NCBI RefSeq assembly: GCF_009741925.1
Contig: NZ_WPCC01000010.1
Span: 1-64,000, forward strand
Length of the DNA stretch: 64,000 bases
Reading direction: 5' to 3'
Source: Natronomonas sp. CBA1123
GTDB lineage: Archaea > Halobacteriota > Halobacteria > Halobacteriales > Haloarculaceae
The notes below the pieces were generated by a model, which did no database searches, was not told the DNA's origin, and saw only the letters and a list, made by a program, of their open reading frames with translations. Numbering within the stretch: the first letter of the stretch is position 1; each line of letters begins with the position of its first letter. Of the stretch, positions 1 to 64,000 are shown in pieces. A program made the position numbers and the translations under genes.

Positions 1-399
1 GGAGTACCCCGAGACGGCCCGGTCGGCAGCCGACGGCGAGAGGCCGACCGTCTCGATGGCGTCGTCGATGCAGCCGTCACGCGGGAGCCCGCGCATCCGC
101 GAGTGAAACGACAGCACCTCCCGGCCCGTGAGCGCGCCGGGGAAGCCGACCCGCTCGGGCAGGTAGCCGACACGCTCCCGTATCTCGGTGCCGGCGCCGG
201 CGACCGACTGCTCGCCGACGGTCAGTTCGCCGCCGTCGGGTCGGTCCAGGCCGACCAGCAGTTTGAACAGCGTCGTCTTGCCGGCGCCGTTCGTCCCGAG
301 GACGCCGAACGTGCTGCCGTCGGGTATCCCTATCGACAGTCCGTCGAGGGCTGTCACGCTGCCGTACTCCTTGCGGACGTCGTTAGCTGTGATTCGCAT
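1..399 (-). CDS. nosF: NosF-type ABC transporter ATP-binding protein (partial, C-terminus outside window)
   Basis: The first 133 codons of an ABC ATPase can be read; the rest runs off the left edge. The Walker A motif GTNGAGKTT lies near residues 35-43, with a Q-loop region around GYLPERVGFPGALTGREVL. The protein probably forms a transporter with a NosY permease, which would lie outside the window, and together with NosD supports maturation of the copper centre of nitrous oxide reductase. The start is the ATG at 399, preceded by a good ribosome-binding site (GGAGG), and it overlaps the end of nosD, so the two are translationally coupled. Gene order nosZ-membrane protein-nosD-nosF supports the assignment over a generic ABC ATPase. 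Confidence 0.85.
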   Translation of the reverse strand, partial: MRITANDVRKEYGSVTALDGLSIGIPDGSTFGVLGTNGAGKTTLFKLLVGLDRPDGGELTVGEQSVAGAGTEIRERVGYLPERVGFPGALTGREVLSFHSRMRGLPRDGCIDDAIETVGLSPSAADRAVSGYS

Positions 400-1757
400 A
401 GTTCCTCCAGTCGTGTGGGGGGGTCGGCCAAGGGCTGTCTGTCGACGATACCTGGCGAGTCGACGACGGGGAACGAACTCTCGGCGAGTCGAACCGCGTC
501 GAAGGCGGGGCTGTCGACGAAGATTCGCGCCTGTGGCCGCTCGGCGACGAGTGCTTCGACCAGCCCCGCCGGTCGGTGGCGGACCTCGCTCGTCCCGTCG
601 CCGTCGAGGTCGACGGCGCGGGCGTCCGACCAGTAGTTCCCGCGGTCGCTGCCGTTCCAGACGATGAGGTTCTGTGTCGTCGTCAGGACGGCGTCTTCGT
701 TGTTGATGAAACTGTTCCCGACGACTTCCTGTCCGTTGCTGTCGGCGGTCACGTGGACGCCGACGGCGTTGCGCAACAGGAGGTTCCCGGCGATGCGGTT
801 GTCCTGTGCGTTGTAGACGTACAGGCCGTTGCCGTTCTCCAGCAGGACGTTGCCCCTGATTTCGGAGCGCTCGATGTCCTTCAGGAGGATGCCGTGGCCG
901 CTGGTGCCGTCGTTGCGGGCCGCCGTGTTGTTGACGAGGGTCAACCCGTCGCTGACCATCAGCGCGTAGCCCACGTCGTTGTCGACGGCGAGATTGTCCT
1001 CCAGCCGGTTGTCGTTGGAGTACATGTAGTGGACGCCGTAACGGCTGTCCCAGATGGTGTTGTTCGTCGCGACAACGTCCTTCGCCCACGAGTAGTAGAT
1101 GCCGTCGCGGACGTCCGTGATTTCGGTGTTCCGTATCGTCGAGTTCCTCGTCTCCCAGAGGTTGATGCCGTTGCCGCGGTCGGTGCGGCGCTCGACGTCC
1201 TCGCGACCCTCGATGCGGCTGTCGGTGACGGTCACGCTATCGGCGCCGTCGACCCACACGCCGAAGGTGATTCCCGAGAGGTACAGTTCCCGGAGTTCCG
1301 TCCCGTTTGCCGTCCCCTCGACGAATACGCCGGCGTCTTCGCTGCCGGCGTCGTAGCCGGAGTTTCGGAGCAACAGTCCCTCGACGGTGACGTTCTCGGC
1401 GGCGACGACGACTACGTCACCCTCACCGCCGCCGTCGACGACTGCGCCGGCCTCGCTGGCCCTGACGGTCACGCCGGTCGTGTTCACCGTCAGGCGCTCC
1501 TCGAAGCGACCTTCGAGGACGACTGTGTCGCCGGGGTCGGTGGCGTCGACGGCCCGTTGGGCATCCGAAAACGTTTGCCCGTCGACCGTCGCGGTCGACT
1601 CCTCGGGCACCGACGGCGGTTCGTACGCGTTGGTCTCGTCGAGGTCGAAGGCGTCGCTCCCGTCGTCGGCCGGCGCCGCCACGACGAACGGCGCGGTCAC
1701 CGACACGAGAAGGACGGCCACGACCGCGACCGCGAAGCCGGTTTCGAGGCGGGTCAC
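354..1757 (-). CDS. nosD: NosD, periplasmic beta-helix copper-maturation protein (C-terminus probably frameshifted)
   Basis: The 467-residue protein has an N-terminal hydrophobic signal segment (about residues 7-28) and a right-handed parallel beta-helix made of many short repeats (NGINLWETRNSTI, GVHYMYSNDNRL, GNYWSD), typical of NosD. NosD works with the NosFY ABC transporter in supplying or assembling the copper/sulfide cluster of nitrous oxide reductase. It starts 3 bases after the upstream membrane-protein gene. Oddity: a run of seven G (417-423, plus strand) lies near the 3' end. With six, the protein would end PPHDWRNYANHS at a stop at 383-385, leaving a shorter overlap with nosF, instead of the unlikely tail LTTSARSTAA. 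The PPHDW ending looks to me more like other NosD proteins, but that is from memory. Confidence 0.88.
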   Translation of the reverse strand: MTRLETGFAVAVVAVLLVSVTAPFVVAAPADDGSDAFDLDETNAYEPPSVPEESTATVDGQTFSDAQRAVDATDPGDTVVLEGRFEERLTVNTTGVTVRASEAGAVVDGGGEGDVVVVAAENVTVEGLLLRNSGYDAGSEDAGVFVEGTANGTELRELYLSGITFGVWVDGADSVTVTDSRIEGREDVERRTDRGNGINLWETRNSTIRNTEITDVRDGIYYSWAKDVVATNNTIWDSRYGVHYMYSNDNRLEDNLAVDNDVGYALMVSDGLTLVNNTAARNDGTSGHGILLKDIERSEIRGNVLLENGNGLYVYNAQDNRIAGNLLLRNAVGVHVTADSNGQEVVGNSFINNEDAVLTTTQNLIVWNGSDRGNYWSDARAVDLDGDGTSEVRHRPAGLVEALVAERPQARIFVDSPAFDAVRLAESSFPVVDSPGIVDRQPLADPPTRLEELCESQLTTSARSTAA

Positions 1758-1760
1758 GTC

Positions 1761-2486
1761 TCAGTCACCCCCCGGTTCGTTCCGGACGCCGCTGTCTCGT
1801 CGACGGATGCCGCCGATTCGCTCACGGACCAGTTCGGGCACGTCCCCGAACCGCACCTCGCTGTCGCGGGCGAGGTAGGCGACACCCAACAGGACGACCG
1901 CCAGCATCGTCAGGTACCCGCCGGGGCCGAACCACGCGAATCCGCTGATGTTCGCCACCTCGTAGCCGCCTAACACGGGCGGCGTAAAGCCCTCGACGCC
2001 GCTCAGAGGTGCGTCGGGGTCCAGCGAGTGGCCGGCCTGATACAGCCGGTACTGGATGAGCGCGAACATGACGGCGAACGTCACGATGGTCCCGACCAGT
2101 TGGGCGGTCAGTCCGCGTTTGAGCTTGCGGACGGTCGGAGCCAGCGAGACGAACACGCCGGTCGCGGCGATGGCGACGAACGCCACCGGGCCGAGAATCC
2201 ACTCCGGAACGCGGATGGACTTCTCGTGAACCGGGAAGTTCGGCTCGACGTAGACGGGGTCTGGGTAGTAGAACCCGACGTACTTGTTGAGGCTGTGGAC
2301 TTCGACGTAGTCGCCGCCCAGCCGCGGGTAGGCGTACAGCTCGATGGCCAGCGCCTGGCTGGGGTACTGCGGCGCGGTGAGCGTGATACGCCACATCGGC
2401 ACCGCGAGTGCGAGCAGCAGGAGCCCCGCCGCCAGCAGGGGAAACCCACGCCGGAGTTCGCCGAACCGCGCGAGCGACGACTTCAT
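1761..2486 (-). CDS. NosB-like multi-pass membrane protein of the nos cluster
   Basis: A 241-residue membrane protein with about four or five hydrophobic segments (near residues 15-32, 95-115, 127-145 and 185-205) and a long extracytoplasmic loop rich in Tyr and Pro (about 38-90). It sits 3 bases after nosZ and 3 bases before nosD on the same strand, so it belongs to the nos operon. Non-proteobacterial (clade II) nos clusters often carry a membrane protein called NosB of unknown function directly after nosZ, and this gene has the same position. I see no cofactor-binding motif that defines a reaction. An electron-transfer or assembly role for NosZ is inferred only from location. Confidence 0.7.
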   Translation of the reverse strand: MKSSLARFGELRRGFPLLAAGLLLLALAVPMWRITLTAPQYPSQALAIELYAYPRLGGDYVEVHSLNKYVGFYYPDPVYVEPNFPVHEKSIRVPEWILGPVAFVAIAATGVFVSLAPTVRKLKRGLTAQLVGTIVTFAVMFALIQYRLYQAGHSLDPDAPLSGVEGFTPPVLGGYEVANISGFAWFGPGGYLTMLAVVLLGVAYLARDSEVRFGDVPELVRERIGGIRRRDSGVRNEPGGD

Positions 2487-2489
2487 GGG

Positions 2490-4394
2490 TTATCCCTCCG
2501 GTTCGACGAGGAGCCGAGAGCGCATCTCCAGGTGGAGTGCACTGCAGAAGTACCCGCAGTACATCCAGTAGACTCCTGGCTCGTCGGCCTCGAAGGTCAC
2601 TTTCGACGTCTCCTGTGGCGCCATCTTGATGTTGATGTCGTGTTCGGGGATGACCAGCGAGTGGAGGATGTCGCTCGTCGTCTCGATGTTCGTCACCTGC
2701 ATCTCGACGGTGTCGCCCTCCTTGACGGTGATGTCCGGGAAGCCGAACTCGTTGCGCATCGAGTACATCTTCACCTCGACGCGGTCGTCGGCGACCCGCT
2801 CGACGGACTCCTCCCCGGCGGCAGTGTGCTCTAAGTCGAGGTCCTCGGGGTCGTACGTCTTCGCCGGGCTAATCTTGTCCCGGTGGACGATGGAGGCGTC
2901 GTGGGGTTCGGCGTAGGACGGCTTGTCCTTCACCAACTCCATTCCACCCTCGTCGTCGCCGATGTAGATGAGCTGGTCGTTCTCGGGGTGCATCGGCCCG
3001 ACCGGCAGGAACCGGTCCTTCGAGAGCTTGTTCAGCGAGATGAGCCAGTCACCCGCTGGGTCGGCCGTGTAGGACTCGCTGGCGATGAGGTGGCCGGGGT
3101 TGTAGTGGACGTCGATTTTCTCGACGACCGGGTCCTCGCTGTCGAGGTCGGCCTCGACGGCGGCCTCGATGTCCCACTTGACGACCTGCGAGTCGATGAA
3201 CAGAGTCGTGTAGGCGTGGCCACGGCCGTCGTAGGCGGTGTGCAGCGGCCCCATCCCGAGTCGCGGCCGGCCGACGACCGCCTCCTCCGGGTCGTCGACC
3301 TCGTCGAGTGCTGCGATGTCGATGACCGTCGCCGTCGGGTCGAGTTTCCCGCTGGCGATGGCGTATTTGTTGTCCGGCGTGACGCTGACGCCGTGGGGGC
3401 TCTTCGGCGTCGGGATGTACTTGACGACGGGGTCGCTCCCGCTGTTCAGCGGGCTGTCCTGTCGGCCGTCGACGACCGGCACGTCGTTTATTTCCTCGTA
3501 GTCGCCGGCCTCGACGGCGGCCTCGATGGCCGGGATGTTGAACGCCTTCACCATGTCGCGGTCCGACTGGGTCATCTCGGATTCGGTGACGCCGCCCTCG
3601 CTGTTGTAGCCGGTGGTGAAGAACCACTTGCCCTCCTTGCCGCCGTCGCCGTTGTCCATGTTGCCGTCGACCAACACCTCCCACTCGACGTTCATCGTCT
3701 CGGGGTTGATGGCGGCGAACACCGACCCGTACTCGTCGGGGGCATCGAGGTCACGGCCGTCGTTCTCCAGCGGGACGCGGAACTCGCCGACGCCGATGAC
3801 GTACTTCGTGTCCGGAAGGACACAACAGGCGCCGTGGGTCCCCTGCTGGTTCGGGATGTCGACGATGGCGTCCGTCTCGAAGTACTTCAGGTTGATACGG
3901 GCCATCCGGCCGTTGGCCTTGTCGTTGACGAACGCCCAGCGGCCGTCGTAATCGTTGTCCGTCTGGCTGACACGCGGGTGGTGGGTGTCCCCCCACGTGT
4001 AGCCGCCGGCCTCCTCCAGCATCTCGCTGCTCTCGTCGTCGTAGCCGTAGCCGCGTGCGCTCTCGTGGTTGAACACCGGAATGCGCATGATTTCCCGCAT
4101 CGACGGCAACCCGAGGACGCGGATGTCCCCGGAGTGGCCGCCGCTGAGGAAGGCGTAGTACTCGTCGAGTTCCCCGGGCGGGACGTGGGCGTCGGCGTTG
4201 CCGCTGGCGCCACCAGCTCCGGTCCCGTCGTCGCGGTCGAGCAGGCCGGTACAGCCGGCCATCGCCCCCAGCGTCCCCGCGGCGGCGCCGGCCTTCATGA
4301 AGTCCCGTCGGTCGAGGCCTAACTGCGGTAACAGCATCTCCTCCTCCCGGCCCTGTGCGTCGTCCGTCTCCGTATGGGTTGTTTCGTTCGTCAT
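2490..4394 (-). CDS. nosZ: Nitrous oxide reductase NosZ (Tat-exported)
   Basis: Multicopper enzyme that reduces N2O to N2, the last step of denitrification, on the outer face of the membrane. The 634-residue length fits the family. Residues 28-48 form a twin-arginine signal (RRDFMKAGAAAG) ending in a lipobox-like AGC, so export is folded and probably lipid-anchored. A seven-bladed propeller follows with the His-rich stretches expected for the CuZ cluster (DTHHPRV, HGACC, HGVSVTPD, GPLHTAYDGRGH, HYNPGHL, PHDASIVH). The C-terminal cupredoxin domain holds the binuclear CuA motif with Cys613, Cys617, His621 and Met624. It is the first gene of the nosZ-nosB-like-nosD-nosF operon. A TATA-like GGTATATG at 4453-4460 and the palindrome at 4494-4507 lie upstream. 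Confidence 0.97.
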   Translation of the reverse strand: MTNETTHTETDDAQGREEEMLLPQLGLDRRDFMKAGAAAGTLGAMAGCTGLLDRDDGTGAGGASGNADAHVPPGELDEYYAFLSGGHSGDIRVLGLPSMREIMRIPVFNHESARGYGYDDESSEMLEEAGGYTWGDTHHPRVSQTDNDYDGRWAFVNDKANGRMARINLKYFETDAIVDIPNQQGTHGACCVLPDTKYVIGVGEFRVPLENDGRDLDAPDEYGSVFAAINPETMNVEWEVLVDGNMDNGDGGKEGKWFFTTGYNSEGGVTESEMTQSDRDMVKAFNIPAIEAAVEAGDYEEINDVPVVDGRQDSPLNSGSDPVVKYIPTPKSPHGVSVTPDNKYAIASGKLDPTATVIDIAALDEVDDPEEAVVGRPRLGMGPLHTAYDGRGHAYTTLFIDSQVVKWDIEAAVEADLDSEDPVVEKIDVHYNPGHLIASESYTADPAGDWLISLNKLSKDRFLPVGPMHPENDQLIYIGDDEGGMELVKDKPSYAEPHDASIVHRDKISPAKTYDPEDLDLEHTAAGEESVERVADDRVEVKMYSMRNEFGFPDITVKEGDTVEMQVTNIETTSDILHSLVIPEHDINIKMAPQETSKVTFEADEPGVYWMYCGYFCSALHLEMRSRLLVEPEG

Positions 4395-4452
4395 TGTCCT
4401 CTGATGTCGTTGGTCGCCGGGCGGTGCTACATGCGGCAGTACCGGACGGACG

Positions 4453-4460
4453 CATATACC
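4453..4460 (-). promoter_or_regulatory. Putative TATA box of the nosZ operon
   Basis: Read on the minus strand the sequence is GGTATATG, the only strongly AT-rich stretch between the halocyanin and nosZ genes. It lies about 60 bases upstream of the nosZ start, predicting a leader of roughly 35 bases. The palindrome at 4494-4507 is centred about 44 bases further upstream. Confidence 0.5.
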
Positions 4461-4493
4461 GTCCCGAGCAGGGTCCCGACGCCTGAGATGGTC

Positions 4494-4507
4494 CCGAATA
4501 TGTTCGG
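4494..4507. promoter_or_regulatory. Palindromic operator candidate upstream of nosZ (CGAATATGTTCG core)
   Basis: CCGAA-TATG-TTCGG is an inverted repeat whose 12-base core (4495-4506) differs by one base from the perfect palindrome at 5224-5235. Both copies are centred 44-45 bases upstream of a TATA-like element, on the same side. The half sites resemble the CGAAC/GTTCG inverted repeat described, as I recall, for NarO-controlled denitrification promoters of Haloferax, though the spacing should be checked. Confidence 0.6.
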
Positions 4508-4622
4508 CCGACGCCTATCCACCGGGTCCTTGCTCGGTCGCAGCGTTCGGCGCACCCGCTGTCCGAGGCTGGACGCTCGGGATACGTCGGCAGCGAGAAA
4601 GGAAGGGCTCGAAATCGACGGC

Positions 4623-5156
4623 TTACTCGACGACGACGACGCCTTTCATCCCCATCGTCTTGTGGGGATTACAGTAGTACTTCGACGTTCCGGTGCCGTC
4701 GAAGGTGTACTCGAAGGTCTCGCCGGCTTCGCTGTAGATGTCGCTCTCGAAGTCGCCGCCGTCGGCGACGACGTTGTGGGCGCCGCCGTTGCCGCTCCAC
4801 TCCCAGACGACCGTCGTGCCGGCGTCGACTCGAATCGCGGGCGGACTGAACAGCAGCCCGTCCGAGCCGGCGCCAACCTCGACTGTGACCTCCGACTCGC
4901 CGGTCGCGTCGGTGACGCCGTCGTAGTTCGACACGCCATCGAACCAACCGTCGAACTGGGCGGTGTTGCCACCGCTGTCACCGCCACCGTTCCCATCGTC
5001 GCCGTTGCCGTTTCCGCTGTCGCCATTACCGTTTCCGCCGTTGCCGTTACCACTGTCGCCGTTGCCACCGCCGGTACAGCCGGCGAGCAGGCCCGCGGCA
5101 ACCGTCGTTCCAGTCACCTGAAGCACTCGCCGTCGCGTCGAATCGTGTCGTCCCAT
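4623..5156 (-). CDS. Halocyanin-like blue copper protein
   Basis: Membrane-anchored type 1 copper protein that probably delivers electrons to NosZ. The 177-residue protein has a Tat signal with consecutive arginines (STRRRVLQVTG) and a lipobox ending AGC, then a Gly/Asn/Asp-rich spacer (about residues 30-65) and a plastocyanin-like domain. The copper ligands are visible as His127, Cys162, His165 and Met170 in the pattern YYCNPHKTMGMKG. The ATG at 5156 is chosen because the Tat signal begins right there; the frame stays open far upstream but without sense. It is divergent from the HTH regulator at 5325, and the shared gap holds a perfect palindrome (5224-5235). Its own TATA-like element, TTTATC, lies at 5182-5187. 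Confidence 0.92.
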   Translation of the reverse strand: MGRHDSTRRRVLQVTGTTVAAGLLAGCTGGGNGDSGNGNGGNGNGDSGNGNGDDGNGGGDSGGNTAQFDGWFDGVSNYDGVTDATGESEVTVEVGAGSDGLLFSPPAIRVDAGTTVVWEWSGNGGAHNVVADGGDFESDIYSEAGETFEYTFDGTGTSKYYCNPHKTMGMKGVVVVE

Positions 5157-5223
5157 TACGTTCGGAGCGAGGACACCGATAGATAAAGACCGTCGAGCGC
5201 CGTCCCATCGCTCGGGACCGAAC

Positions 5224-5235
5224 CGAACATGTTCG
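5224..5235. promoter_or_regulatory. Perfect 12-bp palindrome CGAACATGTTCG between halocyanin and HTH regulator
   Basis: The site is self-complementary over 12 bases and lies in the divergent promoter region, about 45 bases upstream of the halocyanin TATA-like element and about 90 bases before the regulator start. An identical copy is at 9003-9014 and a one-mismatch copy lies upstream of nosZ. It probably binds a homodimeric regulator of denitrification genes. Confidence 0.65.
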
Positions 5236-5324
5236 CTGCGGCCGAACGAGACGCTCTCGCGGGCGAATCCCAACATATGGGAGGCGACGACGGGGCTTTC
5301 CCGTCGCGTTCCGTACCCCTGAGT

Positions 5325-6014
5325 ATGCCACGGGCCGAACTCACCGTCGACCTTCCGGAGCGAACCTGGATTCATCAGGTGACGACGACACACGCCGACG
5401 CGACGTTCCGCGTGCTCGCGACGATGCCCACCGACGACGTGGGGTTCGCACTCGTCGAGATTACTGCCCCCGAGCTGGAGCCGGCGATTCGCTCGATGGT
5501 CGAAAACCCGCAGATAAACGACATCGAACCGCTCCAGCAGTCCGCGGGCCGCGTCGTCGTCCAAATCGAGACGACCGCACCGCTTCTGTTGCTGTCGGCG
5601 CAGGCCTCGGGTATCCCCATCGAACCGCCGGTGCTCATCCAGGAAGGAACCGCCGAAATCGAGGTCAGAGCCTCTCACGACCGGCTCTCGACGCTCGGGG
5701 AGGAACTCGACCGGTTCGGGCTCTCCTACACCGTCGAGGCCGTCCACGAGGACACCGAACCCGACCGACTGCTCTCACAGCGACAGGCCGAGTTGCTGTT
5801 GACGGCCGTCGAGTGTGGCTACTACGACACGCCGCGGGAGTGTTCGCTCACCGAACTCGCCGACGCGGTCGGCCTCGCCAAATCGACGTGTAGCGAGACG
5901 CTCCATCGCGCCGAGGGACGGGTCATCCGTCGATTCACCGAACAGCACCTCGTCCCGCGAGGCGACATCGAAGCCCAGACCGACTCGCCGACGATGCTCT
6001 CGAACCGAACATAG
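5325..6014 (+). CDS. Bacterioopsin-activator-type HTH_10 transcription regulator
   Basis: A 229-residue protein with an N-terminal alpha/beta domain of the kind found in Bat-like regulators (residues 1-145) and a C-terminal HTH_10 domain (about 155-210; LLSQRQAELLLTAVECGYYDTPRE, then LTELADAVGLAKSTCSETLHRAEGRV). The N-terminal half has no cysteines, so unlike NarO/DmsR-type regulators it is unlikely to sense oxygen through an iron-sulfur centre. It is divergent from halocyanin and next to nosZ, so control of N2O respiration is a fair inference. The ATG at 5325 fits the conserved start MPRAELTVDLPE; another in-frame ATG 48 bases upstream is less likely. Confidence 0.82.
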   Translation: MPRAELTVDLPERTWIHQVTTTHADATFRVLATMPTDDVGFALVEITAPELEPAIRSMVENPQINDIEPLQQSAGRVVVQIETTAPLLLLSAQASGIPIEPPVLIQEGTAEIEVRASHDRLSTLGEELDRFGLSYTVEAVHEDTEPDRLLSQRQAELLLTAVECGYYDTPRECSLTELADAVGLAKSTCSETLHRAEGRVIRRFTEQHLVPRGDIEAQTDSPTMLSNRT

Positions 6015-6098
6015 TCGGAACCGACACGGCCTCAACGTTCTGCCGTTATCTCCGACTCGTCCCCGAGGACTTTCACGCTCGGCCACGAACGGCCGCAG

Positions 6099-7280
6099 AT
6101 GAGCGCCTCCTCGGCGACTGCGCGGTGGACGCGGCTGTTCGTACTCGCCGGTCTCGGGTGGTTCGTCTGCTGGCAGGCGGCGGTCGTCGCCGGCGTCGGC
6201 CGCCCCGCCGTCGTCGTCGGCCTGTACGGCTTCGTCCTGCATACGGTGTTCGGGAAGGCATACGCGCTCGTCCCATCCTACTTCGACCGAGCGCTCGCGT
6301 TCCCGCGAGCGCCGGCGGTTCACTTCCCGCTCGCGGTTCTGGGAACCGCCGCCGTCGCGGGCGAGGCGGTCGGGCTCGTTCCGACCCTGTGGGGGACCAC
6401 CGGCGCCACGCTGTGGGCGCTCGGCTGTCTCGTCTTCGTCGGGACGCTCGTCTGGAGCGTCCGCGACAACCTCTCCGGCGGCGAAACCGGAACCAGCGAC
6501 GCGAAGGCCGACAGACGGCGGGTCGACCGCTTCGCCAACGCTTTCGTCCCGGTCGCGCTCGGCTACCTCCTGGTCGGGTCGGTGCTGTCGCTCGATGTCG
6601 GATTCGGACCGCTCCCGACCGGCGGCCCGCCGGTGACTCACCTCTTCGCGGCCGGGACGGCCGCGCTGCTCGTGTTCACGCTTGGTTTCCGACTGCTCCC
6701 GCGGTTCCTCGTCGTCACGCCGCGATGGCCGCTCGTCGCCGTCGTCCTCCCCGCCGCCGCGGCCGGGCCGCTGCTTCTGGCGACGGCTTTCGGCGGCGGC
6801 CGGTGGTTCCACCTCGGTGCCGGCGTTCAGGCGCTCGCACTCCTCGGCTTCGCCGTCGCCTACGTCGACATGTTCCTCCGAAGCGACCGGCGTCGAATCG
6901 GGCTGTACACCGTCGTCGTCGCCGCCGTCGCCGCGGCGGGAGTCGCCCTGTTCGGCGTCCACATGGCGGTTGAGGGAATCAGTTCCGGGGTCGCTGCGGC
7001 CCACGCTCGCCTCGCGTTGCTCGGCTTTCTCGGCCTCGCCGTCGTCGGCGTTCAGTACCAGTTCTATCCACCGACCGTCGCTTCGGCGCTTGGAGTCGAC
7101 GACCGAACCGCAGGAGTCGCCGTCGCCCTGCTCGCCGTCGGCGTCGTCGCAGAGGGCGGTGGACTGCTCGTCGGCGCGGAGGCGGCCGTCGAGGGTGGTC
7201 GGTGGCTGGCGCTGGCCGGCGCCGTCGCTCACGCCGTCGTGTTGCTCGCCGTGTTCTGGACGCGTCGAAACCGGAGGTGA
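6099..7280 (+). CDS. NnrS / heme-copper-oxidase-subunit-I-like polytopic membrane protein
   Basis: A 393-residue protein made almost entirely of hydrophobic helices, about 11-12 membrane segments, with only short loops. Conserved-looking His residues lie in or next to helices: LHTVFGKAYALVPSYF near residue 50, THLFAAG near 187, HMAVEG near 289, and AHARLALLGFLGLAVVG with QYQFYPP near 300-330. This resembles NnrS-type proteins and degenerate heme-copper-oxidase subunit I proteins, which often accompany denitrification genes and bind heme. The catalytic copper-site His-Tyr pair cannot be confirmed by eye. It follows the HTH regulator on the same strand by 84 bases. A role in nitrogen-oxide respiration or NO stress is an inference. 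Confidence 0.6.
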   Translation: MSASSATARWTRLFVLAGLGWFVCWQAAVVAGVGRPAVVVGLYGFVLHTVFGKAYALVPSYFDRALAFPRAPAVHFPLAVLGTAAVAGEAVGLVPTLWGTTGATLWALGCLVFVGTLVWSVRDNLSGGETGTSDAKADRRRVDRFANAFVPVALGYLLVGSVLSLDVGFGPLPTGGPPVTHLFAAGTAALLVFTLGFRLLPRFLVVTPRWPLVAVVLPAAAAGPLLLATAFGGGRWFHLGAGVQALALLGFAVAYVDMFLRSDRRRIGLYTVVVAAVAAAGVALFGVHMAVEGISSGVAAAHARLALLGFLGLAVVGVQYQFYPPTVASALGVDDRTAGVAVALLAVGVVAEGGGLLVGAEAAVEGGRWLALAGAVAHAVVLLAVFWTRRNRR

Positions 7281-7281
7281 G

Positions 7282-7608
7282 TCACTGTTCGTCTTTCGGC
7301 GTGGTGAGTTGCGGTTCGAAGGCGGCATCGGGACCGAACAGCGACCACGCCAACAGCAGGAACCCGAGTGCGATGGAGGCGCTGTGGACGGTGACGCCGA
7401 CGAGCAGCGAGGCGAGTTCCGACTGGTGCAGTAGCCCCCCGAGTAGCGTCCCGCCAGTGATACAGCCGAGGCCGGCCGACAGCGACCGCAGCGACCGCGA
7501 GCCGGTCCGTCGATACGCCCTGACGGCGAGTAGCGTCACGAACCCACCGACGACGAGCGTCACCGTGTTGGCGACGACCACGGCTAACTGGAGCCCGTCC
7601 GCGGTCAT
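7282..7608 (-). CDS. Small three-helix membrane protein (DUF7521-like)
   Basis: A 108-residue protein with three predicted membrane helices (about 8-28, 45-62 and 72-92) and a short charged C-terminus. It resembles a small haloarchaeal membrane family of unknown function that I recall as DUF7521. The ATG at 7608 gives MTADGLQLAVVVANTV, a clean first helix. It is convergent with the NnrS-like gene, the stops being one base apart. A run of six G here is in frame (LLGGLL) and the protein is coherent on both sides, so this homopolymer is not a frameshift. Confidence 0.6.
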   Translation of the reverse strand: MTADGLQLAVVVANTVTLVVGGFVTLLAVRAYRRTGSRSLRSLSAGLGCITGGTLLGGLLHQSELASLLVGVTVHSASIALGFLLLAWSLFGPDAAFEPQLTTPKDEQ

Positions 7609-7717
7609 CGGGTCCGCCCCCTCCGTGTGTGCCGGTTTCCACCCTTCATATCCATGAATACGACTCCCGCGGGTTTCAATCGGTAGTCGGCGTCCCAGTT
7701 CCTGAGAGTCGGCACGG

Positions 7718-8944
7718 TTACTCGACGGTTCGCCCCTCGAACGTCGGGAGCACGTCGAGTTCCTCGGTCGGCGGGTCGGCGAGCAGCTCTCGGGCGACGA
7801 CGCGCTTGTGGACCTCGTCGGCGCCATCGATGATACGGAAGGCACGGACCGATTCGTAGAAGTCCGACAGCGGGAGGTCCTTGCCGATGCCGCTCCCGCC
7901 GCAGGCTTGGACGGCGGTGTCGACGGCCTCCTGGACCACTTCGGCGGTGAACGTCTTCGCCATCGCGACCTCGGTGCGTGCCTCCTCCCCCGCTTCGATT
8001 CGGTCGGCGGCGTGGCGGACGAGCGTCCGGGCGGCGTGGAGTCGCGTCCCCGAATCGGCGATGGCGAACCGCTGGGCCTGCTTGTCCGAAAGCGGCGTGC
8101 CGAACGCCTCCCGCTCGGAGAGATACGCCGCCGCGATGTCGAGAGAGCGGTCGGCGACGCCGGAGAACCGCAGACAGTGGGTCAGCCGTGCCGGTCCGAG
8201 CCGCCGCTGGGCGGCGGCAAAGCCCTCGCCCTCCTCGCCGAGGAGGTGTTCGTCGGGGACGCGAACGTTCTCGAATTTCACCTCGGCGTGGCTCTTCCCG
8301 GTCGGCCCGCCGCCCATGTGGGGAATGTTCCGAACCACATCGACACCCGGCGTCTCGGCGTCGACGAGGAACAGCGAACACCCCTCGTAGGGGTGGACTT
8401 CGGGGTCCGTTCGGGCGAGGACGACGAACACGTCGGCTTCGACGCCCTGTGTCGTCCACCACTTGTGGCCGTCGATGACCCACTCGTCGCCCTCTTTCTC
8501 CGCGGCGGTGCGAATCATCTTCGGGTCCGACCCCGCACCGGGTTGCGGTTCGGTCATCGCGAACGCCGACCGCATCGTCCCGTCGACGAGCGGCTGGAGA
8601 TACCGTTCCTTCTGGAGGCCGTCGCCGACGAGTTCCAGCAGGTGCATGTTCCCCTCGTCGGGGGCGTCGACCCGGAGGGCGAGCGGCCCGAGCAACGAGC
8701 GGCCAGCGGCCTCGAAGACAGGGAGTGCCTCGCGGAAACTCAACCCGAGTCCGCCGTACTCGGCGTCGATTTGGGGCGCGTACACTTCGTACTCGCGTGC
8801 GGCGTCCCGCAGTTCCTTGACGGTGTGGGCGGACACGTCGCCGCCGCTTGCCAGCGACCGCTCCTTCGGAACGACAACGTCGTCGATGAACTCACGGGTC
8901 CGGTCGGCAACGACGCGGCCTGCTTCGGGGTCGTCGTACTTCAT
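7718..8944 (-). CDS. Acyl-CoA dehydrogenase family protein
   Basis: A 408-residue flavoprotein of the acyl-CoA dehydrogenase fold. The N-terminal helical domain, the middle beta domain with FAMTEPQPGAGSDPKMIRT (near 137-155) and the C-terminal helical domain with QACGGSGIGKDLPLSDFYESVRAFRIIDGADEVHKRVVAREL are all present. It would oxidise an acyl-CoA at the alpha-beta bond and pass electrons to ETF. The usual C-terminal Glu/Asp catalytic-base region is represented by GADEVH. The ATG at 8944 is followed by MKYDDPEAGRVVADRTREF, the normal start. The upstream gap holds the palindrome at 9003-9014, which might influence either this gene or the divergent cupin. Substrate chain length cannot be judged. 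Confidence 0.88.
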   Translation of the reverse strand: MKYDDPEAGRVVADRTREFIDDVVVPKERSLASGGDVSAHTVKELRDAAREYEVYAPQIDAEYGGLGLSFREALPVFEAAGRSLLGPLALRVDAPDEGNMHLLELVGDGLQKERYLQPLVDGTMRSAFAMTEPQPGAGSDPKMIRTAAEKEGDEWVIDGHKWWTTQGVEADVFVVLARTDPEVHPYEGCSLFLVDAETPGVDVVRNIPHMGGGPTGKSHAEVKFENVRVPDEHLLGEEGEGFAAAQRRLGPARLTHCLRFSGVADRSLDIAAAYLSEREAFGTPLSDKQAQRFAIADSGTRLHAARTLVRHAADRIEAGEEARTEVAMAKTFTAEVVQEAVDTAVQACGGSGIGKDLPLSDFYESVRAFRIIDGADEVHKRVVARELLADPPTEELDVLPTFEGRTVE

Positions 8945-9002
8945 ACGTACTCCTCGTCACGCCACATAACAACGGCTGTGGGCAATCCCAGCGATTGAGA
9001 CA

Positions 9003-9014
9003 CGAACATGTTCG
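9003..9014. promoter_or_regulatory. Third copy of the CGAACATGTTCG palindrome
   Basis: Identical over 12 bases to the site at 5224-5235. It lies between the divergent acyl-CoA dehydrogenase (start 8944) and cupin (start 9052) genes. It is centred 43 bases before the cupin start codon and about 42 bases upstream of a TTATG stretch that could serve as the dehydrogenase TATA box. Which gene it controls is not decided by sequence. Confidence 0.6.
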
Positions 9015-9051
9015 GCGACGGGCGGAGGTGGTCGGCGCTCGAACGTCGGAC

Positions 9052-9348
9052 GTGTCCACGAAACGCCACCTCTCGGAACTCGACTCGACGCCGCAGGCGA
9101 ACGTGTTTCCGGGAACCGAACCCAAGACGGTCCGGCTGTCGCTTTCGGCCGGCGAGGAGATACCACCCCACCGCCACCCCGACCGACACATCGTCCTGTA
9201 TCTGCTGGAGGGGCGTCTCGACCTCGTTCTCGACGACTCGACGCACGAACTCGATGCCGGTGACATCGTCCGATTCGACGGCGACCGCCAGATTTCACCG
9301 AAAGCGGTCACCGACGCGACGGCGCTGCTCGTTCTCGCATCGCGGTGA
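9052..9348 (+). CDS. Cupin-domain protein linked to the nos regulon
   Basis: A 98-residue single-domain cupin. The metal-binding motif is visible as PPHRHPDRHIVLYLLEGRLDLVL (His residues near 41, 43 and 47 with a Glu in EGR) and the second motif around DAGDIVRFDGDRQIS. Small cupins may be dioxygenases, isomerases or metal/ligand sensors; the reaction is unknown here. The GTG at 9052 is preferred because it starts at the conserved STKRHLSELDS; a TTG 57 bases upstream would place the palindromic operator inside the gene. The same palindrome upstream of nosZ and halocyanin suggests joint control with N2O respiration. Confidence 0.75.
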   Translation: MSTKRHLSELDSTPQANVFPGTEPKTVRLSLSAGEEIPPHRHPDRHIVLYLLEGRLDLVLDDSTHELDAGDIVRFDGDRQISPKAVTDATALLVLASR

Positions 9349-9379
9349 GCGGTATTCGGTGCGTTGACTACTCCTACTT

Positions 9380-10366
9380 GTGTGGGTACGACTCACGCAC
9401 ATCGAAGACGCTTTGATTGCCGATGCGGACGTAGTAGGCCCGATGGACCGAGCGGACCCCGCCGACCGAATCGACGCGATTCGAACCGCCGAGGACCTCG
9501 AGGAGTTGGCCGAGCGTTTCGAGGTGGATTCGGTCCACGAGGCGTACTTCCGGGCGAAGGTGGCGTGGGAGACAGCCATCCGGCAAACACAGGACCCCGA
9601 CTCCGACGACGAGGGGCTTCCCGGGACTCGTGTCGTCGTCGACGGCCACGCCTTCCACGTCCACGGCGTCACCCACGCCGGCACCGACGAGGAGCGGGCG
9701 TTCCTCCGCGAGCACGTCTCGGCGTTCCAGGACCGCGATGCCGTCGTCTACTGCGAGCAGGGCATCCGGCCGATGTACTTCGGGGACTTCCCTGCGACCT
9801 GTGAGATGGACGACTATCGGTGGGCGATGCAGCGGTGTGCGGAACTGGATTCGCCGTCGCATCTGGAGGTGCTTCCGGAGTCCGGCGTCGACGCGCTGTT
9901 GGAGAACCTCCCTGCGGTCACGGAGACGTTCCGGAAGGCCACCTTCTCGCTCATCGACTCCGGAACGCCGGTGTACGGTGAGGCCTTCGAGCGCGCCCTC
10001 GGCGACGTGGCGGCGGATTTCCTGACCACCCACGCGGACCTCGCGGTCGGCAAGAGCTACGAGGCGTTCGCGCTCAGCAGCGAGGCGAGTCGCAATCCCG
10101 AACGCCTCGGCGACCTCCAGCGATACTACGAGCGCAACTTCCTCCCCCAACCGCTGGAACGCGAGTGGCTCCGCGGACACGACCCGGAACTGGAGATAGT
10201 CACCCACGCCCGCAACGAGCGGATGGCCGACTACGCCGTCTTCCACAACGACGACGCCGAGGAGGTCCACCTCGTCGTCGGCGCGGCGCATCAACCCGGC
10301 GTCGTCTACTACCTCGAACGCTACCGGGACGGACGGACCGTTCCGGACTCCTTCGAGTTGGTCTGA
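9380..10366 (+). CDS. TraB/TIKI-superfamily-like protein of unknown function
   Basis: A 328-residue soluble acidic protein starting with GTG (VWVRLTHIEDAL); an ATG 63 bases downstream is an alternative start. Two regions recall the TraB/GumN/TIKI fold: HVHGVTHAGTDEERAFLREHV followed by DAVVYCEQG near residues 85-130, and VHLVVGAAHQPGVVYYLERY near the C-terminus (about 298-318). In that superfamily such His/Glu motifs form a metal-binding catalytic or structural site. I cannot confirm the relation by eye, and no membrane segment or signal is seen. The gene follows the cupin by 31 bases and could be co-transcribed. It ends 10 bases before a convergent gene. Confidence 0.55.
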   Translation: MWVRLTHIEDALIADADVVGPMDRADPADRIDAIRTAEDLEELAERFEVDSVHEAYFRAKVAWETAIRQTQDPDSDDEGLPGTRVVVDGHAFHVHGVTHAGTDEERAFLREHVSAFQDRDAVVYCEQGIRPMYFGDFPATCEMDDYRWAMQRCAELDSPSHLEVLPESGVDALLENLPAVTETFRKATFSLIDSGTPVYGEAFERALGDVAADFLTTHADLAVGKSYEAFALSSEASRNPERLGDLQRYYERNFLPQPLEREWLRGHDPELEIVTHARNERMADYAVFHNDDAEEVHLVVGAAHQPGVVYYLERYRDGRTVPDSFELV

Positions 10367-10376
10367 CCCACCGTGG

Positions 10377-11024
10377 TCACGGGAACGCGTCGAACGGCGT
10401 CCACTCCCGCGGTTGGTCGGCCAGTCCCCGCGTCCTGAGTTCGGTCCTGCCGTCGCGGTCGCGAACCTCGATGCGGCCCGAACAGAACTGCGCGAGCGTG
10501 TTGATGGCCTGTTCGTCGTGTCCGGAGGGGTCGACGACGAACACGCCGAGCCCGTCGACCTTGTCGATACGCCCCACGAGCGTGTGGGTGAATCGAGACA
10601 CCGTTCGGAGGTCGCCGAACGACAACAGCGTCGACACCGAACAGAGTCCCGTCCGAACGCGGTCGATGTCCGTGGTCTTGAATTCCCGATACACGTCGGA
10701 GAACCGCATCCCGATGCCGGTGAGGTCCGAGGGGCCGGAGACGGGCAACACTCGCGCCGGTACGTCCGGGTCGTCGTCGCCGACGCAGTCGAGTATCGCG
10801 GTCCGGTCGTCTCGAACGTCGATACCGAATCGCTGGCAGTCCTCAGCCATCCGCGAGGCGCGCTTGTTCGTCGTGACGATGATTGCTCCCTCGTCGTACC
10901 CACCGGCGAGCATCTGCATACTGAGGCTTCGAGCGCCATCGTGGGTCGGACCGGAAACGAGCACGCTGGTCCCCGGTCGGATATCCGCCAGCGGCAAACC
11001 GGTGAATCGGTACTCGTCACGCAT
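10377..11024 (-). CDS. RecA-superfamily DUF7504-like protein with degenerate P-loop
   Basis: A 215-residue protein resembling the haloarchaeal DUF7504 family, KaiC/RecA-like proteins that usually accompany two-component proteins. The region where a Walker A motif is expected reads VSGPTHDGARSLSMQML (about residues 24-40), with Ala where the P-loop lysine should be, so ATP binding may be lost or altered. A Walker-B-like GLGVFVVDPSGHD lies near residues 170-182. The start ATG at 11024 overlaps the end of the upstream receiver-GAF gene by 8 bases, implying translational coupling. It probably acts with that protein in signal output. The exact family name is from memory. Confidence 0.65.
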   Translation of the reverse strand: MRDEYRFTGLPLADIRPGTSVLVSGPTHDGARSLSMQMLAGGYDEGAIIVTTNKRASRMAEDCQRFGIDVRDDRTAILDCVGDDDPDVPARVLPVSGPSDLTGIGMRFSDVYREFKTTDIDRVRTGLCSVSTLLSFGDLRTVSRFTHTLVGRIDKVDGLGVFVVDPSGHDEQAINTLAQFCSGRIEVRDRDGRTELRTRGLADQPREWTPFDAFP

Positions 11025-11895
11025 CGTTTCCACCCCCGCGTTCGCGCAGCCGTCGACGCAACGTCAGTTGCTCCATCACCTCGTCGGCCAGCAGCGACAG
11101 CAGTTCGCGGTCGCGTTCGGAGAGGGACCGCGGTTCGTCGTCGTAGACACAGAACGTCCCGATGGCGTGGCCCTCGGGTGTCGTGACGGGCGCGCTCGCG
11201 TAAAACCGGATATCGGCGGATTGTAGCCCTTCGTTGTCCTCGAACCGTGGGTCATCGCTGGTGTCCTCGATGACGGTCACCCCCTCCTCGAGCAGCGCGT
11301 AGGTACACACCGTCTCCTCGCGGTCGATTGGGTCGAAAGAGATGCCGAAACAGGAGAGAAACCGCTGTTCGTGGGCGTCGACGAGGCCGACGGCGGCGGC
11401 GTCGAGGTCGAACAGCGCCACGGCGAGTTCGGTCAGTCGGTCGATGGAGTCGCCGAGGGATTCGGGGTCGGTCGCGTACCGTTCGAGTGCCGCCACTCGC
11501 GCGTCCTCGTCGTCCGGAAGCGGATACGCAGTCTGGTTTCGAAACAGCAGCGCGTGTTCGACGAGTTCGGCGAGTTCCTCACGGGCGTCGGGGTCGTCCT
11601 TCGAGAGGTACTCCGCGACCACGTCACCGAAGGCGGCGGTGTCGATGTCGTCCAGCGGCGTGTCGGTAAACAGGATACACGCGGCGTCCGGCGCGTCGTT
11701 TCGCGCTGCTCGAATCAGTTCCAACCCCGTCCCGTCGGGGAGGTCGTACTCCGTGACGAGACACTCGACGGGCCGCTCCGTGAGTACGCTCCGCGCATCG
11801 GATAGCGACGCGGTCGTCTCGACTTCGTAGGTAGAATCGAGGGCCGCCCGCGTCGCCTCGCGGTCGGCCTCGCTTTGGTCGACACAGAGAATCAT
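11017..11895 (-). CDS. Receiver-like plus GAF domain signalling protein
   Basis: A 292-residue protein. Residues 1-115 form a response-regulator fold: ILCVDQSEADRE at strand 1, CLVTEYDLPDGTGLELI around strand 3, and AEYLSKDD with the conserved Lys at strand 5. The position normally held by the phospho-accepting Asp (usually SDYDLP) is Glu in TEYDLP, so the domain is probably not phosphorylated. Residues 135-290 form a GAF domain (RFLSCFGISFDPIDREETVCTYALLEEGVTVIEDTSDDPRF) of the type that binds small ligands. There is no kinase or DNA-binding output, so the signal may go to the overlapping DUF7504-like partner. It is first in a two-gene operon. Confidence 0.78.
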   Translation of the reverse strand: MILCVDQSEADREATRAALDSTYEVETTASLSDARSVLTERPVECLVTEYDLPDGTGLELIRAARNDAPDAACILFTDTPLDDIDTAAFGDVVAEYLSKDDPDAREELAELVEHALLFRNQTAYPLPDDEDARVAALERYATDPESLGDSIDRLTELAVALFDLDAAAVGLVDAHEQRFLSCFGISFDPIDREETVCTYALLEEGVTVIEDTSDDPRFEDNEGLQSADIRFYASAPVTTPEGHAIGTFCVYDDEPRSLSERDRELLSLLADEVMEQLTLRRRLRERGGGNDA

Positions 11896-11988
11896 ACGGT
11901 CCTGTCAGATTGACGGATAGTAAATGATGTGGAATATGTTGCCGGTTTCGGCGGTGAAGAAATCCCGTTTCAGCGGTCAAAACGGCGA

Positions 11989-13248
11989 TTAGGACACGTA
12001 TTCGAGGGCGACGACGCGGCCGTCGCCGTAGCGGACCAACACCTCGTCGTGGCCGTCGCCGTCGATGTCGGCGGGGGTGACGAACGTCCAGACCGGAACC
12101 GAGCGCTCGTAGACGGCCACTTCCCCGCCGGAGTCGGCATCGAGGGCGGTGACGGTCCCGGTCCGTGCCGCGGCGAGGACTTCGGGCCGACCGTCGCCCG
12201 TCACGTCGCCGAGTCGGGGCGCCGCGACGATGGTGTCCTCGCCCGACACCGTCGTGGACCACTCGGTGGCACCCGACTCGGCGTCCAGAACGACGACCTC
12301 GCTTTCGATTCGACCGAGGTACACTTCGGGGGTGTCGTCGCCGTCGCCGTCCGCGACGGTGTGGACGCGGCCGTTCGAAATCGACCGGTTCCACGTCTCG
12401 GCACCGGAGGCGCCGTCGTAAGAGCGGACGGTCGCGGTTCCGGCGACGACTATCCCGACGCCGTCGTCGGTCCGTGCGCTGGCGACGTACCGCGCGCTGT
12501 CGTCTCGCTGCCACTCGACGGTTCCGTCGGCCGAGAGCAACACCAACGACTCCGTGGTACCGACGAGGATTTCGGGTCGGCCGTCGCCGTCGAAGTCCTC
12601 GACGAGCGGCGACCCGTACACCGACACCCGCTCGCCGACGGTCTCGTTCAGTGCGACCCGCCACGCGACGGTTCCGTTGCTGTGTGCGAGGACGACGCCG
12701 CCGCCGATGTCGCTGGCGACGATTTCGGTGCCATCAGCGGCGGTGACGTTCGCTATCGTCGGCCGCGCGTACCCGTACGTCGACAGCGGGACGCGCCACT
12801 GCTCGGTTCCGTCTGTTCCGTCGTAGACGACGAGCGCCTCCTCGGTCGTCGCGACGGCGACCTCCCGTTTCCCGTCGCCGTCGATGTCGTCGATGGCCGG
12901 TTCGGTGAGCGCGTGGGTGAAACACGCCTCCGGCGGCATTCCGTCCTGCCACAGCGTCTCGCCGTCGTCGTCGGCGAGACGAACGAGCGAACAGGAGGTC
13001 TCCGTCAACTCGGCGTCGCCACCGGGTTGTTCGGTGACCGGCGCGACGAGTACGTCACCATCGGCGCCGGCACCGATGGCGTGATGGTTGAACTCGTTGT
13101 CCCGCGGGGTGTCGCTCACCCACGACTCCTCGAAGGTACCACCGAACGGCGAGGCGCCGATGCCGCCCAACCCGACGACGAGTCCGGCGCCCAAGACGGC
13201 GAGCAACCCACCGAGAACGACCGCAGTGCGGACGCGCATCTGTCTCAT
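11989..13248 (-). CDS. Secreted FG-GAP/PQQ-type beta-propeller protein
   Basis: A 419-residue protein with an N-terminal signal anchor (about residues 5-30) followed by seven or eight blade-like repeats. Calcium-binding-like DxDGDG motifs recur: DIDGDGKREVAV, DFDGDGRPEILVG, DGDGDDTPEVYLG, DVTGDGRPEVLAA and DIDGDGHDEVLV. Many blades end in VEW, AEW or SAT-W sequences as in PQQ-like propellers. It probably faces the outside and may be a binding or scaffolding protein; no catalytic site is recognisable. The start is the ATG at 13248, with an alternative 9 bases downstream. It is divergent from the membrane protein at 13346. Confidence 0.75.
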   Translation of the reverse strand: MRQMRVRTAVVLGGLLAVLGAGLVVGLGGIGASPFGGTFEESWVSDTPRDNEFNHHAIGAGADGDVLVAPVTEQPGGDAELTETSCSLVRLADDDGETLWQDGMPPEACFTHALTEPAIDDIDGDGKREVAVATTEEALVVYDGTDGTEQWRVPLSTYGYARPTIANVTAADGTEIVASDIGGGVVLAHSNGTVAWRVALNETVGERVSVYGSPLVEDFDGDGRPEILVGTTESLVLLSADGTVEWQRDDSARYVASARTDDGVGIVVAGTATVRSYDGASGAETWNRSISNGRVHTVADGDGDDTPEVYLGRIESEVVVLDAESGATEWSTTVSGEDTIVAAPRLGDVTGDGRPEVLAAARTGTVTALDADSGGEVAVYERSVPVWTFVTPADIDGDGHDEVLVRYGDGRVVALEYVS

Positions 13249-13345
13249 CTCGGGAATCGCCGCGCAAAAGCGTATTCATCGGAAGCGGACGTTCGAAACA
13301 CGAACCAGAGCGGCTTTTCACTCGTCGGTGATTACCGTCGGGGGA

Positions 13346-14746
13346 ATGGCTCACCGCCGGTCCGTACCGTCGCTTTCGGTCGGCCTCGTCGTCGCGATTG
13401 CGCTCGCTGTCGGTCCCGGCGTCGCGGCCGCACACGACGTGACCGGCTCTCGCTTCGACGCGCCGATTCCGCTGTGGCTGCTCCTCGTCGGTGCCGGTGT
13501 CACCGTCGCGGTGACGGCGCTGTGGCTGGCTCGCTCCCCGGACCCGACCGAATCCCCTCGTCGTCGCCACCTGCTGACGGTTCCGCCGTCGCTCGTCGGA
13601 CCCCTTCGAGGCGTGGCCCGCGGGCTCTTCTTCATCGCGGTTATCGCGGCGCTGGTGTTCGGCGTCGTCGGGCGACAGGTCCCGGCCGAGAACGCCGCGA
13701 CGGTGTTCGTCTGGCCGGTGTGGTTCCGAGGGGTCGCCCTCCTCGCCATCCTGTTCGGAAGCCCGTGGTCGACGCTGTCGCCGTGGGAGGCGGTCTACGA
13801 CGGCCTCGTTCGACTCGAAGGCGGGGCCGTCGCCCTGCTCGGCTCCTACCCGACGGCGTTCGGGACGTGGCCGGCGCTCGTCGGCTTTCTCGCCCTCGTC
13901 GGTATCACGGAGACGCTGACGGTCGTCCCGCGGTCGCCGCGGTTGACGACCGCCGTGGTCGCGGCCTACGGCCTCACGATGGTCGTGGGCGCGGGCTGTT
14001 TCGGGCGGTCGTGGCTCCGGCGAGCGGACCCGCTTGCAGTGTTCTACCGCCTGTTCGGCCGGGTGGCCCCGCTTGAGTGGTCCCGAACCGACGACGGCGG
14101 GTACGCCGTCGCGGCCCGTCCGCCGTGGCTGGGGTGTCGCGCCCCCGTCGACGGCGTCGCGAGCGTCGTCTTCGTCGTCGCGATGGTGTACACGGTCAGT
14201 TTCGACGGCTTCACCAACCTCCGGGCGTTCCAGACGGTCCTGTTCGCGACCCGGGACGCACTCGGCACCGGTCCCGAAACGGCCATTTTCCTGTACGGCA
14301 TCGGCCTCGTCGGTTTCGTCGCCACATTCGTCCTCACCGTGTGGGCCGGCGAACGCCTCGGGCGGCCCGCCGAGGACGCCGTCGTCGACGCGCTGTACGG
14401 CTTCGCCCCGACCGTCCTCCCGATTGCGGCCGCCTACGAAATCGCCCACAACTACCCCTACGTCCTTCGGAGCCTCGCTACGCTGCTCGAAATCGCCGCC
14501 AGTCCCCTCGTGCCGGCCGTCGGTTCCCTCGACCCCCTCGGCTGGCTCTCGATGCCGGTCTTTTGGGGCTCACAGGTCGCGCTCGTCGTGTTCGGCCACG
14601 TCGTCGCTGTCGTCGCCGCCCACCGCGTCGCGGTCGAGCGATACGGCGACTCGGCCGGCCGCGGTCACCTTCCGCTTGTCGTCCTGATGGTCGGATACAC
14701 GGTGCTGTCGCTGTGGATTATTTCACGACCGGTCGTGTTCGTGTAG
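13346..14746 (+). CDS. Large polytopic membrane protein of unknown function
   Basis: A 466-residue protein with an N-terminal signal-like helix (residues 8-28) and about ten further hydrophobic helices. Sequence signposts are WPVWFRGVALLAILFGSPWSTLSPWEAVYD (near 115-145), a loop with HNYPYVLRS (near 370) and a last helix ending SRPVVFV. I do not recognise the family; similar proteins occur widely in haloarchaea as conserved membrane proteins. Co-transcription with neighbours is unlikely because it is flanked by a divergent and a convergent gene. It lies between the denitrification-like and glycan regions and could belong to either. The ATG at 13346 is preceded by GGGGGA, a usable ribosome-binding site. 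Confidence 0.7.
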   Translation: MAHRRSVPSLSVGLVVAIALAVGPGVAAAHDVTGSRFDAPIPLWLLLVGAGVTVAVTALWLARSPDPTESPRRRHLLTVPPSLVGPLRGVARGLFFIAVIAALVFGVVGRQVPAENAATVFVWPVWFRGVALLAILFGSPWSTLSPWEAVYDGLVRLEGGAVALLGSYPTAFGTWPALVGFLALVGITETLTVVPRSPRLTTAVVAAYGLTMVVGAGCFGRSWLRRADPLAVFYRLFGRVAPLEWSRTDDGGYAVAARPPWLGCRAPVDGVASVVFVVAMVYTVSFDGFTNLRAFQTVLFATRDALGTGPETAIFLYGIGLVGFVATFVLTVWAGERLGRPAEDAVVDALYGFAPTVLPIAAAYEIAHNYPYVLRSLATLLEIAASPLVPAVGSLDPLGWLSMPVFWGSQVALVVFGHVVAVVAAHRVAVERYGDSAGRGHLPLVVLMVGYTVLSLWIISRPVVFV

Positions 14747-14761
14747 GGATGTCGGCGGCCG

Positions 14762-15655
14762 CTATCGGTTCGGCTCCATCTCCACCCCTGTCGTGTGGTC
14801 GAGCCCTTCGTACAGCTCTCCGGGCGGCCCTACCCACGCCCCGAGTTCGAGTGCGCGCTCGATGAGCCGTCGGTACAGCGCCCCGTAGTTCGGGAAGTCG
14901 TTTTCGTAAAAGAACCGGGGATGCCACAGCACGGTCATGACGGCGCCGTTCTCGCGGGCTTCCTCCAGCAGCCGCTCACAGACCCGCCACGCCCGGTTCG
15001 GTCGCTGCTCGACGTTCGGCAGCGACAGCTCCATCACCGTCAACGGGAACACGACGAACTCGTCGTCGAACGGTCGAAGCGGGGTGTAGCCGTGGTCGAA
15101 GCCGTACGTCTCCGAGGAGCCGAGGCTGGCGTCGTACTGGAGTCCGACGTCGGCCTGCATCTCCCAGGTCTCCGGCACGTCGAGGTTCAGGTAGTGCTGT
15201 CGGCCGCCGACCACCTCCTGTCCGAGAATCGCTTCGAGTTCGCCCTTCTCGGCCCGGAGGCGCTGTGGCTCCCGGTAGGACTCGTAGGACCCGTGCAGCC
15301 CCACCTCCCAGCCGCCAGAATCGAGCCGGTGGATGACGTCGACGATGTCGGGGTCGCTGACGGAGTAGCGGTCGCCGTACAGCTGCCAGCTCTGCGCCGA
15401 GAGCCACTCCCGAATCGGCCGGTCACGGAGGCGCTGTTCGTTCAGGAAGTAAAACGCCGAGCGGACGCCGAGGTCGTCTTCGATGGCCATCACGTCCTCG
15501 AAGCGCCAGTACGGTTCGGTCCCCGGGAGCAACGCCTTCAGATGCCGTGGGTTCCGGTCGCGCAACGTGCCGTAGAGTGCGCCGAATCGCTTGTACACGC
15601 GGTCGACGTCGTGTGTGAGACAGAGATGGAACGTGGCGTCCTCACCCATCGGCAA
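14762..15655 (-). CDS. Polysaccharide-deacetylase-fold protein (glycan region, copy 1)
   Basis: A 297-residue protein with the divalent-metal deacetylase signature THDVD near the N-terminus (residues 14-18), GLHGSYES in the middle (near 120) and LWHPRFFY towards the end (near 245). In this NodB-like fold the Asp and His residues bind the metal, and substrates are N-acetylated or O-acylated sugars. There is no signal peptide, so it would act in the cytoplasm on precursors. It is last in a minus-strand operon with the DUF354 and sugar dehydrogenase genes; its start overlaps the DUF354 gene by 14 bases. Start choice between ATGs at 15655 and 15649 is open. Two more distant relatives occur at 26453 and 42271. 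Confidence 0.75.
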   Translation of the reverse strand: MPMGEDATFHLCLTHDVDRVYKRFGALYGTLRDRNPRHLKALLPGTEPYWRFEDVMAIEDDLGVRSAFYFLNEQRLRDRPIREWLSAQSWQLYGDRYSVSDPDIVDVIHRLDSGGWEVGLHGSYESYREPQRLRAEKGELEAILGQEVVGGRQHYLNLDVPETWEMQADVGLQYDASLGSSETYGFDHGYTPLRPFDDEFVVFPLTVMELSLPNVEQRPNRAWRVCERLLEEARENGAVMTVLWHPRFFYENDFPNYGALYRRLIERALELGAWVGPPGELYEGLDHTTGVEMEPNR

Positions 15656-16676
15656 CCTCTCGAATGACCGATAGTTCGTAGGCGGTCACGTCGACGGTGT
15701 CGTCGAGCAGTTCCTGTCGGCGCTCGGCCCACCGCGCGGCGGCGTCTGGGTCGTTCGCCAATCGGCGTGCGGCCGCGACGACGCCCGTCGCCGGTACCTG
15801 CTCGATGAGGTCGTAACTGGCGACCGCAGAGAGCGTGCCGAACTCGCCGCCGGCACCGATGGAGTTCGACCGGACGGTCGGCGTTCCCAACACCGCCGCC
15901 TCCATCGCCATCGTCGCCGAGTCGGTCACGCAGAGCGACGCCTCCGCGAGCAGGTCGTGCATCGACTCCGGTGGAACCGGAAGCCGATTGGCCGACAGCG
16001 ACTCGGGCAGCGGCGCCTCCGTCGAGACGTACACTTCGCCGAACGCCGACAGCGTCTCGACGAGTTCGGCCTGTGTTTTCGGGGCAATCCCTCGCTCACC
16101 GACGTCGTGGTGGGCGCCCATCGAGACGAACCGGAGGAGTGCGTACGGCTCCTCGGTGTCGACGCCGTGGTCCCGGAGTGCCGAGCGGTCCGGCGTAAAA
16201 CGGTTCGGGTGGAGATACGCCAACTCGTGGAAGCCGTCGTAGCGGCGGTGGACCGAGCCTCGGTCGGCGCCGTAACTCCGCGGCGTACAGTACGCCGTCG
16301 TCAGCGGGGCGGTGAGCCGTGGGACGGTGTTGGGATGCTCCTGGTCGTTGAAGACGACGCTCTCGGCGCCCACGAGTCGGGCGGCGTGGACCGCCGACGG
16401 ACTCAGGTGGCTGACGACCACGTCGGGGTCGAACGACCGCGCGACCTGGAAGGTCCGCACCTCCCGGCGTGCCCACTCGGCGGCGAGACTCGCCTTCCGT
16501 TCGCCCTTCGACGACAGCGGGGTGTGTTCGATGCCGTAGGCATCCAGCAGGTCGGTCGTGACCTCCTTCTCCCGGGAGACGACGCGAACCGCGGCCCCGT
16601 CGGCCGACAGTTCCGCGATGGCGTTTTTGAACAGGTGGACGTGTGCCGGATGGGTGACATCGAACAACACGCGCAT
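15642..16676 (-). CDS. DUF354 GT-B-fold glycosyltransferase-like protein
   Basis: A 344-residue protein beginning MRVLFDVTHPAHVHLFKNAI, the hallmark start of the DUF354 family. That family has a GT-B-like two-domain fold and occurs in archaeal and bacterial surface-polysaccharide loci. Other familiar stretches are VVSHLSPSAVHAARLVG (about 85-101), FNDQEHPNTVPRLTAP (about 109-124), RFVSMGAHHD (near 175) and the C-terminal ESMHDLLAEASLCVTDSATMAMEAAVLGTPTVRSNS, typical of a nucleotide-sugar binding half. The donor and acceptor are unknown. It lies one base after the sugar dehydrogenase gene and overlaps the deacetylase-like gene. The ATG at 16676 is the family start. Confidence 0.82.
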   Translation of the reverse strand: MRVLFDVTHPAHVHLFKNAIAELSADGAAVRVVSREKEVTTDLLDAYGIEHTPLSSKGERKASLAAEWARREVRTFQVARSFDPDVVVSHLSPSAVHAARLVGAESVVFNDQEHPNTVPRLTAPLTTAYCTPRSYGADRGSVHRRYDGFHELAYLHPNRFTPDRSALRDHGVDTEEPYALLRFVSMGAHHDVGERGIAPKTQAELVETLSAFGEVYVSTEAPLPESLSANRLPVPPESMHDLLAEASLCVTDSATMAMEAAVLGTPTVRSNSIGAGGEFGTLSAVASYDLIEQVPATGVVAAARRLANDPDAAARWAERRQELLDDTVDVTAYELSVIREVADG

Positions 16677-16677
16677 G

Positions 16678-18036
16678 TTACTCCTCCATTGCACGGCCGA
16701 TGGTAACGACGCGGCCCTCGATGGTGTCGGGGTCGAGGACGCCACGGGTGTCGACCACGACGAGGTCGTCGTGGTCGTTCCACGGGAAGGTCTCGAAGGC
16801 CTCGTGTGGGGTCACGAGGACGACCGCATCGAGGTCGGAAGCGGCGGCCGCCTCCTGAGACAGCAACTCGGCGTCCCCGTCGATGTCGTCGAGTAGCGGG
16901 TCGACCGCGAGCGTTTCGGCGCCGAAATCCGACAGCAACTCCAGTACGGTAAGCGCCGGGCTGAAGCGTGTCTCCTCGACGCCGGCCCTGTAGGTGACGC
17001 CCAACACGAGGACGGTCGAATCCTGCAGGCCGGTGCCTGCCTCCGAGAGCGCCCGCCGGAGCTGTTTGACGACGAACGTCGGCATGCTGTCGTTGACCGC
17101 CCGCGACATCCGTATAATCGGGCTGTACACGTCGAACTCGTTGAGCAGGAAGTACGGGTACACCGGGATGCAGTGGCCACCGACGCCGGGACCGGGTTCG
17201 AGGATGTGACTGTGTGGCTGGCTGTTGGAGGCGGCGATGGCCTCCCGAACGTCGATAGCGAGGTCGTCGGCGTACGTCGCCAGTTCGTTGGCGAAGGCGA
17301 TGTTGACGTCGCGGTAGACGCCGCCGAACACCTTGGTCGCCTCGGCGGTCGTCGAATCGCTCACCGGAACCACCTCGTTCGTCGTCACTTCGTCGTAGAT
17401 TTCGGCCGCGAGGCGCGTGCTCTCGTCGTCGACGCCGCCGACGATTTTCGGATACGACTCCCGGATGTCGACGAGTGCCCGCCCGCTGGAGGTCCGCTCG
17501 GGGCAGAACGCCACGCCGAACTCGTCGGGGTCGACGCCGCTCTGTTCGGCCAACTGCGGCACGACGGCGTCGGAACACGTCCGCGGCGGGACGGTCGATT
17601 CGATGACGACGAAATCGCCGGGTTCCAGCCCCGTCGCGACGTCCTCGAGGACGGACTCGACGGCCGCGAGGTCCGGGCGGTTGTTGTCGGTCAACAGCGT
17701 CGGGACGACGACGACGTGCATCGACGCCTCGCTGGCCGCGGCTTTCCCGTCCGCGACCGCCCGAAGCGCGCCCGATTCGACGGTTTCGGCGACCAACTCC
17801 TCGAGTCCCGGTTCGCCGACGACGTGACACGCCCCCTCGTTGACGGACTCGACGACCGACGAATCGATGTCCGCGCCGACGACGTTGCCCGACACGTCCG
17901 CGAGGACGGCCGCCAACGGCAGTCCCATCTTCCCGAGTCCGTACACGGCGACCGGGAACGCACCGTTGCGGAAGCGCTCGCCGACCTCGGCGGCGTCGGT
18001 CCCGTACACCCGTCGTGAGTCGACCGTTTCGCTCAT
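16678..18036 (-). CDS. UDP-N-acetyl-sugar 6-dehydrogenase (WecC/WbpA type)
   Basis: NAD-dependent four-electron oxidation of a UDP-HexNAc to the uronic acid. In the 452-residue protein the Rossmann motif VYGLGKMGLPLAAVLA is near residues 31-46, the family motif GVAFCPERTSSGRALVDI near 184-201, and the catalytic cysteine in GPGVGGHCIPVYPYF near 285. The C-terminal UDP-binding domain follows (SPALTVLELLSDFGAETLAVDPL). GlcNAc or ManNAc cannot be separated by eye. The acetyltransferase upstream overlaps by 4 bases. Together with the oxidoreductase (20042) and aminotransferase (21016) it matches the WbpA-B-E-D enzyme set for a 2,3-diacetamido-2,3-dideoxy uronic acid. Confidence 0.9.
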   Translation of the reverse strand: MSETVDSRRVYGTDAAEVGERFRNGAFPVAVYGLGKMGLPLAAVLADVSGNVVGADIDSSVVESVNEGACHVVGEPGLEELVAETVESGALRAVADGKAAASEASMHVVVVPTLLTDNNRPDLAAVESVLEDVATGLEPGDFVVIESTVPPRTCSDAVVPQLAEQSGVDPDEFGVAFCPERTSSGRALVDIRESYPKIVGGVDDESTRLAAEIYDEVTTNEVVPVSDSTTAEATKVFGGVYRDVNIAFANELATYADDLAIDVREAIAASNSQPHSHILEPGPGVGGHCIPVYPYFLLNEFDVYSPIIRMSRAVNDSMPTFVVKQLRRALSEAGTGLQDSTVLVLGVTYRAGVEETRFSPALTVLELLSDFGAETLAVDPLLDDIDGDAELLSQEAAAASDLDAVVLVTPHEAFETFPWNDHDDLVVVDTRGVLDPDTIEGRVVTIGRAMEE

Positions 18037-18617
18037 CGAATCACGTTCCCCCGGTCGAGATGCTCCGGAAGCGGCCGGTGCTCGGCGGGCACGCCGACAG
18101 CGAGCGTTCCGGGCGGCACGTCGTCGATGACGACCGACCCGGCGGCGACGAACGACCGCTCGCCCACCGTCACGCCCGGCAGTATCGTCGCGTTCGCCCC
18201 CACGGAGGCGTGTCGTTCCAGCGTCGGCCCCTCGAGGTCGTTCTCGCCGCGTATCGGATAGGGGTCGTTCGTCAACACCGCGTTCGGCCCGAGGAACACG
18301 TCGTCGGCGATGTCGGTGTGGGTCGGGACGTACACGCCGGTCTGCATGCTGACCCGGTCGCCGACGACGGTGTGGCCGTCGATGACGGTGTTCGTCCCGA
18401 CGGTGCAGTCGTCGCCGATGTCGGTGTGTTCACGCACGAGGACGCCGTGGCCGGTCGCCAGCCCGTCGCCGACGGTCACGTCCGCGTAGATGACCGTCCC
18501 GGAACGGACGGTGCAGTCGTCACCGAGAACGGGCGGCTCGCCGGATTGGCCTTCGGGGCCGACGGTGGCTCCGGGTCGAATGTCGCAGTTCGCCCCGACG
18601 GTGGCGTGTTCAGACAT
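18033..18617 (-). CDS. Left-handed beta-helix sugar N-acetyltransferase (WbpD/WlbB type)
   Basis: A 194-residue hexapeptide-repeat acyltransferase. The isoleucine-patch repeats run almost the whole length (ATVGANCDIRPGATVG, CTVRSGTVIYADVTVGDG, TVGTNTVIDGHTVVGD, HASVGANATILPGVTVGE), with a family-specific loop GPNAVLTNDPYPIRG containing the active-site Asn/Asp-Pro region. WbpD-type enzymes acetylate the 3-amino group of UDP-GlcNAc3NA. It is first in the minus-strand operon acetyltransferase-dehydrogenase-DUF354-deacetylase. A CTTTGTTATG element (CATAACAAAG in gene orientation) lies about 90 bases upstream at 18706-18715. Confidence 0.85.
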   Translation of the reverse strand: MSEHATVGANCDIRPGATVGPEGQSGEPPVLGDDCTVRSGTVIYADVTVGDGLATGHGVLVREHTDIGDDCTVGTNTVIDGHTVVGDRVSMQTGVYVPTHTDIADDVFLGPNAVLTNDPYPIRGENDLEGPTLERHASVGANATILPGVTVGERSFVAAGSVVIDDVPPGTLAVGVPAEHRPLPEHLDRGNVIR

Positions 18618-18705
18618 CGGTTCCCCCCATGTTCGGTTCCCGCACTCGTTTCCGCCGAGCGTCGGTGTCGGTTTCGTTCACGCCGAGACATCGCCGACTG
18701 AACGG

Positions 18706-18715
18706 CTTTGTTATG
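18706..18715 (-). promoter_or_regulatory. CATAACAAAG element upstream of the acetyltransferase operon
   Basis: An exact copy of the shared element, reading toward the minus-strand gene starting at 18617, with a spacing of about 90 bases. The plus strand reads CTTTGTTATG. Confidence 0.5.
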
Positions 18716-18828
18716 GTGCCACTACCGCACGCTGTGGGGCTCTCGTCGGCGGGTTCGGCTCAGCCGTCCGCCCGCCCGATTCCGGTAGTTCCTCTATAGC
18801 AATGGGCCCGGACTTCCCTCGCTCCGGT

Positions 18829-20023
18829 ATGCACGACGTGACTACCGACGGGGGGGTCGATGCTGATTCCGACCGGATTCGACGCGGGGAGTTACACCAG
18901 TGTTCGGTCACTCGCCCGACTGGATGTCGGGACGATAATCGGCTCGGAGCACGACGACGTTCCCGCGGCCGCTTCGCGGTTCTGTGACGAGTTCGTCCGG
19001 CTCCCGTCGCCTACCGAGGACCTCCTCGCCTACCGGGACGCCCTCGTCGGCGTCGCCGCCCGCCCCGAGGTTCGGACCATCGCCCCGCTTCGACCGCAGG
19101 ACCCCTACGTCTTCGCGAAGTACGCCGACCGCTTCGAGCCGTACGTCTCGCTCGTCACGCCGCCGATGGAGACGCTCCGAACCGTCCACGACCGGGTTCG
19201 GCTCGTCGAAGCCGCCGAGGAGGCCGGCGTTCCCGCCCCCGAGACGCAACTGCTCTCCGAGGTCGAATCGTGGGACGAAGAGCGCATCATCAAATCCCGG
19301 TACAACCTCCTCGTCGACGAGTACCTCCCCGAGTGGTCCCCGCGGGACGTCGCGACGGTGAAATCTGTTCGACACGTCCGTCCCGGGGAAACGCCGGACG
19401 TCGACGAAATCGAAGCCGAGATGAAACACGAACCCATCGTCCAGGAGTACGTCCGGTCCTCCGGGGAGTACGTCTTCGGCGCGCTGTACGACCACGGGGA
19501 GGCGGTGTCGACGTTCCAGCACCGACAGATTCGCGGCGACTCCTACACCGGCGGCGGCGGCGTCTACCGGGAGTCGATAGCCGACCCCGAACTCGAAGCC
19601 GTCGGGACGCAACTGTTGGACCACCTCGAGTATCACGGCCTCGCCTGCATCGAGTACATGCGCGACGCCGACACCGGCGAGTACGTGCTGACCGAAATCA
19701 ATCCTCGGATGTGGCAGTCGCTGCCCTGTGCCGTCGAGGCGGGTGCTGACTTCCCGGCACACTACTGGCTGTTGGCGACCGGTCGCGGCGAGGAAATCGA
19801 ACCGGGATACGAGGTCGGCGTCGGCAGCCACCTGTTGTACGGCGAACTCGGCCACCTGTTGAGCATCATCACCGACGACTCCCCGTTCGTCGAGGCGCCG
19901 TCTCTCGTGGGTACGGCGGCAGAAATCGCGATGTCCTGTTACCGGATGCCGAACTTCGACGTGCTCAAATTCGACGACCCGCGGCCGTTCCTCCGCGGGG
20001 TTCGACACGCCATCCAGCGGTAA
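18829..20023 (+). CDS. ATP-grasp ligase of the glycan region (start probably shifted by a G run)
   Basis: The readable frame runs from an ATG at 18860 to 20023 (387 residues). It shows an ATP-grasp enzyme: IIKSRYNLLVDEY with an ATP-binding Lys (near 150), EPIVQEYVRSSGEYVFG (near 195), GLACIEYMRD and the metal-binding YVLTEINPRMWQSLPCAVE (near 275). Related enzymes form C-N bonds with amino acids or carboxylates; the substrate is unknown. The natural start is probably the ATG at 18829: a TATA-like CTCTATAG lies about 30 bases before it, as in leaderless haloarchaeal genes. A run of seven G (18850-18856) puts that ATG out of frame; six G would give MHDVTTDGGSMLIPTGFDAG in one frame. No partner on the same strand. 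Confidence 0.8.
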
Positions 20024-20041
20024 GCGCCGCGACTGAGTCGT

Positions 20042-21019
20042 TCAGGAGTGAGTCCGCTGGTCGGCCCACTCGACGCTGCCGTCGTGTGTGAACGTCTCGA
20101 GGACGCGCCCCGCGACTTCGAGCGCTCGAAGCCCATCTTCGCCGGTCACTTCCGGCGGCGTTCCCGTTCTGACGCAGTCGACGAACGACGCGAGTTCCGC
20201 CTTCAACGGCTCGCCGTTTTTGACCGTCGGGCGCTCGACGACCGTCTCGCTGCGGAATCGCAGTCCGCCGTTGGCCTCGATGTACTCCGGGGTGGTCTGC
20301 CGCGTTATCGTCACGTCCTGTGAGGTGTAGTCGACGTCGACGCGGCAGTCCGCGGCGGTCAACGCCAGCGTCCGCACCTTCTTTTGTGTGATTCGACTCG
20401 CGGTGAGCGTCGCGACGCTGCCCCCCTCGAACGTCAGCATCGACGTGACGTGTTCGCCGTCGGCGGTTCCGGTCGTTCGAACGTCGACGACCGATTCCCC
20501 GAGCAGCGACAGCGCGATGTCGATGTCGTGAATCATCAGGTCCATCACGGCGCCGTCGTCGCCAGCGCGGTCGACCGGCGGCCCGAGTCGCTGGGCCTCC
20601 AGCGCCACGATGTCGAGTTCGTCGGCGAACTCCGAGACCGCCTGGACGGCGGGGTTGAACCGCTCGACGTGGCCGACCTGTAGCGTGACGCCGGCCTCCT
20701 CGGCCGCATCGACGATTGTGCGTGCGTCCCGCGGCGTCCCCGCGAGCGGCTTCTCGACGAGCAGGCTCACGCCGGCGTCGGTCGCCGCCTCCGCCACCTC
20801 GCGGTGATAGGGCGTCGGCACGACGACCGACACCGCCTCGACGGCGTCGAGCAACGCCGGCAACTCCATCGCTTGGGTCCCCTGTTCGGCGGCGACGCCG
20901 GCGGCTCGCTTGCCGTCCGCATCGTGGATGCCGACGAGTTCAGCCCCCGGGAGTTCCCGGTACACCCGCGCGTGGTGGCGACCCATGCTCCCGACGCCGA
21001 CGACGCCGACGGGAATCAT
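20042..21019 (-). CDS. Gfo/Idh/MocA-family UDP-sugar oxidoreductase (WlbA/WbpB type)
   Basis: A 325-residue NAD(P)-dependent enzyme. The Rossmann motif VGVVGVGSMGRHHARVY is at residues 3-20, the family motif VEKPLAG near 95 carries the catalytic Lys, and GGSVATLTASRITQKKVRTL lies in the C-terminal beta-sheet domain. In the WbpB/WlbA pathway such an enzyme oxidises the C3 hydroxyl of UDP-GlcNAcA before transamination. The ATG at 21019 overlaps the end of the aminotransferase gene by 4 bases, so both are translated together. A run of six G here is in frame (FEGGSV). Confidence 0.87.
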   Translation of the reverse strand: MIPVGVVGVGSMGRHHARVYRELPGAELVGIHDADGKRAAGVAAEQGTQAMELPALLDAVEAVSVVVPTPYHREVAEAATDAGVSLLVEKPLAGTPRDARTIVDAAEEAGVTLQVGHVERFNPAVQAVSEFADELDIVALEAQRLGPPVDRAGDDGAVMDLMIHDIDIALSLLGESVVDVRTTGTADGEHVTSMLTFEGGSVATLTASRITQKKVRTLALTAADCRVDVDYTSQDVTITRQTTPEYIEANGGLRFRSETVVERPTVKNGEPLKAELASFVDCVRTGTPPEVTGEDGLRALEVAGRVLETFTHDGSVEWADQRTHS

Positions 21020-22170
21020 CGGTCGAACCTCGCGAGTCGGTCGGCGACGCGCTCGACTGCCGCCTCGTCGAGACCCGGATGTACCGGCACGGAGAGGACG
21101 GTCTCGGTGGCTCGCTCGGCCGCCGGATAGCTTCCGCTGCCGACGTACGGCGGCTGTTCGTGGACGCCTCGCGGGTAGTACACGCCCGAGGAGATGTTCC
21201 CGTCGTCGAGCCACTCCGCGAGGGCCTCGCGGTCCGAACAGCGGACGGTGTACTGGTGGTAGCTGTGCCGGTAGCCATCCGGTTCGGCCGGCGGGCGAAT
21301 CGACGGCACCTCCGTCAGCGTCTCGGTGTAGCGCTCGGCGTTTCGCCGCCGCGATTCGACGTACGACGGGAGCTTCTCGAGTTGCTCCCGGCCGATGGCC
21401 GCACACAGACTCGTCATCCGGAAGTTGTGTCCGACGCGGTGGTGTTCGTAGCTGCTGTCGGCGTCCGTCCGCCCGTGATTGATGAACGACCGGGCGTGGG
21501 CCGCAATCGAACTGCTGTCGGTCGTAATCATCCCGCCCTCCCCGGTCGTCATGTTCTTCGTCGGGTAAAACGAGAACGTCGCCGCGTCGCTGAGCGAGCC
21601 GACGCGTTGGCCGTCGATTGCCGCACCGTGGGCCTGGGCAGCGTCCTCGATGAGCGTGAGGTGGTACTCGTCGGCTAACCGCCGCAACGCTCCCATCGGG
21701 GCGGGCAGCCCGTAGAGGTGGACGGCGAGAATCGCATCGACCGTTTCCGCCTCGAGTTGGCGCTCGACGGCCGCGGGGTCGAGGTTGTACGTGACGGGGT
21801 CGATGTCGGCGAAGACGGGGGTGGCCCCGCAGAGCCGAATCGCGTTCGCCGTCGCGATGAACGTAAACGGCGTCGTCAGAACGCGGTCGCCGGGTCCGAC
21901 CCCGGCGGCGACGAGCGCCGCGTGTAATGCCGTCGTCCCGTTGGAGGTCGCGATGGCGTGGTCGGTGCCGCAGTAGTCGGCGAATTCCGACTCGAAGGCC
22001 CTGACTTCCGGGCCGTCGGCCAGCCGGCCGCTGTCGATGACGGCCGCCACCCGCTCGGCCTCGGCGGCGCCGACGTCCGGGTCGGCTATCGGAATCGAAC
22101 GCAGCATCGTTCGTCGGGTATCGGCCGACTCGGTACTCGCGGTCTTCGAGGGCGTCGTATCCTGTGTCAT
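21016..22170 (-). CDS. DegT/DnrJ/EryC1/StrS sugar aminotransferase (WlbE/WbpE type)
   Basis: PLP-dependent transaminase of nucleotide keto-sugars, 384 residues. SNGTTALHAALVAAGVGPGD (near 80-99) binds the cofactor phosphate, HLYGLPAPM and LIEDAAQAHGA supply the PLP-ring region, and SFYPTKNMTTGEGG (near 205) carries the Schiff-base lysine. It would aminate the 3-keto group produced by the overlapping Gfo/Idh enzyme. It is the first gene of that pair; a TTTGTTATG element (minus-strand CATAACAAA) lies 51-59 bases upstream. The start has an acidic/Thr-rich extension before the conserved IPIADPDVG, so a later start is possible. Confidence 0.9.
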   Translation of the reverse strand: MTQDTTPSKTASTESADTRRTMLRSIPIADPDVGAAEAERVAAVIDSGRLADGPEVRAFESEFADYCGTDHAIATSNGTTALHAALVAAGVGPGDRVLTTPFTFIATANAIRLCGATPVFADIDPVTYNLDPAAVERQLEAETVDAILAVHLYGLPAPMGALRRLADEYHLTLIEDAAQAHGAAIDGQRVGSLSDAATFSFYPTKNMTTGEGGMITTDSSSIAAHARSFINHGRTDADSSYEHHRVGHNFRMTSLCAAIGREQLEKLPSYVESRRRNAERYTETLTEVPSIRPPAEPDGYRHSYHQYTVRCSDREALAEWLDDGNISSGVYYPRGVHEQPPYVGSGSYPAAERATETVLSVPVHPGLDEAAVERVADRLARFDR

Positions 22171-22220
22171 AGTGTCGCGGGCCGCGCTGACGGCTTGTCA
22201 GGTGGTCGCCGCAATCGGGT

Positions 22221-22229
22221 TTTGTTATG
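22221..22229 (-). promoter_or_regulatory. CATAACAAA element upstream of the aminotransferase operon
   Basis: The plus strand reads TTTGTTATG, so the element is oriented toward the minus-strand gene starting at 22170, about 51 bases away. Next to the element on the plus strand lies GGGT, on the far side from the gene. Confidence 0.5.
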
Positions 22230-22276
22230 ATGCGCTTTCGGCGAGTAGACAGTTGCTTCTCGATTCGAGCGCCGCC

Positions 22277-22837
22277 TTACCGTCCGATTCGGGGCGACAT
22301 CGACCGGCGCGGCACGCCGGGGTGGCCGTCGTAGCGCCACAGCGCGAACACCGCGAGCAGTAACGCGAGCTCTGCGGTCAGGTAGACGGTTCCCTCGGGG
22401 CTCGACATGAACTGCCACGCGTCACCGAGAATCGCCCACGTTTCGGCGAGAAACCCCGGCGATTCGGCGGGCGCCGATTCGACGAACGGCCAGAGGAGAA
22501 ACGACACGCGCGGGCCACCGCCGAGAACCATCGGGTACACCACGTCGCCCGCGAGGTGTGTGAGATAGCCGACGGCGAAGGCGACCCCGATTCGGCTGCC
22601 GAAGGCGCCGAGGACGAACGCCACTGCGGGCAGTGCGAACACGAGCGAGTGAGCGAGCGTCTGCCCGCCGGGGAGGAGTCCGAACTCCCACGCCAGCGGC
22701 TTGTCGATGAGGTCGGGCAACTGGGTGGCGACCGCGACGACGACGACGGGTCGGCCCGAGGGCCGCCGGCCGTCTCGGAGGTGACTCCACGCCGAATACC
22801 AGAGGTAGCCGACCGCGAGGTGTTCCCACGGGAGCAT
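22277..22837 (-). CDS. YdjM-type membrane-bound metal-dependent hydrolase (DUF457-like)
   Basis: A 186-residue membrane protein with about four or five helices. The family pattern is seen: MLPWEHLAVGYLWYSAWSHL at the start with His6 and His19, QLPDLIDKPLAWEFG with an Asp pair (near 40-45), LAHSLVFALP (near 62) and GYLTHLAGDVVYPMVLGG (near 90). YdjM-like proteins are predicted membrane hydrolases of unknown substrate. It is separated by 2 bases from the DUF1616 gene upstream on the same strand, so both are one transcript. Confidence 0.75.
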   Translation of the reverse strand: MLPWEHLAVGYLWYSAWSHLRDGRRPSGRPVVVVAVATQLPDLIDKPLAWEFGLLPGGQTLAHSLVFALPAVAFVLGAFGSRIGVAFAVGYLTHLAGDVVYPMVLGGGPRVSFLLWPFVESAPAESPGFLAETWAILGDAWQFMSSPEGTVYLTAELALLLAVFALWRYDGHPGVPRRSMSPRIGR

Positions 22838-22839
22838 GG

Positions 22840-23838
22840 TCAGGCGTCGGCGGGAGCGACGTCGACCCAGACGTGGACGGTGCGGTAGGCGCTGTCCCTG
22901 TCGGCGGTTTCGGGAGCGGTGTCGACGTACAGGTGGTAGGTCAACCGGAGTCCCTCACCGGTCATCTCCGGTGTGACGGTGTGGCTTCGAGTCCAGCGGT
23001 CGCCGGCGGCGACCGTCGCGTCGAACCGTGCGAGTTCGTTCGACTCGACGGTCCGCTGTGCCCCCTCGATTTCGGTGACCCGGTCGAGAGTCACCACCAC
23101 CACGTAGTCGGTGGCGATGCCCTCGTGGTTCTCGATGCCAGCGGTGTAGGTCGCTGGCTGGCCTTCGGTCAGGTTCGTCGGATAACCATCGGCGACGAGG
23201 TCGCCGTCGTCGGTCTCGGTGACGATGTGGAAGTCGGTGAAGGATTCGCCGTCGGCCGGCACGGCGAGGACGAAACCGGCGGCGGCGACGGTCGAGACGA
23301 TGCTCAGACACAACACGAGTGTCACGGCTCGCTCGCCGAGGGAGCCGTGACGGAGCGAGCCGACGAGTCGGCCGACCCAGCGTCCAACGGGAACGCGAAA
23401 GCGGTGCTCCGCTGAGACGTGAAGCCGTCGGACGCTGGCGACGACGCCACCCCCGACGATGTACGCGCCGAGCAGGCCGGCTACGACCGGTTCGGTGATT
23501 CCGCCCGGGAACAGCGCGACGAGCAGCCCCAGGAGCGGAACGACGACGAGACTCAATCCGACCGAGAGCGCGAACCGCTCCCCGATGGAGATTCGGGTCG
23601 GATACCGGAGCTCCGGCGCGGTCGCCCGGTGCGGGAACGCCGCCGAGACGGTGACGTATCCGGGGAGGAAGAACACCACCGGTGCGGCGAGAATCAGCCG
23701 AACCGGAGCGCCCAAAGACAGGAACCCGGCGATGTGGGCGCCGGCGAGTATCCCCCACCCGGCGGCGATGTCGAGCGGGACGCTTCCGACGGTGCCGTCT
23801 TTCACGTGCAGTGACTGCATTCGGTTTTCGTCACTCAT
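22840..23838 (-). CDS. DUF1616 membrane protein of the glycan region
   Basis: A 332-residue protein. Residues 20-135 hold about four membrane helices (GWGILAGAHIAGFLSLGAP; LPGYVTVSAAFP; ERFALSVGLSLVVVPLLGLL), followed by another helix near 170-195. The C-terminal domain of about 130 residues (from GESFTDFHIVTE) is an extracytoplasmic beta-sandwich with NLTEGQ, an N-glycosylation-type sequon. DUF1616 proteins are common in archaeal surface-polysaccharide and N-glycosylation loci, but their role is unknown. It heads an operon with the YdjM-like gene. The element at 23932-23941 lies about 94 bases upstream. Confidence 0.8.
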   Translation of the reverse strand: MSDENRMQSLHVKDGTVGSVPLDIAAGWGILAGAHIAGFLSLGAPVRLILAAPVVFFLPGYVTVSAAFPHRATAPELRYPTRISIGERFALSVGLSLVVVPLLGLLVALFPGGITEPVVAGLLGAYIVGGGVVASVRRLHVSAEHRFRVPVGRWVGRLVGSLRHGSLGERAVTLVLCLSIVSTVAAAGFVLAVPADGESFTDFHIVTETDDGDLVADGYPTNLTEGQPATYTAGIENHEGIATDYVVVVTLDRVTEIEGAQRTVESNELARFDATVAAGDRWTRSHTVTPEMTGEGLRLTYHLYVDTAPETADRDSAYRTVHVWVDVAPADA

Positions 23839-23931
23839 CGCTCCCTCCGGTTCTCGCCGCTTCGAGAGTCCGTCGTGGTGTCCCCCGAGAGTTCGGTTCG
23901 CTCATCTTACCTGTGGGCGGCGGCCGTCGGC

Positions 23932-23941
23932 CTTTGTTATC
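23932..23941 (-). promoter_or_regulatory. GATAACAAAG element upstream of DUF1616
   Basis: The plus strand reads CTTTGTTATC; one base differs from the CATAACAAAG form. It is oriented toward the minus-strand gene starting at 23838. Confidence 0.45.
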
Positions 23942-24058
23942 ACCACCATACCGCCGTCGGGTGAGAAACGACGCCACGCGATGGCCGAAAACGGCCGTAC
24001 CCGTCGAAAACGGGCTGTTAGGAGTCGGTCGCTCCACCGGGGCGAGCGATAACCGCTG

Positions 24059-24068
24059 TGTAACAAAG
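24059..24068 (+). promoter_or_regulatory. TGTAACAAAG element upstream of the HTH gene at 24136
   Basis: This is a plus-strand copy with two changes from CATAACAAAG. It lies 68-77 bases before the plus-strand HTH gene, in that gene's orientation. Confidence 0.4.
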
Positions 24069-24135
24069 TGCCGTGGGGCGGTTGGTGGCGGTAGAGCCGA
24101 TCACGGGATCCGAAACGAGACTACCGAGACTGGTA

Positions 24136-24666
24136 ATGTCGAACGATTCAAGCACACTGTCACAAGACGCTGCATTCGATTTGCTGAGTAACGCCCGGCG
24201 ACGACTCGCGCTGAAATACCTGCTCGAACAGGACACACCGGTCGGCATCGACGAGCTCGCGGCCCACGTCGCGGCCGTCGAAAACGACACCGAAATCGAA
24301 CAGCTCGACGAGAAGCAACGCAAACGGACGTACGTCTCGCTGTATCAGACGCACATCCCGAAGCTCGCGAAGGCGGGCGTCGTCGAGTACGACCCCGACG
24401 AGCGGACCGTCGCACTGAACGGGAAACTGCCGACGATAACGTCGTATCTCTCCTCGGGGGACCCGAGCGACGAGTGGCCGCGGTACTTTCTGGGAGTGTC
24501 CATCGGTGGACTGGTCGTGCACGTTCTCTCGGTGCTTCTCGCTCCCCAGTTCAGTGCGGCGGTCGGAATGGTCATCATACTCCTGTTTACCGTGTTGAGC
24601 CTCGTCTACTACCGGTCGTCGAGACGACACATCCGGCCTGTGGTGTCGCGGGGGGCCGAACAATGA
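24136..24666 (+). CDS. DUF7344-type HTH protein with two C-terminal membrane helices
   Basis: A 176-residue protein. Residues 8-100 are a winged-HTH-like domain (AAFDLLSNARRRLALKYLLEQ; ELAAHVAAVENDTEIEQLDEKQRKRTYVSLYQTHIPKLAKAGVVEYD) of a haloarchaeal type I recall as DUF7344. Residues 118-160 form two membrane helices, so this is a putative membrane-tethered DNA-binding protein. It is a paralogue of the genes at 37263 and 40403, which bracket the glycan region. It is 26 bases before a small winged-HTH gene, suggesting a regulatory operon. The ATG at 24136 begins the conserved domain; an earlier in-frame start at 24073 adds an unlikely stretch. Confidence 0.75.
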   Translation: MSNDSSTLSQDAAFDLLSNARRRLALKYLLEQDTPVGIDELAAHVAAVENDTEIEQLDEKQRKRTYVSLYQTHIPKLAKAGVVEYDPDERTVALNGKLPTITSYLSSGDPSDEWPRYFLGVSIGGLVVHVLSVLLAPQFSAAVGMVIILLFTVLSLVYYRSSRRHIRPVVSRGAEQ

Positions 24667-24691
24667 ACACGAGCTCCCGGGGTGTGATTCG

Positions 24692-24970
24692 ATGACCGAC
24701 GACTGGGACGAAATCGGGTTCATCATCAGCTCGAAGTACCGGATTCGCGTCCTCAAGCGCCTCGTGGAGGGGCCGGCGACGCCGTCGAAGATCTCCGAGG
24801 ACGAGGACATCTCCATCGCCTCGGTGTCGCACGCGCTCAAACAGCTCCGGGAGCGGGACCTCGTCGAGCTACTCGTCGACGAGGACCGACGGAAGGGCCG
24901 TGTCTACGGGATTACCGAACGGGGCGAGCGGCTCTGGACGGAGATTCAGAACCGAGAACTGGTGGATTGA
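24692..24970 (+). CDS. Small winged-helix transcription regulator
   Basis: A 92-residue protein that is a single winged helix: WDEIGFIISSKYRIRVLKRL at the start, then ISIASVSHALKQLRERDLVE as the recognition helix and RRKGRVYGITERGERLW as the wing. It is closely similar over its length to the protein at 35260 (WDEIGYVISSKYRVAVLRQL), which also has 92 residues. No ligand- or metal-binding motif is visible. Located 26 bases after the DUF7344 gene, it is probably co-transcribed. It is a candidate to bind the shared CATAACRAAG elements, though nothing in sequence proves it. Confidence 0.82.
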   Translation: MTDDWDEIGFIISSKYRIRVLKRLVEGPATPSKISEDEDISIASVSHALKQLRERDLVELLVDEDRRKGRVYGITERGERLWTEIQNRELVD

Positions 24971-25075
24971 GACGGCCCGCCGTGGCTGTGGGACAGCATC
25001 GTTCGAAATCCGGCCTGCCCGGCGCTCTCCGGGCGCAACTTCCGAAAGAATCGTCACGGAGCAGGCCGTAAGCGG

Positions 25076-25189
25076 CTACTCGTCGGCCTCGTCGGCGGGA
25101 ACGAGCATCTCCGGCGACCGCATGTACGCCGGGAGATCGGCGAAATCCTTGATTCGTTTCCGGTCGTCATCTGTTAGCCACTTACTCAT
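25076..25189 (-). CDS. Small acidic protein of 37 residues (candidate)
   Basis: The reading frame starts MSKWLTDDDRKRIKDFADLP and ends with an acidic tail (VPADEADE). The composition (K/R/D-rich amphipathic start, no odd residues) looks like a real haloarchaeal small protein, and a TATA-like TATTTGAGG lies about 20-30 bases upstream on the minus strand, near 25210-25220. I do not recognise a family. It lies alone between the small HTH gene and the hairpin at 25264-25304. Confidence 0.45.
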   Translation of the reverse strand: MSKWLTDDDRKRIKDFADLPAYMRSPEMLVPADEADE

Positions 25190-25263
25190 ATTTGGTTGGT
25201 GGATGGGATACCTCAAATACGTATCGAGCGTTCACGAACGTTCGGAATTCCGGCGATGAGTTG

Positions 25264-25304
25264 GTCACCGACTACCGGTCTTTCGACGGTCGGTAGTCGG
25301 TGAC
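25264..25304. repeat. 14-bp perfect inverted repeat (hairpin)
   Basis: The arms GTCACCGACTACCG and CGGTAGTCGGTGAC are perfectly complementary with a 13-base loop. No T-run follows, so it is not a standard archaeal terminator. It lies 75 bases upstream of the 37-residue gene and about 200 bases before the GT2 gene. Confidence 0.7.
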
Positions 25305-25441
25305 AAACGCCCTCCAGCGACGGGACGGTTTTGCTCGACGACTTCGGGCGGTTGTCACGGCTTACCGAACATCGCCGTCGGTATCCACCGCCTAGCCACC
25401 ATGGCTCCGAGCGAGATGTCGAGGTTAGCAGTCAGCCAGCC

Positions 25442-25450
25442 CATAACAAT
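25442..25450 (+). promoter_or_regulatory. CATAACAAT element upstream of the GT2 glycosyltransferase
   Basis: This is a plus-strand copy, in the same orientation as the downstream plus-strand gene that starts at 25506, with a spacing of about 55 bases. It shows that the element follows gene orientation and not genome strand. Confidence 0.45.
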
Positions 25451-25505
25451 ACGCTCGTCGTGGCTTTTCGGCACAACGAACCCACGAGTGGTTCGGCCGG
25501 AAATC

Positions 25506-26438
25506 ATGTACGAAAACAGCTCCATCGGCGTCGTCGTTCCAGCGTACAACGAAGCGGGGTTCGTCGGGGAGGTCCTCGAGACGCTCCCGGCGTTCGTCGA
25601 CCGCGCCTACGCCATCGACGACCGCTCGACGGACGAGACGTGGGCGGAGATACAGCGGGCGAAACGCCGAACCGAACATCGCCGTGAGGGTGAGGCGTCC
25701 TTCGTCGTCCCGATACGCCACGAGGAAAACCGGGGCGTCGGCGGCGCCATCAAGACGGGGTATCTCCGCGCCCTGGAGGACGACATCGACGTAATCGCGG
25801 TGATGGGTGGGGACGGCCAGATGGACCCCGAGGAGTTAGTGCGCATCGTCGAACCGGTCGTCGACGGCCGCGCCGACTACGCGAAGGGCAACCGGCTGAT
25901 ACGGGAGTCCGACCACGCCGAGATGCCACCCTTCCGCTACGTCGGCAACGTCGTGTTGACGTATCTGACGAAAGTCGCCACCGGCTACTGGCACGTCGGC
26001 GACCCGCAGATGGGATACACCGTCATCTCGCGGTCGGCACTCGAGGCCATCGACATCGAGGCGATGTACGAGTTCTACGGCTACTGCAACGACCTGTTGG
26101 TCAGACTCAGCGCCGCGGGACAGACCGTCGTAGACGTGCCCGCACCGCTGTCCTACGGCGACGAGACGAGCACCATCAGCTACGCCGAGTACATCCCGCG
26201 GGTGTCGCTGATGTTGCTCCGGATGTTCGTCTGGCGGCTGGCGACGAAACGCGATTCACCCAGCGAACAACTCCGGACGGGGCTGTTCGTCGGTGGCGCC
26301 GCCGGTGCGGTCGCCGGACTCGTCGGCGCCGTCCTCCGACGACGCTCCGGACTCACGCTCGTCGGGGTCGTCGCACTCCTCGGCGGAATGGTGCTGGATA
26401 TGGTGCTCAACCGCCCCCTGAACGGGCGGTCGGACTGA
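25506..26438 (+). CDS. GT2 family glycosyltransferase (dolichol-phosphate-sugar synthase-like)
   Basis: A 310-residue protein. The GT-A domain starts at SIGVVVPAYNEAGFVGEVL and contains AIDDRSTDETWAEI and the metal-binding VIAVMGGDGQMDPEEL (near 98-113). YWHVGDPQMGYTVISRSAL and YGYCNDLLVRLSAAG in the C-terminal half resemble the DPM1/AglJ group, which transfers a sugar to dolichol phosphate or extends a lipid-linked glycan. Two C-terminal membrane helices (about 260-300) suggest membrane attachment. The ATG at 25506 fits the family start; a longer frame from 25401 adds unlikely sequence. It is convergent with the deacetylase-like gene at 26453. Confidence 0.87.
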   Translation: MYENSSIGVVVPAYNEAGFVGEVLETLPAFVDRAYAIDDRSTDETWAEIQRAKRRTEHRREGEASFVVPIRHEENRGVGGAIKTGYLRALEDDIDVIAVMGGDGQMDPEELVRIVEPVVDGRADYAKGNRLIRESDHAEMPPFRYVGNVVLTYLTKVATGYWHVGDPQMGYTVISRSALEAIDIEAMYEFYGYCNDLLVRLSAAGQTVVDVPAPLSYGDETSTISYAEYIPRVSLMLLRMFVWRLATKRDSPSEQLRTGLFVGGAAGAVAGLVGAVLRRRSGLTLVGVVALLGGMVLDMVLNRPLNGRSD

Positions 26439-26452
26439 GAAGGGTCGCCCCG

Positions 26453-27136
26453 TCAGTACGCCGCGGCGTATCGGTCGATTTCTTCGAGCCGCTCGGCGCG
26501 TATCTCCCGAACGATGGAATCCATATCGCGGTTCTCGGGCGTCCACAGCCCCGGATGGACGAGTATCTGCACCTGCTCGGGGATGGGACCGTCGAATGGG
26601 GACTGGTCGCGCCACTTCTGTCTGGAGTCGGAGATGTAGTCGATGTCGCCGAAGAACCGCGGCTGGTAGGTGTTCTCGAAGCCCCCGTATTGCCGCCCGA
26701 GGACCCACTCCGGCGGCATGTGGAAGGAGACCGTATCGACGGTCGCGTTCGTGAGGCGGCCGAGCGTCTCACACTCGATACGAACCGCGGACTCGACGAC
26801 GCCGATTCCCGGGTCGTCGTCCCAGTAGTGGTGGGTGTCGAAGTGCACCGCGATGTCGTGGCCCAGCGCGAGAATCTCGTCGAGCAGGTCGACGTTGTTC
26901 CGGAGGGAGTACGCCGGCGTCGTCAGCATGAAACAGTACGTCGTCTCGATACCGAGGTCGGCTTCGATTTCGGCCATCGCGAGCGCGGCGGTCGGCGAGA
27001 GGTCGATGTCATGTCGGACGACGACGGCCCGCTCGGAAAGCGGTTCGAAGCCGTGGAACGTGTACCCCTCGTCCAGAAAGCCGTCCAGAAACGCCCGGTA
27101 GGCCTCGGGCGTCGACGGCATCGGCTCGTTACGCAT
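26453..27136 (-). CDS. Polysaccharide-deacetylase-fold protein (glycan region, copy 2)
   Basis: A 227-residue protein with VVVRHDIDLSPTAALAMAEIE (metal-binding HD-D, near residues 40-60), AVHFDTHHYWDDD (near 97-109), SFHMPPEW (near 138) and LVHPGLW (near 192). These are the expected places for the catalytic Asp and metal-binding His residues of a NodB-like hydrolase. It lacks a signal peptide. The ATG at 27136 overlaps the formyltransferase gene end by 8 bases, so the two act together: a deacetylated amino sugar could be the substrate for N-formylation. It is similar in layout to the protein at 42271 and less so to the one at 14762. Confidence 0.75.
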   Translation of the reverse strand: MRNEPMPSTPEAYRAFLDGFLDEGYTFHGFEPLSERAVVVRHDIDLSPTAALAMAEIEADLGIETTYCFMLTTPAYSLRNNVDLLDEILALGHDIAVHFDTHHYWDDDPGIGVVESAVRIECETLGRLTNATVDTVSFHMPPEWVLGRQYGGFENTYQPRFFGDIDYISDSRQKWRDQSPFDGPIPEQVQILVHPGLWTPENRDMDSIVREIRAERLEEIDRYAAAY

Positions 27137-28130
27137 CGCCACCACCCGACGAGAGGTTGTGTCGCTGGTCGTAGCCGTCGACGCGGTCGTGTTCGCCCGG
27201 CGAGTCGAGTTCGACGCCGGGTTCGGGCTCCCAGGACCCCTCGGTCTCCCAGTCGGTGACGAGGACGCTCCCGTCGGCGGTCGCGACGGCGAAGTCGCCG
27301 GTCCAGAACGCCTCGAGGATTCGCCCCGGCATCGCCTCCCAGCCGAGGTCCGTCGAGAACGGCACCACCTCCCAGACGTCGATGCGGGTGTCGCCGTCGA
27401 ACGTGAACGCGCCGGGGTAGGGGTCGGTCACCGCACGCACGAGATTGTAGATGTCGCGGGTGCTGTCGCCCCAGTGAACCTCGCCGTCGTCGGGCGTCCG
27501 CTTCGGGTAGTACGTCGGCTCCCCGGGCTGTTCTTCGAGTTCCGTTCCGTTGACGACAGTCTCGATTGCCGTCGGCAGCATCTCCTTCAGCAGGACGCTC
27601 ACCTTGTAGTACAGCGTCTCGATGGTGTCGTGGTCGGTGAGGTCGAACTTCCGGGTGGTGACGACGGCGCCGTCGTCGACGCCGGGTTCGAGTTGGATGA
27701 CCGACAGCAGAAACCGGTCGTACCCCTGAATCAGCGACCAGTTCAGCGGCGAGCGCCCCCGGCCCTTCGGCAGTCCCATCGCGCTACCGTGGTTGCCGAG
27801 GGCGCCGTGGGTGAACGTCCGCAGGACGCCTTCCGGAACGAGCCGTTGCCAGCCGTTGACGACGAGCAGGTCACCGTCGAGTGCCGCGAAGTGCTCGCGG
27901 TCGGCGTCGGTCATCGAGTACGTCTCGGGGTGGTAGACGGGAATCCCGTAGTCGGCGGCGAGGGGGTCGAACTCGGCGTACTTGACGACGCCATGGCGGT
28001 CGGCCATCTCCGGGGTGAGGGTGACGACTTCGGTGACCGGGGCGTCGGCTTCGAGCAGCGATTCGAGGACGGCGTGACCCGGTTCGGTACAGCTCGCGTA
28101 GACGATGTCGGTGTCGGGGGGAACGTCCAT
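27129..28130 (-). CDS. Methionyl-tRNA-formyltransferase-like sugar N-formyltransferase
   Basis: A 333-residue protein with a formyltransferase domain in the first 200 residues: LVVNGWQRLVPEGVL, then GNHGSAMGLPKGRGRSPLNW (near 103-122) with the catalytic Asn and His, and QLEPGVDDGAVV (near 135) with the catalytic Asp. The C-terminal part (RDIYNLVRAVTDPYPGAFTF) resembles the second domain of ArnA/WbkC-type enzymes. It would transfer a formyl group from N10-formyl-THF (or an archaeal carrier) to an amino sugar. Glycan context favours a sugar over tRNA. The promoter element at 28158-28167 is 28 bases upstream, fitting a leaderless transcript. A run of six C after the start is in frame. Confidence 0.8.
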   Translation of the reverse strand: MDVPPDTDIVYASCTEPGHAVLESLLEADAPVTEVVTLTPEMADRHGVVKYAEFDPLAADYGIPVYHPETYSMTDADREHFAALDGDLLVVNGWQRLVPEGVLRTFTHGALGNHGSAMGLPKGRGRSPLNWSLIQGYDRFLLSVIQLEPGVDDGAVVTTRKFDLTDHDTIETLYYKVSVLLKEMLPTAIETVVNGTELEEQPGEPTYYPKRTPDDGEVHWGDSTRDIYNLVRAVTDPYPGAFTFDGDTRIDVWEVVPFSTDLGWEAMPGRILEAFWTGDFAVATADGSVLVTDWETEGSWEPEPGVELDSPGEHDRVDGYDQRHNLSSGGGDA

Positions 28131-28157
28131 CTCTGTCGGGCGTTCCGCGCCGACCCG

Positions 28158-28167
28158 TTTCGTTATG
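28158..28167 (-). promoter_or_regulatory. CATAACGAAA element at TATA distance before the formyltransferase
   Basis: The plus strand reads TTTCGTTATG. In gene orientation it covers about -37 to -28 relative to the start codon at 28130, the position of a TATA box for a leaderless mRNA. It falls outside the flippase gene if the frameshift there is corrected. Confidence 0.55.
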
Positions 28168-29659
28168 CTCGTCCTGACTGCCGTGCGGTCCCGTTCAGGT
28201 GAGATACGAGACGGCCCGCCGGACGTCGAGCAGTCCGCCGCCAGCGACGCCGGCGAGCCAGATGGCCGCGCCGACGGCCACGACCCCGAGAAGTGTCGGC
28301 AGGCCGGTGACGTGCGGCACCAGAAGCGCCACCGCCGCCCCCCATCACGAGCGAGACGGCGGTGACGCCGACGAGCGAGCGGGCGATGCCGGCGAACTCG
28401 ATTGGGAGTTCGAGGCTGATGATGTAGACGTTCGCGAGCGTGTAGCCGCTGAAGGTGACGACCGTCGCCAGCGCCGCCCCGGCGACGCCGAAGACGGGTA
28501 TCAGAAGCAGGTTCAACACGACGTTCGACAGCGCCATGATGACCTTGACGACCGCGCGGTCGCGGGCGCGCCCGAGGAAGTCGAGGCCGTCGCTCGTGAT
28601 TTTCACGACGGCCATCGCCAACACGTAGACGCTCAGCAACTGGACGACGATGACGGCGCCGAGGTACTCCGACCCGAAAACGTAGCGGACCATCGGCTCG
28701 GCGACCAACACGAGACCGACGACGGCAGGGACGTACAGCAACAGCACGTACTCGAGGGCCTGCTCGTACAGCCGGGCGGCGCGGTCGGCGCGGTTGCCGG
28801 CCTTCTGTTCGCCGACGGCCGGCGAGATGGTGAACCCCAGCGAACTGGCGGGGGTGACACACACCTGCGCGATTTGTTTGGCGATGGTGTAGTAGCCGAC
28901 GGCGGTCACGTTCAACAGCACGCCGACGAGGATGGTGTCGACTTTCCCGTCGATGACGCTCGCACTCCGGGTCGCAGTCAGCGGGATACTGTACTCCAGC
29001 AGGCGGCGGACGATGCCCTCCTCGCGGTCGACGGTCGGGAACGAGCGGTAGTACCGGACGAAGACGATGCCTCCGACGACGACCGACGCGAGGCTCGCGG
29101 CGACGAAGCCGGCGAGGGCGCCGACGACGCCGAACCCCAACAGGACGAACCCGACGGCGAAACCGACGCGGCCGACCGCCTGTACCGACCTGACGACCGC
29201 ACTCCATGACACTCGATTGAGCCCCTGAAACATCGCCGTGAGGTACTGTCGGAGGGATTCACCGACGACGTACCCGACGCCGAGAAGCAACAGCGGCGCC
29301 AACGCGGCGTCGCCGAGAATCGTTGCCAGCCACGGTCCACCGAGGGTGACGGCCGTGCCGACGACCACCGAGAGTCCGAGCAGGACCCCGAACGTCACTC
29401 GCATGACGTGGGGGACCTGTCCGGGCGCGGATTCGGCGAACTCGGTCACGTAGCGGGCCGCCGAGGAAGGAAGCCCGAGCGTGCCGAGGATACCGACGGT
29501 GCCGAACACCGACAGCGCGAAGTACAGCAGTCCGTACTCTTCGGGCGTCAGCAGGTATCGCGCGAGGATGACGATGAGGGCAGCGTTGGCGACGACGTCG
29601 AGGACGTTGGCCCCGAACGTCGCCTTCACGCCGCGGGAGATGCGTTCGGCGAGCTCCAT
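28163..29659 (-). CDS. Oligosaccharide flippase, MATE/Wzx-like (C-terminus frameshifted)
   Basis: Polysaccharide flippase with about 14 helices (LAERISRGVKATFGANVLDVVANAALIVILARYLLTPEEYGLLYFAL at the start, an RfbX/Wzx hallmark). It would move lipid-linked glycans across the membrane. The last about 60 residues are Arg-rich and senseless after VSLVMGGGGG. The plus strand has a run of six C (28338-28343); with five, the frame continues ALLVPHVTGLPTLLGVVAVG and AIWLAGVAGGGLLDVRRAVSY to a stop at 28195, a normal final helix pair. The restored product has 487 residues. It overlaps the GT-C-like gene by one base. Sequencing error or slippage cannot be told apart here. Confidence 0.85.
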   Translation of the reverse strand: MELAERISRGVKATFGANVLDVVANAALIVILARYLLTPEEYGLLYFALSVFGTVGILGTLGLPSSAARYVTEFAESAPGQVPHVMRVTFGVLLGLSVVVGTAVTLGGPWLATILGDAALAPLLLLGVGYVVGESLRQYLTAMFQGLNRVSWSAVVRSVQAVGRVGFAVGFVLLGFGVVGALAGFVAASLASVVVGGIVFVRYYRSFPTVDREEGIVRRLLEYSIPLTATRSASVIDGKVDTILVGVLLNVTAVGYYTIAKQIAQVCVTPASSLGFTISPAVGEQKAGNRADRAARLYEQALEYVLLLYVPAVVGLVLVAEPMVRYVFGSEYLGAVIVVQLLSVYVLAMAVVKITSDGLDFLGRARDRAVVKVIMALSNVVLNLLLIPVFGVAGAALATVVTFSGYTLANVYIISLELPIEFAGIARSLVGVTAVSLVMGGGGGASGAARHRPADTSRGRGRRRGHLARRRRWRRTARRPAGRLVSHLNGTARQSGRA

Positions 29660-31458
29660 CAGTCGGCCGGGTCCAGCCGATAGAGCTGGTACTCGCCGTT
29701 GTCCTGGAGTCGATGGATGCGACTGGAGCGGTCGAGCCGTTCGAAGCCGGTTTCGCTGTAGCGGAATCCGTCGTACAACTCGACCTCGGCGACGCGGTCG
29801 CTCTCCGTGACGGCGATGTACCTATCCGTCTCGTAGAACGTCGTCAGGTTGTCGTTGAACACTGGCCCGGGGATGCCGGTCCGAAAGCCCGGGAAATCGA
29901 GGTCGCCGCGGGCAGCGGTGAAGCCGTAGTGTGCCTCTATGTAGCGCCAGGAGCCAAGCCGGGTTCCGAGTAGCGGGGTCTCGCCGTCGTGGTACTCGAA
30001 GGTCACGTCGTGGCCCTCCAGGGACTGGTCGGTCACCTGTTGGTTGGCCTTGAACACGTACGGGCTGGCGTGTACGGTGACGAGTTGTACGAGGAGTACG
30101 GCGACGAAGAACGCCCCGAGGGCGGCCGAGAGATGCTGTCGAGTGAGCCGTTTTTCGGCGTTGGAGACGATTCGGGTCAGGCCGAGGCCACCGACGAGCG
30201 CCACCGGCACCGTGATGAACCCGAGTATCCGGAAGTAGTGGTCGCCCTGTGCAGCGAAGAAAATGACGAGGAAGCCGACACCGAGCGGGACGAGCGCGGC
30301 GGTGAGGTAGCCGACGACGGGGTCGGTCGGCGTCAGTTCACGGAACCGCCGCCGGAATGCGCCGTAGGTGGCGACCAACGCGAGCAGCCCGACCACGATA
30401 GTTCCGGCGAACAGTTTGAGGAACAGTAGTTCGAAACTGCCGCCCAGGGCGGCGACCGAGGTGCCCGCACTGGTCGTCTCGGTGAGCGTCTCACCGCCGG
30501 CCAGGAGGCTCTCGACGATGAACACGGCCCGACTGGACGCCCGCTCGTGGACGGCAATCCAGGCGACCAACACCACCGACAACAGCGCGGCGTGGACGCC
30601 GACGCCGCTGTAGACGGCGAGTGGGTTGGTCGGCGCGTACCGGCGGGCGAGCGCCTGCGTGATGACGATTGCGAACAACAACAGAAGGACGCCCAGTGTC
30701 TCCTGTGGGTGGACGAGCACCATCCCGACGGTCGCGATGCCCAGAAGCGCCCCGAAGGGCGTCAGAAGGACGAACCGCTTCGACACCGACGTGAGGTGTC
30801 GAAACAGCAGGAACAACACCACGGGCGCAAAGAGGATGGCCTGACTCGAGGGGTGGGCCAACACGTGGACGCTCACGAGGTTGATGGGGATGAACAGCAA
30901 ACCGACGAGGACGCCGACCGGGAACGCCCAGCGGCTGTCGGAGATGGCGCGCAGACAGAGGCCGAAGAAGACGACCGAAACCGCCGGGAAGACGACCGCA
31001 GGGAGGACGACGAGTCCCCGCGTCAGTTCGACGCCGCCTAGCTCGAAGAGGAAGTTCCCGATGATGTGAATCGCCGGATACAGCAGCTCGTCGGGGCGCA
31101 ATACGCCGCTGTGTATCTCTCTGGCCCAGCCGAGATGCGTCAGCGAGTCGCCGCCGCCGTGGAAGGCGTACCCCCGAAGGACGGGCAGTCCGACGACGGC
31201 GAGGACGGCCGTCGCCGCGAGAGCGAGACCGGCGTTGGACAGCACGTCGTCGTCGGGAATCGACACCACGACGGCGACGGCCAAGAGAAGTGCTGCTCCG
31301 ACACCGACCCAGAAGGTCGTCGGCGCCGCGGCGTACACGGATAGTTCGTACCCGGTCGCCGGGTTCCGGTAGCCGGCGACGAGGGCGGCCGTGACACACA
31401 GAAAGCCGAGTGTAAGTGCGGCTCTGTACCGAACTGTTGGGGAAGTAGTCGTGTTCAT
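29659..31458 (-). CDS. GT-C-like polytopic membrane protein (possible glycan polymerase or transferase)
   Basis: A 599-residue protein with about 12-13 membrane helices in the first 440 residues and a soluble extracytoplasmic C-terminal domain of about 150 residues (from ASPYVFKANQQVTDQSL to YRLDPAD). GDSLTHLGWAREIHSG (near 112-127) sits in the first large loop, where GT-C enzymes keep their catalytic acidic residues. A Wzy-like polymerase or GT-C transferase role is inferred from topology and from its position overlapping the flippase by one base. The element CATAACAAAG lies about 61-70 bases upstream. Confidence 0.72.
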   Translation of the reverse strand: MNTTTSPTVRYRAALTLGFLCVTAALVAGYRNPATGYELSVYAAAPTTFWVGVGAALLLAVAVVVSIPDDDVLSNAGLALAATAVLAVVGLPVLRGYAFHGGGDSLTHLGWAREIHSGVLRPDELLYPAIHIIGNFLFELGGVELTRGLVVLPAVVFPAVSVVFFGLCLRAISDSRWAFPVGVLVGLLFIPINLVSVHVLAHPSSQAILFAPVVLFLLFRHLTSVSKRFVLLTPFGALLGIATVGMVLVHPQETLGVLLLLFAIVITQALARRYAPTNPLAVYSGVGVHAALLSVVLVAWIAVHERASSRAVFIVESLLAGGETLTETTSAGTSVAALGGSFELLFLKLFAGTIVVGLLALVATYGAFRRRFRELTPTDPVVGYLTAALVPLGVGFLVIFFAAQGDHYFRILGFITVPVALVGGLGLTRIVSNAEKRLTRQHLSAALGAFFVAVLLVQLVTVHASPYVFKANQQVTDQSLEGHDVTFEYHDGETPLLGTRLGSWRYIEAHYGFTAARGDLDFPGFRTGIPGPVFNDNLTTFYETDRYIAVTESDRVAEVELYDGFRYSETGFERLDRSSRIHRLQDNGEYQLYRLDPAD

Positions 31459-31518
31459 CCGTTTAACGTCCCGGCCGAATCGGTCGGCCGAACTGCCGGA
31501 ACGTCGGCCCGTTTTGCC

Positions 31519-31528
31519 CTTTGTTATG
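31519..31528 (-). promoter_or_regulatory. CATAACAAAG element upstream of the GT-C-like/flippase operon
   Basis: The plus strand reads CTTTGTTATG. It is an exact copy, oriented toward the minus-strand gene starting at 31458, at a distance of about 61 bases. Confidence 0.5.
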
Positions 31529-31575
31529 AACGGATTTCGCCGCCGTCGCCCGGGTAGGGCGAGGCTAGCCGACCG

Positions 31576-31764
31576 TCACCGGTGTTCGAGGAGGTCGGAG
31601 ACGGCGCTGCTCTCTGCGACGATGAACGTCTCGCGGTCCCGGTCGGCCTCTCGTGGCGAGAGGAATACGACGTGGCTCGCACCGCAGCGGTCGGTCGTGA
31701 CGACCTCCCACTCTTCGATGTCGTCGTTCGGTTCGTCGAGCCACGGTGGCAGTTCGTGGTCCAT
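31576..31764 (-). CDS. Small acidic protein of 62 residues, partner of the beta-helix protein
   Basis: MDHELPPWLDEPNDDIEEWEV is followed by TTDRCGASHVVFLSPREADRDRETFIVAE. The stop of the beta-helix gene at 31767 is two bases before this ATG (31764), so it is probably translated from the same mRNA. The compact alpha/beta-like pattern, Cys in DRCGASH and high acid content look like a real haloarchaeal small protein. I know no function. It has no signal peptide and no zinc-finger pattern. Confidence 0.6.
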   Translation of the reverse strand: MDHELPPWLDEPNDDIEEWEVVTTDRCGASHVVFLSPREADRDRETFIVAESSAVSDLLEHR

Positions 31765-31766
31765 CG

Positions 31767-33614
31767 TTACAGGTCGCTGCTCTCGACGGTGATGGCGACC
31801 GCGCCCTCGACGGTCACGGAGGTGAGTTCCCCTGAGTAGCGGAAGCCGTCCATGCCCTTCCCGACGACGCCGGTGACGGTTCCGTCGCCGACCTCGTCTT
31901 CGAGGTCGTCCCATTTGGTACCGCCGTCCAGCGTCGAGCTGAGCGAGGCGTCGGCCTCGATGTCGCCGGATACCGACAGCTCGTAACTCGCGACGGTGTC
32001 GGTGTTCGTCCCGTCGACGATGACGCGGTTCGGCAGGGTCTCGGTCGTGCTGGAATCTTCGGTCGTGTCGTCGGTGGAGTCCGTGGTGTCGGTGGAGCCG
32101 TCGGTCGACCCGTCGGTGGAGTCCGTGGTGTCGGTGGAGCCGTCGGTACTGCTGTCTTCCTCGACGACGAGGCTCTCGAAGTCGACGGCCTCGCCGTCGG
32201 CGTAGAGGGTCAGCGAATCGACGTCGCCGCTGACGGAGTAATCCAGCAGGTCACCCTCGAAGCGGAAGGAGTCGCCGCTCTCGGAGATGCCGCCGGAGGT
32301 AGCGCCGAAGCCGGTCCACGTCCCGTCGTCGTTCTGTTCGGCGCCGTCGGTGTCGCTGTTCGCGGGGAAACTGTCCCGGTTGTACAGCGGTGTGACTTCG
32401 CCCGTCGTCGTGAACTCGTACTCGATGCCGCCGGAGTCCGTGGTGCGAAGCGCTATTTCCGTTCTCGTCGTCGTACTCGTGTCCTCGGTAGTGTCCGAGG
32501 TCGTCGTCTCGGTGGTCGTGTCCGAGGTGTCGGTGCTCGTGTCGGTGGAGGCGGAGACACAGTCGGAGCCCTGACACACGTCGGTGAACCAGCCGGGCAC
32601 CGTGAGGTTGCCGTCGCCGGTCACGTCGATGTTGTTGCCCGACCAGGAGTCGGGGACGTTCCGGATGGCGTCGTGGCTGGCGTTGTTGTAGACGCGGACG
32701 TTCTCGATGTGGCCGCTGCTTTCGGTGCCCTCCATAGCGAAGTTGATTGGGGCCGTCGCGCCGTCCCAAGAGTGGACCACGTCGCAGTTCTCGATGACGA
32801 TGTCGTCGCCGGAGCCGCGAACCCAGATACCGCGCTGGTTGTGTGCAAAGCCGGTGTCCGGCGACTTCGCGTCGTTGATGACGACACAGTCGCGGACGAT
32901 GGAGTTCGTCGACCCGACGCGGATGCCCGCGATGTTGACGTTGTGCGTGACACAGCCGTCGATGATTATCTGGCCGTCTTCGCCGCCTTCTTCGTACCCC
33001 GGTGAACTCGCGTAGATGCCGTTGTCGGAGAACTCGCTGATGTAGCAGTTGTGAATCTCGACGACGCCGGCGTGCTCCCGCGGGGAGTAGAACGCACGCG
33101 AGCGGTCGTCGGTCTCGGAGCCGTCCGGGAAGTTCCAGTTGTCGACGACGATGTGGCCGTCCGACTCGCACTCGAGGCGAATCCGGGATTCGGTGACTTT
33201 CCCGCGGACGGTGAGGTTCTTGACGACGACGGTACCGCCGGAAGCGAGGATGTTGTTGTTGAACTCGCCGGCGGTCGCGTTGAGGATGACCTCGCCCTCG
33301 CCGATGACGCCCGCGTTGTACTCGGCGTTGCGGTGGAAGCCGTCCCCCTCCCAGTCGTACTCGCCTTCGGGGATGCGGACTTCGACGTTGTTGTCGAAGA
33401 ACTCCTCGAGGTAGGGGTCGATTACGTCACCGTTAGTAAGCCCCTCTTCGCCCAAATCGACGACGGTATCCGGGTCGTACTCGCTGGGGAGTGCGACAGC
33501 CGAGCCCGCAAAGCCGGTCGCTGCGACCGCTGCCGCGGAGCTGGCCAGTTTGAGATACGTTCGTCGGTCGAATCCATCACCGCTTCCGTCACCGCTCTGC
33601 TGGCGTTCTGCCAT
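31767..33614 (-). CDS. Tat-exported right-handed beta-helix surface protein with Thr/Ser/Asp-rich linkers
   Basis: A 615-residue protein with a Tat signal (DRRTYLKLASSAAAVAATGF, residues about 16-36). The parallel beta-helix spans about residues 50-345 (HNCYISEFSDNGIYASSPGY; DGCVTHNVNIAGIRVGSTN; IENVRVYNNASHDAI). Two small beta domains follow, separated by low-complexity linkers (STDTSTDTSDTTTETTTS and a TDSTDGSTD type) that are likely O-glycosylation targets. The helix resembles pectate-lyase or surface-binding folds, but no catalytic site is recognised. A 37-base exact direct repeat lies in the second linker (32069-32147). The N-terminal region TVVDLGEEGLTNGDVIDPYLEE is homologous to the next gene upstream. 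Confidence 0.85.
   Translation of the reverse strand: MAERQQSGDGSGDGFDRRTYLKLASSAAAVAATGFAGSAVALPSEYDPDTVVDLGEEGLTNGDVIDPYLEEFFDNNVEVRIPEGEYDWEGDGFHRNAEYNAGVIGEGEVILNATAGEFNNNILASGGTVVVKNLTVRGKVTESRIRLECESDGHIVVDNWNFPDGSETDDRSRAFYSPREHAGVVEIHNCYISEFSDNGIYASSPGYEEGGEDGQIIIDGCVTHNVNIAGIRVGSTNSIVRDCVVINDAKSPDTGFAHNQRGIWVRGSGDDIVIENCDVVHSWDGATAPINFAMEGTESSGHIENVRVYNNASHDAIRNVPDSWSGNNIDVTGDGNLTVPGWFTDVCQGSDCVSASTDTSTDTSDTTTETTTSDTTEDTSTTTRTEIALRTTDSGGIEYEFTTTGEVTPLYNRDSFPANSDTDGAEQNDDGTWTGFGATSGGISESGDSFRFEGDLLDYSVSGDVDSLTLYADGEAVDFESLVVEEDSSTDGSTDTTDSTDGSTDGSTDTTDSTDDTTEDSSTTETLPNRVIVDGTNTDTVASYELSVSGDIEADASLSSTLDGGTKWDDLEDEVGDGTVTGVVGKGMDGFRYSGELTSVTVEGAVAITVESSDL
32069..32147. repeat. 37-bp direct repeat, period 42, inside the beta-helix gene
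   Basis: Copies at 32069-32105 and 32111-32147 are identical. They encode the Thr/Ser/Asp linker (DSTDGSTD units). Expansion or loss of 42-base units would keep the frame and change linker length. Confidence 0.75.
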
Positions 33615-33859
33615 ATCCGAGTAGGCAGGTATTATCTACAAGAGTGTAATGCCCGGATAGAAGCGCTTAGCTAGCTGTTTGTTGTGGATTACTAGTGATT
33701 CCTCGTCGATGGATGTAATTTTGCTATGGTTACGTATAGAACAACTGCTCGCGACGTTAACTCAGGGTAAACGGCTACTAACGGTGGTATGCGCGGACTA
33801 CCGAGACGGATGCTGTGATAGACAATGTCATGCTCTGTATAACGCTCAGTAGGTGGTCC
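33615..33859. other. AT-rich intergenic region between two beta-helix genes
   Basis: 245 bases of clearly lower GC than the genes around it. No gene is seen. It contains CTAGCTG and ACTAGTG near 33670-33695, a TTTTGCTATG sequence at 33719-33728 and the probable promoter of the gene starting at 33614. Confidence 0.5.
33719..33728 (-). promoter_or_regulatory. CATAGCAAAA, weak variant of the shared element
   Basis: It has two mismatches to CATAACAAAG (G for A within the core, A at the end). It lies about 105 bases upstream of the beta-helix gene starting at 33614, in the right orientation. Listed as a variant only. Confidence 0.25.
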
Positions 33860-35198
33860 TTACCACCGTTGGAGGCCGTCTCTGCGGTTCGTCGAGACGG
33901 AGGCGTCCACGTTGGCGGTCGAGTTGACGAGCCGCACGGCCTGCCCCGTGACGTCGAGAACGCTGTTCGTGACGACGTTGTCGGTCGACCGGCGGAATTC
34001 GATGCCGTCGCGGTCCTCTCCGGGCTGGTGGACGTACAGCCCATCGAGGACACAGCCGTGACGTTCGTCGATTCGGATGGCCGAGTCGTTCGCCGCGCTG
34101 CCGGTCACGGTGACGTTGTCACAGTCGAGCCGAGGTGGCGTCGACCCCTCGGCGACCGTCGGGTCGGGCACCTTCGCCCGAATGGCGTTGATGCCGTCGG
34201 CGTTGACGCGAATCCGGGAGTTCCGGACGGTCAACCGTGCGAGCTTCGAGGAGAGGACGATTGCGCCGTCGCTGTGTGTAACGTCTAACAACTCGACGCG
34301 GCAATCCTCGACGAGCGAGGGTTCTGCGTCGGGACGCGGTTCGTAGTCGGTGACCCGGATGCCGCGCATGTTCTCGAACTCCGGGTGCGGTTCGTCACAC
34401 CGGATGTGGGCGCCGCGGACGACCGACCCGCTCTTGATTCGGACGTTCGAGATGCCGCAGTTCGCGTAGTAGCCTCCCTCGACGACGATTCGCCCGGCAG
34501 GGGGGGTCGGCGTACAGGCCGTTGTCGGAGAACCCCTCGACGTGGCAGTCCCGAAAGACGATTTCGCCGTGGTTGTCGTCGCCCACGTACATGCCCGTCA
34601 CGCGCGACTCGCCGGAGCCGTCCGGGATGCTGACGCGCTCGACGACCCCTTTCCCGTCGGGGTCGGTCACGTCGACGCGGACGGGGCCGCCTCCGCGGTC
34701 GATTTGTCCGGCCACCGAGATGTTCGACACGAGGAGCCCGTCGGACACTTTCAACTGGAGCGCCCGGCCGTCGACCTCGGGATTCGTGTAGTCGAAGTGA
34801 AGCCCCTCGACGGCGATATCACGGCTGTCGATGGCGTTTATCTGTACCGTATCGTCGCCCTCCGCGGGAACGAGCGTCGCGTGGTCGCCGACGAGTGCGA
34901 GATTCGAGATTCCTTCGATGTTCCAGATGCCGCTGAGCAGGAAGCGACCCTCTCTGAGATACAACAGCGTGTCGTCGTCGGTGTACTCCTCCAGGAGCGG
35001 CCGTATCGACCGCTCGCCGTTCGGGTCGGCACCCTCCTCGACGAGGTCGACGACGGTTTCGTACTCCGAGGGGGTGGTCGTCGGTGGTGACGGTCCGCCC
35101 TCGGGGGTCGCGGTTGGCGTTTCGGTTCGCTCCCCGCAGCCGGCGAGTCCCGCGAGGAGACCCGCGGCTGCGGTTCGGAGCATCGTTCGACGGTGCAT
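33860..35198 (-). pseudogene. Beta-helix lipoprotein, frameshifted in a G7 run (possibly intact in the living cell)
   Basis: The first part (35198 to about 34500) has a lipoprotein signal (MLRTAAAGLLAGLAGCGERTE), a Thr/Pro-rich spacer and the start of a beta-helix (TVVDLVEEGADPNGERSIRP; DCHVEGFSDNGLYADPP). The second part (about 34500 to 33860) continues the helix (GIRVTDYEPRP; NADGINAIRAKVPDPTV; EFRRSTDNVVTNSVL). The two frames meet at seven G on the plus strand (34500-34506). With six, the text reads through as DPPAGRIVVEGGYYANCG and one protein of 445 residues results. It is homologous to the Tat beta-helix protein next door. Function unknown; probably surface-exposed. Confidence 0.8.
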
Positions 35199-35259
35199 CT
35201 ACCGGGCGAAGGCCCTGCGGCGGCATTGTAATAGGAACCGTACCCCGATTAGGAACCCA

Positions 35260-35538
35260 CTACGGCAGTAAATCGGCCGTGACGATGCGCTTCCACACCG
35301 CTTCGCCGAGTTCGGTCAGCGCGTACAGGCGGCCCTTCTGTCGGGCCTCTGGCACGAGCAATTCGACCATCTCCCGCTCCCGGAGCCGCCGCAGGGCACG
35401 CGAGATGTGTGTGATGCCGAGTCCGGACTCCTCGGCGATGGTCGTCGGCGTCGATGGCTCGGACGCCAACTGTCGGAGCACCGCGACGCGGTACTTCGAG
35501 CTGATGACGTAGCCGATTTCGTCCCACTCTGATGACAT
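35260..35538 (-). CDS. Small winged-helix transcription regulator (paralogue of 24692)
   Basis: A 92-residue single winged helix: WDEIGYVISSKYRVAVLRQL, then recognition helix GLGITHISRALRRLREREMVE and wing RQKGRLYALTELGEAVW. Length and sequence follow the protein at 24692 closely. There are no Cys and no ligand domain. It is alone on its strand, 61 bases before the lipoprotein gene and in the same direction, so it could be co-transcribed with it. The ATG at 35538 matches the paralogue's start; upstream in-frame ATG codons add sequence without similarity. Confidence 0.82.
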   Translation of the reverse strand: MSSEWDEIGYVISSKYRVAVLRQLASEPSTPTTIAEESGLGITHISRALRRLREREMVELLVPEARQKGRLYALTELGEAVWKRIVTADLLP

Positions 35539-35716
35539 TGTTGGATAGCGTGCGTCCGGCGACAACCGCCGCTCCACTGGGATTCGGTTCTCGGTGGCCC
35601 GCTCGCATCAGTAATTTCCGTTGGAAGTGGGGTGAGTGTTCTGTCGGGATGGCTACGGTTGGCTGTGATTGCTCCGGAACGATTGTCGGTTACGTGTACA
35701 CGTCGGCGGGAACGGC

Positions 35717-36559
35717 TCAGGCGTCCGGCGGCCGGAGTTCGACGCCCGTGATTTCGAATCGGGCGCCGCCGTCGCTTCCTTCGGTCACCTCGATGTCCCA
35801 CCCGTGGGCGCCGACGACGTCTCGAACGATGGCAAGGCCGAGTCCGGTGCCGCCCTCGTCCGTCGAAACCCCCGCCTCGAACACGTCCTCGCGTCGTTCC
35901 GCGGGGATTCCCGGGCCGTCGTCTTCGACGAAGACTCCCGTCTCGTTCGGGAGGAGTCCGACGGTGACCGTCAGCGCCGTCGTTTCGGCGTCGTCGGTCA
36001 GGGTCCGACTGCTCGGTGCGCCGTGCTCGACGGCATTTCGAAACAGGTTCTCGAACACCTGCGACAGCCGGGAGGCGTCGGCTCGAACCGCCCTGTCGGC
36101 GTCGACGACCACCGTCGCTCCGGTCGTCTCGACGGCCGCCCAGCAGTCCTCGACGAGCCGCTCCAAGACGAGGGGTTCGCGCTCGCCGACGACGCCCCCG
36201 TCGTCAACGAGAGCCGATACGTCCTCTACGAGCGCCTCGATGCGGTCGTGGGCGCGGTCGATGGCGTCGAGGTGGTCGGTGGCATCCGTCTCTTCTCTGG
36301 CCAACTCGAGGTGGCCGCTCGCGACCATCAACTGCCCCCGGAGGTCGTGGCCGAACGTGCGAACGAGCCGTTCGAGCCGCCGGTTTTCCGCTCGGAGGTC
36401 ACACGCGCTGTCCTCGAACGTCGGGGCGTCGTGGTCGTCGTCGCTCGTCGGACCCGCTGGCCGGGTCACCGGCCCCTCCGCGCGTGCGCTCTCGTCGTCG
36501 CCGGACTCCTCGGCTCCGGTCCGACGTGGGCGGTGGTCGGGCTGTTCGTGATGAGGCAT
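35717..36559 (-). CDS. Soluble histidine kinase without sensor domain
   Basis: A 280-residue protein with a disordered charged N-terminus, a short coiled coil, a HisKA-like segment FGHDLRGQLMVASGHLELAREE (H-box) and a HATPase domain: N-box QVFENLFRNAVEHGAPS, G1 VEDDGPGIPAE, G2 GTGLGLAIVRDVVGAHGW. The signal input must come from other proteins. The start is uncertain: ATG 36559 is preferred, and the frame is open to 36676 but crosses a run of seven C (36607-36613) where the added sequence looks poor. The HalOD1 gene diverges from it and a 14-base palindrome lies between them. Confidence 0.8.
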   Translation of the reverse strand: MPHHEQPDHRPRRTGAEESGDDESARAEGPVTRPAGPTSDDDHDAPTFEDSACDLRAENRRLERLVRTFGHDLRGQLMVASGHLELAREETDATDHLDAIDRAHDRIEALVEDVSALVDDGGVVGEREPLVLERLVEDCWAAVETTGATVVVDADRAVRADASRLSQVFENLFRNAVEHGAPSSRTLTDDAETTALTVTVGLLPNETGVFVEDDGPGIPAERREDVFEAGVSTDEGGTGLGLAIVRDVVGAHGWDIEVTEGSDGGARFEITGVELRPPDA

Positions 36560-36864
36560 CGGTCCTACCGCCCCCTCCGGATGTCGGGGTGCACTCGGCC
36601 CGCAGTCCCCCCCTCGCCGTAACTCGGTCGCTCGGCGTTCCCCCACGCGTCGTTCCTTCGACAACCGGAATGACATCGTCTCCAGTACCCGTCCATCGAG
36701 TATTGTTAACCGGCAACTACTGGCTCGTTATAACGAGTGGTTATCTCCGACACGGCGAGTTGATTCCGTCCGGTTCGCTCATGTCGCAACCGCGAGCGAG
36801 GGGATTGTGTCGAACGGAAAATACTCTCCAAACGTTAATATGGGGTGGTGTCGATTTAGCGGAT
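36560..36864. other. Intergenic region between histidine kinase and HalOD1 gene
   Basis: About 300 bases. The first 115 could be the 5' end of a longer kinase. The rest is AT-richer and holds the palindrome at 36724-36737 and an AAACGTTAATATGG stretch (near 36831-36844), the likely core promoter of the HalOD1 gene. No other gene is seen. Confidence 0.4.
36724..36737. promoter_or_regulatory. 14-bp perfect palindrome CTCGTTATAACGAG
   Basis: A fully self-complementary site in a divergent promoter region. Each half (CGTTAT / ATAACG) equals the core of the CATAACGAAG element found upstream of glycan genes, so the same protein could bind it as a dimer. Confidence 0.55.
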
Positions 36865-37164
36865 ATGTCTGGTCCCCTCGGGGACGAACCCGGCCACGTC
36901 GTCGATTCCGAAGGTGTTCGTATGTTCCGGACCGAATGGTCCTCAGAGCGCCCCCCGAGTCTCGCGGTCGTCGAGGCCGTCGCGACCGTCACCGATAGCG
37001 AACCGACGAAGCTCCCGCTTTTGAACGACGCAATCAACACCGACGCTCTCGATACGCTGTTCGTCCCGGAGGCCGACGACCAACTCCGGGTCTCGTTCGT
37101 TTACGACGGCCTGGATATCACCGTCGATGGCGAGGGCTCGGTCACGGTCTCGCCGGTCGAGTAA
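36865..37164 (+). CDS. HalOD1 output domain protein
   Basis: A 99-residue single-domain protein of the haloarchaeal output domain HalOD1: SLAVVEAVATVTDSEPTKLP, then INTDALDTLFV and LRVSFVYDGLDITVDGEGSV. Such proteins are thought to be signalling output or adaptor modules linked to two-component systems. The divergent histidine kinase is a plausible partner. The ATG at 36865 follows GCGGAT. A run of six C inside the gene (36951-36956) is in frame. Confidence 0.8.
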   Translation: MSGPLGDEPGHVVDSEGVRMFRTEWSSERPPSLAVVEAVATVTDSEPTKLPLLNDAINTDALDTLFVPEADDQLRVSFVYDGLDITVDGEGSVTVSPVE

Positions 37165-37184
37165 ACGTCGCTCCGGGCCGAGTA

Positions 37185-37196
37185 GGGGGGGGGGGG
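37185..37196. repeat. Run of twelve G in the intergenic region
   Basis: By far the longest mononucleotide run of the window. It lies 20 bases after the HalOD1 stop and about 70 bases before the HTH gene at 37263. Length variation here could change transcription of that gene, or the run length may be inaccurate. Confidence 0.8.
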
Positions 37197-37204
37197 ACCT
37201 TCCC

Positions 37205-37220
37205 CCTTCGACATCGAAGG
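37205..37220. repeat. Inverted repeat CCTTCGA-CA-TCGAAGG
   Basis: 7-base perfect arms with a 2-base centre, 43 bases before the HTH gene start and just after the G run. It may be an operator of that gene or the end structure of the HalOD1 transcript. Confidence 0.5.
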
Positions 37221-37262
37221 TGGAGATTATTGCTTGTTCGTGGCGACGGTGACGTAGGGTGG

Positions 37263-37853
37263 ATGGATATGGACATCACACGGTTGGTCGTGACCTATAG
37301 CGCGAAATCGAACACTCGGGGGAATAGCGGGGGTGGAGAAAGCGGCACGACCGGGAGTGAAACGTCGAACGAAGGGAACTCACTCGACGTCGTCTTCGAC
37401 GTTCTCAGCTCCTCACGGCGTCGACACGTGCTGCGGCAACTCGAGGCCTCCGGCGGGGAGTCGAATATCAACGACCTCGCCGAACACATCGCGGCGGTGG
37501 AGAACGACAAGGCGGTGTCGGCGCTGAGTTCCCAGGAGCGAAAGCGCGTCTACGTCAGCCTCTATCAGGCACACCTCCCGCGGATGGAAGAGGTCGGTGT
37601 GGTCTCTCTCGACGACGGGACGGTCTCGGTCGGCCCGAACGCCGACCGCGTCTACGCCCATCTCTCACAGCCATCGGAGCCCGAATCGGCGAGGCTGCCC
37701 GTCGCGTACGTGATTCACACGGCGCTCAGCATCGTCGCGCTGTTGGTGGGGTTCGTGTGGTTCGAGTCGTTCTTGCCCGTCCTGTTTGCGCTGTCCCTTT
37801 CGGTGTACGCAGTGCTCGCGGGCTGGCAACTCCTGACTGCCGAGCGGCGATAA
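37263..37853 (+). CDS. DUF7344-type HTH protein with C-terminal membrane helices
   Basis: A 196-residue protein with a Gly/Ser/Asn-rich N-terminal tail, a winged-HTH-like domain (VFDVLSSSRRRHVLRQLEAS; INDLAEHIAAVENDKAVSAL then SSQERKRVYVSLYQAHLPRM) and two membrane helices near residues 145-190. The stretch from AEHIAAVENDKAV to SSQERKRVY is identical to the protein at 40403 and similar to that at 24136. It is probably a membrane-tethered regulator. An alternative start (MDITRL) lies 6 bases downstream. Transcription may be affected by the G run and inverted repeat just upstream. Confidence 0.75.
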   Translation: MDMDITRLVVTYSAKSNTRGNSGGGESGTTGSETSNEGNSLDVVFDVLSSSRRRHVLRQLEASGGESNINDLAEHIAAVENDKAVSALSSQERKRVYVSLYQAHLPRMEEVGVVSLDDGTVSVGPNADRVYAHLSQPSEPESARLPVAYVIHTALSIVALLVGFVWFESFLPVLFALSLSVYAVLAGWQLLTAERR

Positions 37854-37894
37854 CACCTCGAGCGCTCGCGGACGAAACGGTTGGGGTGGGTGGG

Positions 37895-37914
37895 ACCGCC
37901 ACGAACGTGGCGGT
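37895..37914. terminator. Hairpin ACCGCCAC-GAAC-GTGGCGGT after the HTH gene
   Basis: 8-base perfect stem with a 4-base loop, 42 bases after the stop at 37853. There is no T-run, so a terminator role is tentative; a second small hairpin (GTGGT-CGAA-ACCAC) follows about 15 bases later. Confidence 0.4.
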
Positions 37915-38022
37915 TCGGCGCGTCACGTCGGGTGGTCGAAACCACACTTCGACGCGCCATGCGTCGATTGTTTTCCTATGGTATAGTATTTTGTGACGAT
38001 TCGAGTGACATACTCCGAGGCG

Positions 38023-38193
38023 TCACTCGCCGGAACGGGCGGCTGCCCCCGCATACAGCGCCTTCGAGGGGAGACACTGTGTACAGCCGTAGACGGAGCG
38101 CCCCCGTCCGAACACGCGAACGAACCGTGCCGACACCGATGTTCCACACCGTTCACACGACCAGTTGGTTTGGTCCTCCTGTAGGGAGTCCAT
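38023..38193 (-). CDS. Small zinc-finger protein (DUF7563-like), 56 residues
   Basis: The frame reads MDSLQEDQTNWSCERCGTSV followed by SARFVRVFGRGRSVYGCTQC and LPSKALYAGAAARSGE. Two CxxC knuckles (CERC and CTQC, 24 residues apart) make a four-cysteine zinc site; the VRVFG and YGC pattern matches a haloarchaeal small zinc-finger family I recall as DUF7563. It is short enough to be missed by length-filtered gene finders. A CATTACAAAG sequence lies at -33 to -24 from the ATG (38217-38226), which fits a leaderless transcript. Partners and targets are unknown. Confidence 0.75.
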   Translation of the reverse strand: MDSLQEDQTNWSCERCGTSVSARFVRVFGRGRSVYGCTQCLPSKALYAGAAARSGE

Positions 38194-38216
38194 GCCAATT
38201 GCTACCTACACTACCA

Positions 38217-38226
38217 CTTTGTAATG
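38217..38226 (-). promoter_or_regulatory. CATTACAAAG, one-mismatch copy of the shared element before the zinc-finger gene
   Basis: The plus strand reads CTTTGTAATG. It lies at TATA-box distance from the start at 38193. Its T in place of A brings it closer to an ordinary TATA box. Confidence 0.45.
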
Positions 38227-38330
38227 CCGAGCGGAACGGCCGGTTCGTCGCCGCTATCCGGAGGATACTCCGCGTTCGCCGCAGACGCAGGTGTCGCTAA
38301 AATCGCCGGAACACGTCGGTTCGGCACCGC

Positions 38331-40145
38331 TTACTCCACGGTGACGCTCTTCGCGAGGTTCCGGGGTTTGTCTATCGGGCGGCCTCGGAGCTCGGCGGCG
38401 TGATACGAAAACAGCTGTAACACCACGTTCGAGAGCAGCCCGGAGAGTTCGGGGTGTGCGTCGGGGATTTCGATGGTCTCGTCGGCAGCCCGTCTCACCT
38501 CCGTCGCCGACTCCGGGGCGATAGCGACGACGGGCGCCCCGCGGCTCTGGACCTCACGGACGTTGTGCAGCGTCTTCTCGTCGTTGTGGCCGGTGAACAC
38601 CGCCGTCACGACCGAATCGTCGGTCACCAGCGCCAACGGCCCGTGTTTCAGTTCGCCGGCGGCGAACCCCTCGGCGTGTTCGTACGTTATCTCCTTGAAC
38701 TTCAACGCGCCTTCGAGCGAGACGGGGAACCCCACGCCGCGACCGATGAAGAAGTACGACTCCTTGGCGCCGTAGGCGTTGGCGACTCGTTCGGCGTGGT
38801 GGTCGCCGAGTATCGATTCGAGAGCCTCCGGAATCGCTTGCAACCCGGTGAGGAACGCCTCGTCCGGCGTCGCGTCGGGGTCGTCGTCGAGTCGCAGTCG
38901 TTCGGCGAGCAACCCGAGGGTAGCGACCTGTGAGGAGAACGTCTTCGTCGCCGCGACGCCGATTTCGGGACCCGCCCGGATGAACAGCGCGTCGTCGGCC
39001 TCCCGGGCCGCCGTCGACCCGACGACGTTCGTGACCGCGAGCGTCCGTGCGGGCGTGTCGGCCACCGCTCGCATCGCCGCCAGTGTGTCGGCGGTTTCAC
39101 CGCTTTGGGTGACCGCGACGACGAGCGTTCCCTCGTCGACGGGGTGTGGTTCGGTGGCGAACTCGCTCGCCAGCGCCGCCGTCGCCGGAACCCCTCGACT
39201 TCGGAGCATCGCCTGTCCGTACAGGGCGGCGTGATACGACGTGCCGCAGGCGACGAACACGACCTCGCGAACGTCCTCGAAGGAGCCGGGTGGGAACTCC
39301 TCGAAGACGACGCCGTCGCCCGTCGGGTCGGTCCGCCCTCGGACGGTCTGTCTGAGCGCGACCGGCTGTTCGTGTATCTCCTTGTGCATGTAGTGGTTGT
39401 AGCCGCTCTTGTCGGCGTCACCGTCGGTCCACTCGACGGTGTCCGGCGCCCGGTGGACGGCGTGTCCGTCGACGTCCGTCAGGCGGACGTCGTCGGGCCG
39501 AACGACGGCGAAATCGCCGTCATCGAGGTGGACGACGCGGTCGGTGAACTCGAGGAACGCGGGCACGTCGCTGGCGAGGTAGTTGGTCGTCTCGCCCAGT
39601 CCGACGACGAGCGGCGAACCGCTCCGGGTCGCGAAGACGGCGTCTTCACCGCGGACGAGTGCGGCGATGGCGTAACTCCCCTCCAGCTGTGCGATGCTCT
39701 CCCGAAACGCGGTCTCGGGGTCGCTTCCGGCAGCCAGTCGCTCCGAGATGAGGTGCGGGACGACTTCGCTGTCGGTGTCGCTGGTGAACTCGTGGCCGCG
39801 TGTGCGGAGGTCGTCCCGTAGCGTCTCGTAGTTCTCGATGATGCCGTTGTGGACGACGGCGACGCGCCCGCGGCAGTCGGTGTGGGGGTGTGCGTTGGCG
39901 TCCGAGGGCGGGCCGTGAGTGCTCCAGCGGGTGTGTCCGATGCCGATGGGGCCACTCGGTGGGTGCTCGGAGACGGCCTCTTTCAGTCGGTCGGTCTCCC
40001 CCTCTCGTTTCCGAACGTCGAGGTTGTTCCCGTCGAGTAGCGCGACGCCAGCGGAGTCGTACCCCCGGTATTCGAGGTTCGTGAGCGTCGTCAGCAGGTC
40101 GTCGACGGCGTCGTCGGACCCGACGTATGCAGTGATGCCGCACAT
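38331..40145 (-). CDS. glmS: Glutamine-fructose-6-phosphate aminotransferase GlmS
   Basis: Makes glucosamine-6-phosphate from fructose-6-phosphate and glutamine, the entry to UDP-GlcNAc. The 604-residue length is normal. The N-terminal nucleophile Cys2 (MCGITAYVG) exists after removal of Met. The glutaminase domain shows LEYRGYDSAG, GHTRWSTHG and HNGIIENY. Two SIS sugar-isomerase domains follow (FVACGTSYHAALYG; AVTQSGETADTLAAM; ESYFFIGRGVGFPVSLEGAL; AELKHGPLALV) and the conserved C-terminus NLAKSVTVE. It lies inside the glycan region and carries its own CATAACAAAG element (40284-40293), linking precursor supply to the pathway. A glmS ribozyme is not expected in archaea and not seen. Confidence 0.97.
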   Translation of the reverse strand: MCGITAYVGSDDAVDDLLTTLTNLEYRGYDSAGVALLDGNNLDVRKREGETDRLKEAVSEHPPSGPIGIGHTRWSTHGPPSDANAHPHTDCRGRVAVVHNGIIENYETLRDDLRTRGHEFTSDTDSEVVPHLISERLAAGSDPETAFRESIAQLEGSYAIAALVRGEDAVFATRSGSPLVVGLGETTNYLASDVPAFLEFTDRVVHLDDGDFAVVRPDDVRLTDVDGHAVHRAPDTVEWTDGDADKSGYNHYMHKEIHEQPVALRQTVRGRTDPTGDGVVFEEFPPGSFEDVREVVFVACGTSYHAALYGQAMLRSRGVPATAALASEFATEPHPVDEGTLVVAVTQSGETADTLAAMRAVADTPARTLAVTNVVGSTAAREADDALFIRAGPEIGVAATKTFSSQVATLGLLAERLRLDDDPDATPDEAFLTGLQAIPEALESILGDHHAERVANAYGAKESYFFIGRGVGFPVSLEGALKFKEITYEHAEGFAAGELKHGPLALVTDDSVVTAVFTGHNDEKTLHNVREVQSRGAPVVAIAPESATEVRRAADETIEIPDAHPELSGLLSNVVLQLFSYHAAELRGRPIDKPRNLAKSVTVE

Positions 40146-40283
40146 CGTCAGCACTCCCCCCGAATCGCGGCGGTAGTTGTCGGACGGTCGCCTGTCGAAT
40201 CTGTCGTGTAGCGTCGGTACATATCTGGGTCCCGGGTTGCCGAACTGCCGGCGCCGGTTACCCACTCTGGGTGGAGCCAATCG

Positions 40284-40293
40284 CTTTGTTATG
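40284..40293 (-). promoter_or_regulatory. CATAACAAAG element upstream of glmS
   Basis: The plus strand reads CTTTGTTATG. An exact copy, oriented toward the minus-strand gene starting at 40145, about 139 bases away, which would mean a leader of about 110 bases or an upstream operator. Confidence 0.45.
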
Positions 40294-40402
40294 CCCCGGA
40301 GAGTCGGCGGCGAATACAAGTAAGCGGTAACTATCCACACAGAGAAAACCGCCCCACAGCGTGAGGACGATACGACCGAACGTGCTGACGATTCGTCGGA
40401 GT

Positions 40403-40963
40403 TCAGTCCCGCGCGTGGGAGGTGTGCAGAACCGCCAGCGCCGCAAAGCCGAGCATCGAGAGGGCGAAAAACGCCGTCGCGAGAGCCTCGTACACCACCA
40501 GCGCACCGACGACGAGCGTGAGGCTGACGACGGTGTGGCCGAGGTAGTAGCGACTCCACCGCGAGCGGGTCGGTTCGGGCTGCTCGAGGTACTCGAGGAA
40601 CTGGTCGATGTTGGGTCCGTCCCCGACGGTTCCCCGATTCTTGTCGAACTCGATGGCGCCGCTGTCGGCCATCTGCGGGAGGTGACACTGATAGAGCCCG
40701 ATGTAGACGCGCTTTCGCTCCTGGGAACTCAGCGCCGACACTGCCTTATCGTTCTCCACCGCCGCGATGTGTTCGGCGAGGTCGCTGAGTGACGTCCCAC
40801 CGTCCGATTCATCCAGGAACTTCAAGACGAGCCGGCGCCGCTCGTTTTTCAACAGCCCGAAGACGACGTCGAGCGGAACGGACGAGACGGCCTCGTTGTC
40901 GTCGTCCGCTGTCTCGGGTGCCGGTTCGACCTGCGTTTGTGGTGTGGTTTGAGCTTGTGACAT
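40403..40963 (-). CDS. DUF7344-type HTH protein with C-terminal membrane helices
   Basis: A 186-residue protein: a Gln/Thr/Pro-rich N-terminal tail, HTH-like domain (VFGLLKNERRRLVLKFLDES; LSDLAEHIAAVENDKAVSAL then SSQERKRVYIGLYQCHLPQM) and two membrane helices (about 140-180). It is a close paralogue of the protein at 37263, and it flanks glmS from the other side. It is likely a regulator bound to the membrane; target unknown. The ATG at 40963 is chosen as the first Met before the Gln-rich tail. It points toward glmS, with 257 bases between the two genes. Confidence 0.75.
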   Translation of the reverse strand: MSQAQTTPQTQVEPAPETADDDNEAVSSVPLDVVFGLLKNERRRLVLKFLDESDGGTSLSDLAEHIAAVENDKAVSALSSQERKRVYIGLYQCHLPQMADSGAIEFDKNRGTVGDGPNIDQFLEYLEQPEPTRSRWSRYYLGHTVVSLTLVVGALVVYEALATAFFALSMLGFAALAVLHTSHARD

Positions 40964-41192
40964 GGTTCTCCCCTTTCGGTCGCCGTAAGTGGCACGTCGA
41001 GGACGCTCGCTCACCGCCTGCAGTCGCTATCGCGGCCGTCCACCACGGCGGTGACACGACCATCTCGCGGTTAGTGGCACCGAACCACATCCCCTATCCC
41101 GTTCCCCGCGTCGTCCACCCGTTGGCTCGATTGGAACACTTACCGGCGACCAATATAAACACAGGTAACCGTCCACACCAGCGTTCAGAGGT
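40964..41192. other. Intergenic region upstream of the DUF7344 gene
   Basis: No gene with convincing features. It ends in an AT-rich CCAATATAAACACAGG (41149-41164), a good plus-strand TATA box that points to the small frame at 41193 or to a transcript of the gene at 41411. Confidence 0.4.
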
Positions 41193-41306
41193 ATGACCGC
41201 ACTAATCGGAACGGGTCGCCGTCACGGCTGCTGCTGCGTTTCCACCAGGTGCCGCCCGATGTCCGTGGGTAAGATACGCTTTCCCATGGGTGTAGGGGTA
41301 AAATAA
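41193..41306 (+). CDS. Possible 37-residue Cys-rich small protein (weak)
   Basis: A frame reading MTALIGTGRRHGCCCVSTRC then RPMSVGKIRFPMGVGVK. It has CAGAG/GAGG close before the ATG and a good TATA box about 40 bases upstream. Against it, the composition is basic, unlike haloarchaeal proteins, and I see no known pattern. It could simply be the untranslated leader of the gene at 41411. Confidence 0.2.
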   Translation: MTALIGTGRRHGCCCVSTRCRPMSVGKIRFPMGVGVK

Positions 41307-41311
41307 CGAAA
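41302..41311 (+). promoter_or_regulatory. AATAACGAAA variant of the shared element upstream of the ParB-like gene
   Basis: A plus-strand copy, in the orientation of the plus-strand gene at 41411, about 100 bases before it. It matches ATAACGAAA exactly, the form found before the formyltransferase. Confidence 0.35.
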
Positions 41312-41410
41312 CACACGGGTCGAGTCCGTACGGCAGAATGGTTCGCTCGGGTCCGAGTACCGGCAGTCGATACGGGACGACGGCGGCGAGCGACAGCGTT
41401 TCGCGACGGA

Positions 41411-42259
41411 ATGAGGTGGCCGATGGCTGGTCGTGAGGCGCCCGCGGGCGCCCTCTCGATGCTCGATTCGGTCGTTCGGGGCACCGGTCGACGGCTCGCC
41501 GCAGCTATGCCGTGGCTCGATGGCCCGCTGGCGGAACTCCGCGGCCGCTATGCTCACCTGTGGCTCCGCTATGCGCAGTGGCGTCACGGCCGACGCCACA
41601 CGGCGCCGATAGACCCCTACCGCATCGCCTGGGTCGACCCCGACCGAATCGAGTACGTCACCGAACCGCCCGACTTGCCGCGGTTCCGATGGGCCGGTTC
41701 GGTGATGGACGGCGACTGGGACCGAAGCGGACGCCGATTCGTCGACACCGACGTCTACCGAGCGTTCGAAGCGCACTTCCAGCGGGACCTCGAGTGGTCG
41801 GAGACGGCGTTTTTCGACCGCGTGCTCGGGGAGATACGCCGCGGCGAACAGCCGTGGGGGTGTGACTCGCGGGCGGCGCTGGAGCGCCGTCTCCGGAACC
41901 TCGACCGGCTGTACGAGCGTATCGCGGCCGATGGCTTTCGAACCCAGCGGGAGTTGGCGGCCGATAGCGCCTACGACGACCCGGTCGGCTCGCGACGGCG
42001 CTCCGTCTACGACCGCCTCATCAACGACGAGATGGCGATAGACATCGGCCGCGACGGCGAGTTGCTGTTCGCGGACGGCCGCAACCGGCTGTCGATAGCG
42101 AAGGTGCTGGGCGTCGATAGGGTTCCGGTGGTGATACTCCGCCGACACAAAGCGTGGGTTGCGTTCCGGGACCGGGTCGCCGACCACGTCGCCGAGACGG
42201 GCGTCCTCCCCTCGGCCGTCGCCGACCACCCGGACCTGAAACAGTTCGAGGAGTCCTGA
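41411..42259 (+). CDS. Glycan-region protein with ParB-like C-terminal motif
   Basis: A 282-residue protein. The N-terminal 60 residues are Arg-rich with amphipathic stretches. The C-terminal stretch FADGRNRLSIAKVLGVDRVP followed by VVILRRHKAWVAFRD (about 222-256) resembles the ParB/sulfiredoxin-type nucleotide-binding loop. Other marks are PIDPYRIAWVDPDRIEYVT (near 60) and RYVDTDVY-like text near 110. Proteins of this type are seen in haloarchaeal surface-glycan clusters; their role is unknown and DNA partitioning is unlikely. Start may be the ATG at 41411 or 41423. It is convergent with the deacetylase-like gene at 42271. Confidence 0.65.
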   Translation: MRWPMAGREAPAGALSMLDSVVRGTGRRLAAAMPWLDGPLAELRGRYAHLWLRYAQWRHGRRHTAPIDPYRIAWVDPDRIEYVTEPPDLPRFRWAGSVMDGDWDRSGRRFVDTDVYRAFEAHFQRDLEWSETAFFDRVLGEIRRGEQPWGCDSRAALERRLRNLDRLYERIAADGFRTQRELAADSAYDDPVGSRRRSVYDRLINDEMAIDIGRDGELLFADGRNRLSIAKVLGVDRVPVVILRRHKAWVAFRDRVADHVAETGVLPSAVADHPDLKQFEES

Positions 42260-42270
42260 CGGAGTCGGCG

Positions 42271-43008
42271 TTATCGGCGCGGTGTCGGGATGTCGAAGGC
42301 GTCGAAGTAGGATTCGACGGCCGACGCCGCCTCCTGTCGGTACGTCTCGACGACGACCGACTCGGACTGTGCGACGGGCCGCCACAGACCGGGGTGGACG
42401 ACCAGTCGGAACCGCTCGGGGACGCCGTCGGGAAACGGTTCGGTGTCTCGAAGCTCCCGGTCGGTCACGACCCGATACGACGGCTCCTCGGGGTCCCGAC
42501 AGGCGTTGATGGCGTCGGGGAGTTCGAGCCGACTGAGCCGCTCCGTCGGCCGCCGAAACGAGACGACCTCGACGGGGTCCTTCGAGAGCCGACTCAGTGC
42601 TCTCCGCTCGCGGTCGATTTCCGACAGCAGCGCCGCCTCGCTCGGAGACGCCTCCCAGTGGGCCGCCGGGTCGAACTGCAGGCCGACCTCGTGGCCGAGC
42701 CGCGAAATCGACCGGACGGTGCGTGCGAACGCTACCGTCGAGGCGTCGTGAAGCGACGACCGAACCGGGATGCAGTACGTTCCGCGGATGCGGTGCGTCG
42801 CCTCCAGTCGCGCCATCGTGAGCGCACGAGACAGCGACAGCTCCACATCGTGGTGTAACACGACGCCGTCGGCACGCTGTCGGACGTCGACGAATCGGCG
42901 TCCCTCCTCGCGAAGACGATGAAGCAACTGCCCGTACGCCGACAGCTCCAGACGAAGGGGTCGCTCCGGTCGGCCGGTCGCTCTCCGCTCCGATACTGAA
43001 TCCTCCAT
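42271..43008 (-). CDS. Polysaccharide-deacetylase-like protein (glycan region, copy 3, degenerate)
   Basis: A 245-residue protein with the layout of the protein at 26453: VVLHHDVELSLSRALTMARLE near 48-68, VGLQFDPAAHWEAS near 108-121, SFRRPTERLSR near 150 and LVVHPGLWRPV near 206. The first metal motif reads HHDVE where the copy at 26453 has RHDID, and the His of the middle motif is Gln (LQFD instead of VHFD), so metal binding and activity may be changed. No signal peptide. A CATAACGAAG element lies at -35 to -26 from the start (43034-43043). Confidence 0.7.
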   Translation of the reverse strand: MEDSVSERRATGRPERPLRLELSAYGQLLHRLREEGRRFVDVRQRADGVVLHHDVELSLSRALTMARLEATHRIRGTYCIPVRSSLHDASTVAFARTVRSISRLGHEVGLQFDPAAHWEASPSEAALLSEIDRERRALSRLSKDPVEVVSFRRPTERLSRLELPDAINACRDPEEPSYRVVTDRELRDTEPFPDGVPERFRLVVHPGLWRPVAQSESVVVETYRQEAASAVESYFDAFDIPTPRR

Positions 43009-43033
43009 GCGCTCACGGGAAGGGGAGTATCGA

Positions 43034-43043
43034 CTTCGTTATG
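43034..43043 (-). promoter_or_regulatory. CATAACGAAG element at TATA distance before deacetylase-like copy 3
   Basis: The plus strand reads CTTCGTTATG. In gene orientation it covers about -35 to -26 relative to the start codon at 43008, as expected for a leaderless core promoter. It lies just past the stop of the glycosyltransferase at 43050. Confidence 0.55.
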
Positions 43044-43049
43044 GTCGGC

Positions 43050-43995
43050 TTAGCGGCGACCGGTCTCCGCAAGGGCGCGTTCGTACACGCCGTGGAGTTG
43101 CTCGACCTGGTTCTCCAGTCGGATGTGCTGGACCATCGTTCGGCCGTTCGAGCGGCCGCCGGTCGTCAGCACCTCGACCAGTCCGTCGACGAGTTCCGCG
43201 TCCGTCGACCCGACCGCGGAGGGTTCGACGTCCCGAAGCATCGTCGAGACGTCGCCCACGTCGGTCGAAACGACCGGCACGTTACACGCCAGTGCCTCCT
43301 TCACCGAGTTCGGCGACCCCTCTCGCTCCGAGGTCAAAAGCAGGGCGTCGGCGGCGTTGACGACCGTCGGCATCTCCTCGTGGGGGACGCCGGTGACGCT
43401 CCGGAGTTCGACGGGCGCTTCGAGTCTCCCCTCGGCGGCCGCGACGACACGCTCGGCGCGCGGGTAGTCCTTGATTGGTCGCTCCGGACCGTACGGGAAC
43501 AGCACCTGGTAGCCGTCGGCGTCGTCCCAGCCCAGCGCGGCCCGACTCTCGGCTTTCGAAGCCGGCTGAAACCGCTCGACGTCGATGCCGTGGGGGGATG
43601 ACGTGACACGGCTGGCCGAGGACTTCCGCCATCTCGGTCGACATGACGACGACTTCGTCGGCCGCTCTGGCACACAGTTTGCTGAGCGGGCCGTATCGGC
43701 CCATCAGGTCGCTCCCCCACAGCGTCATGACGACGGGTCGGTTCGGTTGCAACAGTGCCGCCGGCGCGGTGAGGCCGTAACTGGCGTGGACGAGGTCGTA
43801 GTCGGCGAGCGACGACCGCAGCACCAGTCCGTAGAAACGGAGGTACGTCGCCGGTGTTCGTCCCACGAGCCCGTCAGCCGACCGGCTCCCCGGGACGCTG
43901 ACGGTGTCGACGACGACGCCGCGGTCGCGGAGCGCGGCGCGCTGTCCTCTGTAGAACGTCGCCCGCCTGTTGGTGACGAGGCTGAGCACGCGCAT
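43050..43995 (-). pseudogene. GT4-type glycosyltransferase, frameshifted in a G6 run (possibly intact in the living cell)
   Basis: The upstream part reads MRVLSLVTNRRATFYRGQRA, then LADYDLVHASYGLTAPAALL, VVMTLWGSDLMGRYGPLSKL and MAEVLGQPCHVIP; the downstream part in the other frame reads HGIDVERFQPASKAESRAALG, YPRAERVVAAAEGRLEAPVEL, ADALLLTSEREGSPNSVKEA and NVPVVSTDVGDVSTML. Together they are a normal GT-B enzyme with the EGSPNSVKEA donor-binding motif. The frames meet at six G (43592-43597, plus strand); five would give CHVIPHGIDVERF and one protein of 314 residues. It lies 5 bases after the FemAB-like gene, same strand. Confidence 0.82.
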
Positions 43996-44000
43996 CGAGG

Positions 44001-45011
44001 TCACCGACCCACGAGCTGGTACGCCTTCTTCGCCGCGGTCATCCCCAATCCACCCGATTCGACGACGTAGTACGGCGTCAGCGTCGACCCGAATTTGCTC
44101 TTGTACCGACTGAGTCGTTCGGTGTTGGCGCCGAGAAGGTCGTACGTCGACACCGACGGCCGCGGTGGGTCCTCGGCGACGTCCTCGATGATGTTCCAGT
44201 GGAGCAGTCCGTTGACCGCGACGCCGTCGTGGACACACCGGGTGCCGCCCTGCCAGAAGTACGCCGCGTCGTTCGAGTAGAGGACGGTGATGCCCGTGAG
44301 GAATCGTCCCTCGGCGTCGCGGGCGACGTAGGTGCGCGCGCGGTCTGTCGCCCGCATCGCTCGGACGAGGTCGCGGACGTAGGGCCACGACACCGACAGC
44401 GCCTCCCCCTGCTCGGCGTACCGCTTTCGGGTCTCGTCGAACACCGCTCGCGTGCCGTCCAGCCCCTCTCGCTCGACGGTCACGTCCAGCGCCGCCGCGT
44501 CGTTGATTTCACGGCGAAGACTCTTGCTCGCCGCCGTGAGCAACTCGTCCGGCGTGCGGTCGTCGACGTCCAGCCGGTAGGTCCACAGTGGTTCGGCGTC
44601 GAGGCCGTCCCAGACGTAGGGCCGAGGGTCGCCGTACGCGGTGGGACACACCAGCCGAAGCAGCGTCGCCCTCGAGTCGGCGCGGGTCGCATCAACGACG
44701 AGGTCGGTGAATTCGCGGTTGAGCTTCTCCCGTTTGCTCCGTTTGGGGCTGGCCGGCATGAGCACGGGCCCGAGTCGTGAGACACCCATCCCGGGTGGCG
44801 GTGACGTGAGTACCCGCCCGAGTGGGGTCGACCGGCCGAACACCGGTAGCAGCGCCACCGGCCGGTCGCCGTTGAACCCCGCAAACAGCTGTAGGTCGCT
44901 GGCGGTGTGGTCGTCCAGCACTTCCAGCGCTTCGGGGGCATGGAACGGTTCGATTCCGTGGTCCGGAAGGGCGTCGTCCCACTCCGCAAGCGAGAGTCGT
45001 TCGAGTCGCAT
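44001..45011 (-). CDS. FemAB/GNAT-fold acyl- or aminoacyl-transferase of the glycan region
   Basis: A 336-residue protein with a double GNAT-like layout: FHAPEALEVLDDHTASDLQL near 22-42, LLPVFGRSTPLGRVLTSPPPG near 54-74, then EGLDGTRAVFDETRKRYAEQG near 185-205, YVARDAEGRFLTGITVLYSN near 231-250, AVNGLLHWNIIEDVA near 268-282 and LLGANTERLSRYKSKFG near 297-313. The last motif (GAN.ERL..YKSKFG) is typical of FemAB/peptidoglycan-bridge-like or BioF2-like acetyltransferases. It may attach an acyl or amino acid to a sugar. The shared promoter element (GTAACGAAG form) is 26 bases upstream. It heads an operon with the GT4 gene. Confidence 0.78.
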   Translation of the reverse strand: MRLERLSLAEWDDALPDHGIEPFHAPEALEVLDDHTASDLQLFAGFNGDRPVALLPVFGRSTPLGRVLTSPPPGMGVSRLGPVLMPASPKRSKREKLNREFTDLVVDATRADSRATLLRLVCPTAYGDPRPYVWDGLDAEPLWTYRLDVDDRTPDELLTAASKSLRREINDAAALDVTVEREGLDGTRAVFDETRKRYAEQGEALSVSWPYVRDLVRAMRATDRARTYVARDAEGRFLTGITVLYSNDAAYFWQGGTRCVHDGVAVNGLLHWNIIEDVAEDPPRPSVSTYDLLGANTERLSRYKSKFGSTLTPYYVVESGGLGMTAAKKAYQLVGR

Positions 45012-45036
45012 CTTCTGAGTGCTACGTTCCCGGCGC

Positions 45037-45046
45037 CTTCGTTACG
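45037..45046 (-). promoter_or_regulatory. CGTAACGAAG element at TATA distance before the FemAB-like/GT4 operon
   Basis: The plus strand reads CTTCGTTACG. One base differs from CATAACGAAG. It covers about -35 to -26 relative to the start at 45011. Confidence 0.5.
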
Positions 45047-45148
45047 GCTACCCTTCGGGCGCTTGCGGGGGAGTAGGCCGTTGCTACCGCGGGCTATCAC
45101 CTGGGCGGTCGACGAAAGTAACGTTACCCTTCGGTGCGTCCTCGTGGT

Positions 45149-45685
45149 ATGGACCTACTGGCCGCCCTCGGGAACCCCGCCGACAGCGACCAGGTGCGCG
45201 CCGTCGCGGCCGCCCTCGCCGGCATCGAGCGCGACCTCCACGACGCGATACAGGACCACTACGAGGCGTTGGGCGCCGAGCCGCCGTCGGACCGCGGCCC
45301 GCCGGAGGAGCGCGTCGAACAACTCCAGCGCCTCGTCGAACACCACGTCGAGGGCGACCTCTGGGGATACTTCGTGGCCGAACAGGCGCCGACGGGTCTC
45401 GAGAACGCCGAAGCTGCCCGCAACTACGCCGATATCGAGGCGTCGGCGTGGGAACGACGGCGGGCGGAACTGGCGGCGTCGGTCGACGACGAGGAGGCGA
45501 GCGAACGCGAGCGGGCCGACCGCGCGGTCAGGCGACGCTTCGGCGTCGACATCGAGACGTTCGAGGAACACGTCGTCGGGTACTCGCCCGAGCGGACGCT
45601 CCGGCGGGCGCTCCGAGGGCCCGTCGATACCGACATTGAGCGCCTCCGCGTCGCCACTCGCGCGTTGGAACGACGGGGCGAGTGA
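45149..45685 (+). CDS. Acidic helical protein of unknown function
   Basis: A 178-residue soluble protein, mainly charged alpha-helix (DQVRAVAAALAGIERDLHDA; RVEQLQRLVEHHVEGDLWGY; RRAELAASVDDEEASERERA). Recurrent His/Trp-Gly-Tyr and a closing ETFEEHVVGYSPERTLRRAL are visible. I do not recognise a family. The ATG at 45149 starts MDLLAALGNPADSDQ; an in-frame ATG 15 bases upstream is less likely. The gene marks the right border of the glycan region; its short upstream gap holds AACGTTACC near the start. Confidence 0.6.
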   Translation: MDLLAALGNPADSDQVRAVAAALAGIERDLHDAIQDHYEALGAEPPSDRGPPEERVEQLQRLVEHHVEGDLWGYFVAEQAPTGLENAEAARNYADIEASAWERRRAELAASVDDEEASERERADRAVRRRFGVDIETFEEHVVGYSPERTLRRALRGPVDTDIERLRVATRALERRGE

Positions 45686-45896
45686 CCGCCCGTAGAACCG
45701 GCCGATTCCGCGAGACGTGGACCACGGTTCGACGGTATGTCAGAGGCCGAACGGGCGTGCGGTCGCGGGGCGCGACCACGGCGTTCGCGGAACCGGCCAC
45801 CCGAAACAACAACCCCCGAACGGTTGAATCTGGTCCCAAATATATTAGGTGTCGATGCTGCACGTCGCGTGGCGAATCGCCGTCCATCGACGACTG

Positions 45897-45904
45897 TATT
45901 TAAA
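45897..45904 (+). promoter_or_regulatory. TATA box TATTTAAA before the SCP2 gene at 45966
   Basis: A near-consensus archaeal TATA element in a GC-rich setting, about 65 bases before the start codon, predicting a leader of about 35-40 bases. Confidence 0.6.
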
Positions 45905-45965
45905 CCCCCTCGGATTCGCGGAGTCAGGGTCAACGGTGGGGCGTACGACGTGCAGACGAATCACA

Positions 45966-46493
45966 ATGTCTCAGACAGACAGCGAAGAACTCATTTTCCC
46001 GAGTCAGGCGTGGTTCGAGGAGTACAAACAGCGCATCAACGACAACGACCAGTACGAGGAGTTGGGGTCGGACTGGGGCGTCGATTTCAACGGCGACTTC
46101 ATCTTTGAGATGCGGGAGATGCCTATCGACGACCTCGACACCGAGGCGATGCCGGAGTTCCTCCACGAGGAAATCGATACCTACGTCAGCGACGAGAACG
46201 GTACGCACGTCGGCTACGCCTTCCTCGGACTCGAGGGCGGGAAGTGTACCGAAGCCCGTTTCATCGAGAGCGAAGACGAGGTCGACGCCGGCTTCAAACT
46301 CATCGCCGACAACGAAACGTGGAAACAGCTGATGAAGGGCGAACTCGGCGTCGTCGACGGCATGATGTCCGGCCACTTCGACATCGAGGGTGACATGCAG
46401 AAAGTGATGCAGTACTCCCAGGCTGCGGTGCAGTTGACCGAATCGGCCGCCGACATCGACGCGGTGTACGCCGACGACGAGTTCTCCGCCTGA
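45966..46493 (+). CDS. SCP2 sterol-binding-domain protein (copy 1)
   Basis: A 175-residue soluble protein of the SCP2-like fold: LIFPSQAWFEEYKQRINDND at the start, WGVDFNGDFIFEMREMPIDD, HVGYAFLGLEGGKCTEARFI, FKLIADNETWKQLMKGELGV and VVDGMMSGHFDIEGDMQKVM. SCP2 domains bind lipids or acyl-CoAs in a hydrophobic pocket. The ATG at 45966 is preceded by a TATA box. The gene is convergent with the AMP-ligase gene, 4 bases between stops, and a second SCP2 protein is encoded at 50361 beside an acyl-CoA dehydrogenase, so both may handle a lipid substrate. Confidence 0.85.
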   Translation: MSQTDSEELIFPSQAWFEEYKQRINDNDQYEELGSDWGVDFNGDFIFEMREMPIDDLDTEAMPEFLHEEIDTYVSDENGTHVGYAFLGLEGGKCTEARFIESEDEVDAGFKLIADNETWKQLMKGELGVVDGMMSGHFDIEGDMQKVMQYSQAAVQLTESAADIDAVYADDEFSA

Positions 46494-46497
46494 GCGT

Positions 46498-48150
46498 TCA
46501 CTCGTCTTCCTTCAGCGCCTCGCGGTCCGTCTTGCCGATGTCCGTCAGCGGTACGCTGTCGAGGAACTCCACTTCTTTCGGCATCGCCTGGCGGGGGACC
46601 CGTCCGTCCAGATATTCTCGGACGTCCTCGGCGTCGATGCCGGCGCCGTTTTCGCGTTCGACGAATATCTTCACGCGCTCGCTGCCCGGGCGGTCGGGGT
46701 CGGGGACGCCGATGGTGGCGGGTCGACGGACGCCGTCCATCCCGAACAGCACCTCGTCGACCTCCTCGGCGTACACTTTCAGCCCCGAGACGTTTATCAT
46801 GTTCTTCACGCGGTCGACGACGTAGAACCGCCCGCATTCGTCGACTTTCACCACGTCTCCGGTGGCGACGAAGCCGTCGTCGTCGAAGGGGTCCTCGGCG
46901 TTGAGATACCCCTTCATGCGCTGGGGGCCGGACAGACACATCTCCGCCTCCCGCTCGTCGGCGACGGCGTCCGGAATCGGAATCTCTTCGCCGCTGTCGA
47001 CGTCCAGCAGTTTCACCTCGGTGTCGGGAACGGGGACGCCGACGGTCGGTTGCTCGAAGCCCTCGCCGTCGTCGTCAGTGCCCATCAGCGCCTCCTGAAT
47101 CCCGGCGACGTTGAAGTGGGTTATCGGCGACATCTCCGAGAGGCCGTAGCCCTGTGAGAGGCCCGTCGAGCGCTCGCCGAAGCGCTCTTTCGTCTCGGTG
47201 GCCAGCGGCGCCGACCCCGCGATGCCGATGACGTCATGTTCGAGTTCCTCCTCCGCTATCTCCATGAACTGCGTGGGGACGCCGAACATCACGATGGGGT
47301 CGTGTTCGGCGACGTGACGCCGCATCAACTCGGTGTCGCGGGCGTCGGGGACGACGAGTAAGTCCAGCCCCAAGGCGACGAGCATGTTGCCGATAGAGTA
47401 GCCGTAGGAGTGATACATCGGTAACGAGAGCACCGCTGACTCCCGGCCGCGCATCAGGTCGGGGAGCCGCGACTGGGCGGCGATGGTCTGGAGCGCGTTG
47501 GCGACGAGGTTGCGGTGGGTGAGCAGACACCCCTTCGGGAGCCCCGTCGTCCCGCCAGTAAAGAGGATTGTGTGGGTGTCGTCGGGAGCGATGTCGACGG
47601 GGTCGGGGTCGCCGTCGCTTCCCTCGATGACGGCCGGCAGCCACTCGACTCCCGCCTCTGGGTCGTGGTCCGGCGGGTCCGCCGAGTAGTCATCGAGGTC
47701 GGTGAGGATGAGGTGTTCGACCGCGGCGGCCTCACGGAGTCGCTCCAGCAGTTCGCGGTGTTCGTCGTGGCCGATGAGCACCTCGGGGTCGCTCTGTTCG
47801 AGGCGGTAGACGAGGTCCTCGTCGGCGTCGAGGAAGTCGTTGGGAACGTGGACGCCGCCCGCCCGCGAGATGGCATGCGTCGCAAGCACGAACTGCGCCG
47901 AGGTGGGTAGCACCGTCGCCACCCGCGTACCCTTCTCGACGCCGCGGTCCTGAAGCGCGGCCGCGAGGGCGTCGGCGTCCTCGCGTAACTCCGCGTAGGT
48001 CACCGTCCGCCCCGACTGGACGACGCCCTGTTCGGGGTAGTCCTCGGCGGCGTCGTAGAGGAACCGATGCAGCGGGTGGTCGGGATACGGTTCCAGCGAC
48101 TCGTCGATACCGAAGTCCTCGTACTCGTTGAACCACGGCGGCTCGGTCAT
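46498..48150 (-). CDS. AMP-forming acyl-CoA synthetase/ligase
   Basis: A 550-residue enzyme of the ANL superfamily that activates a carboxylic acid with ATP and CoA. Signature motifs are ILFTGGTTGLPKGCLLTHRN (P-loop, near 199-218), YGLSEMSPI (near 325), ATGDVVKVDECGRFYVVDRV (near 435) with the ribose-binding Asp, and the hinge KNMINVSGLKVYAEEVDEVL. The last catalytic Lys region reads LTDIGKTDREAL. The ATG at 48150 gives a standard start (MTEPPWFNEYEDFG). It probably feeds fatty or other acyl groups to the dehydrogenase at 50920. Substrate unknown. Confidence 0.92.
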   Translation of the reverse strand: MTEPPWFNEYEDFGIDESLEPYPDHPLHRFLYDAAEDYPEQGVVQSGRTVTYAELREDADALAAALQDRGVEKGTRVATVLPTSAQFVLATHAISRAGGVHVPNDFLDADEDLVYRLEQSDPEVLIGHDEHRELLERLREAAAVEHLILTDLDDYSADPPDHDPEAGVEWLPAVIEGSDGDPDPVDIAPDDTHTILFTGGTTGLPKGCLLTHRNLVANALQTIAAQSRLPDLMRGRESAVLSLPMYHSYGYSIGNMLVALGLDLLVVPDARDTELMRRHVAEHDPIVMFGVPTQFMEIAEEELEHDVIGIAGSAPLATETKERFGERSTGLSQGYGLSEMSPITHFNVAGIQEALMGTDDDGEGFEQPTVGVPVPDTEVKLLDVDSGEEIPIPDAVADEREAEMCLSGPQRMKGYLNAEDPFDDDGFVATGDVVKVDECGRFYVVDRVKNMINVSGLKVYAEEVDEVLFGMDGVRRPATIGVPDPDRPGSERVKIFVERENGAGIDAEDVREYLDGRVPRQAMPKEVEFLDSVPLTDIGKTDREALKEDE

Positions 48151-48390
48151 ACCCGGGAGTTCTCCCACGGCGGCCAAACGCTGTGCGCTCGTATGCGAGG
48201 CCGTTTATGCAGTCCGCCCTCGCGGAGAACACCGACGGCGTTCGACAGACGACTGGGCCGGCTCACGGCCGTGGTCCGGAGTAGTGCCGTCCGGAACCCT
48301 ATCTAGATAATTTTTATACTTCTGTACTAGAAATTTTATAAAAACGTTATGCTGTGTGGTACGCTATCAAGGAATCTAGGGGTTACAGAG
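48151..48390. other. Intergenic region with a strongly AT-rich island
   Basis: 240 bases between divergent genes. Bases 48302-48348 are almost entirely A/T (ATCTAGATAATTTTTATAC near the left end, AAATTTTATAAAAACG near the right end) and contain the inverted pair TTTTTATA / TATAAAA. This is the likely promoter and operator of the HTH gene at 48391. No gene seen. Confidence 0.5.
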
Positions 48391-48795
48391 ATGCCTGACG
48401 AAACGGAACTCACGGAGGGGGATGCCGGCGAACCGAGGTGGGATGAGGGGGCACTCGACGCCGTGTCGTCACCCGATGCCCTCTTTCGAGCGCTCGCCAA
48501 CCGGACGCGTCGGCGAGTGCTGGGGTATCTCCTCGAACGGGAGGACGCCACCTTCGAGGAGTTGATCGACATCCTCACCGGGTGGGTCGCTTCCGAGGGG
48601 GTGGTCGTCGGGCCGGACGAGCGGCGGCAACTCGAAATCCGGCTGTATCACCACCACCTTCCGTTGCTCGCCGACAGCGGACTGGTCGCCTACGACCGCG
48701 AGGAGATGGAAATCCGCCTCGAAACGGTTCCGGATGCCGTGGCCGACCTGATTCGGTTCTCGACCCGAATCGAACAACCTCCAGAGTCGGAGTGA
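48391..48795 (+). CDS. DUF7344-like HTH regulator without membrane helices
   Basis: A 134-residue soluble protein with an acidic start and a winged-HTH-like domain (ALFRALANRTRRRVLGYLLE; EELIDILTGWVASEGVVVGP; QLEIRLYHHHLPLLADSGLV). The HHHLP.LADSGL stretch parallels YQxHLPxMxxxGV in the proteins at 37263 and 40403, but the membrane helices are missing. It lies 20 bases before the DICT gene, and the two probably form an operon; such pairs are common in haloarchaea. The ATG at 48391 is chosen because earlier in-frame sequence is AT-rich and senseless. Confidence 0.75.
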   Translation: MPDETELTEGDAGEPRWDEGALDAVSSPDALFRALANRTRRRVLGYLLEREDATFEELIDILTGWVASEGVVVGPDERRQLEIRLYHHHLPLLADSGLVAYDREEMEIRLETVPDAVADLIRFSTRIEQPPESE

Positions 48796-48815
48796 CACGG
48801 AGCCACACGCGCGCT

Positions 48816-49520
48816 ATGTCGCTGGAATCCATCCTCGAAAACGCCGAGCGACACCAGAAGTCGGTCGTCTACTACCGGCGGGAACCCGACGATTTCGGCT
48901 CGCAGTTCGCCACCCGAAACGTCGACATCACGTACAGAGACCTGCCGCCGGCGGGTCCCGACCCGTTCGTCGTCGTCCGCGATGGCGAGCGGTTTCGTGG
49001 CGCGGTGTCGGCCGACACGCTCCGAGAGTTCCTCCGGCCACCGATTCGCCAGCCCGACGACCTCGGGGAACTGTCCCCCGCGTATCGCGCGGTTTTCGAG
49101 TTACTGGATACGACGGTGTTCGCCTCCTTGCACCGCCGCCAACTGCTCGCGACCTCTCGGGAACTCGAAGACCGCGCGTGGCGCGTCGGTCGCGGCACGT
49201 TCCACGTCGGGTTCCAGTCCGTCGCGGCGTTCGACGCCCAGCGGTCGCTGTACCGCCAACTGGCCGAGGTGACCGACATCGATATCCATATCCACGTCAT
49301 CCCCGAGGCGGACACCGAATCTCTCCGGGGCCTCCCCCTGACCGTCCACGTCGAGGCGGACGCCGACACCGGTCGGTACTGGTTTCTCGTCTTCGACGGC
49401 GACGGTGACGACCGACAGAAGTGTGCGCTCGTCGCCGAACAGCGCGGCCCGGACGAGTTCTACGGCACGTGGACGTACGACCCCTCACTCGTCGACAGCG
49501 CGTTCGAAGCGGTTTCCTGA
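48816..49520 (+). CDS. DICT sensory-domain protein
   Basis: A 234-residue protein. The DICT domain covers about residues 1-215: LESILENAERHQKSVVYYRR, DDLGELSPAYRAVFELLDTT, LLATSRELEDRAWRVGRGTF, HVGFQSVAAFDAQRSLYRQL, then DIDIHIHVIPEADTESL and RYWFLVFDGDGDDRQKCALV. DICT domains are thought to sense light or ligands together with HTH regulators or GGDEF/kinase proteins. No output domain is attached, so it likely acts with the HTH protein 20 bases upstream. It is convergent with the HTH_10 gene at 49539. Confidence 0.85.
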   Translation: MSLESILENAERHQKSVVYYRREPDDFGSQFATRNVDITYRDLPPAGPDPFVVVRDGERFRGAVSADTLREFLRPPIRQPDDLGELSPAYRAVFELLDTTVFASLHRRQLLATSRELEDRAWRVGRGTFHVGFQSVAAFDAQRSLYRQLAEVTDIDIHIHVIPEADTESLRGLPLTVHVEADADTGRYWFLVFDGDGDDRQKCALVAEQRGPDEFYGTWTYDPSLVDSAFEAVS

Positions 49521-49538
49521 AACGAACGAGACGCGCCG

Positions 49539-50189
49539 CTACGGCGCGATGGCCGCCATCACTTTCGCCTCTATCTTCCGGAGGTGTTCGCCCACCGTCC
49601 CGTCCGAGCGGTCGAGGTGGTCGGCGATGTCCTGGTGGGTCGCCTCTCGCGGCACGCGGTAGTAGCCGACTTCCAGGGCTGCCTGCAACGTCTCCTGTTG
49701 TCGCGGCGTCAGCATCGAAAACAGCCGTTCTTCCTCGGGGACGTAGTCGCTTATCTGTTCGAGATTGAGGCCGAGGCCGTCCGGAACCTTCGGGATGACC
49801 TCCCGAATCACGTCCTCTTCGCCGACGATGTGGGCGCGCAACCCGCCGTCGGCGGTGTACTCCAGCGGCATATCGAGGATGAGTTCGTACTCCCGAAACA
49901 GGCTGAGGAGGTCGACGACGGTGTCGTTCGGGACGAAGTGGGCGTAGATGGTGACGTGGTCTTCGCCCTCGGAAATCTGGTATTCGAGGATTTCGGGGGA
50001 TTCGGAGGCGATTTCGCGTATCCGCTCGACGTCGCCGGAGAGCTGAAACAGCGTGATTGCGGTGTCGTCGTCCAGCAGACTGATGTTGTGGAGCAACTCC
50101 CGTGTGACGTTCGGCTCCGCCGCCAGCGTCTCGTCGACCGGATGCAACCCGCCCTCCCGAGGGATGATGACCGTCCGAACGTATCGCAT
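49539..50189 (-). CDS. Bacterioopsin-activator-type HTH_10 regulator
   Basis: A 216-residue protein with an N-terminal alpha/beta sensor-like domain (MRYVRTVIIPREGGLHPVDE; LLDDDTAITLFQLSGDVERI; EYQISEGEDHVTIYAHFVPN) and a C-terminal HTH_10 domain (MLTPRQQETLQAALEVGYYR then VPREATHQDIADHLDRSDGT). No cysteine cluster. The TATA box at 50213-50221 is about 25-32 bases before the ATG at 50189, which fixes this start and implies a leaderless mRNA. It is divergent from the SCP2/acyl-CoA dehydrogenase operon and is the obvious candidate to control it. Confidence 0.87.
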   Translation of the reverse strand: MRYVRTVIIPREGGLHPVDETLAAEPNVTRELLHNISLLDDDTAITLFQLSGDVERIREIASESPEILEYQISEGEDHVTIYAHFVPNDTVVDLLSLFREYELILDMPLEYTADGGLRAHIVGEEDVIREVIPKVPDGLGLNLEQISDYVPEEERLFSMLTPRQQETLQAALEVGYYRVPREATHQDIADHLDRSDGTVGEHLRKIEAKVMAAIAP

Positions 50190-50212
50190 TGTACCTTTCA
50201 ATGGTAACTCAT

Positions 50213-50221
50213 GGATATAAA
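50213..50221 (-). promoter_or_regulatory. TATA box of the HTH_10 gene (TTTATATCC)
   Basis: On the minus strand it reads GTTTATATCC and is centred about 28 bases upstream of the start codon at 50189, typical for a leaderless haloarchaeal gene. Confidence 0.65.
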
Positions 50222-50360
50222 CGCTTGGCAACGGACCTCATCGGTAACGAATGAAGCGAACGGCGTCCTAACATAAAGACCCACCCATGGGAGGAACAAT
50301 CCACAGGGACGAACGCCCGAACTGACTCGGTACACGGGGCCTCAGCCCCGAAATCCGACC

Positions 50361-50918
50361 ATGAGTGAACTCACAGACTGCATCGAAGCATCGCTCGAGA
50401 AGTCCGCAGACGAACTGGAAGCCGACCTCCCCGACCTGCTGGCCGACCTCGACGGACAGACCCGCGAGTTCGTCCAGGAGAACCCCGGCCTCTTCGGCCG
50501 CCTCGTCGGCCGCATGGACGAGATGGAAGTCGCGCCGTTCGTCGAGGCTAACCCCCAGACGGCCGACCAGTTCCAGAACTTCCTGTGGACCGGCATGGAG
50601 GTCATCGTCGCGAACAGCCCCGAGGTCCAAGAGCAAATCGGCCAGGACATCACGGTCAACTTCGAGGCGACCGACTGCCCGATGGACGGCCACATGCACG
50701 TCGACGGCTCCGAGAAGACGCTCACCGGCGGCGCCGGCACCTTAGAGGACCCGACGCTGAAAATCAGCGGTCCCGCCGACAACCTCGTCGGCCTCATCAC
50801 CGGTGCCATCGACCCCGTCCAGGGGTTCATGAGCCAGCAGTACGAGATGGACGGCCCCGTCGCGACGGGCACCCAACTCGCCCCCATCATGGGGAGCCTC
50901 TCGGAGAGCTTCGAGTAA
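50361..50918 (+). CDS. SCP2 sterol-binding-domain protein (copy 2)
   Basis: A 185-residue soluble acidic protein. After a helical N-terminal half (DELEADLPDLLADLDGQTRE) comes the SCP2-like sheet: VNFEATDCPMDGHMHVDGSE, TLEDPTLKISGPADNLVGLI, TGAIDPVQGFMSQQYEMDGP and VATGTQLAPIMGSLSESFE. It is 1 base before the acyl-CoA dehydrogenase gene, so they form an operon; the pair suggests that SCP2 presents a bulky acyl or steroid-like substrate to the dehydrogenase. A TATA-like CTAACATAAAG lies about 85-90 bases upstream. Confidence 0.82.
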   Translation: MSELTDCIEASLEKSADELEADLPDLLADLDGQTREFVQENPGLFGRLVGRMDEMEVAPFVEANPQTADQFQNFLWTGMEVIVANSPEVQEQIGQDITVNFEATDCPMDGHMHVDGSEKTLTGGAGTLEDPTLKISGPADNLVGLITGAIDPVQGFMSQQYEMDGPVATGTQLAPIMGSLSESFE

Positions 50919-50919
50919 G

Positions 50920-52122
50920 ATGTACTACGACGACGACGGTGGGGAGTTCCGCGAAACCCTTCGGGCCCACCTCGAAGAGCACATCGAACCCATCGTCGAC
51001 GAGGCCGACCGCGAGCCGCTGACACGCGAGGAGTTCCTCGAGTACACCGGCGTCCTCCGGGAACTCGACATCGGCTTCGAACCCGGCGTCGCCGAGGAGT
51101 ACTTCGGCAACCTCGAACGGTTCACCATCGTCTCCGAGGAGGTCTCCCGGGTGTGGCCCAGCCTCAACGTCGCCTTACAGATGTCGTTCCCGTCGGTGTT
51201 CGTCCAACACGCCGCCGACGCGACGCAGGACGCGATGCTGGAGAAACTCCACGACGGCGAGTGTATCGGCTGTCTCGCCGTCACCGAACCCGAGGGCGGC
51301 AGCGACACCGCCCGACCAAACACCGTCGCCTACAAAGACGGTGACGAGTACGTCCTCGAAGGGAAGAAACAGTGGGTCGGCAACGCGCCCATCGCCGACG
51401 TGGCCTTGGTCGTCGCCCACGACGACGAAGCCGACACCCAGGACATGTTCCTCGTCGACCAAGCGAACTCGCCGTTCGAGACCGAAACGATGGACAAACT
51501 CGGCTGGAAGGGCGTCAACAACGGGAAGATGTACTTCGACGGCGTGCGCATCCCCGAGGACAACCGCCTGTCGAACATCGTCGGCAACGCCCTGATGGAC
51601 GGCGCCGACATGCAGGAAATCGTCCCGTTCCCCGAGTCGGTTTCACAACTGTTCTTCGAACAGAAGGCGCTCAACGCGACGTTCTCGTTCATGCGGACGG
51701 GGATGTCGTTCATGGCCGTCGGCATCATGCAGGCCGCCTTCGAGGAAGCCCTCGAATACGCCGAAGAGCGCGAGACGTTCGGCAACCCCATCGGGTCGAC
51801 CCAACTCGTCCAGGAAAAACTGTACGAGATTCTGCGGGACCTCGAAACGTCGCGACACCTCTCGCGGCACGCGCTGGAGTTGCTCGAACGCGGCGACGAC
51901 CGCGCCCGCCTCATCTCCTCGCTGGCGAAGGGGTACACCGCCGAACGCTCCGTCGACGCCACCTACAACGCCCTGCAGATTCACGGCGGCGAGGGGCTGA
52001 AAACCGAGAACCGGCTCGAACGCTACTATCGGGACGCCAGCGTCATGACCATCCCCGACGGCACCACCGAGATTCAGAAACTCATCGTCGGTAAAGAGTT
52101 GACGGGGATGAGTGCTTACTAA
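50920..52122 (+). CDS. Acyl-CoA dehydrogenase
   Basis: A 400-residue FAD enzyme. CIGCLAVTEPEGGSDTARPN (near 108-127) is the flavin/substrate motif; GKKQWVGNAPIADVALVVAH follows; the C-terminal domain has RETFGNPIGSTQLVQEKLYE, NALQIHGGEGLKTENRLERY and YRDASVMTIPDGTTEIQKLI. The catalytic Glu of short/medium-chain enzymes would be in HGGEGL. It is the second gene of the operon with SCP2, and an AMP-forming ligase lies nearby, forming a small acyl-CoA degradation set. No thiolase or hydratase is seen in the window. The ATG follows the SCP2 stop by 1 base. Confidence 0.9.
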   Translation: MYYDDDGGEFRETLRAHLEEHIEPIVDEADREPLTREEFLEYTGVLRELDIGFEPGVAEEYFGNLERFTIVSEEVSRVWPSLNVALQMSFPSVFVQHAADATQDAMLEKLHDGECIGCLAVTEPEGGSDTARPNTVAYKDGDEYVLEGKKQWVGNAPIADVALVVAHDDEADTQDMFLVDQANSPFETETMDKLGWKGVNNGKMYFDGVRIPEDNRLSNIVGNALMDGADMQEIVPFPESVSQLFFEQKALNATFSFMRTGMSFMAVGIMQAAFEEALEYAEERETFGNPIGSTQLVQEKLYEILRDLETSRHLSRHALELLERGDDRARLISSLAKGYTAERSVDATYNALQIHGGEGLKTENRLERYYRDASVMTIPDGTTEIQKLIVGKELTGMSAY

Positions 52123-52137
52123 CACCCACTTTTTACG

Positions 52138-52252
52138 AGAGGGGGTTTCCTCGCTCGCTACGCTCGCTGCGGGAACCCCCTCCCGCAAAAACTTGGGGAA
52201 AAACGACCCGGCGGCTCACTTCGCTCGCCGCCGGTGAATCGCTTCGGCGCGC
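52138..52252. repeat. Array of three GC-rich hairpins between acyl-CoA dehydrogenase and UspA genes
   Basis: Three inverted repeats follow each other: GAGGGGGTTTCC with GGGAACCCCCTC (52138-52182; one mismatch), CGGCGG with CCGCCG around CTCACTTCGCTCG (about 52209-52234), and GGCGCGC with GCGCGCC around TTC (about 52246-52262). CGCTCG occurs in several of them. The first may terminate the operon. Between genes in convergent orientation, this may also block transcription from both sides. Confidence 0.6.
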
Positions 52253-52274
52253 TTCGCGCGCCTCGCGAATGCTC

Positions 52275-52709
52275 TTACACCGACAGCACCGGCTGTGAGG
52301 CGTGGGCGAGGACGTACTCGGCGGCTTTCTCGATGACGGCTTCCGGGTCGCCCGTGACGGGTTCGCGTGGAATGACGACGAAATCGGCCTCCAGCGACTC
52401 CGTCACGTCGAGGATGACGCTGCCGGGGTGTTGAGAGAGCCGCGTCTGGGAGTAGCCGTACGCCGAGGAGTGGTCGATTGGGACGCCGTCGGCGACCGCA
52501 CGGACGCCGGCCATCACCTGCTCGCCGCGCTCGGCGATGGCGGCGGCCTCGACGCTGCCCTCCTCCATCGCCGCGGCGGCGTTCTCCCCGAGGACGTACA
52601 GCGCGTGGACGACGGCGTCGTAGCGTTCGGCGATGGCCGTGGCGTACTCGACGGCCTCCATCGCCGCATCCGACCCGTCGACCGGAACGAGGACCGTTTC
52701 GACCTCCAT
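52275..52709 (-). CDS. Universal stress protein UspA family
   Basis: A 144-residue single UspA domain: VETVLVPVDGSDAAMEAVEY at the start, VVHALYVLGEN (near 33-43), and the end region AEYVLAHASQPVLSV. The ATP-binding G-2x-G-9x-G-S/T motif is incomplete: the region VIPREPVTGDPEAVIEKAAEY has no G-x2-G, so nucleotide binding may be lost. UspA proteins act in stress response in the cytoplasm. It is alone, after the hairpin array. Confidence 0.85.
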   Translation of the reverse strand: MEVETVLVPVDGSDAAMEAVEYATAIAERYDAVVHALYVLGENAAAAMEEGSVEAAAIAERGEQVMAGVRAVADGVPIDHSSAYGYSQTRLSQHPGSVILDVTESLEADFVVIPREPVTGDPEAVIEKAAEYVLAHASQPVLSV

Positions 52710-52887
52710 ACGCTACCCTCGTGAGGGGTGGTCAAAAAACCATCCGCGCTGGGGTCGTCTCGTGAGGGTGCTTCCTTCGGCGTTCGATACGTCTCGGCGA
52801 ACGGAATATCGATACGCCCTACGAACGATTTAAAATACGGTGAATAACTCGCATAATTAAGTTACGAGTTTGGCGACTTCCGCAAGT

Positions 52888-54213
52888 ATGAGACTGGGGA
52901 GGCGCGCCCTACTCGCCGCTTCGGGGTGTCTGGTTACCGGACTCGCTGGCTGCCTCGATGGAACGACGGACGCTTCGGAAAGCGGCTGTCTGACTCCGGT
53001 AAACCTTCCGACAATGACCGGACCAGACACGTGGCCGCAGTTCGCCGCGACGGCCACGAACGCGAATTTCGTTCCCGGTTCCGGCGTTCCAGCCGCCCCC
53101 TCGACCGTCGGGTGGCGTTCACCCGGAAGTGAGGCACTCCTTCCGCCCGTTATCGCCGAGGACCTCTACGTAGCGGATTCGGGTACGGGTTCGGTCTCCG
53201 CAGTCGCGGCCGACGACACCGTCCGCTGGCGCTACGACGAGTTCGACCGGACTCGATGGCCCGTCGCCGTTTCCGACGGCACCGTCGTCGCACTCACGGA
53301 GAACGCCGACGGCCACGTTCTTCTTCAGGGCGTAGCCACCGAGGACGGGACGGTACGGTGGGACATCGACACCACTGCCTCGTTTCGCGGCGGTCTCTTG
53401 CCCATCGCCCCGACCGTCAGAGACGGCACCGTCTACGTCTGTACTAACACCGGCGTTCGCGCCGTCCGAACCGACGATGGAACCGCGGAGTGGCACACGG
53501 AACTCGGCGCGAACGTCGTCGAAGGGTCGGACGGTTCCTCGTGGCGGACGCTGTGGGCTACTCCCGCTGTCACCGAGAACCACGTCTACACCTTCGACAG
53601 AAACGACACCTCGGGTGACACCAGAACGATACACGCACTCGACCACGGTGGAAACATCGCGTGGGAGCGCGAGATTTCGGTGCCGGACGACTGGCGGATT
53701 CCCGGTCACGTCGTTGCCGGCGAGAGCAGATTGTTCGTCGTCGCCCACCGCGAAGATGTCCGACTGATGGGGCATAACAGGACGGACGCCGACGGGGAGT
53801 CTCCGAAGAGTCAACTGTTCGCACTCGACGCCGACACCGGCGACACCGCGTGGCGTACCGACTTCGAGGGTGCCGCGACGACGCCGCCCGCGCTGGCTGG
53901 CGGAATCCTCTTCGTCACGTCTCTCCGTGACGACGGGAGCGGTCGACTCTTCGCCTACGATGTCGAATCGCAGTGTATGCGCTGGGAGTACGAGAGCGAC
54001 CGCGGCGTCGTGGGGACGCCCGCAGTGACACCAGACGCCCTCTGTATCAGCGAGGGCGACCGACTCACTGCGCTCGATGTCCAAAACGGGGAGCCTCGCT
54101 GGCATCTCGGTTTCGAGTCCAACGTGTCCGCGCCTATCGTAGCCGGCGGGAGCGTGTACGTCGTGGACCGTGTGTACACGGACCAGCCGATGCGAGTCGT
54201 CCGCGTCGATTGA
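52888..54213 (+). CDS. Exported PQQ-repeat beta-propeller lipoprotein
   Basis: A 441-residue protein with a Tat signal (LGRRALLAASGCLVTGLAGC) ending in a lipobox. The remainder is an eight-bladed propeller with PQQ-like repeats (TVRWRYDEFDRTRWPVAVSD; GTVRWDIDTTASFRGGLLPI; GTAEWHTELG; NIAWEREI; TAWRTDFEG; MRWEYESDRGVVGTPAVTP; PRWHLGFESNVSAPIVAGG). There is no enzyme signature; in archaea these often act in outer-surface binding or assembly. The upstream region is AT-rich with GATTTAAAATACGG (near 52828-52841) and GCATAATTAAG (near 52852-52862) as possible core promoters. It is unrelated in sequence to the FG-GAP protein at 11989. Confidence 0.85.
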   Translation: MRLGRRALLAASGCLVTGLAGCLDGTTDASESGCLTPVNLPTMTGPDTWPQFAATATNANFVPGSGVPAAPSTVGWRSPGSEALLPPVIAEDLYVADSGTGSVSAVAADDTVRWRYDEFDRTRWPVAVSDGTVVALTENADGHVLLQGVATEDGTVRWDIDTTASFRGGLLPIAPTVRDGTVYVCTNTGVRAVRTDDGTAEWHTELGANVVEGSDGSSWRTLWATPAVTENHVYTFDRNDTSGDTRTIHALDHGGNIAWEREISVPDDWRIPGHVVAGESRLFVVAHREDVRLMGHNRTDADGESPKSQLFALDADTGDTAWRTDFEGAATTPPALAGGILFVTSLRDDGSGRLFAYDVESQCMRWEYESDRGVVGTPAVTPDALCISEGDRLTALDVQNGEPRWHLGFESNVSAPIVAGGSVYVVDRVYTDQPMRVVRVD

Positions 54214-54257
54214 GTCCAGCCGCGTACTTTTATGCCGTCGCCCCGCCGAGACCGAGT

Positions 54258-54695
54258 ATGTTCGAGACGGTGGTCGTGGCGACCGACGGCTCCGAGAGCG
54301 TCTCGCGGGCGGTCCACTGTGCGCTCGACCTCGCGTCGCGCTTCGATGCGACCGTCCACGCGCTGTACGTCATCGACGAGAGTCACGTCGAATCGCTCCC
54401 CGACCGAATCCACGAGGAGGTTCGCGAAGCCCTCGACGAACAGAGCCACGAGGCCCTCGACGCCGTCGTCGAGGCGAACACGGCACGCGGGGACGGCGTT
54501 GAGTTGGAAACCGCCGTTAGGGCCGGCCCGCCGTCCAAGGAGATAATCGGCTACGCCGACGATGTCGACGCCGACGCGGTGGCGATGGGGACGCGCGGAC
54601 GCCACGGGGAACACTCCTTTCTGCTCGGCAGCGTCGCCGAACGCGTCGTCCGAACGTGTTCGCGGCCGGTGTTGACCGTCCGACAACTGGAGTGA
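54258..54695 (+). CDS. Universal stress protein UspA family
   Basis: A 145-residue UspA domain: FETVVVATDGSESVSRAVHC at the start, ATVHALYVIDE, then the ATP-binding-type motif MGTRGRHGEHSFLLGSVAERV with GxxG and G-S, and the end SRPVLTVRQLE. The full motif suggests ATP binding, unlike the copy at 52275. The ATG at 54258 follows a short gap after the propeller gene, same strand. It lies 52 bases before the DHH gene. Confidence 0.9.
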   Translation: MFETVVVATDGSESVSRAVHCALDLASRFDATVHALYVIDESHVESLPDRIHEEVREALDEQSHEALDAVVEANTARGDGVELETAVRAGPPSKEIIGYADDVDADAVAMGTRGRHGEHSFLLGSVAERVVRTCSRPVLTVRQLE

Positions 54696-54747
54696 CCGGC
54701 CGGCGGCAAGCGGTGGGATTATTCCCCGCGCCGCCCCTCCCGTCGGT

Positions 54748-55836
54748 ATGGACGACTATCTCATCGACGACGACAACATCCCGCTGGGCCGCCGCTCGGT
54801 CCTGCCCGGCGAGGGCTTCTTCACGCCGGATTCCTTCGACGAAGCCCAAGCCGAAAAGGAGGCCCGCGAGGCCCTTGCCGGCGCCGACCGGGTCGTCGTC
54901 GCCGACCCCGACGCCGACGGACTGGGCTGTGTCGCACTCCTCCGGGTGGCCTTCGGCGAGGCTGCTCTCCTTCCCGCAGGCCCCCACGAAATCGCCGAGG
55001 CCTTGGAGTACGTCGCCGAGTTCGGCGAACCCGACCTCGAGGTGTTCGTCTGTGACCTCTGTCCGGACTCCGAGAGCGACATCGAGGCGCTGCCGGCGGT
55101 CGCCGAACGCGCCACCTCGGTTCGGTGGTTCGACCACCACCAGTGGGACGACGACCTCGTGCGGTCCGTCGAGGAGTACGCCGATTTGACCGTCGGCGAC
55201 TCCGAGGAGGTGTGTACGACCGATGTGGCGCTTGCGGAACTCGACTACACCTTCGACGACCGCTACGCCGACCTCGCGGCGGTCACCCGCGACCACGACC
55301 TCTGGTTGCGTGAGGACCCTCGCAGCGACGACATCGCGGACTACGCCTACTGGGCCGACCCCGAGGAGTACATCGACACCGTCGTCGAACACGCCGCCGA
55401 CCTCCCGCCCGAGGTGGAGTCGTTCCTCGAAGAACAGCGCGTCGAGAAGGAGGCGCTCATCGAGAAGGCTATCGAGCGCGCCGAGTTCGAGGCCATCGGC
55501 GAGTGGACCGTCGGCGTCACCTACGGCCGCTGTTCACAGAACGAGGTCGCCGAAGCGATGCGCGAGGAGGGCGCCGACGCCTCCGTCATCGTCAAGCCCG
55601 CGGGGTCGGCCTCCATCCGCGGCACCGACTCCTTCGAGCGCTGTCACGAGGTCGCCGGGCAGGTCAACGGCGGCGGCCACCCGAAAGCGGCGGGCTGTAA
55701 ACCCGATATTTACGACGACATGCTGGATTACGCCCACCACTGGACGACTCGGGGCGCTATCACGAAACAGGTCATCCTCGATGCGTTCCGGAACCTACCC
55801 GAAGAAGACGAGGAAGGCGTCGAAACCGACCGCTGA
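54748..55836 (+). CDS. DHH-DHHA1 phosphoesterase
   Basis: A 362-residue member of the DHH superfamily (RecJ/NrnA/GdpP-like). Metal-binding motifs VVVADPDADGLGC (near 50-62), FVCDLCPDSE (near 108) and the name-giving WFDHHQWDDD (near 128) are clear; DHHA1 shows VAGQVNGGGHPKAAGCKP near 312. These enzymes cleave phosphodiester bonds in short nucleotides or single-stranded DNA. No membrane or S1 domain. Its exact role (nanoRNase, cyclic-nucleotide phosphodiesterase or RecJ-like exonuclease) is not resolved by sequence. It is convergent with the gene at 55844. Confidence 0.88.
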   Translation: MDDYLIDDDNIPLGRRSVLPGEGFFTPDSFDEAQAEKEAREALAGADRVVVADPDADGLGCVALLRVAFGEAALLPAGPHEIAEALEYVAEFGEPDLEVFVCDLCPDSESDIEALPAVAERATSVRWFDHHQWDDDLVRSVEEYADLTVGDSEEVCTTDVALAELDYTFDDRYADLAAVTRDHDLWLREDPRSDDIADYAYWADPEEYIDTVVEHAADLPPEVESFLEEQRVEKEALIEKAIERAEFEAIGEWTVGVTYGRCSQNEVAEAMREEGADASVIVKPAGSASIRGTDSFERCHEVAGQVNGGGHPKAAGCKPDIYDDMLDYAHHWTTRGAITKQVILDAFRNLPEEDEEGVETDR

Positions 55837-55843
55837 GTTACTG

Positions 55844-56305
55844 CTACGCCTCGTCGACGACCCACTTATCGGAGTAGGTCGTCCCGCAGGCACAGGCCGC
55901 ATAGCCGTGAATCACGTCGCCGTCGGCGTAAATGCCGCCGACGCCCTCGTTTTGCTCTTCGGCGAAGGCGAAGACGAACTTGACGTAGTGGTCCTCGTCG
56001 GGCTTGTCCTCGGTGTCCGGACACGTCCCGCCGGTGCAGTCGGCGTCGATGTCGCCGTCGGTCTGCATCGCCATCCCGGCGAAGTCCATCGCGTCGAGGC
56101 CCGTCGCCTGCTGGAACGCCGACCGGCCCTCCTTGCCGGGCAACACCAACACGACGCCGTCGTCGACGCGCGTGCCGATTTCGAGTAACTCCCCCATCGA
56201 CCCGACGCCCTCCTCGTGGAGGTACACGAGGATGTCGTCGACGCGCTCGCCCTCCAAGAACGCGTCGTACAGCGCGCTCGCGGGGCGGTCGTCGTCGGCG
56301 CTCAT
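55844..56305 (-). CDS. Haloarchaeal protein of unknown function (DUF5807-like)
   Basis: A 153-residue acidic soluble protein: YDAFLEGERVDDILVYLHEE, EIGTRVDDGVVLVLPGKEGR, then DADCTGGTCPDTEDKPDEDH and GYAACACGTTYSDKWVVDEA. The cysteines (two in CTGGTC, two in CACG) might bind a metal. I recall this as the haloarchaeal DUF5807 family; no function is known. Start overlaps the stop of the upstream gene by 4 bases (ATGA), so the two genes are coupled. Confidence 0.7.
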   Translation of the reverse strand: MSADDDRPASALYDAFLEGERVDDILVYLHEEGVGSMGELLEIGTRVDDGVVLVLPGKEGRSAFQQATGLDAMDFAGMAMQTDGDIDADCTGGTCPDTEDKPDEDHYVKFVFAFAEEQNEGVGGIYADGDVIHGYAACACGTTYSDKWVVDEA

Positions 56306-56715
56306 CCGTCGAGGTCCTCCGCTATCGAGGCGAGGCTGTCATCGGGCGTCTCCGCGATGTCGTAGACTGCCCGCTCGCCGGGCGCACGAAGCCCGTACTG
56401 TTCGCCCTCGACGACCACGTCCAGAAGCGCCGAGCGACCCGCTTCCAGGCCGGCGGATTCGACCCACTCGGTGAGGCGGTTCTCACCGCCGCCCTCTCGG
56501 GCGAGTCGAGCGTTGTCGTAGAGGCCGCGCAGTTCGTACTCGCCGTCGAGACCGACCTCGACGAGGGCGTGATACGTCGACTCGTCGGCCTCGATGCGGA
56601 TGACGCCTTCCGGCATCGTCCCTTCGGGAACGACGAGTTTCGGTCGGTCGAGCGCGCCGGCTGATTCGATGGCGACGCGAACAGTCTCGACGCCGTCGGA
56701 GGAAAGGCTGGGCAT
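56302..56715 (-). CDS. Haloarchaeal protein of unknown function (DUF7112-like)
   Basis: A 137-residue acidic protein: VETVRVAIESAGALDRPKLV, ESTYHALVEVGLDGEYELRG, NRLTEWVESAGLEAGRSALL and APGERAVYDIAETPDDSLAS. It has a beta-rich, possibly nucleic-acid-binding layout but no known motif. Family name (DUF7112) is from memory. It lies between rps6e and the DUF5807-like gene, all on the minus strand, and is probably co-transcribed with them. Confidence 0.65.
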   Translation of the reverse strand: MPSLSSDGVETVRVAIESAGALDRPKLVVPEGTMPEGVIRIEADESTYHALVEVGLDGEYELRGLYDNARLAREGGGENRLTEWVESAGLEAGRSALLDVVVEGEQYGLRAPGERAVYDIAETPDDSLASIAEDLDG

Positions 56716-56741
56716 GGATGCGATACGAACAGAAGGGGAGA

Positions 56742-57137
56742 TTACTCGTCGTCCTCGTCGGCGCCGAGCAGTTCCTCGACGGACTGGTCGCCGCGACCGA
56801 CGATTTTCGCGTTAATCTGTCGCGTGTCGTCGGAGACCTCTGCGCCGCGGACGGTCACGCGCTTGCGCTCGCCGTCGACGCTCGGCTCGAAGCCGACGCC
56901 CCCCTCGAGCAGGATGGCCTTCGTGCCGGTGCCGGTCACGTCCTCCCGCATCGGTCGCCCCGAGGTGTCGGAGCCACCGGTGAGTTCGAGCTTGTAGCCG
57001 GGGAGGCCGACGGCGTCGCCGTCGACCGTCTCGCCGAGCGAGCGGCCGATGAATCGGTTCGCGTCCTGTCCGTCAACGTCGAAGGAGTGCGTAGTGCCCT
57101 CCTCTGGGTCGCCGACGACGACCTGAAAGTCTGCCAT
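56742..57137 (-). CDS. rps6e: 30S ribosomal protein S6e (eS6)
   Basis: A 131-residue archaeal small-subunit ribosomal protein: [20 protein letters not shown] at the start, [40 protein letters not shown], then [20 protein letters not shown] and [20 protein letters not shown]. These are the archaeal eS6 signatures. It binds 16S rRNA in the body of the 30S subunit. The ATG at 57137 is the family start. A run of six C in the gene (56899-56904) is in frame. Confidence 0.96.
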
Positions 57138-57220
57138 ACGGGCATCAACTCGATGCGTCGGCAAAAGGGTATTGAAAAGACCTCGGCGTCGGACCCCGCT
57201 CTGAGGCCCGCGTTCCGTAC

Positions 57221-57745
57221 TCAGGCGGCCAACTTCGCGGCCATCTCCAACTCGAAGCCGCTGGTGTCGCACGGCTCGAAGCCGACCTTCCGGTACAGCG
57301 CCGTCGCGGCCTTGTTCCAGCGCTCGACGGTGAGCCACACCTGCTCGATGCCGCTCTCCCGACCGGCTCCGAGCAGACACTCGATGAGTTGGGTTCCGAT
57401 ACCCGCCTCCTGGTACTCTCGAAGGACGAAGATGGCCAACTCCGAGGCGCCCTCGGTGTCGGGGACGAGCGTCGCGTGGCCGACCGCGTCGTCGCCGTGC
57501 CAGGCGACGACGTTCACGCACTCATCGAGGAGCAGGTTGTCGAGCCACTTCCGAATCCCCTTCTCGGCGGTCGGCGGAATCCCCTGTGCGCGGTCCTCGG
57601 GGTCGAACTGCAGATACATCTCGACGAGCGTCTCGAACTCGTCGTCGTAGCGGCGGATTTCGATGTCGCGGCCGTCGCGGTCGGCGAACGAACGGGGCGG
57701 TCCCTCGTAGGGGCCGGCCACCTCGTCGGGGTACTCGCGAGTCAT
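57221..57745 (-). CDS. GNAT family N-acetyltransferase
   Basis: A 174-residue GNAT domain: [40 protein letters not shown], then the acetyl-CoA-binding motif [21 protein letters not shown] (near 105-124) with the Q-x2-G-x-G loop, and [20 protein letters not shown]. Acceptor unknown. Its start overlaps the UspA gene stop by 4 bases, so both are expressed together. N-terminal 25 residues look disordered. Confidence 0.9.
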
Positions 57746-58110
57746 CGGATGAGCGTCACCGTCGTTTGGGCGTTCAACAGAACGAACTCGGCGATAGAGC
57801 CGAGTTGTACTTTTCCGAGCGGGCTCGTCTCGCCGCCGCCCAGTACGATTCGGTCGAACTCCTCGCGCTCGGCGAACTCGAGCAACTGACTCCCCGGGTG
57901 CCCGGAGAGCGACACCACCTCGGCGTCGAAGCCCTCGTTCTCTAACACCGCGTCGACGCGGGCCCGCAGTTCCCCTTCGTCCATCGAGGAGTCCGGATTC
58001 TCCACGATAGCGATGGTGAGGTCGTCGCCGGCCGCCATCGCTCGTGCGACGGCTTGCTCCAGCGCATAGAGGGAGTCCTCGCTTCCGCCGATGCCCAGCA
58101 GCACCTTCAT
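57742..58110 (-). CDS. Universal stress protein UspA family (short)
   Basis: A 122-residue UspA-like protein: MKVLLGIGGSEDSLYALEQA, DDLTIAIVENPDSSMDEGEL, EVVSLSGHPGSQLLEFAERE and FDRIVLGGGETSPLGKVQLG then [18 protein letters not shown]. The ATP motif GGGETSPLGKVQLGS is close to G-2x-G-9x-G-S. It is first in a two-gene operon with the GNAT gene. The ATG at 58110 is the family start. Confidence 0.87.
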   Translation of the reverse strand: MKVLLGIGGSEDSLYALEQAVARAMAAGDDLTIAIVENPDSSMDEGELRARVDAVLENEGFDAEVVSLSGHPGSQLLEFAEREEFDRIVLGGGETSPLGKVQLGSIAEFVLLNAQTTVTLIR

Positions 58111-58287
58111 GTACGGTGCTTGACGCCCCGAAGCAAAAGCCTCCCGGCCTCTCGTGTAGATTCGTTGAATTGTCGTGTGGTCGCTCACGGCTCGCGGGTC
58201 GCTACGCTCCCCGCTTGCTCATCCGTCGGCCTCCCTCCGGTCGGCTGACGCGACTCACGGCTCATTCCGTTCGCCGTTCGCACAAAA

Positions 58288-58314
58288 CGTGGTCCTCCTT
58301 ACGGTCGGACCACG
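58288..58314. repeat. Hairpin CGTGGTCC...GGACCACG in a repeat-rich gap
   Basis: 8-base perfect stem. The whole gap 58111-58375 is rich in imperfect palindromes built from CGGCTC, CGCTAC and CCGTCGG and has no gene. It resembles the hairpin array at 52.1-52.3 kb. Confidence 0.5.
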
Positions 58315-58375
58315 CGTACGCCACCCGTCAGACAACGCCGATACGCTTTTTCGGCGGCAGAACGCTACGCCCAGT

Positions 58376-59053
58376 ATGGCCGACGACGCGCAGGCGACGG
58401 ACGATGGGGAGGAACCGACGCCGGCGTTCAGACGACTCCCGGAGGACGAACGCACCGACAGCGAAGCTGATAGCGACGCTGACGTTCCCGAGGACGTCCG
58501 GGAGTACGCCCGCTTTTCGAAAATCGACGGGGCGACCTACGACCGTGCTAACGAGTTCCTCCGGGACCGGACGTACATCACCGCCCGCGAGTGGGCGATG
58601 GCGCGACTCTGTGCGGATTTCCGCACGGAAACCGGCGTCGAGATGACGAAAATCGGCGAGAACCTCCCGGAACTCGTCCCGTTCATGACCGACACCTACA
58701 GCCCGCAGGCGGTCAATCAGGCCCGCTCGTCGTTCGACGAGAAGGTCCGAAAGGCCGGCGCGACGTTCCTCTACGGCGCGATGTGTGACTTCTACACCGC
58801 CGAGGAACTCGACGACCTGATGTACGAGATTACCGAGGTGGCGAAGTTCCTCCTCGAAGTCGAGGGCGTCGAACTCACCGTCGACGAGGAACTGGAGGCC
58901 GAAGAGCGCATCTCCAGTGTCATGCGCGAGGTCCGGGAGTCCTCGGCGGCGCTGCGACACGACGAACTCGCCTGTCCGAACTGCGGCCACGAGATGCACG
59001 CCACGGAAGACGGCACCGACGCCGACATCGCCGCCGACGCCGCCGACGACTGA
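58376..59053 (+). CDS. Haloarchaeal DUF5806-like protein with C-terminal zinc-ribbon half
   Basis: A 225-residue protein: an acidic disordered start, then a helical domain (YARFSKIDGATYDRANEFLR; YITAREWAMARLCADFRTET; MTKIGENLPELVPFMTDTYS; AVNQARSSFDEKVRKAGATF) and a C-terminal LACPNCGHEMHATEDG with one CxxC plus His. I recall it as DUF5806; the domain ordering (a sequence-specific, TypeII-like helical bundle) is conserved in haloarchaea. Function unknown; the CPNCGHEMH end may bind zinc. The ATG at 58376 is the first good start. It is convergent with dihydroorotase. Confidence 0.75.
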   Translation: MADDAQATDDGEEPTPAFRRLPEDERTDSEADSDADVPEDVREYARFSKIDGATYDRANEFLRDRTYITAREWAMARLCADFRTETGVEMTKIGENLPELVPFMTDTYSPQAVNQARSSFDEKVRKAGATFLYGAMCDFYTAEELDDLMYEITEVAKFLLEVEGVELTVDEELEAEERISSVMREVRESSAALRHDELACPNCGHEMHATEDGTDADIAADAADD

Positions 59054-59059
59054 CCCGCG

Positions 59060-60322
59060 CTACTCGCGGACGTTTTCCCCGTCTCCTTCACCGAACTCGC
59101 CGTCGTGGTAGACGACGGTCCCCCGAACCATCGTCAATTCGGGGAAAACGGCATCGCGACCCTCGAACGGCGTCCACCCGCACTTCGCGTGAAGTTTCTC
59201 GCCGCGAATCGACACGCTCGCGTCGGGGTCGAACAGCACGAGGTCGGCGTCGTTGCCCGCCTCGATGCGCCCCTTGTTCGGTAACTCGAAGATATCGGCG
59301 ACGTTCGCCGCGGTCACGTCCCGGACGCGCTCGTAGTCGATGGTTCCCGTCCGGGCCTCCTCCAACAACAGTGGGAGGGCGGTTTCGACGCCGGGAACGC
59401 CGCTCGGCGCGTCCCAGATGCTGGCGTCTTTCTCCTCGCGAGTGTGGGGTGCGTGGTCGGTCGCGACGATGTCGACGGTGCCGTCGACGAGTCGCTCGAA
59501 CAGGTCGTCTCGCCGCCGCTCGTTCCGCAGCGGCGGGTTCATCCGGCCGAACGTTCCGAGTTCTTCGAGGTCGTCACGCGACAGGAAGAGGTGATGCGGC
59601 GTCGCCTCGCAGGTCATCCCCGCTTCGTCGGCGATGTCGGCGCCCTCCGGCGTCGAGGTGTGGGCGATGTGAATTCCGGAGTCGAGGCCGTTCGCGACCG
59701 TACAGGCGCGGTCGATGGCCTCGATTTCGGCCTCGGCGGTGCGGTAGGCGCTCCAGGCATCGGCGTCGTCGCGTTCTGTGGCCGCCTCTTCGAACAGCGT
59801 CGCGTCCTCGGCGTGGACGGTCACTTTCACGCCTGCCGCCTCCGCTTTTTTGAGGGCATCTTCGAAGAGGTCGGCGTCGATGCCCATCTCGCCGGTCGAA
59901 TCAGCGAGGAACACCTCGCCGAGCGCCGCGATGGGTTCCTCGAACAGTTCCTCGGGCTTCCAGTCCTCGGTAACGCCGCCGTTGATGCCGTAGTCGATTT
60001 CCGATTCCCGCGCCAATCGAGCTTTCTCCTCGAAACTCGCGGCGTCTATCGTCGGCGGGTCGGTGTTCGGTTGGTCGAACACCGTCGTCACGCCGCCAGC
60101 GGCGGCGCTTTGCGACCCCGTCGTCCACGTTTCTTTGTGGGGGTATCCCGGCTCTCGGAAGTGGACATGGGCGTCTATCATCCCCGGAAGGAGCCGCTTT
60201 CCGTCGGCGTCCAGTACGTCTCTGTCGGCGTCGAGTTCCTCCCCGACCTCGGCGATGGTTTCGCCGTCGACGAGCACGTCACGAACCCGGCCGTCAGCGA
60301 GCGTCGCGTTCCGAATGAGCAT
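59060..60322 (-). CDS. pyrC: Dihydroorotase (pyrimidine biosynthesis)
   Basis: A 420-residue amidohydrolase that closes carbamoyl-aspartate to dihydroorotate. MIDAHVHFREPGYPHKETW (near 48-66) supplies the HxH metal ligands; ADSTGEMGIDADLFEDALKK, VKVTVHAED, SGIHIAHTSTPEGADIADEA and DIVATDHAPHTREEKDASIW carry the other His ligands and the catalytic Asp (TDHAPHT). FGRMNPPLRNERRRDDL binds substrate. An allantoinase is the usual alternative, but the haloarchaeal pattern fits PyrC. It uses an ATG at 60322; the frame extends upstream without sense. Confidence 0.9.
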   Translation of the reverse strand: MLIRNATLADGRVRDVLVDGETIAEVGEELDADRDVLDADGKRLLPGMIDAHVHFREPGYPHKETWTTGSQSAAAGGVTTVFDQPNTDPPTIDAASFEEKARLARESEIDYGINGGVTEDWKPEELFEEPIAALGEVFLADSTGEMGIDADLFEDALKKAEAAGVKVTVHAEDATLFEEAATERDDADAWSAYRTAEAEIEAIDRACTVANGLDSGIHIAHTSTPEGADIADEAGMTCEATPHHLFLSRDDLEELGTFGRMNPPLRNERRRDDLFERLVDGTVDIVATDHAPHTREEKDASIWDAPSGVPGVETALPLLLEEARTGTIDYERVRDVTAANVADIFELPNKGRIEAGNDADLVLFDPDASVSIRGEKLHAKCGWTPFEGRDAVFPELTMVRGTVVYHDGEFGEGDGENVRE

Positions 60323-60347
60323 TACTCCGACTGTGGGGGGCCGACTC

Positions 60348-61046
60348 CTAAACGTCACGGAGTACGTCCTCCGCCGCGACGCGTTCGACGCGTCGCTTCC
60401 CGACGAACGCCGACTCGACGGCATCGATGACCCCATCAGGATCACCGGGTCCGCCCGCCGCTTCGACGCTGCCGACCGACTCCGGGTCGAACAGCGCACC
60501 GAGGGCGTCGTACACCGGCGTGAGTACGTCGGCGATGGCGGATTCGTCGGCCGCTCGGACGACGATACAGCCACCGACGGTCGCGGTTTCGCGGCGGACG
60601 CGCTGAGCGATGCCGGCGATTTTTCCCCCACCCTGCAGCGAGTGGTCGCCGGGGCAGAACGCGCCGTCGGGTTCGCCGTCGCGGACCGTCGCTCCGAGCG
60701 AACTGAGGGCGCGTTTCAGTCGGTCGGTCGCGTCGTCGTATCGGTCGCCGATGCCCTCGCCGTTGCGGTTCGGGACGACGTGAGAGAACGCAACGACAGA
60801 ACCCGTGTAGGCAACTGCGCGGCCGCCCACCTCGCGTTCGACGACCGCGTAGTCTCGCTGCCGGGCGGCCTGCCGAGCGCGGTCATAGCCATCGCTGGCG
60901 GCGTCGCGGCGGCCGAAGGCGACCTGTTGGTGAGGCGTCCACACACGGAGCGCCGGTTCGCCGGTCGCCTCGACGCCGGCCGAGAGCGCGGCTCCGACCT
61001 CCCGGTCGGCGTTCACGTCACCACTGCGGCCTCGAACCACGCGCAT
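60348..61046 (-). CDS. Lipoate-protein ligase/BPL-fold protein (LplA-like)
   Basis: A 232-residue protein: LRVWTPHQQVAFGRRDAASD with the R-R loop, AVVEREVGGRAVAYTGSVVA (near 69-88), FCPGDHSLQGGGKIAGIAQR with the catalytic Lys (near 133), and ATVGGCIVV. In LplA/LipB enzymes this Lys binds the lipoyl-adenylate or octanoyl group, so a role in lipoylation is probable; some relatives act on biotin. It is 25 bases from dihydroorotase (start region) on the same strand. A run of six G in the gap (60335-60340) is not in a gene. Confidence 0.8.
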   Translation of the reverse strand: MRVVRGRSGDVNADREVGAALSAGVEATGEPALRVWTPHQQVAFGRRDAASDGYDRARQAARQRDYAVVEREVGGRAVAYTGSVVAFSHVVPNRNGEGIGDRYDDATDRLKRALSSLGATVRDGEPDGAFCPGDHSLQGGGKIAGIAQRVRRETATVGGCIVVRAADESAIADVLTPVYDALGALFDPESVGSVEAAGGPGDPDGVIDAVESAFVGKRRVERVAAEDVLRDV

Positions 61047-61097
61047 GGGTCGAGTTGGTGACGACGGGGCTAAAACGGCCCGGCCCGAAGCCGCGGT

Positions 61098-61932
61098 ATG
61101 GTGACGCTGCCGGCGTCGGTCGTCGAACGCTACGAGCGGTTCTCGCTGTACAACTCGCCGTATCCGGCACACGACCGCGGCTGTGCCGTCGATTTCTACC
61201 CTGGCTCCGACGAGGCAGTCTCGCCAGTCGCCGGTGAAGTCATCGAGACGCGAACGGTTCGCTGTCCGCCGAAACCGTACGCTGTCGACGAAGACCACCT
61301 GATACTCGTCGACTGTGGCGACGTGGTCGCCCGTATCCTCCACGTCGACCCGGCGGTTTCGGCGGGGGGAGTCGGTTGACGTCGGTGATTCGCTCGGCAC
61401 GCTCGTCCGCTCGGGGTTTTTCGGACAGTGGGTCGACAACCACGTCCACCTCGGCTTCCGGAGCCACGACCAGAACCTCCGGCGGGCATCGGGGTCGCTA
61501 TCGTTGGAGTTGGACGTGGCGGTCGCTGGCGTGCCGTGGGACGGCACTGGCGAAGTGCTGGAGACGGGACCGACCCACGTCTCACTCGACGCGCCGACGT
61601 ACACGGGGGAGGGGTTCGCGGCGCTGTCCAGCGACGAGGGGGTTCCGCTTGATGGTGGACTTCCCCACTACGCCGGTGGTGGAACGCTACGGCAACACGA
61701 GGGGTCGGTGTCGCTGCTCGGAACGACGGTCGGCGAGGTGACGGGACGGGGCCTTCGCTGGGAGGACGTGGCCGTTTACGCCAACGATGTCCGAGCGACG
61801 GGGCTATCGCTGTTCGCCTCGCAGGTGCCGTTCGGCGCGAAACTCGTCTTCCACGATGGCCACGACTTCTCGGCCGGCGAGTCGGTGTCGGTGTCAGTCG
61901 AACTGACGAGCGAACCGATTCGGTTGGGCTGA
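61098..61932 (+). pseudogene. M23-peptidase-fold-like protein, frameshifted in a G6 run (possibly intact in the living cell)
   Basis: The first part (61098-61379) reads LPASVVERYERFSLYNSPYP, AVDFYPGSDEAVSPVAGEVI and ARILHVDPAVSAG. The second, in another frame to 61932, continues ESVDVGDSLGTLVRSGFFGQ, WVDNHVHLGFR, then VAVYANDVRATGLSLFASQ. The spSPVAGxV and NHVHLGF motifs recall the lysostaphin-like (M23) fold, where His residues bind zinc; haloarchaea have no murein, so the substrate would be different. The frames meet at six G (61364-61369); five give SAGESVDVGDSLG and one protein of 277 residues. Confidence 0.7.
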
Positions 61933-62083
61933 CAGCCGGTGGTCGGACACGACAGCGCGCTCCCGCGGCGGGCCACCGGGCTCCCGCCGTGTTCGCCGCG
62001 GGTTCGGATTACGTCACGGCCGTCGGTGGCCGCGGCTCCGTATATAAATCTCAGCCGTGCCCCCTGTTTTCGGGTCGAATCCA

Positions 62084-62659
62084 CTACAAAACGAGCCAGC
62101 CGGCGATTCCGAGCAGGACGACCCCCGAGACGCGCTGGAGCCACGGGCTCTCGCCGCCGAACTGTCCCGACAGCGCGCCAACGCCACCGAGATAGACGGC
62201 GGTGATGGCGGCGTACAGCGCGCCGAGAACCAGCATGCCGGCGGCAGGGTTCGCTTCGGGTGCAAACCCCGGCAGGAAGGCGAGGAAAAACAGCGCGACC
62301 TGTGGATTGAGGACGTTGACCGCCAGTCCCTGCAGGTAGGGACGCCCCTCGGCCGCCTCGCGCGTGTCGTCGTCGGCGGCGCGGAGTGACTGCACGCCGA
62401 GATAGGTGAGATAGACGGCGCCGAGCGTGACGACGACGGTTCGAGCCTCCGGGACGGCGGAAAACAGCGCGGCGAGGCCGAATGCGGCCGCGGCGGTGTG
62501 GACGAGAATCCCCGTCGAGACGCCGAGCGCGGAGAGAACGCCAGCGCGTCGCCCCTCGCCGGCGCCGCGTGCGAGGACGTACGCCGTGTCCGGCCCCGGC
62601 GTCAGAATCAGGGCGACGGCGGCGGTCAGATAGACGGCGAGCGTCGCGGCGTCAAACAC
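62084..62659 (-). CDS. LysE/RhtB-family amino-acid exporter
   Basis: A 191-residue inner-membrane protein with about six helices: TLAVYLTAAVALILTPGPDT then AYVLARGAGEGRRAGVLSAL at the start (the TPGPDT motif is typical), TLGAVYLTYLGVQSLRAADD, NPQVALFFLAFLPGFAPEAN and GESPWLQRVSGVVLLGIAGW. It would export an amino acid or homoserine-lactone-like compound. It lies alone, with the S9 peptidase gene upstream on the same strand and 49 bases between. The ATG at 62659 is the family start. Confidence 0.9.
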   Translation of the reverse strand: MFDAATLAVYLTAAVALILTPGPDTAYVLARGAGEGRRAGVLSALGVSTGILVHTAAAAFGLAALFSAVPEARTVVVTLGAVYLTYLGVQSLRAADDDTREAAEGRPYLQGLAVNVLNPQVALFFLAFLPGFAPEANPAAGMLVLGALYAAITAVYLGGVGALSGQFGGESPWLQRVSGVVLLGIAGWLVL

Positions 62660-62708
62660 ACGCGACGTTTCGGTCTATCGGTGTTAGCTCTGACGACTGT
62701 CGGGGGCG

Positions 62709-64000
62709 TCACTCCTCGTCGGCGGCCTCGCCCGCAGACAACCCCTCGTCGCCGCGTTCGAGCGCCGGTGGGGCGTCGTGGTGTTCGGAGTAACCGTCGA
62801 ACCACCGGGCGATGCGCTCCAGTCGGTCGACGACGTGGCCCGGTTCGCCGGACCGAGACAGTTCGTGGCCCTCACGTGGGTAGCGGACGAGTCGGGTGTC
62901 GACGCCCTGCTTGCGGAGGAACAGGTAGAACAGTTCGCCGTTGTTGACGGGGACGCGGTAGTCGTCGTCGGCGTGGACGACGAGCGTCGGCGTCTCGACC
63001 GATTCGACGTGGGCCGCCGGCGAGTGCTCCCAGAGGAACTCGGGGTCCTCCCACGGCGTCGCGTCGAAATCCCACTCGACGAGGTGGAAGGCGTCGGTCG
63101 ACCCGTAGAAGGAGTTGAGTTCGTAGACGCCGCGCTGGGAAACGGCGCCGGCGAAGCGGTCGGTGTGGCCGATTAGCCAGCCGGTCATGTAACCGCCGAA
63201 GGAGCCGCCGGTGAGGAACTGCTGGGCGTCGTCGACGTAGTCGCGTTCGCACACTTCGTCGACGCCCGCGAGTACGTCGGTACTCGTCACTGCTCCCCAG
63301 TCGCGTTCGATTGCGGCCATGAACTGTTCGCCGTAGCCCGTCGACCCACGCGGGTTCGACCAGAAGACGACGTAGCCGCGGGCCGCGAGCGTCTGGAACT
63401 CGTGCCACATCGTTCCGGCCGTCGACCACATCGCGTGGGGACCGCCGTGGATTTCGACCGCGAGGGGATAGGTTTCGCTCTCGTCGAACTCCGGGGGGTG
63501 AAGCACCCACCCCTGTATCTCGACGCCGTCGTCGCTCTCGAAGCGGAGTTCCTCGGGTTCGGCGACGTGGTGGGAGTCGAGATACTCGTCGTTGACGGTC
63601 GTGAGTCGGCGCTCCTCGCCCGCGTCGGTCAGGAACACGTCGCCGCGGTGGTCCCACTCGCTTTTCGTCACGACGACGCGGCCGTCGCGGGCGTCGAAGG
63701 CCGTCACGTCGCCTTGTGCGACGACGACCTCGATGTCCTCGCGGTCGGTATCGACGAGCGGCGCGCGCCGAACCGTCCGGTGGCCCTCGTCGGGCGTCGA
63801 GAACAGCAGCGCGTCGCCGTCGAAGGCGAAGGTGCCGGCCATGCGGTCGATGCCTGCGGTCGGTCGAACCGCCGTGTCCGCATCGCGGTCGAACACCTCG
63901 ATTTCCCGCTGTCGGATGGTCGGCCGGTCGGGTTCGGTGTAGGGGTAGGCGATGTCGCCGTCGGCGGTCGCCTCGATGTCCAACTCCCAGGCGGTCGTCG
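62709..64000 (-). CDS. S9 family prolyl-oligopeptidase/acylaminoacyl-peptidase (partial, N-terminus outside window)
   Basis: The C-terminal part of a serine peptidase. The catalytic Ser is in LTGGSFGGYMTGWL, the Asp in LVVHADDDYRVPVNNGELFY and the His in RYPREGHELSRSGEP. The oxyanion/entry region LAVEIHGGPHAMWSTAGTMW and YVVFWSNPRGSTGYGEQFMA are typical. The N-terminal seven-bladed propeller is only partly inside the window (blades such as TVRRAPLVDTDREDIEVVVA). The frame is still open at the right edge, and a TTG at 63983 is not the real start. A run of six G (63493-63498) is in frame. Confidence 0.9.
   Translation of the reverse strand, partial: TTAWELDIEATADGDIAYPYTEPDRPTIRQREIEVFDRDADTAVRPTAGIDRMAGTFAFDGDALLFSTPDEGHRTVRRAPLVDTDREDIEVVVAQGDVTAFDARDGRVVVTKSEWDHRGDVFLTDAGEERRLTTVNDEYLDSHHVAEPEELRFESDDGVEIQGWVLHPPEFDESETYPLAVEIHGGPHAMWSTAGTMWHEFQTLAARGYVVFWSNPRGSTGYGEQFMAAIERDWGAVTSTDVLAGVDEVCERDYVDDAQQFLTGGSFGGYMTGWLIGHTDRFAGAVSQRGVYELNSFYGSTDAFHLVEWDFDATPWEDPEFLWEHSPAAHVESVETPTLVVHADDDYRVPVNNGELFYLFLRKQGVDTRLVRYPREGHELSRSGEPGHVVDRLERIARWFDGYSEHHDAPPALERGDEGLSAGEAADEE

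Follow-up and report, generated by a model that had tools for sequence, protein, structure and literature searches.

A conserved haloarchaeal gene pair of a pseudo-receiver–GAF protein and a DUF7504 partner of predicted KaiC-like fold, both lacking classic phosphotransfer or nucleotide-binding residues

What can a receiver domain do when its phospho-accepting aspartate is replaced by glutamate and the product of the adjoining gene lacks a P-loop lysine? This question is raised by two genes in a 64,000-nucleotide stretch of DNA from Natronomonas sp. CBA1123 (contig NZ_WPCC01000010.1, positions 1 to 64,000; hereafter the window), for which a sequence-only reading had proposed a phosphorylation-independent signalling pair driven by a GAF domain. 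The open reading frame list of the window confirms a REC-GAF gene at 11017-11895 on the minus strand, encoding 292 amino acids from an ATG start. That interval, under which the changes in both proteins had been reported, covers the REC-GAF gene alone, and the P-loop change sits in the adjoining gene. The start of the latter can be placed at a GTG at 11033, resulting in a 17 bp overlap with the REC-GAF gene, or at an ATG at 11024, resulting in an overlap of 8 bp. The two genes are:

11017..11895, minus strand: REC-GAF protein, pseudo-receiver plus GAF (open reading frame; Pfam; AlphaFold2 mean pLDDT 90.6, pTM 0.66)
10377..11033, minus strand: DUF7504 partner with predicted KaiC-like fold, 218 amino acids from the GTG at 11033 (open reading frame; Pfam; AlphaFold2; Foldseek; VIA-align)

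Residues 2-100 of the REC-GAF protein score 38.4 bits against the Pfam Response_reg profile (PF00072), above the cutoff of 30.2. The features of this domain are as follows:

11596..11892, minus strand: receiver-like domain, residues 2-100 (Response_reg match G000:C48:11596-11892, 40.7 bits in the profile search of the genome)
11875..11880, minus strand: Asp6-Gln7, first metal acid kept and second lost (family alignment)
11749..11751, minus strand: Glu49 of TEYDLP in the phospho-acceptor column, codon GAG (genome and family alignments)
11662..11667, minus strand: Thr77-Asp78, conserved Thr kept with an acid at the following position, T+1 (family alignment)
11599..11601, minus strand: Lys99 of YLSK, conserved receiver Lys kept (column Lys in 47/112 and Arg in 58/112 homologues)

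Alignments within the genome and across the family place Glu49 in the column of the acceptor Asp and Lys99 in the Lys column, in agreement with the sequence-only reading, and Tyr96 at the Y-T coupling position is also retained. Judged by the residues of a functional receiver, the domain keeps the Thr/Ser and the Lys and lacks the Asp acceptor and the pair of metal acids. With a PF00072 score above cutoff and key phosphotransfer residues missing, it falls by its sequence within the definition of a pseudo-receiver (PsR/ALR).

Pseudo-receivers are common in this genome. Its 13 Response_reg matches at E 0.01 or better (L064 and L065 among them are below the Pfam cutoff) have Asp at the acceptor position in nine cases, Glu in two, Ala in one and Gly in one, the non-Asp cases being the window protein and L061 (both Glu), L062 (Ala) and L064 (Gly). 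The receiver-like domains of L061 (contig C36), L062 (C4) and L064 (C16) belong to open frames that encode 692 to 964 residues.

The family was surveyed in a class-level search of 341 haloarchaeal genomes, evenly drawn from a larger group, of which 95 matched at E 1e-25 or better; because usually seven candidates were scored per genome, second copies may be missed. From the 115 REC-GAF loci taken, three with interrupted or incomplete genes (L188, L190 and L192) were dropped, leaving a receiver alignment of 112 rows. In-frame stops lie within the REC-GAF match at L180, L188, L190 and L192.

The acceptor column of these 112 haloarchaeal homologues holds Glu in 59, Ala in 37, Gly in 9, Asp in 3, Ser in 2, and Thr and Arg in one each. 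The first metal position is Asp in 95, and the second is acidic in 4 and lost in 108 (Gln7 in the window protein), a loss that goes beyond those noticed in the single sequence. The conserved Thr is found in 106 homologues, Tyr or Phe occupies the Y-T coupling position in 110, and the Lys column holds Lys or Arg in 105 and another residue in 7. The residue after the Thr is Asp or Glu in 96 (Asp78 in the window protein, codon 11662-11664). An acid directly after this Thr is unusual among receivers, which are described in a recent perspective as generally carrying a small residue at T+1 (PMC12632262). Since Ala stands at the acceptor position in 37 relatives and Gly in 9, Glu does not appear to be specially required; from its aligned residues, the REC-GAF family is a pseudo-receiver family in which Glu is the commonest letter and not a required one.

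The second half of the question concerns the neighbouring gene product, which had been called DUF7504-like from its sequence. It scores 108.9 bits against DUF7504 (PF24336, cutoff 27), as anticipated, and 25.4 bits against KaiC (PF06745), just below that cutoff of 26.6. An AlphaFold2 prediction from 43 sequences (pLDDT 92.7, pTM 0.91) retrieves KaiC CI, PH0284 and FlaH in Foldseek with E values of about 2e-10 to 2e-9. The VIA-align Z scores of the predicted structure are 20.8 for PH0284 (2dr3; rmsd 2.3 over 195), 20.1 for KaiC (7s65) and 18.1 for FlaH (4wia). The window DUF7504 is thus predicted to have a KaiC/RecA fold. Its nucleotide-binding elements are altered at two places:

10926..10952, minus strand: former P-loop GPTHDGARS, residues 28-36, without Lys (alignments)
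10632..10661, minus strand: former Walker B strand RVRTGLCSVS, residues 125-134, with Arg127 and Gly129 kept and no Asp at 131

GPTHDGARS aligns without gaps to GPAMTGKE of related DUF7504 proteins, which supports its being a P-loop position that lacks the Lys, and a canonical P-loop GxxxxGK[S/T] is found in 0/112 partner models (four of them, L094, L188, L189 and L190, are incomplete). Without these four, the DUF7504 alignment has 108 rows. Column 34, where the Lys would stand, is occupied by A, L, T, S, I, V or P in at least 106 of them, and a Lys is found at column 35 in 12. The Walker B column (131) is Asp in 3/108 and Cys in the window partner. The Glu pair that follows strand 2 in KaiC is absent from the window partner in the alignments, and the combination of Walker A and Walker B Asp that marks a KaiC ATPase is missing. 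With its predicted KaiC-like fold (VIA-align Z of 18-21) and lost nucleotide motifs, the partner agrees with the description of an iKaiC domain. Other positions of the partner are near-invariant: Arg127 (108/108), Gly129 (106/108), Asp103 (107/108) and Asp168 (107/108). The absence of classic residues from both proteins, suspected from one locus, therefore recurs across the 112 haloarchaeal homologues and their partners.

The remaining part of the REC-GAF protein is a GAF domain (PF01590, residues 150-275), which scores 56.3 bits against a cutoff of 22.4. Its predicted model superposes on the solved Pseudomonas aeruginosa domain 4zmu with an rmsd of 1.6 over 159 columns (Foldseek). Three cysteines stand out:

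11071..11451, minus strand: GAF domain (Pfam PF01590; solved relative 4zmu, E 1.1e-19)
11350..11352, minus strand: Cys182, Cys in 105/112 homologues, not Cys in 4zmu or six bacterial relatives
11305..11307, minus strand: Cys197, Cys in 109/112, also Cys in 4zmu and the six bacterial relatives
11149..11151, minus strand: Cys249, Cys in 108/112, also Cys in 4zmu and the six bacterial relatives

All three positions are jointly Cys in 104/112 homologues, and Cys182 appears specific to the haloarchaeal REC-GAF family in the comparison with 4zmu and the six bacterial relatives. Arg192 and Tyr232 in the GAF domain and Arg133 in the helix preceding it are present in 112/112. Conservation is higher in the GAF region than in the receiver columns for the acceptor, the metal acids and the Lys, although Thr77 is conserved about as well as the GAF domain. 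This pattern is consistent with the GAF-driven signalling proposed earlier and is not proof of it. Within the genome, L252 is the sole protein with Cys at both shared positions among 12 other GAF matches aligned (a thirteenth, L262, was omitted). The three near-invariant cysteines form a possible metal or thiol site. We considered Fe-S or thiol redox sensing and set it aside as suggestive only, two of the three cysteines being also present in bacterial GAF domains. The chloroplast sensor kinase, described as a case of an iron-sulphur GAF domain, offers an analogy to these cysteines and not a match (PMC6949291).

Whether the two genes belong together can be judged from their conservation as a pair. 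A DUF7504 gene lies downstream at 112/115 REC-GAF loci, the exceptions being L120, L191 and L192. At L120 and L191, the REC-GAF gene is uninterrupted and the partner was not found in the DNA stretch examined. By tblastn, the DUF7504 partner is found in 99/110 loci with a gap never above 9 bp, negative gaps being overlaps of which some stem from misplaced starts; gaps of 38 to 56 bp separate three Haloglomus-type REC-GAF/DUF7504 pairs and one other. A third, family-wide gene of the module was not found among the open reading frames lying up to 2.5 kb away at 44 named loci: the broadest neighbour cluster spans 6 genus labels, in a clustering where MAG labels were taken as genera and some clusters resemble antisense frames. 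Conservation therefore seems limited to the pair itself.

The closest named relative is Natronomonas gomsonensis (L193), whose REC-GAF protein is 93% identical. The dN/dS values (NG86) relative to this species are 0.155 for REC, 0.25 for GAF and 0.18 for DUF7504; relative to L025 they are 0.25, 0.39 and 0.26, respectively. Both genes are under purifying selection. Given that the Glu49 and P-loop changes recur across the family and that dN/dS relative to the nearest relative is 0.155-0.25, these changes are unlikely to be accidental.

DUF7504 extends well beyond this pair. The Natronomonas genome itself has 12 copies, and a family-level search matched 129/146 genomes with E values of 1e-20 or better. 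We examined a second group of 40 DUF7504 loci, hand-chosen from the family-level list and hence a non-random sample of one family. A receiver gene lies just upstream in 39 of the 40, with no receiver found within the short stretch of L351. Three loci (L348, L354 and L360) belong to the REC-GAF type: their receivers carry Glu and Arg, and their DUF7504 proteins have no P-loop Lys. The receivers of the other 36 resemble a REC-HalX protein of the Natronomonas genome, and all 36 keep both the Asp and the Lys. They are named REC-HalX by likeness, Pfam recognising HalX in L066 (Natronomonas genome) and in the similar protein at L270. Likewise, the P-loop Lys is retained in all 37 remaining DUF7504 proteins of this group, where the next residue is Glu, Gln, Asp or Arg and not Ser/Thr. 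An exception is the REC-HalX pair on contig C31 of the Natronomonas genome, in which an intact receiver accompanies a Lys-less DUF7504 (GPSPETNERL).

Among 68 DUF7504 matches in eight other genomes, L282 (G174:C3:60783-61295:+) is the sole one with a canonical Walker A, GPSMTGKS, together with a Walker B, LDSLS, and from these motifs is likely an active DUF7504 member. Several others have GKR at the P-loop, for example GPPMTGKR. The canonical member and the GKR copies indicate that Lys loss is not a property of DUF7504 as a whole and is probably secondary. The Lys loss noticed earlier in the neighbouring protein thus extends to the REC-GAF-linked partners but not to DUF7504 at large, where the second group keeps the Lys and one member is canonical. 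A DUF7504 tree sampled from 29 REC-GAF-linked, 14 REC-HalX-linked and 61 other sequences plus one KaiC places 28 of the 29 REC-GAF-linked rows on one branch (SH-aLRT 98). This tree and the receiver tree used below were built quickly, have long branches and are arbitrarily rooted.

Several other observations were made on DUF7504 genes. The pair Arg127/Gly129 was tried as a marker of receiver-linked DUF7504 proteins and rejected, Arg127 being common in unlinked proteins and position 129 being mostly Ala in REC-HalX-linked ones. L276 (595-2037, plus strand) encodes 481 residues with a receiver-like N-terminal region (E 4e-6 with our own HMM), a long linker and a C-terminal DUF7504; as Pfam finds no receiver there, it was not used as evidence of a receiver-DUF7504 fusion. 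L303 (1407-3038, plus strand), which falls near the REC-GAF-linked DUF7504 proteins on the tree, encodes DUF7504 followed by about 290 residues; these are unnamed by Pfam, and this candidate fusion was likewise not used. In contig C14 of the Natronomonas genome, a DUF7504 gene identified by Pfam (L075, 2972-3499, plus strand) lies between two genes that we take to be A-type ATP synthase subunits B and D. HVO_2248 of Haloferax volcanii, which has been connected with hypermotility (PMC7824242), was considered as a candidate DUF7504.

How then might the pair work? We lean towards a haloarchaeal two-gene signalling module in which a pseudo-receiver–GAF protein and a KaiC-fold DUF7504 with a decayed nucleotide site signal without receiver phosphotransfer, probably by contact and shape change. 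Its observed basis is made up of sequence data, the conserved pairing of the genes, the residue loss in both proteins, the purifying selection and the confident KaiC-like predicted fold. The GAF domain would sense a ligand or redox state, and its change could reach the receiver-like domain through a dimer or domain rearrangement. The receiver-like domain may serve as a docking surface, either switchable or static. The KaiC-fold partner would bind this surface and relay its state to a target by contact, with neither phosphotransfer to the receiver nor ATP hydrolysis by the partner. Some points count against such a module. The conservation of the Thr, of the Tyr/Phe and of Lys or Arg indicates that the receiver has kept some elements of its switch, and Glu could in principle be modified. 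Furthermore, the whole-protein AlphaFold2 pTM of only 0.66 leaves the domain arrangement of the REC-GAF protein unsure. The apparent lack of a partner beside the uninterrupted REC-GAF genes of L120 and L191 is a further such point.

A possible, if doubtful, broader reading is that haloarchaea share a general two-gene plan, with a receiver protein signalling to a KaiC-fold DUF7504 protein encoded beside it. In the REC-HalX version, where the receiver site and the P-loop Lys of the partner are usually retained, phosphorylation of the receiver would control a KaiC-like switch with bound nucleotide. The REC-GAF version would have lost both sites together, one loss permitting or driving the other, and its Cys-bearing GAF domain would have taken over the input. 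Joint decay fits the REC-GAF pairs and the sampled REC-HalX pairs, but we rejected it as a rule in view of the C31 pair described above. As the REC-GAF and REC-HalX modules occupy essentially separate DUF7504 branches, co-decay may moreover amount to one or two events.

The preference for signalling without phosphotransfer has to be weighed against other roles for the receiver. Glu49 could be a built-in phosphomimic that locks the receiver on through Thr77 and Lys99, with regulation left to expression or to the GAF domain alone; we regard this as rather unlikely. Glu is the commonest replacement here and in other pseudo-receivers, where it is discussed as a possible phosphomimic (PMC12632262; PMC4395418). 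Lys accompanies Glu in 42/59 rows and Ala in 1/37 across the 112-row alignment, and the branch containing the window protein has Glu in 21/22 and Lys in 21/22 (SH-aLRT 96). On the tree, however, the state of the acceptor column (Glu or another residue) and that of the Lys column (Lys or another residue) each switch at least 10 times. Nine independent tree pairs give 2.5 same versus 1.0 opposite (median sign-test p of 1, with informative pairs too few to reach 0.05), so that the association is unsupported there. A functional Glu-Lys salt bridge was dropped for the same reason, strong as the raw counts are. Moreover, relatives with the same partner carry Ala, Gly, Ser, Thr or Arg in place of Glu, and the phosphomimic idea is stated to have been disproved in some proteins (PMC12632262).

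The turnover of the acceptor column, with 19 or more changes on the tree, in a domain that keeps its predicted fold and a REC dN/dS of 0.155 would also suit a receiver that is merely a structural dimerisation or docking module, leaving sensing and output to the GAF domain and DUF7504. This is unlikely in our judgement, since the Thr (106/112) and the Y-T aromatic (110/112) are kept more than a plain scaffold seems to need. The same Thr, together with the acid at T+1 (96/112) and the Lys or Arg (105/112), can be read in favour of a modified two-component response regulator phosphorylated at another residue, such as Asp78, or at Glu49 itself. We consider this very unlikely: with the second metal acid lost in 108/112, Mg2+ binding should be poor, and an acidic residue next to the Thr would be expected to leave little room in the site. 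Asp54 is conserved in 107/112 but sits in a loop five residues beyond the acceptor, and a shifted phospho-acceptor in this receiver is unlikely. Finally, the in-frame stops at L180, L188, L190 and L192 might point to a decaying module without function, an idea that is scarcely credible in view of the low dN/dS relative to the nearest relative (0.155 to 0.25) and the pairing at 112/115 loci. Signalling by contact between the pseudo-receiver–GAF protein and its KaiC-fold partner remains the account we favour.

Our literature search returned no paper naming DUF7504 and nothing on the REC-GAF/DUF7504 pair. Pseudo-receivers and inactivated KaiC domains, the latter reportedly treated by Makarova in 2017, are known already; what is new is their pairing here and not a new kind of system. 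The module provides an archaeal pseudo-receiver with a candidate partner gene and a wide distribution, and the REC-GAF loci include culturable genera such as Haloarcula and Halobacterium among the named loci. The second receiver/DUF7504 pair, with intact residues, is a natural contrast to it. By its sequences and predicted structure, DUF7504, an apparently unstudied family, would be tied to receiver signalling and to the KaiC fold.

Pseudo-receivers are estimated at about 6% of a representative bacterial receiver set, and about 10-15% of archaeal receivers are without Asp (PMC12632262). Halobacteria are listed among the archaeal classes richest in Asp-lacking receivers, and Glu is given as the commonest replacement of the Asp at 26% (PMC4395418). 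The authors of the 2025 perspective describe themselves as unaware of published work on archaeal pseudo-receiver function (PMC12632262). The REC-GAF protein shares with PsR/ALR domains such as RitR, ChxR and FrzS a receiver fold without phospho-acceptor (PMC12632262, PMC4395418, PMC5965902). As described for that group, the first metal acid is often kept, the second is usually lost, and Glu is the commonest substitute. The examples given there are bacterial, plant or fungal, whereas the domain studied here is joined to a GAF domain in a protein without a recognised output domain, and its partner has a predicted KaiC fold.

Archaeal REC-GAF and REC-PAS-GAF regulators have the same domain order and likewise no output domain (PMC5847659). 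In the 2018 archaeal census, REC-PAS/GAF proteins are expected to dimerise on phosphorylation and/or to change on ligand binding, and their partners are called unknown (PMC5847659). Unlike that class as described, the REC-GAF family studied here lacks the acceptor, and a candidate partner gene can be named for it. The iKaiC domains listed in the same census are DUF835, MEDS, iKaiC-REC, REC-DUF835 and HalOD1-iKaiC, with receivers attached in Methanosarcinaceae, Methanomicrobia, Thermoplasmata and Nitrososphaera-type archaea and HalOD1-iKaiC in Halobacteria (PMC5847659). They resemble the DUF7504 partner in their KaiC-like fold, their decayed nucleotide site and their association with receivers or with a signalling domain of haloarchaea. 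However, the census cases are fusions, whereas DUF7504 is encoded here by a separate overlapping gene next to a degenerate receiver.

KaiC, PH0284 and the FlaH/ArlH ATPases are alike in predicted fold, but the window partner lacks their Walker A Lys and Walker B Asp. A parallel in arrangement is the REC-HalX/DUF7504 pair, where the receiver gene also lies immediately upstream of the DUF7504 gene; it differs in keeping the receiver Asp and Lys (36/36) and the P-loop Lys (37/37).
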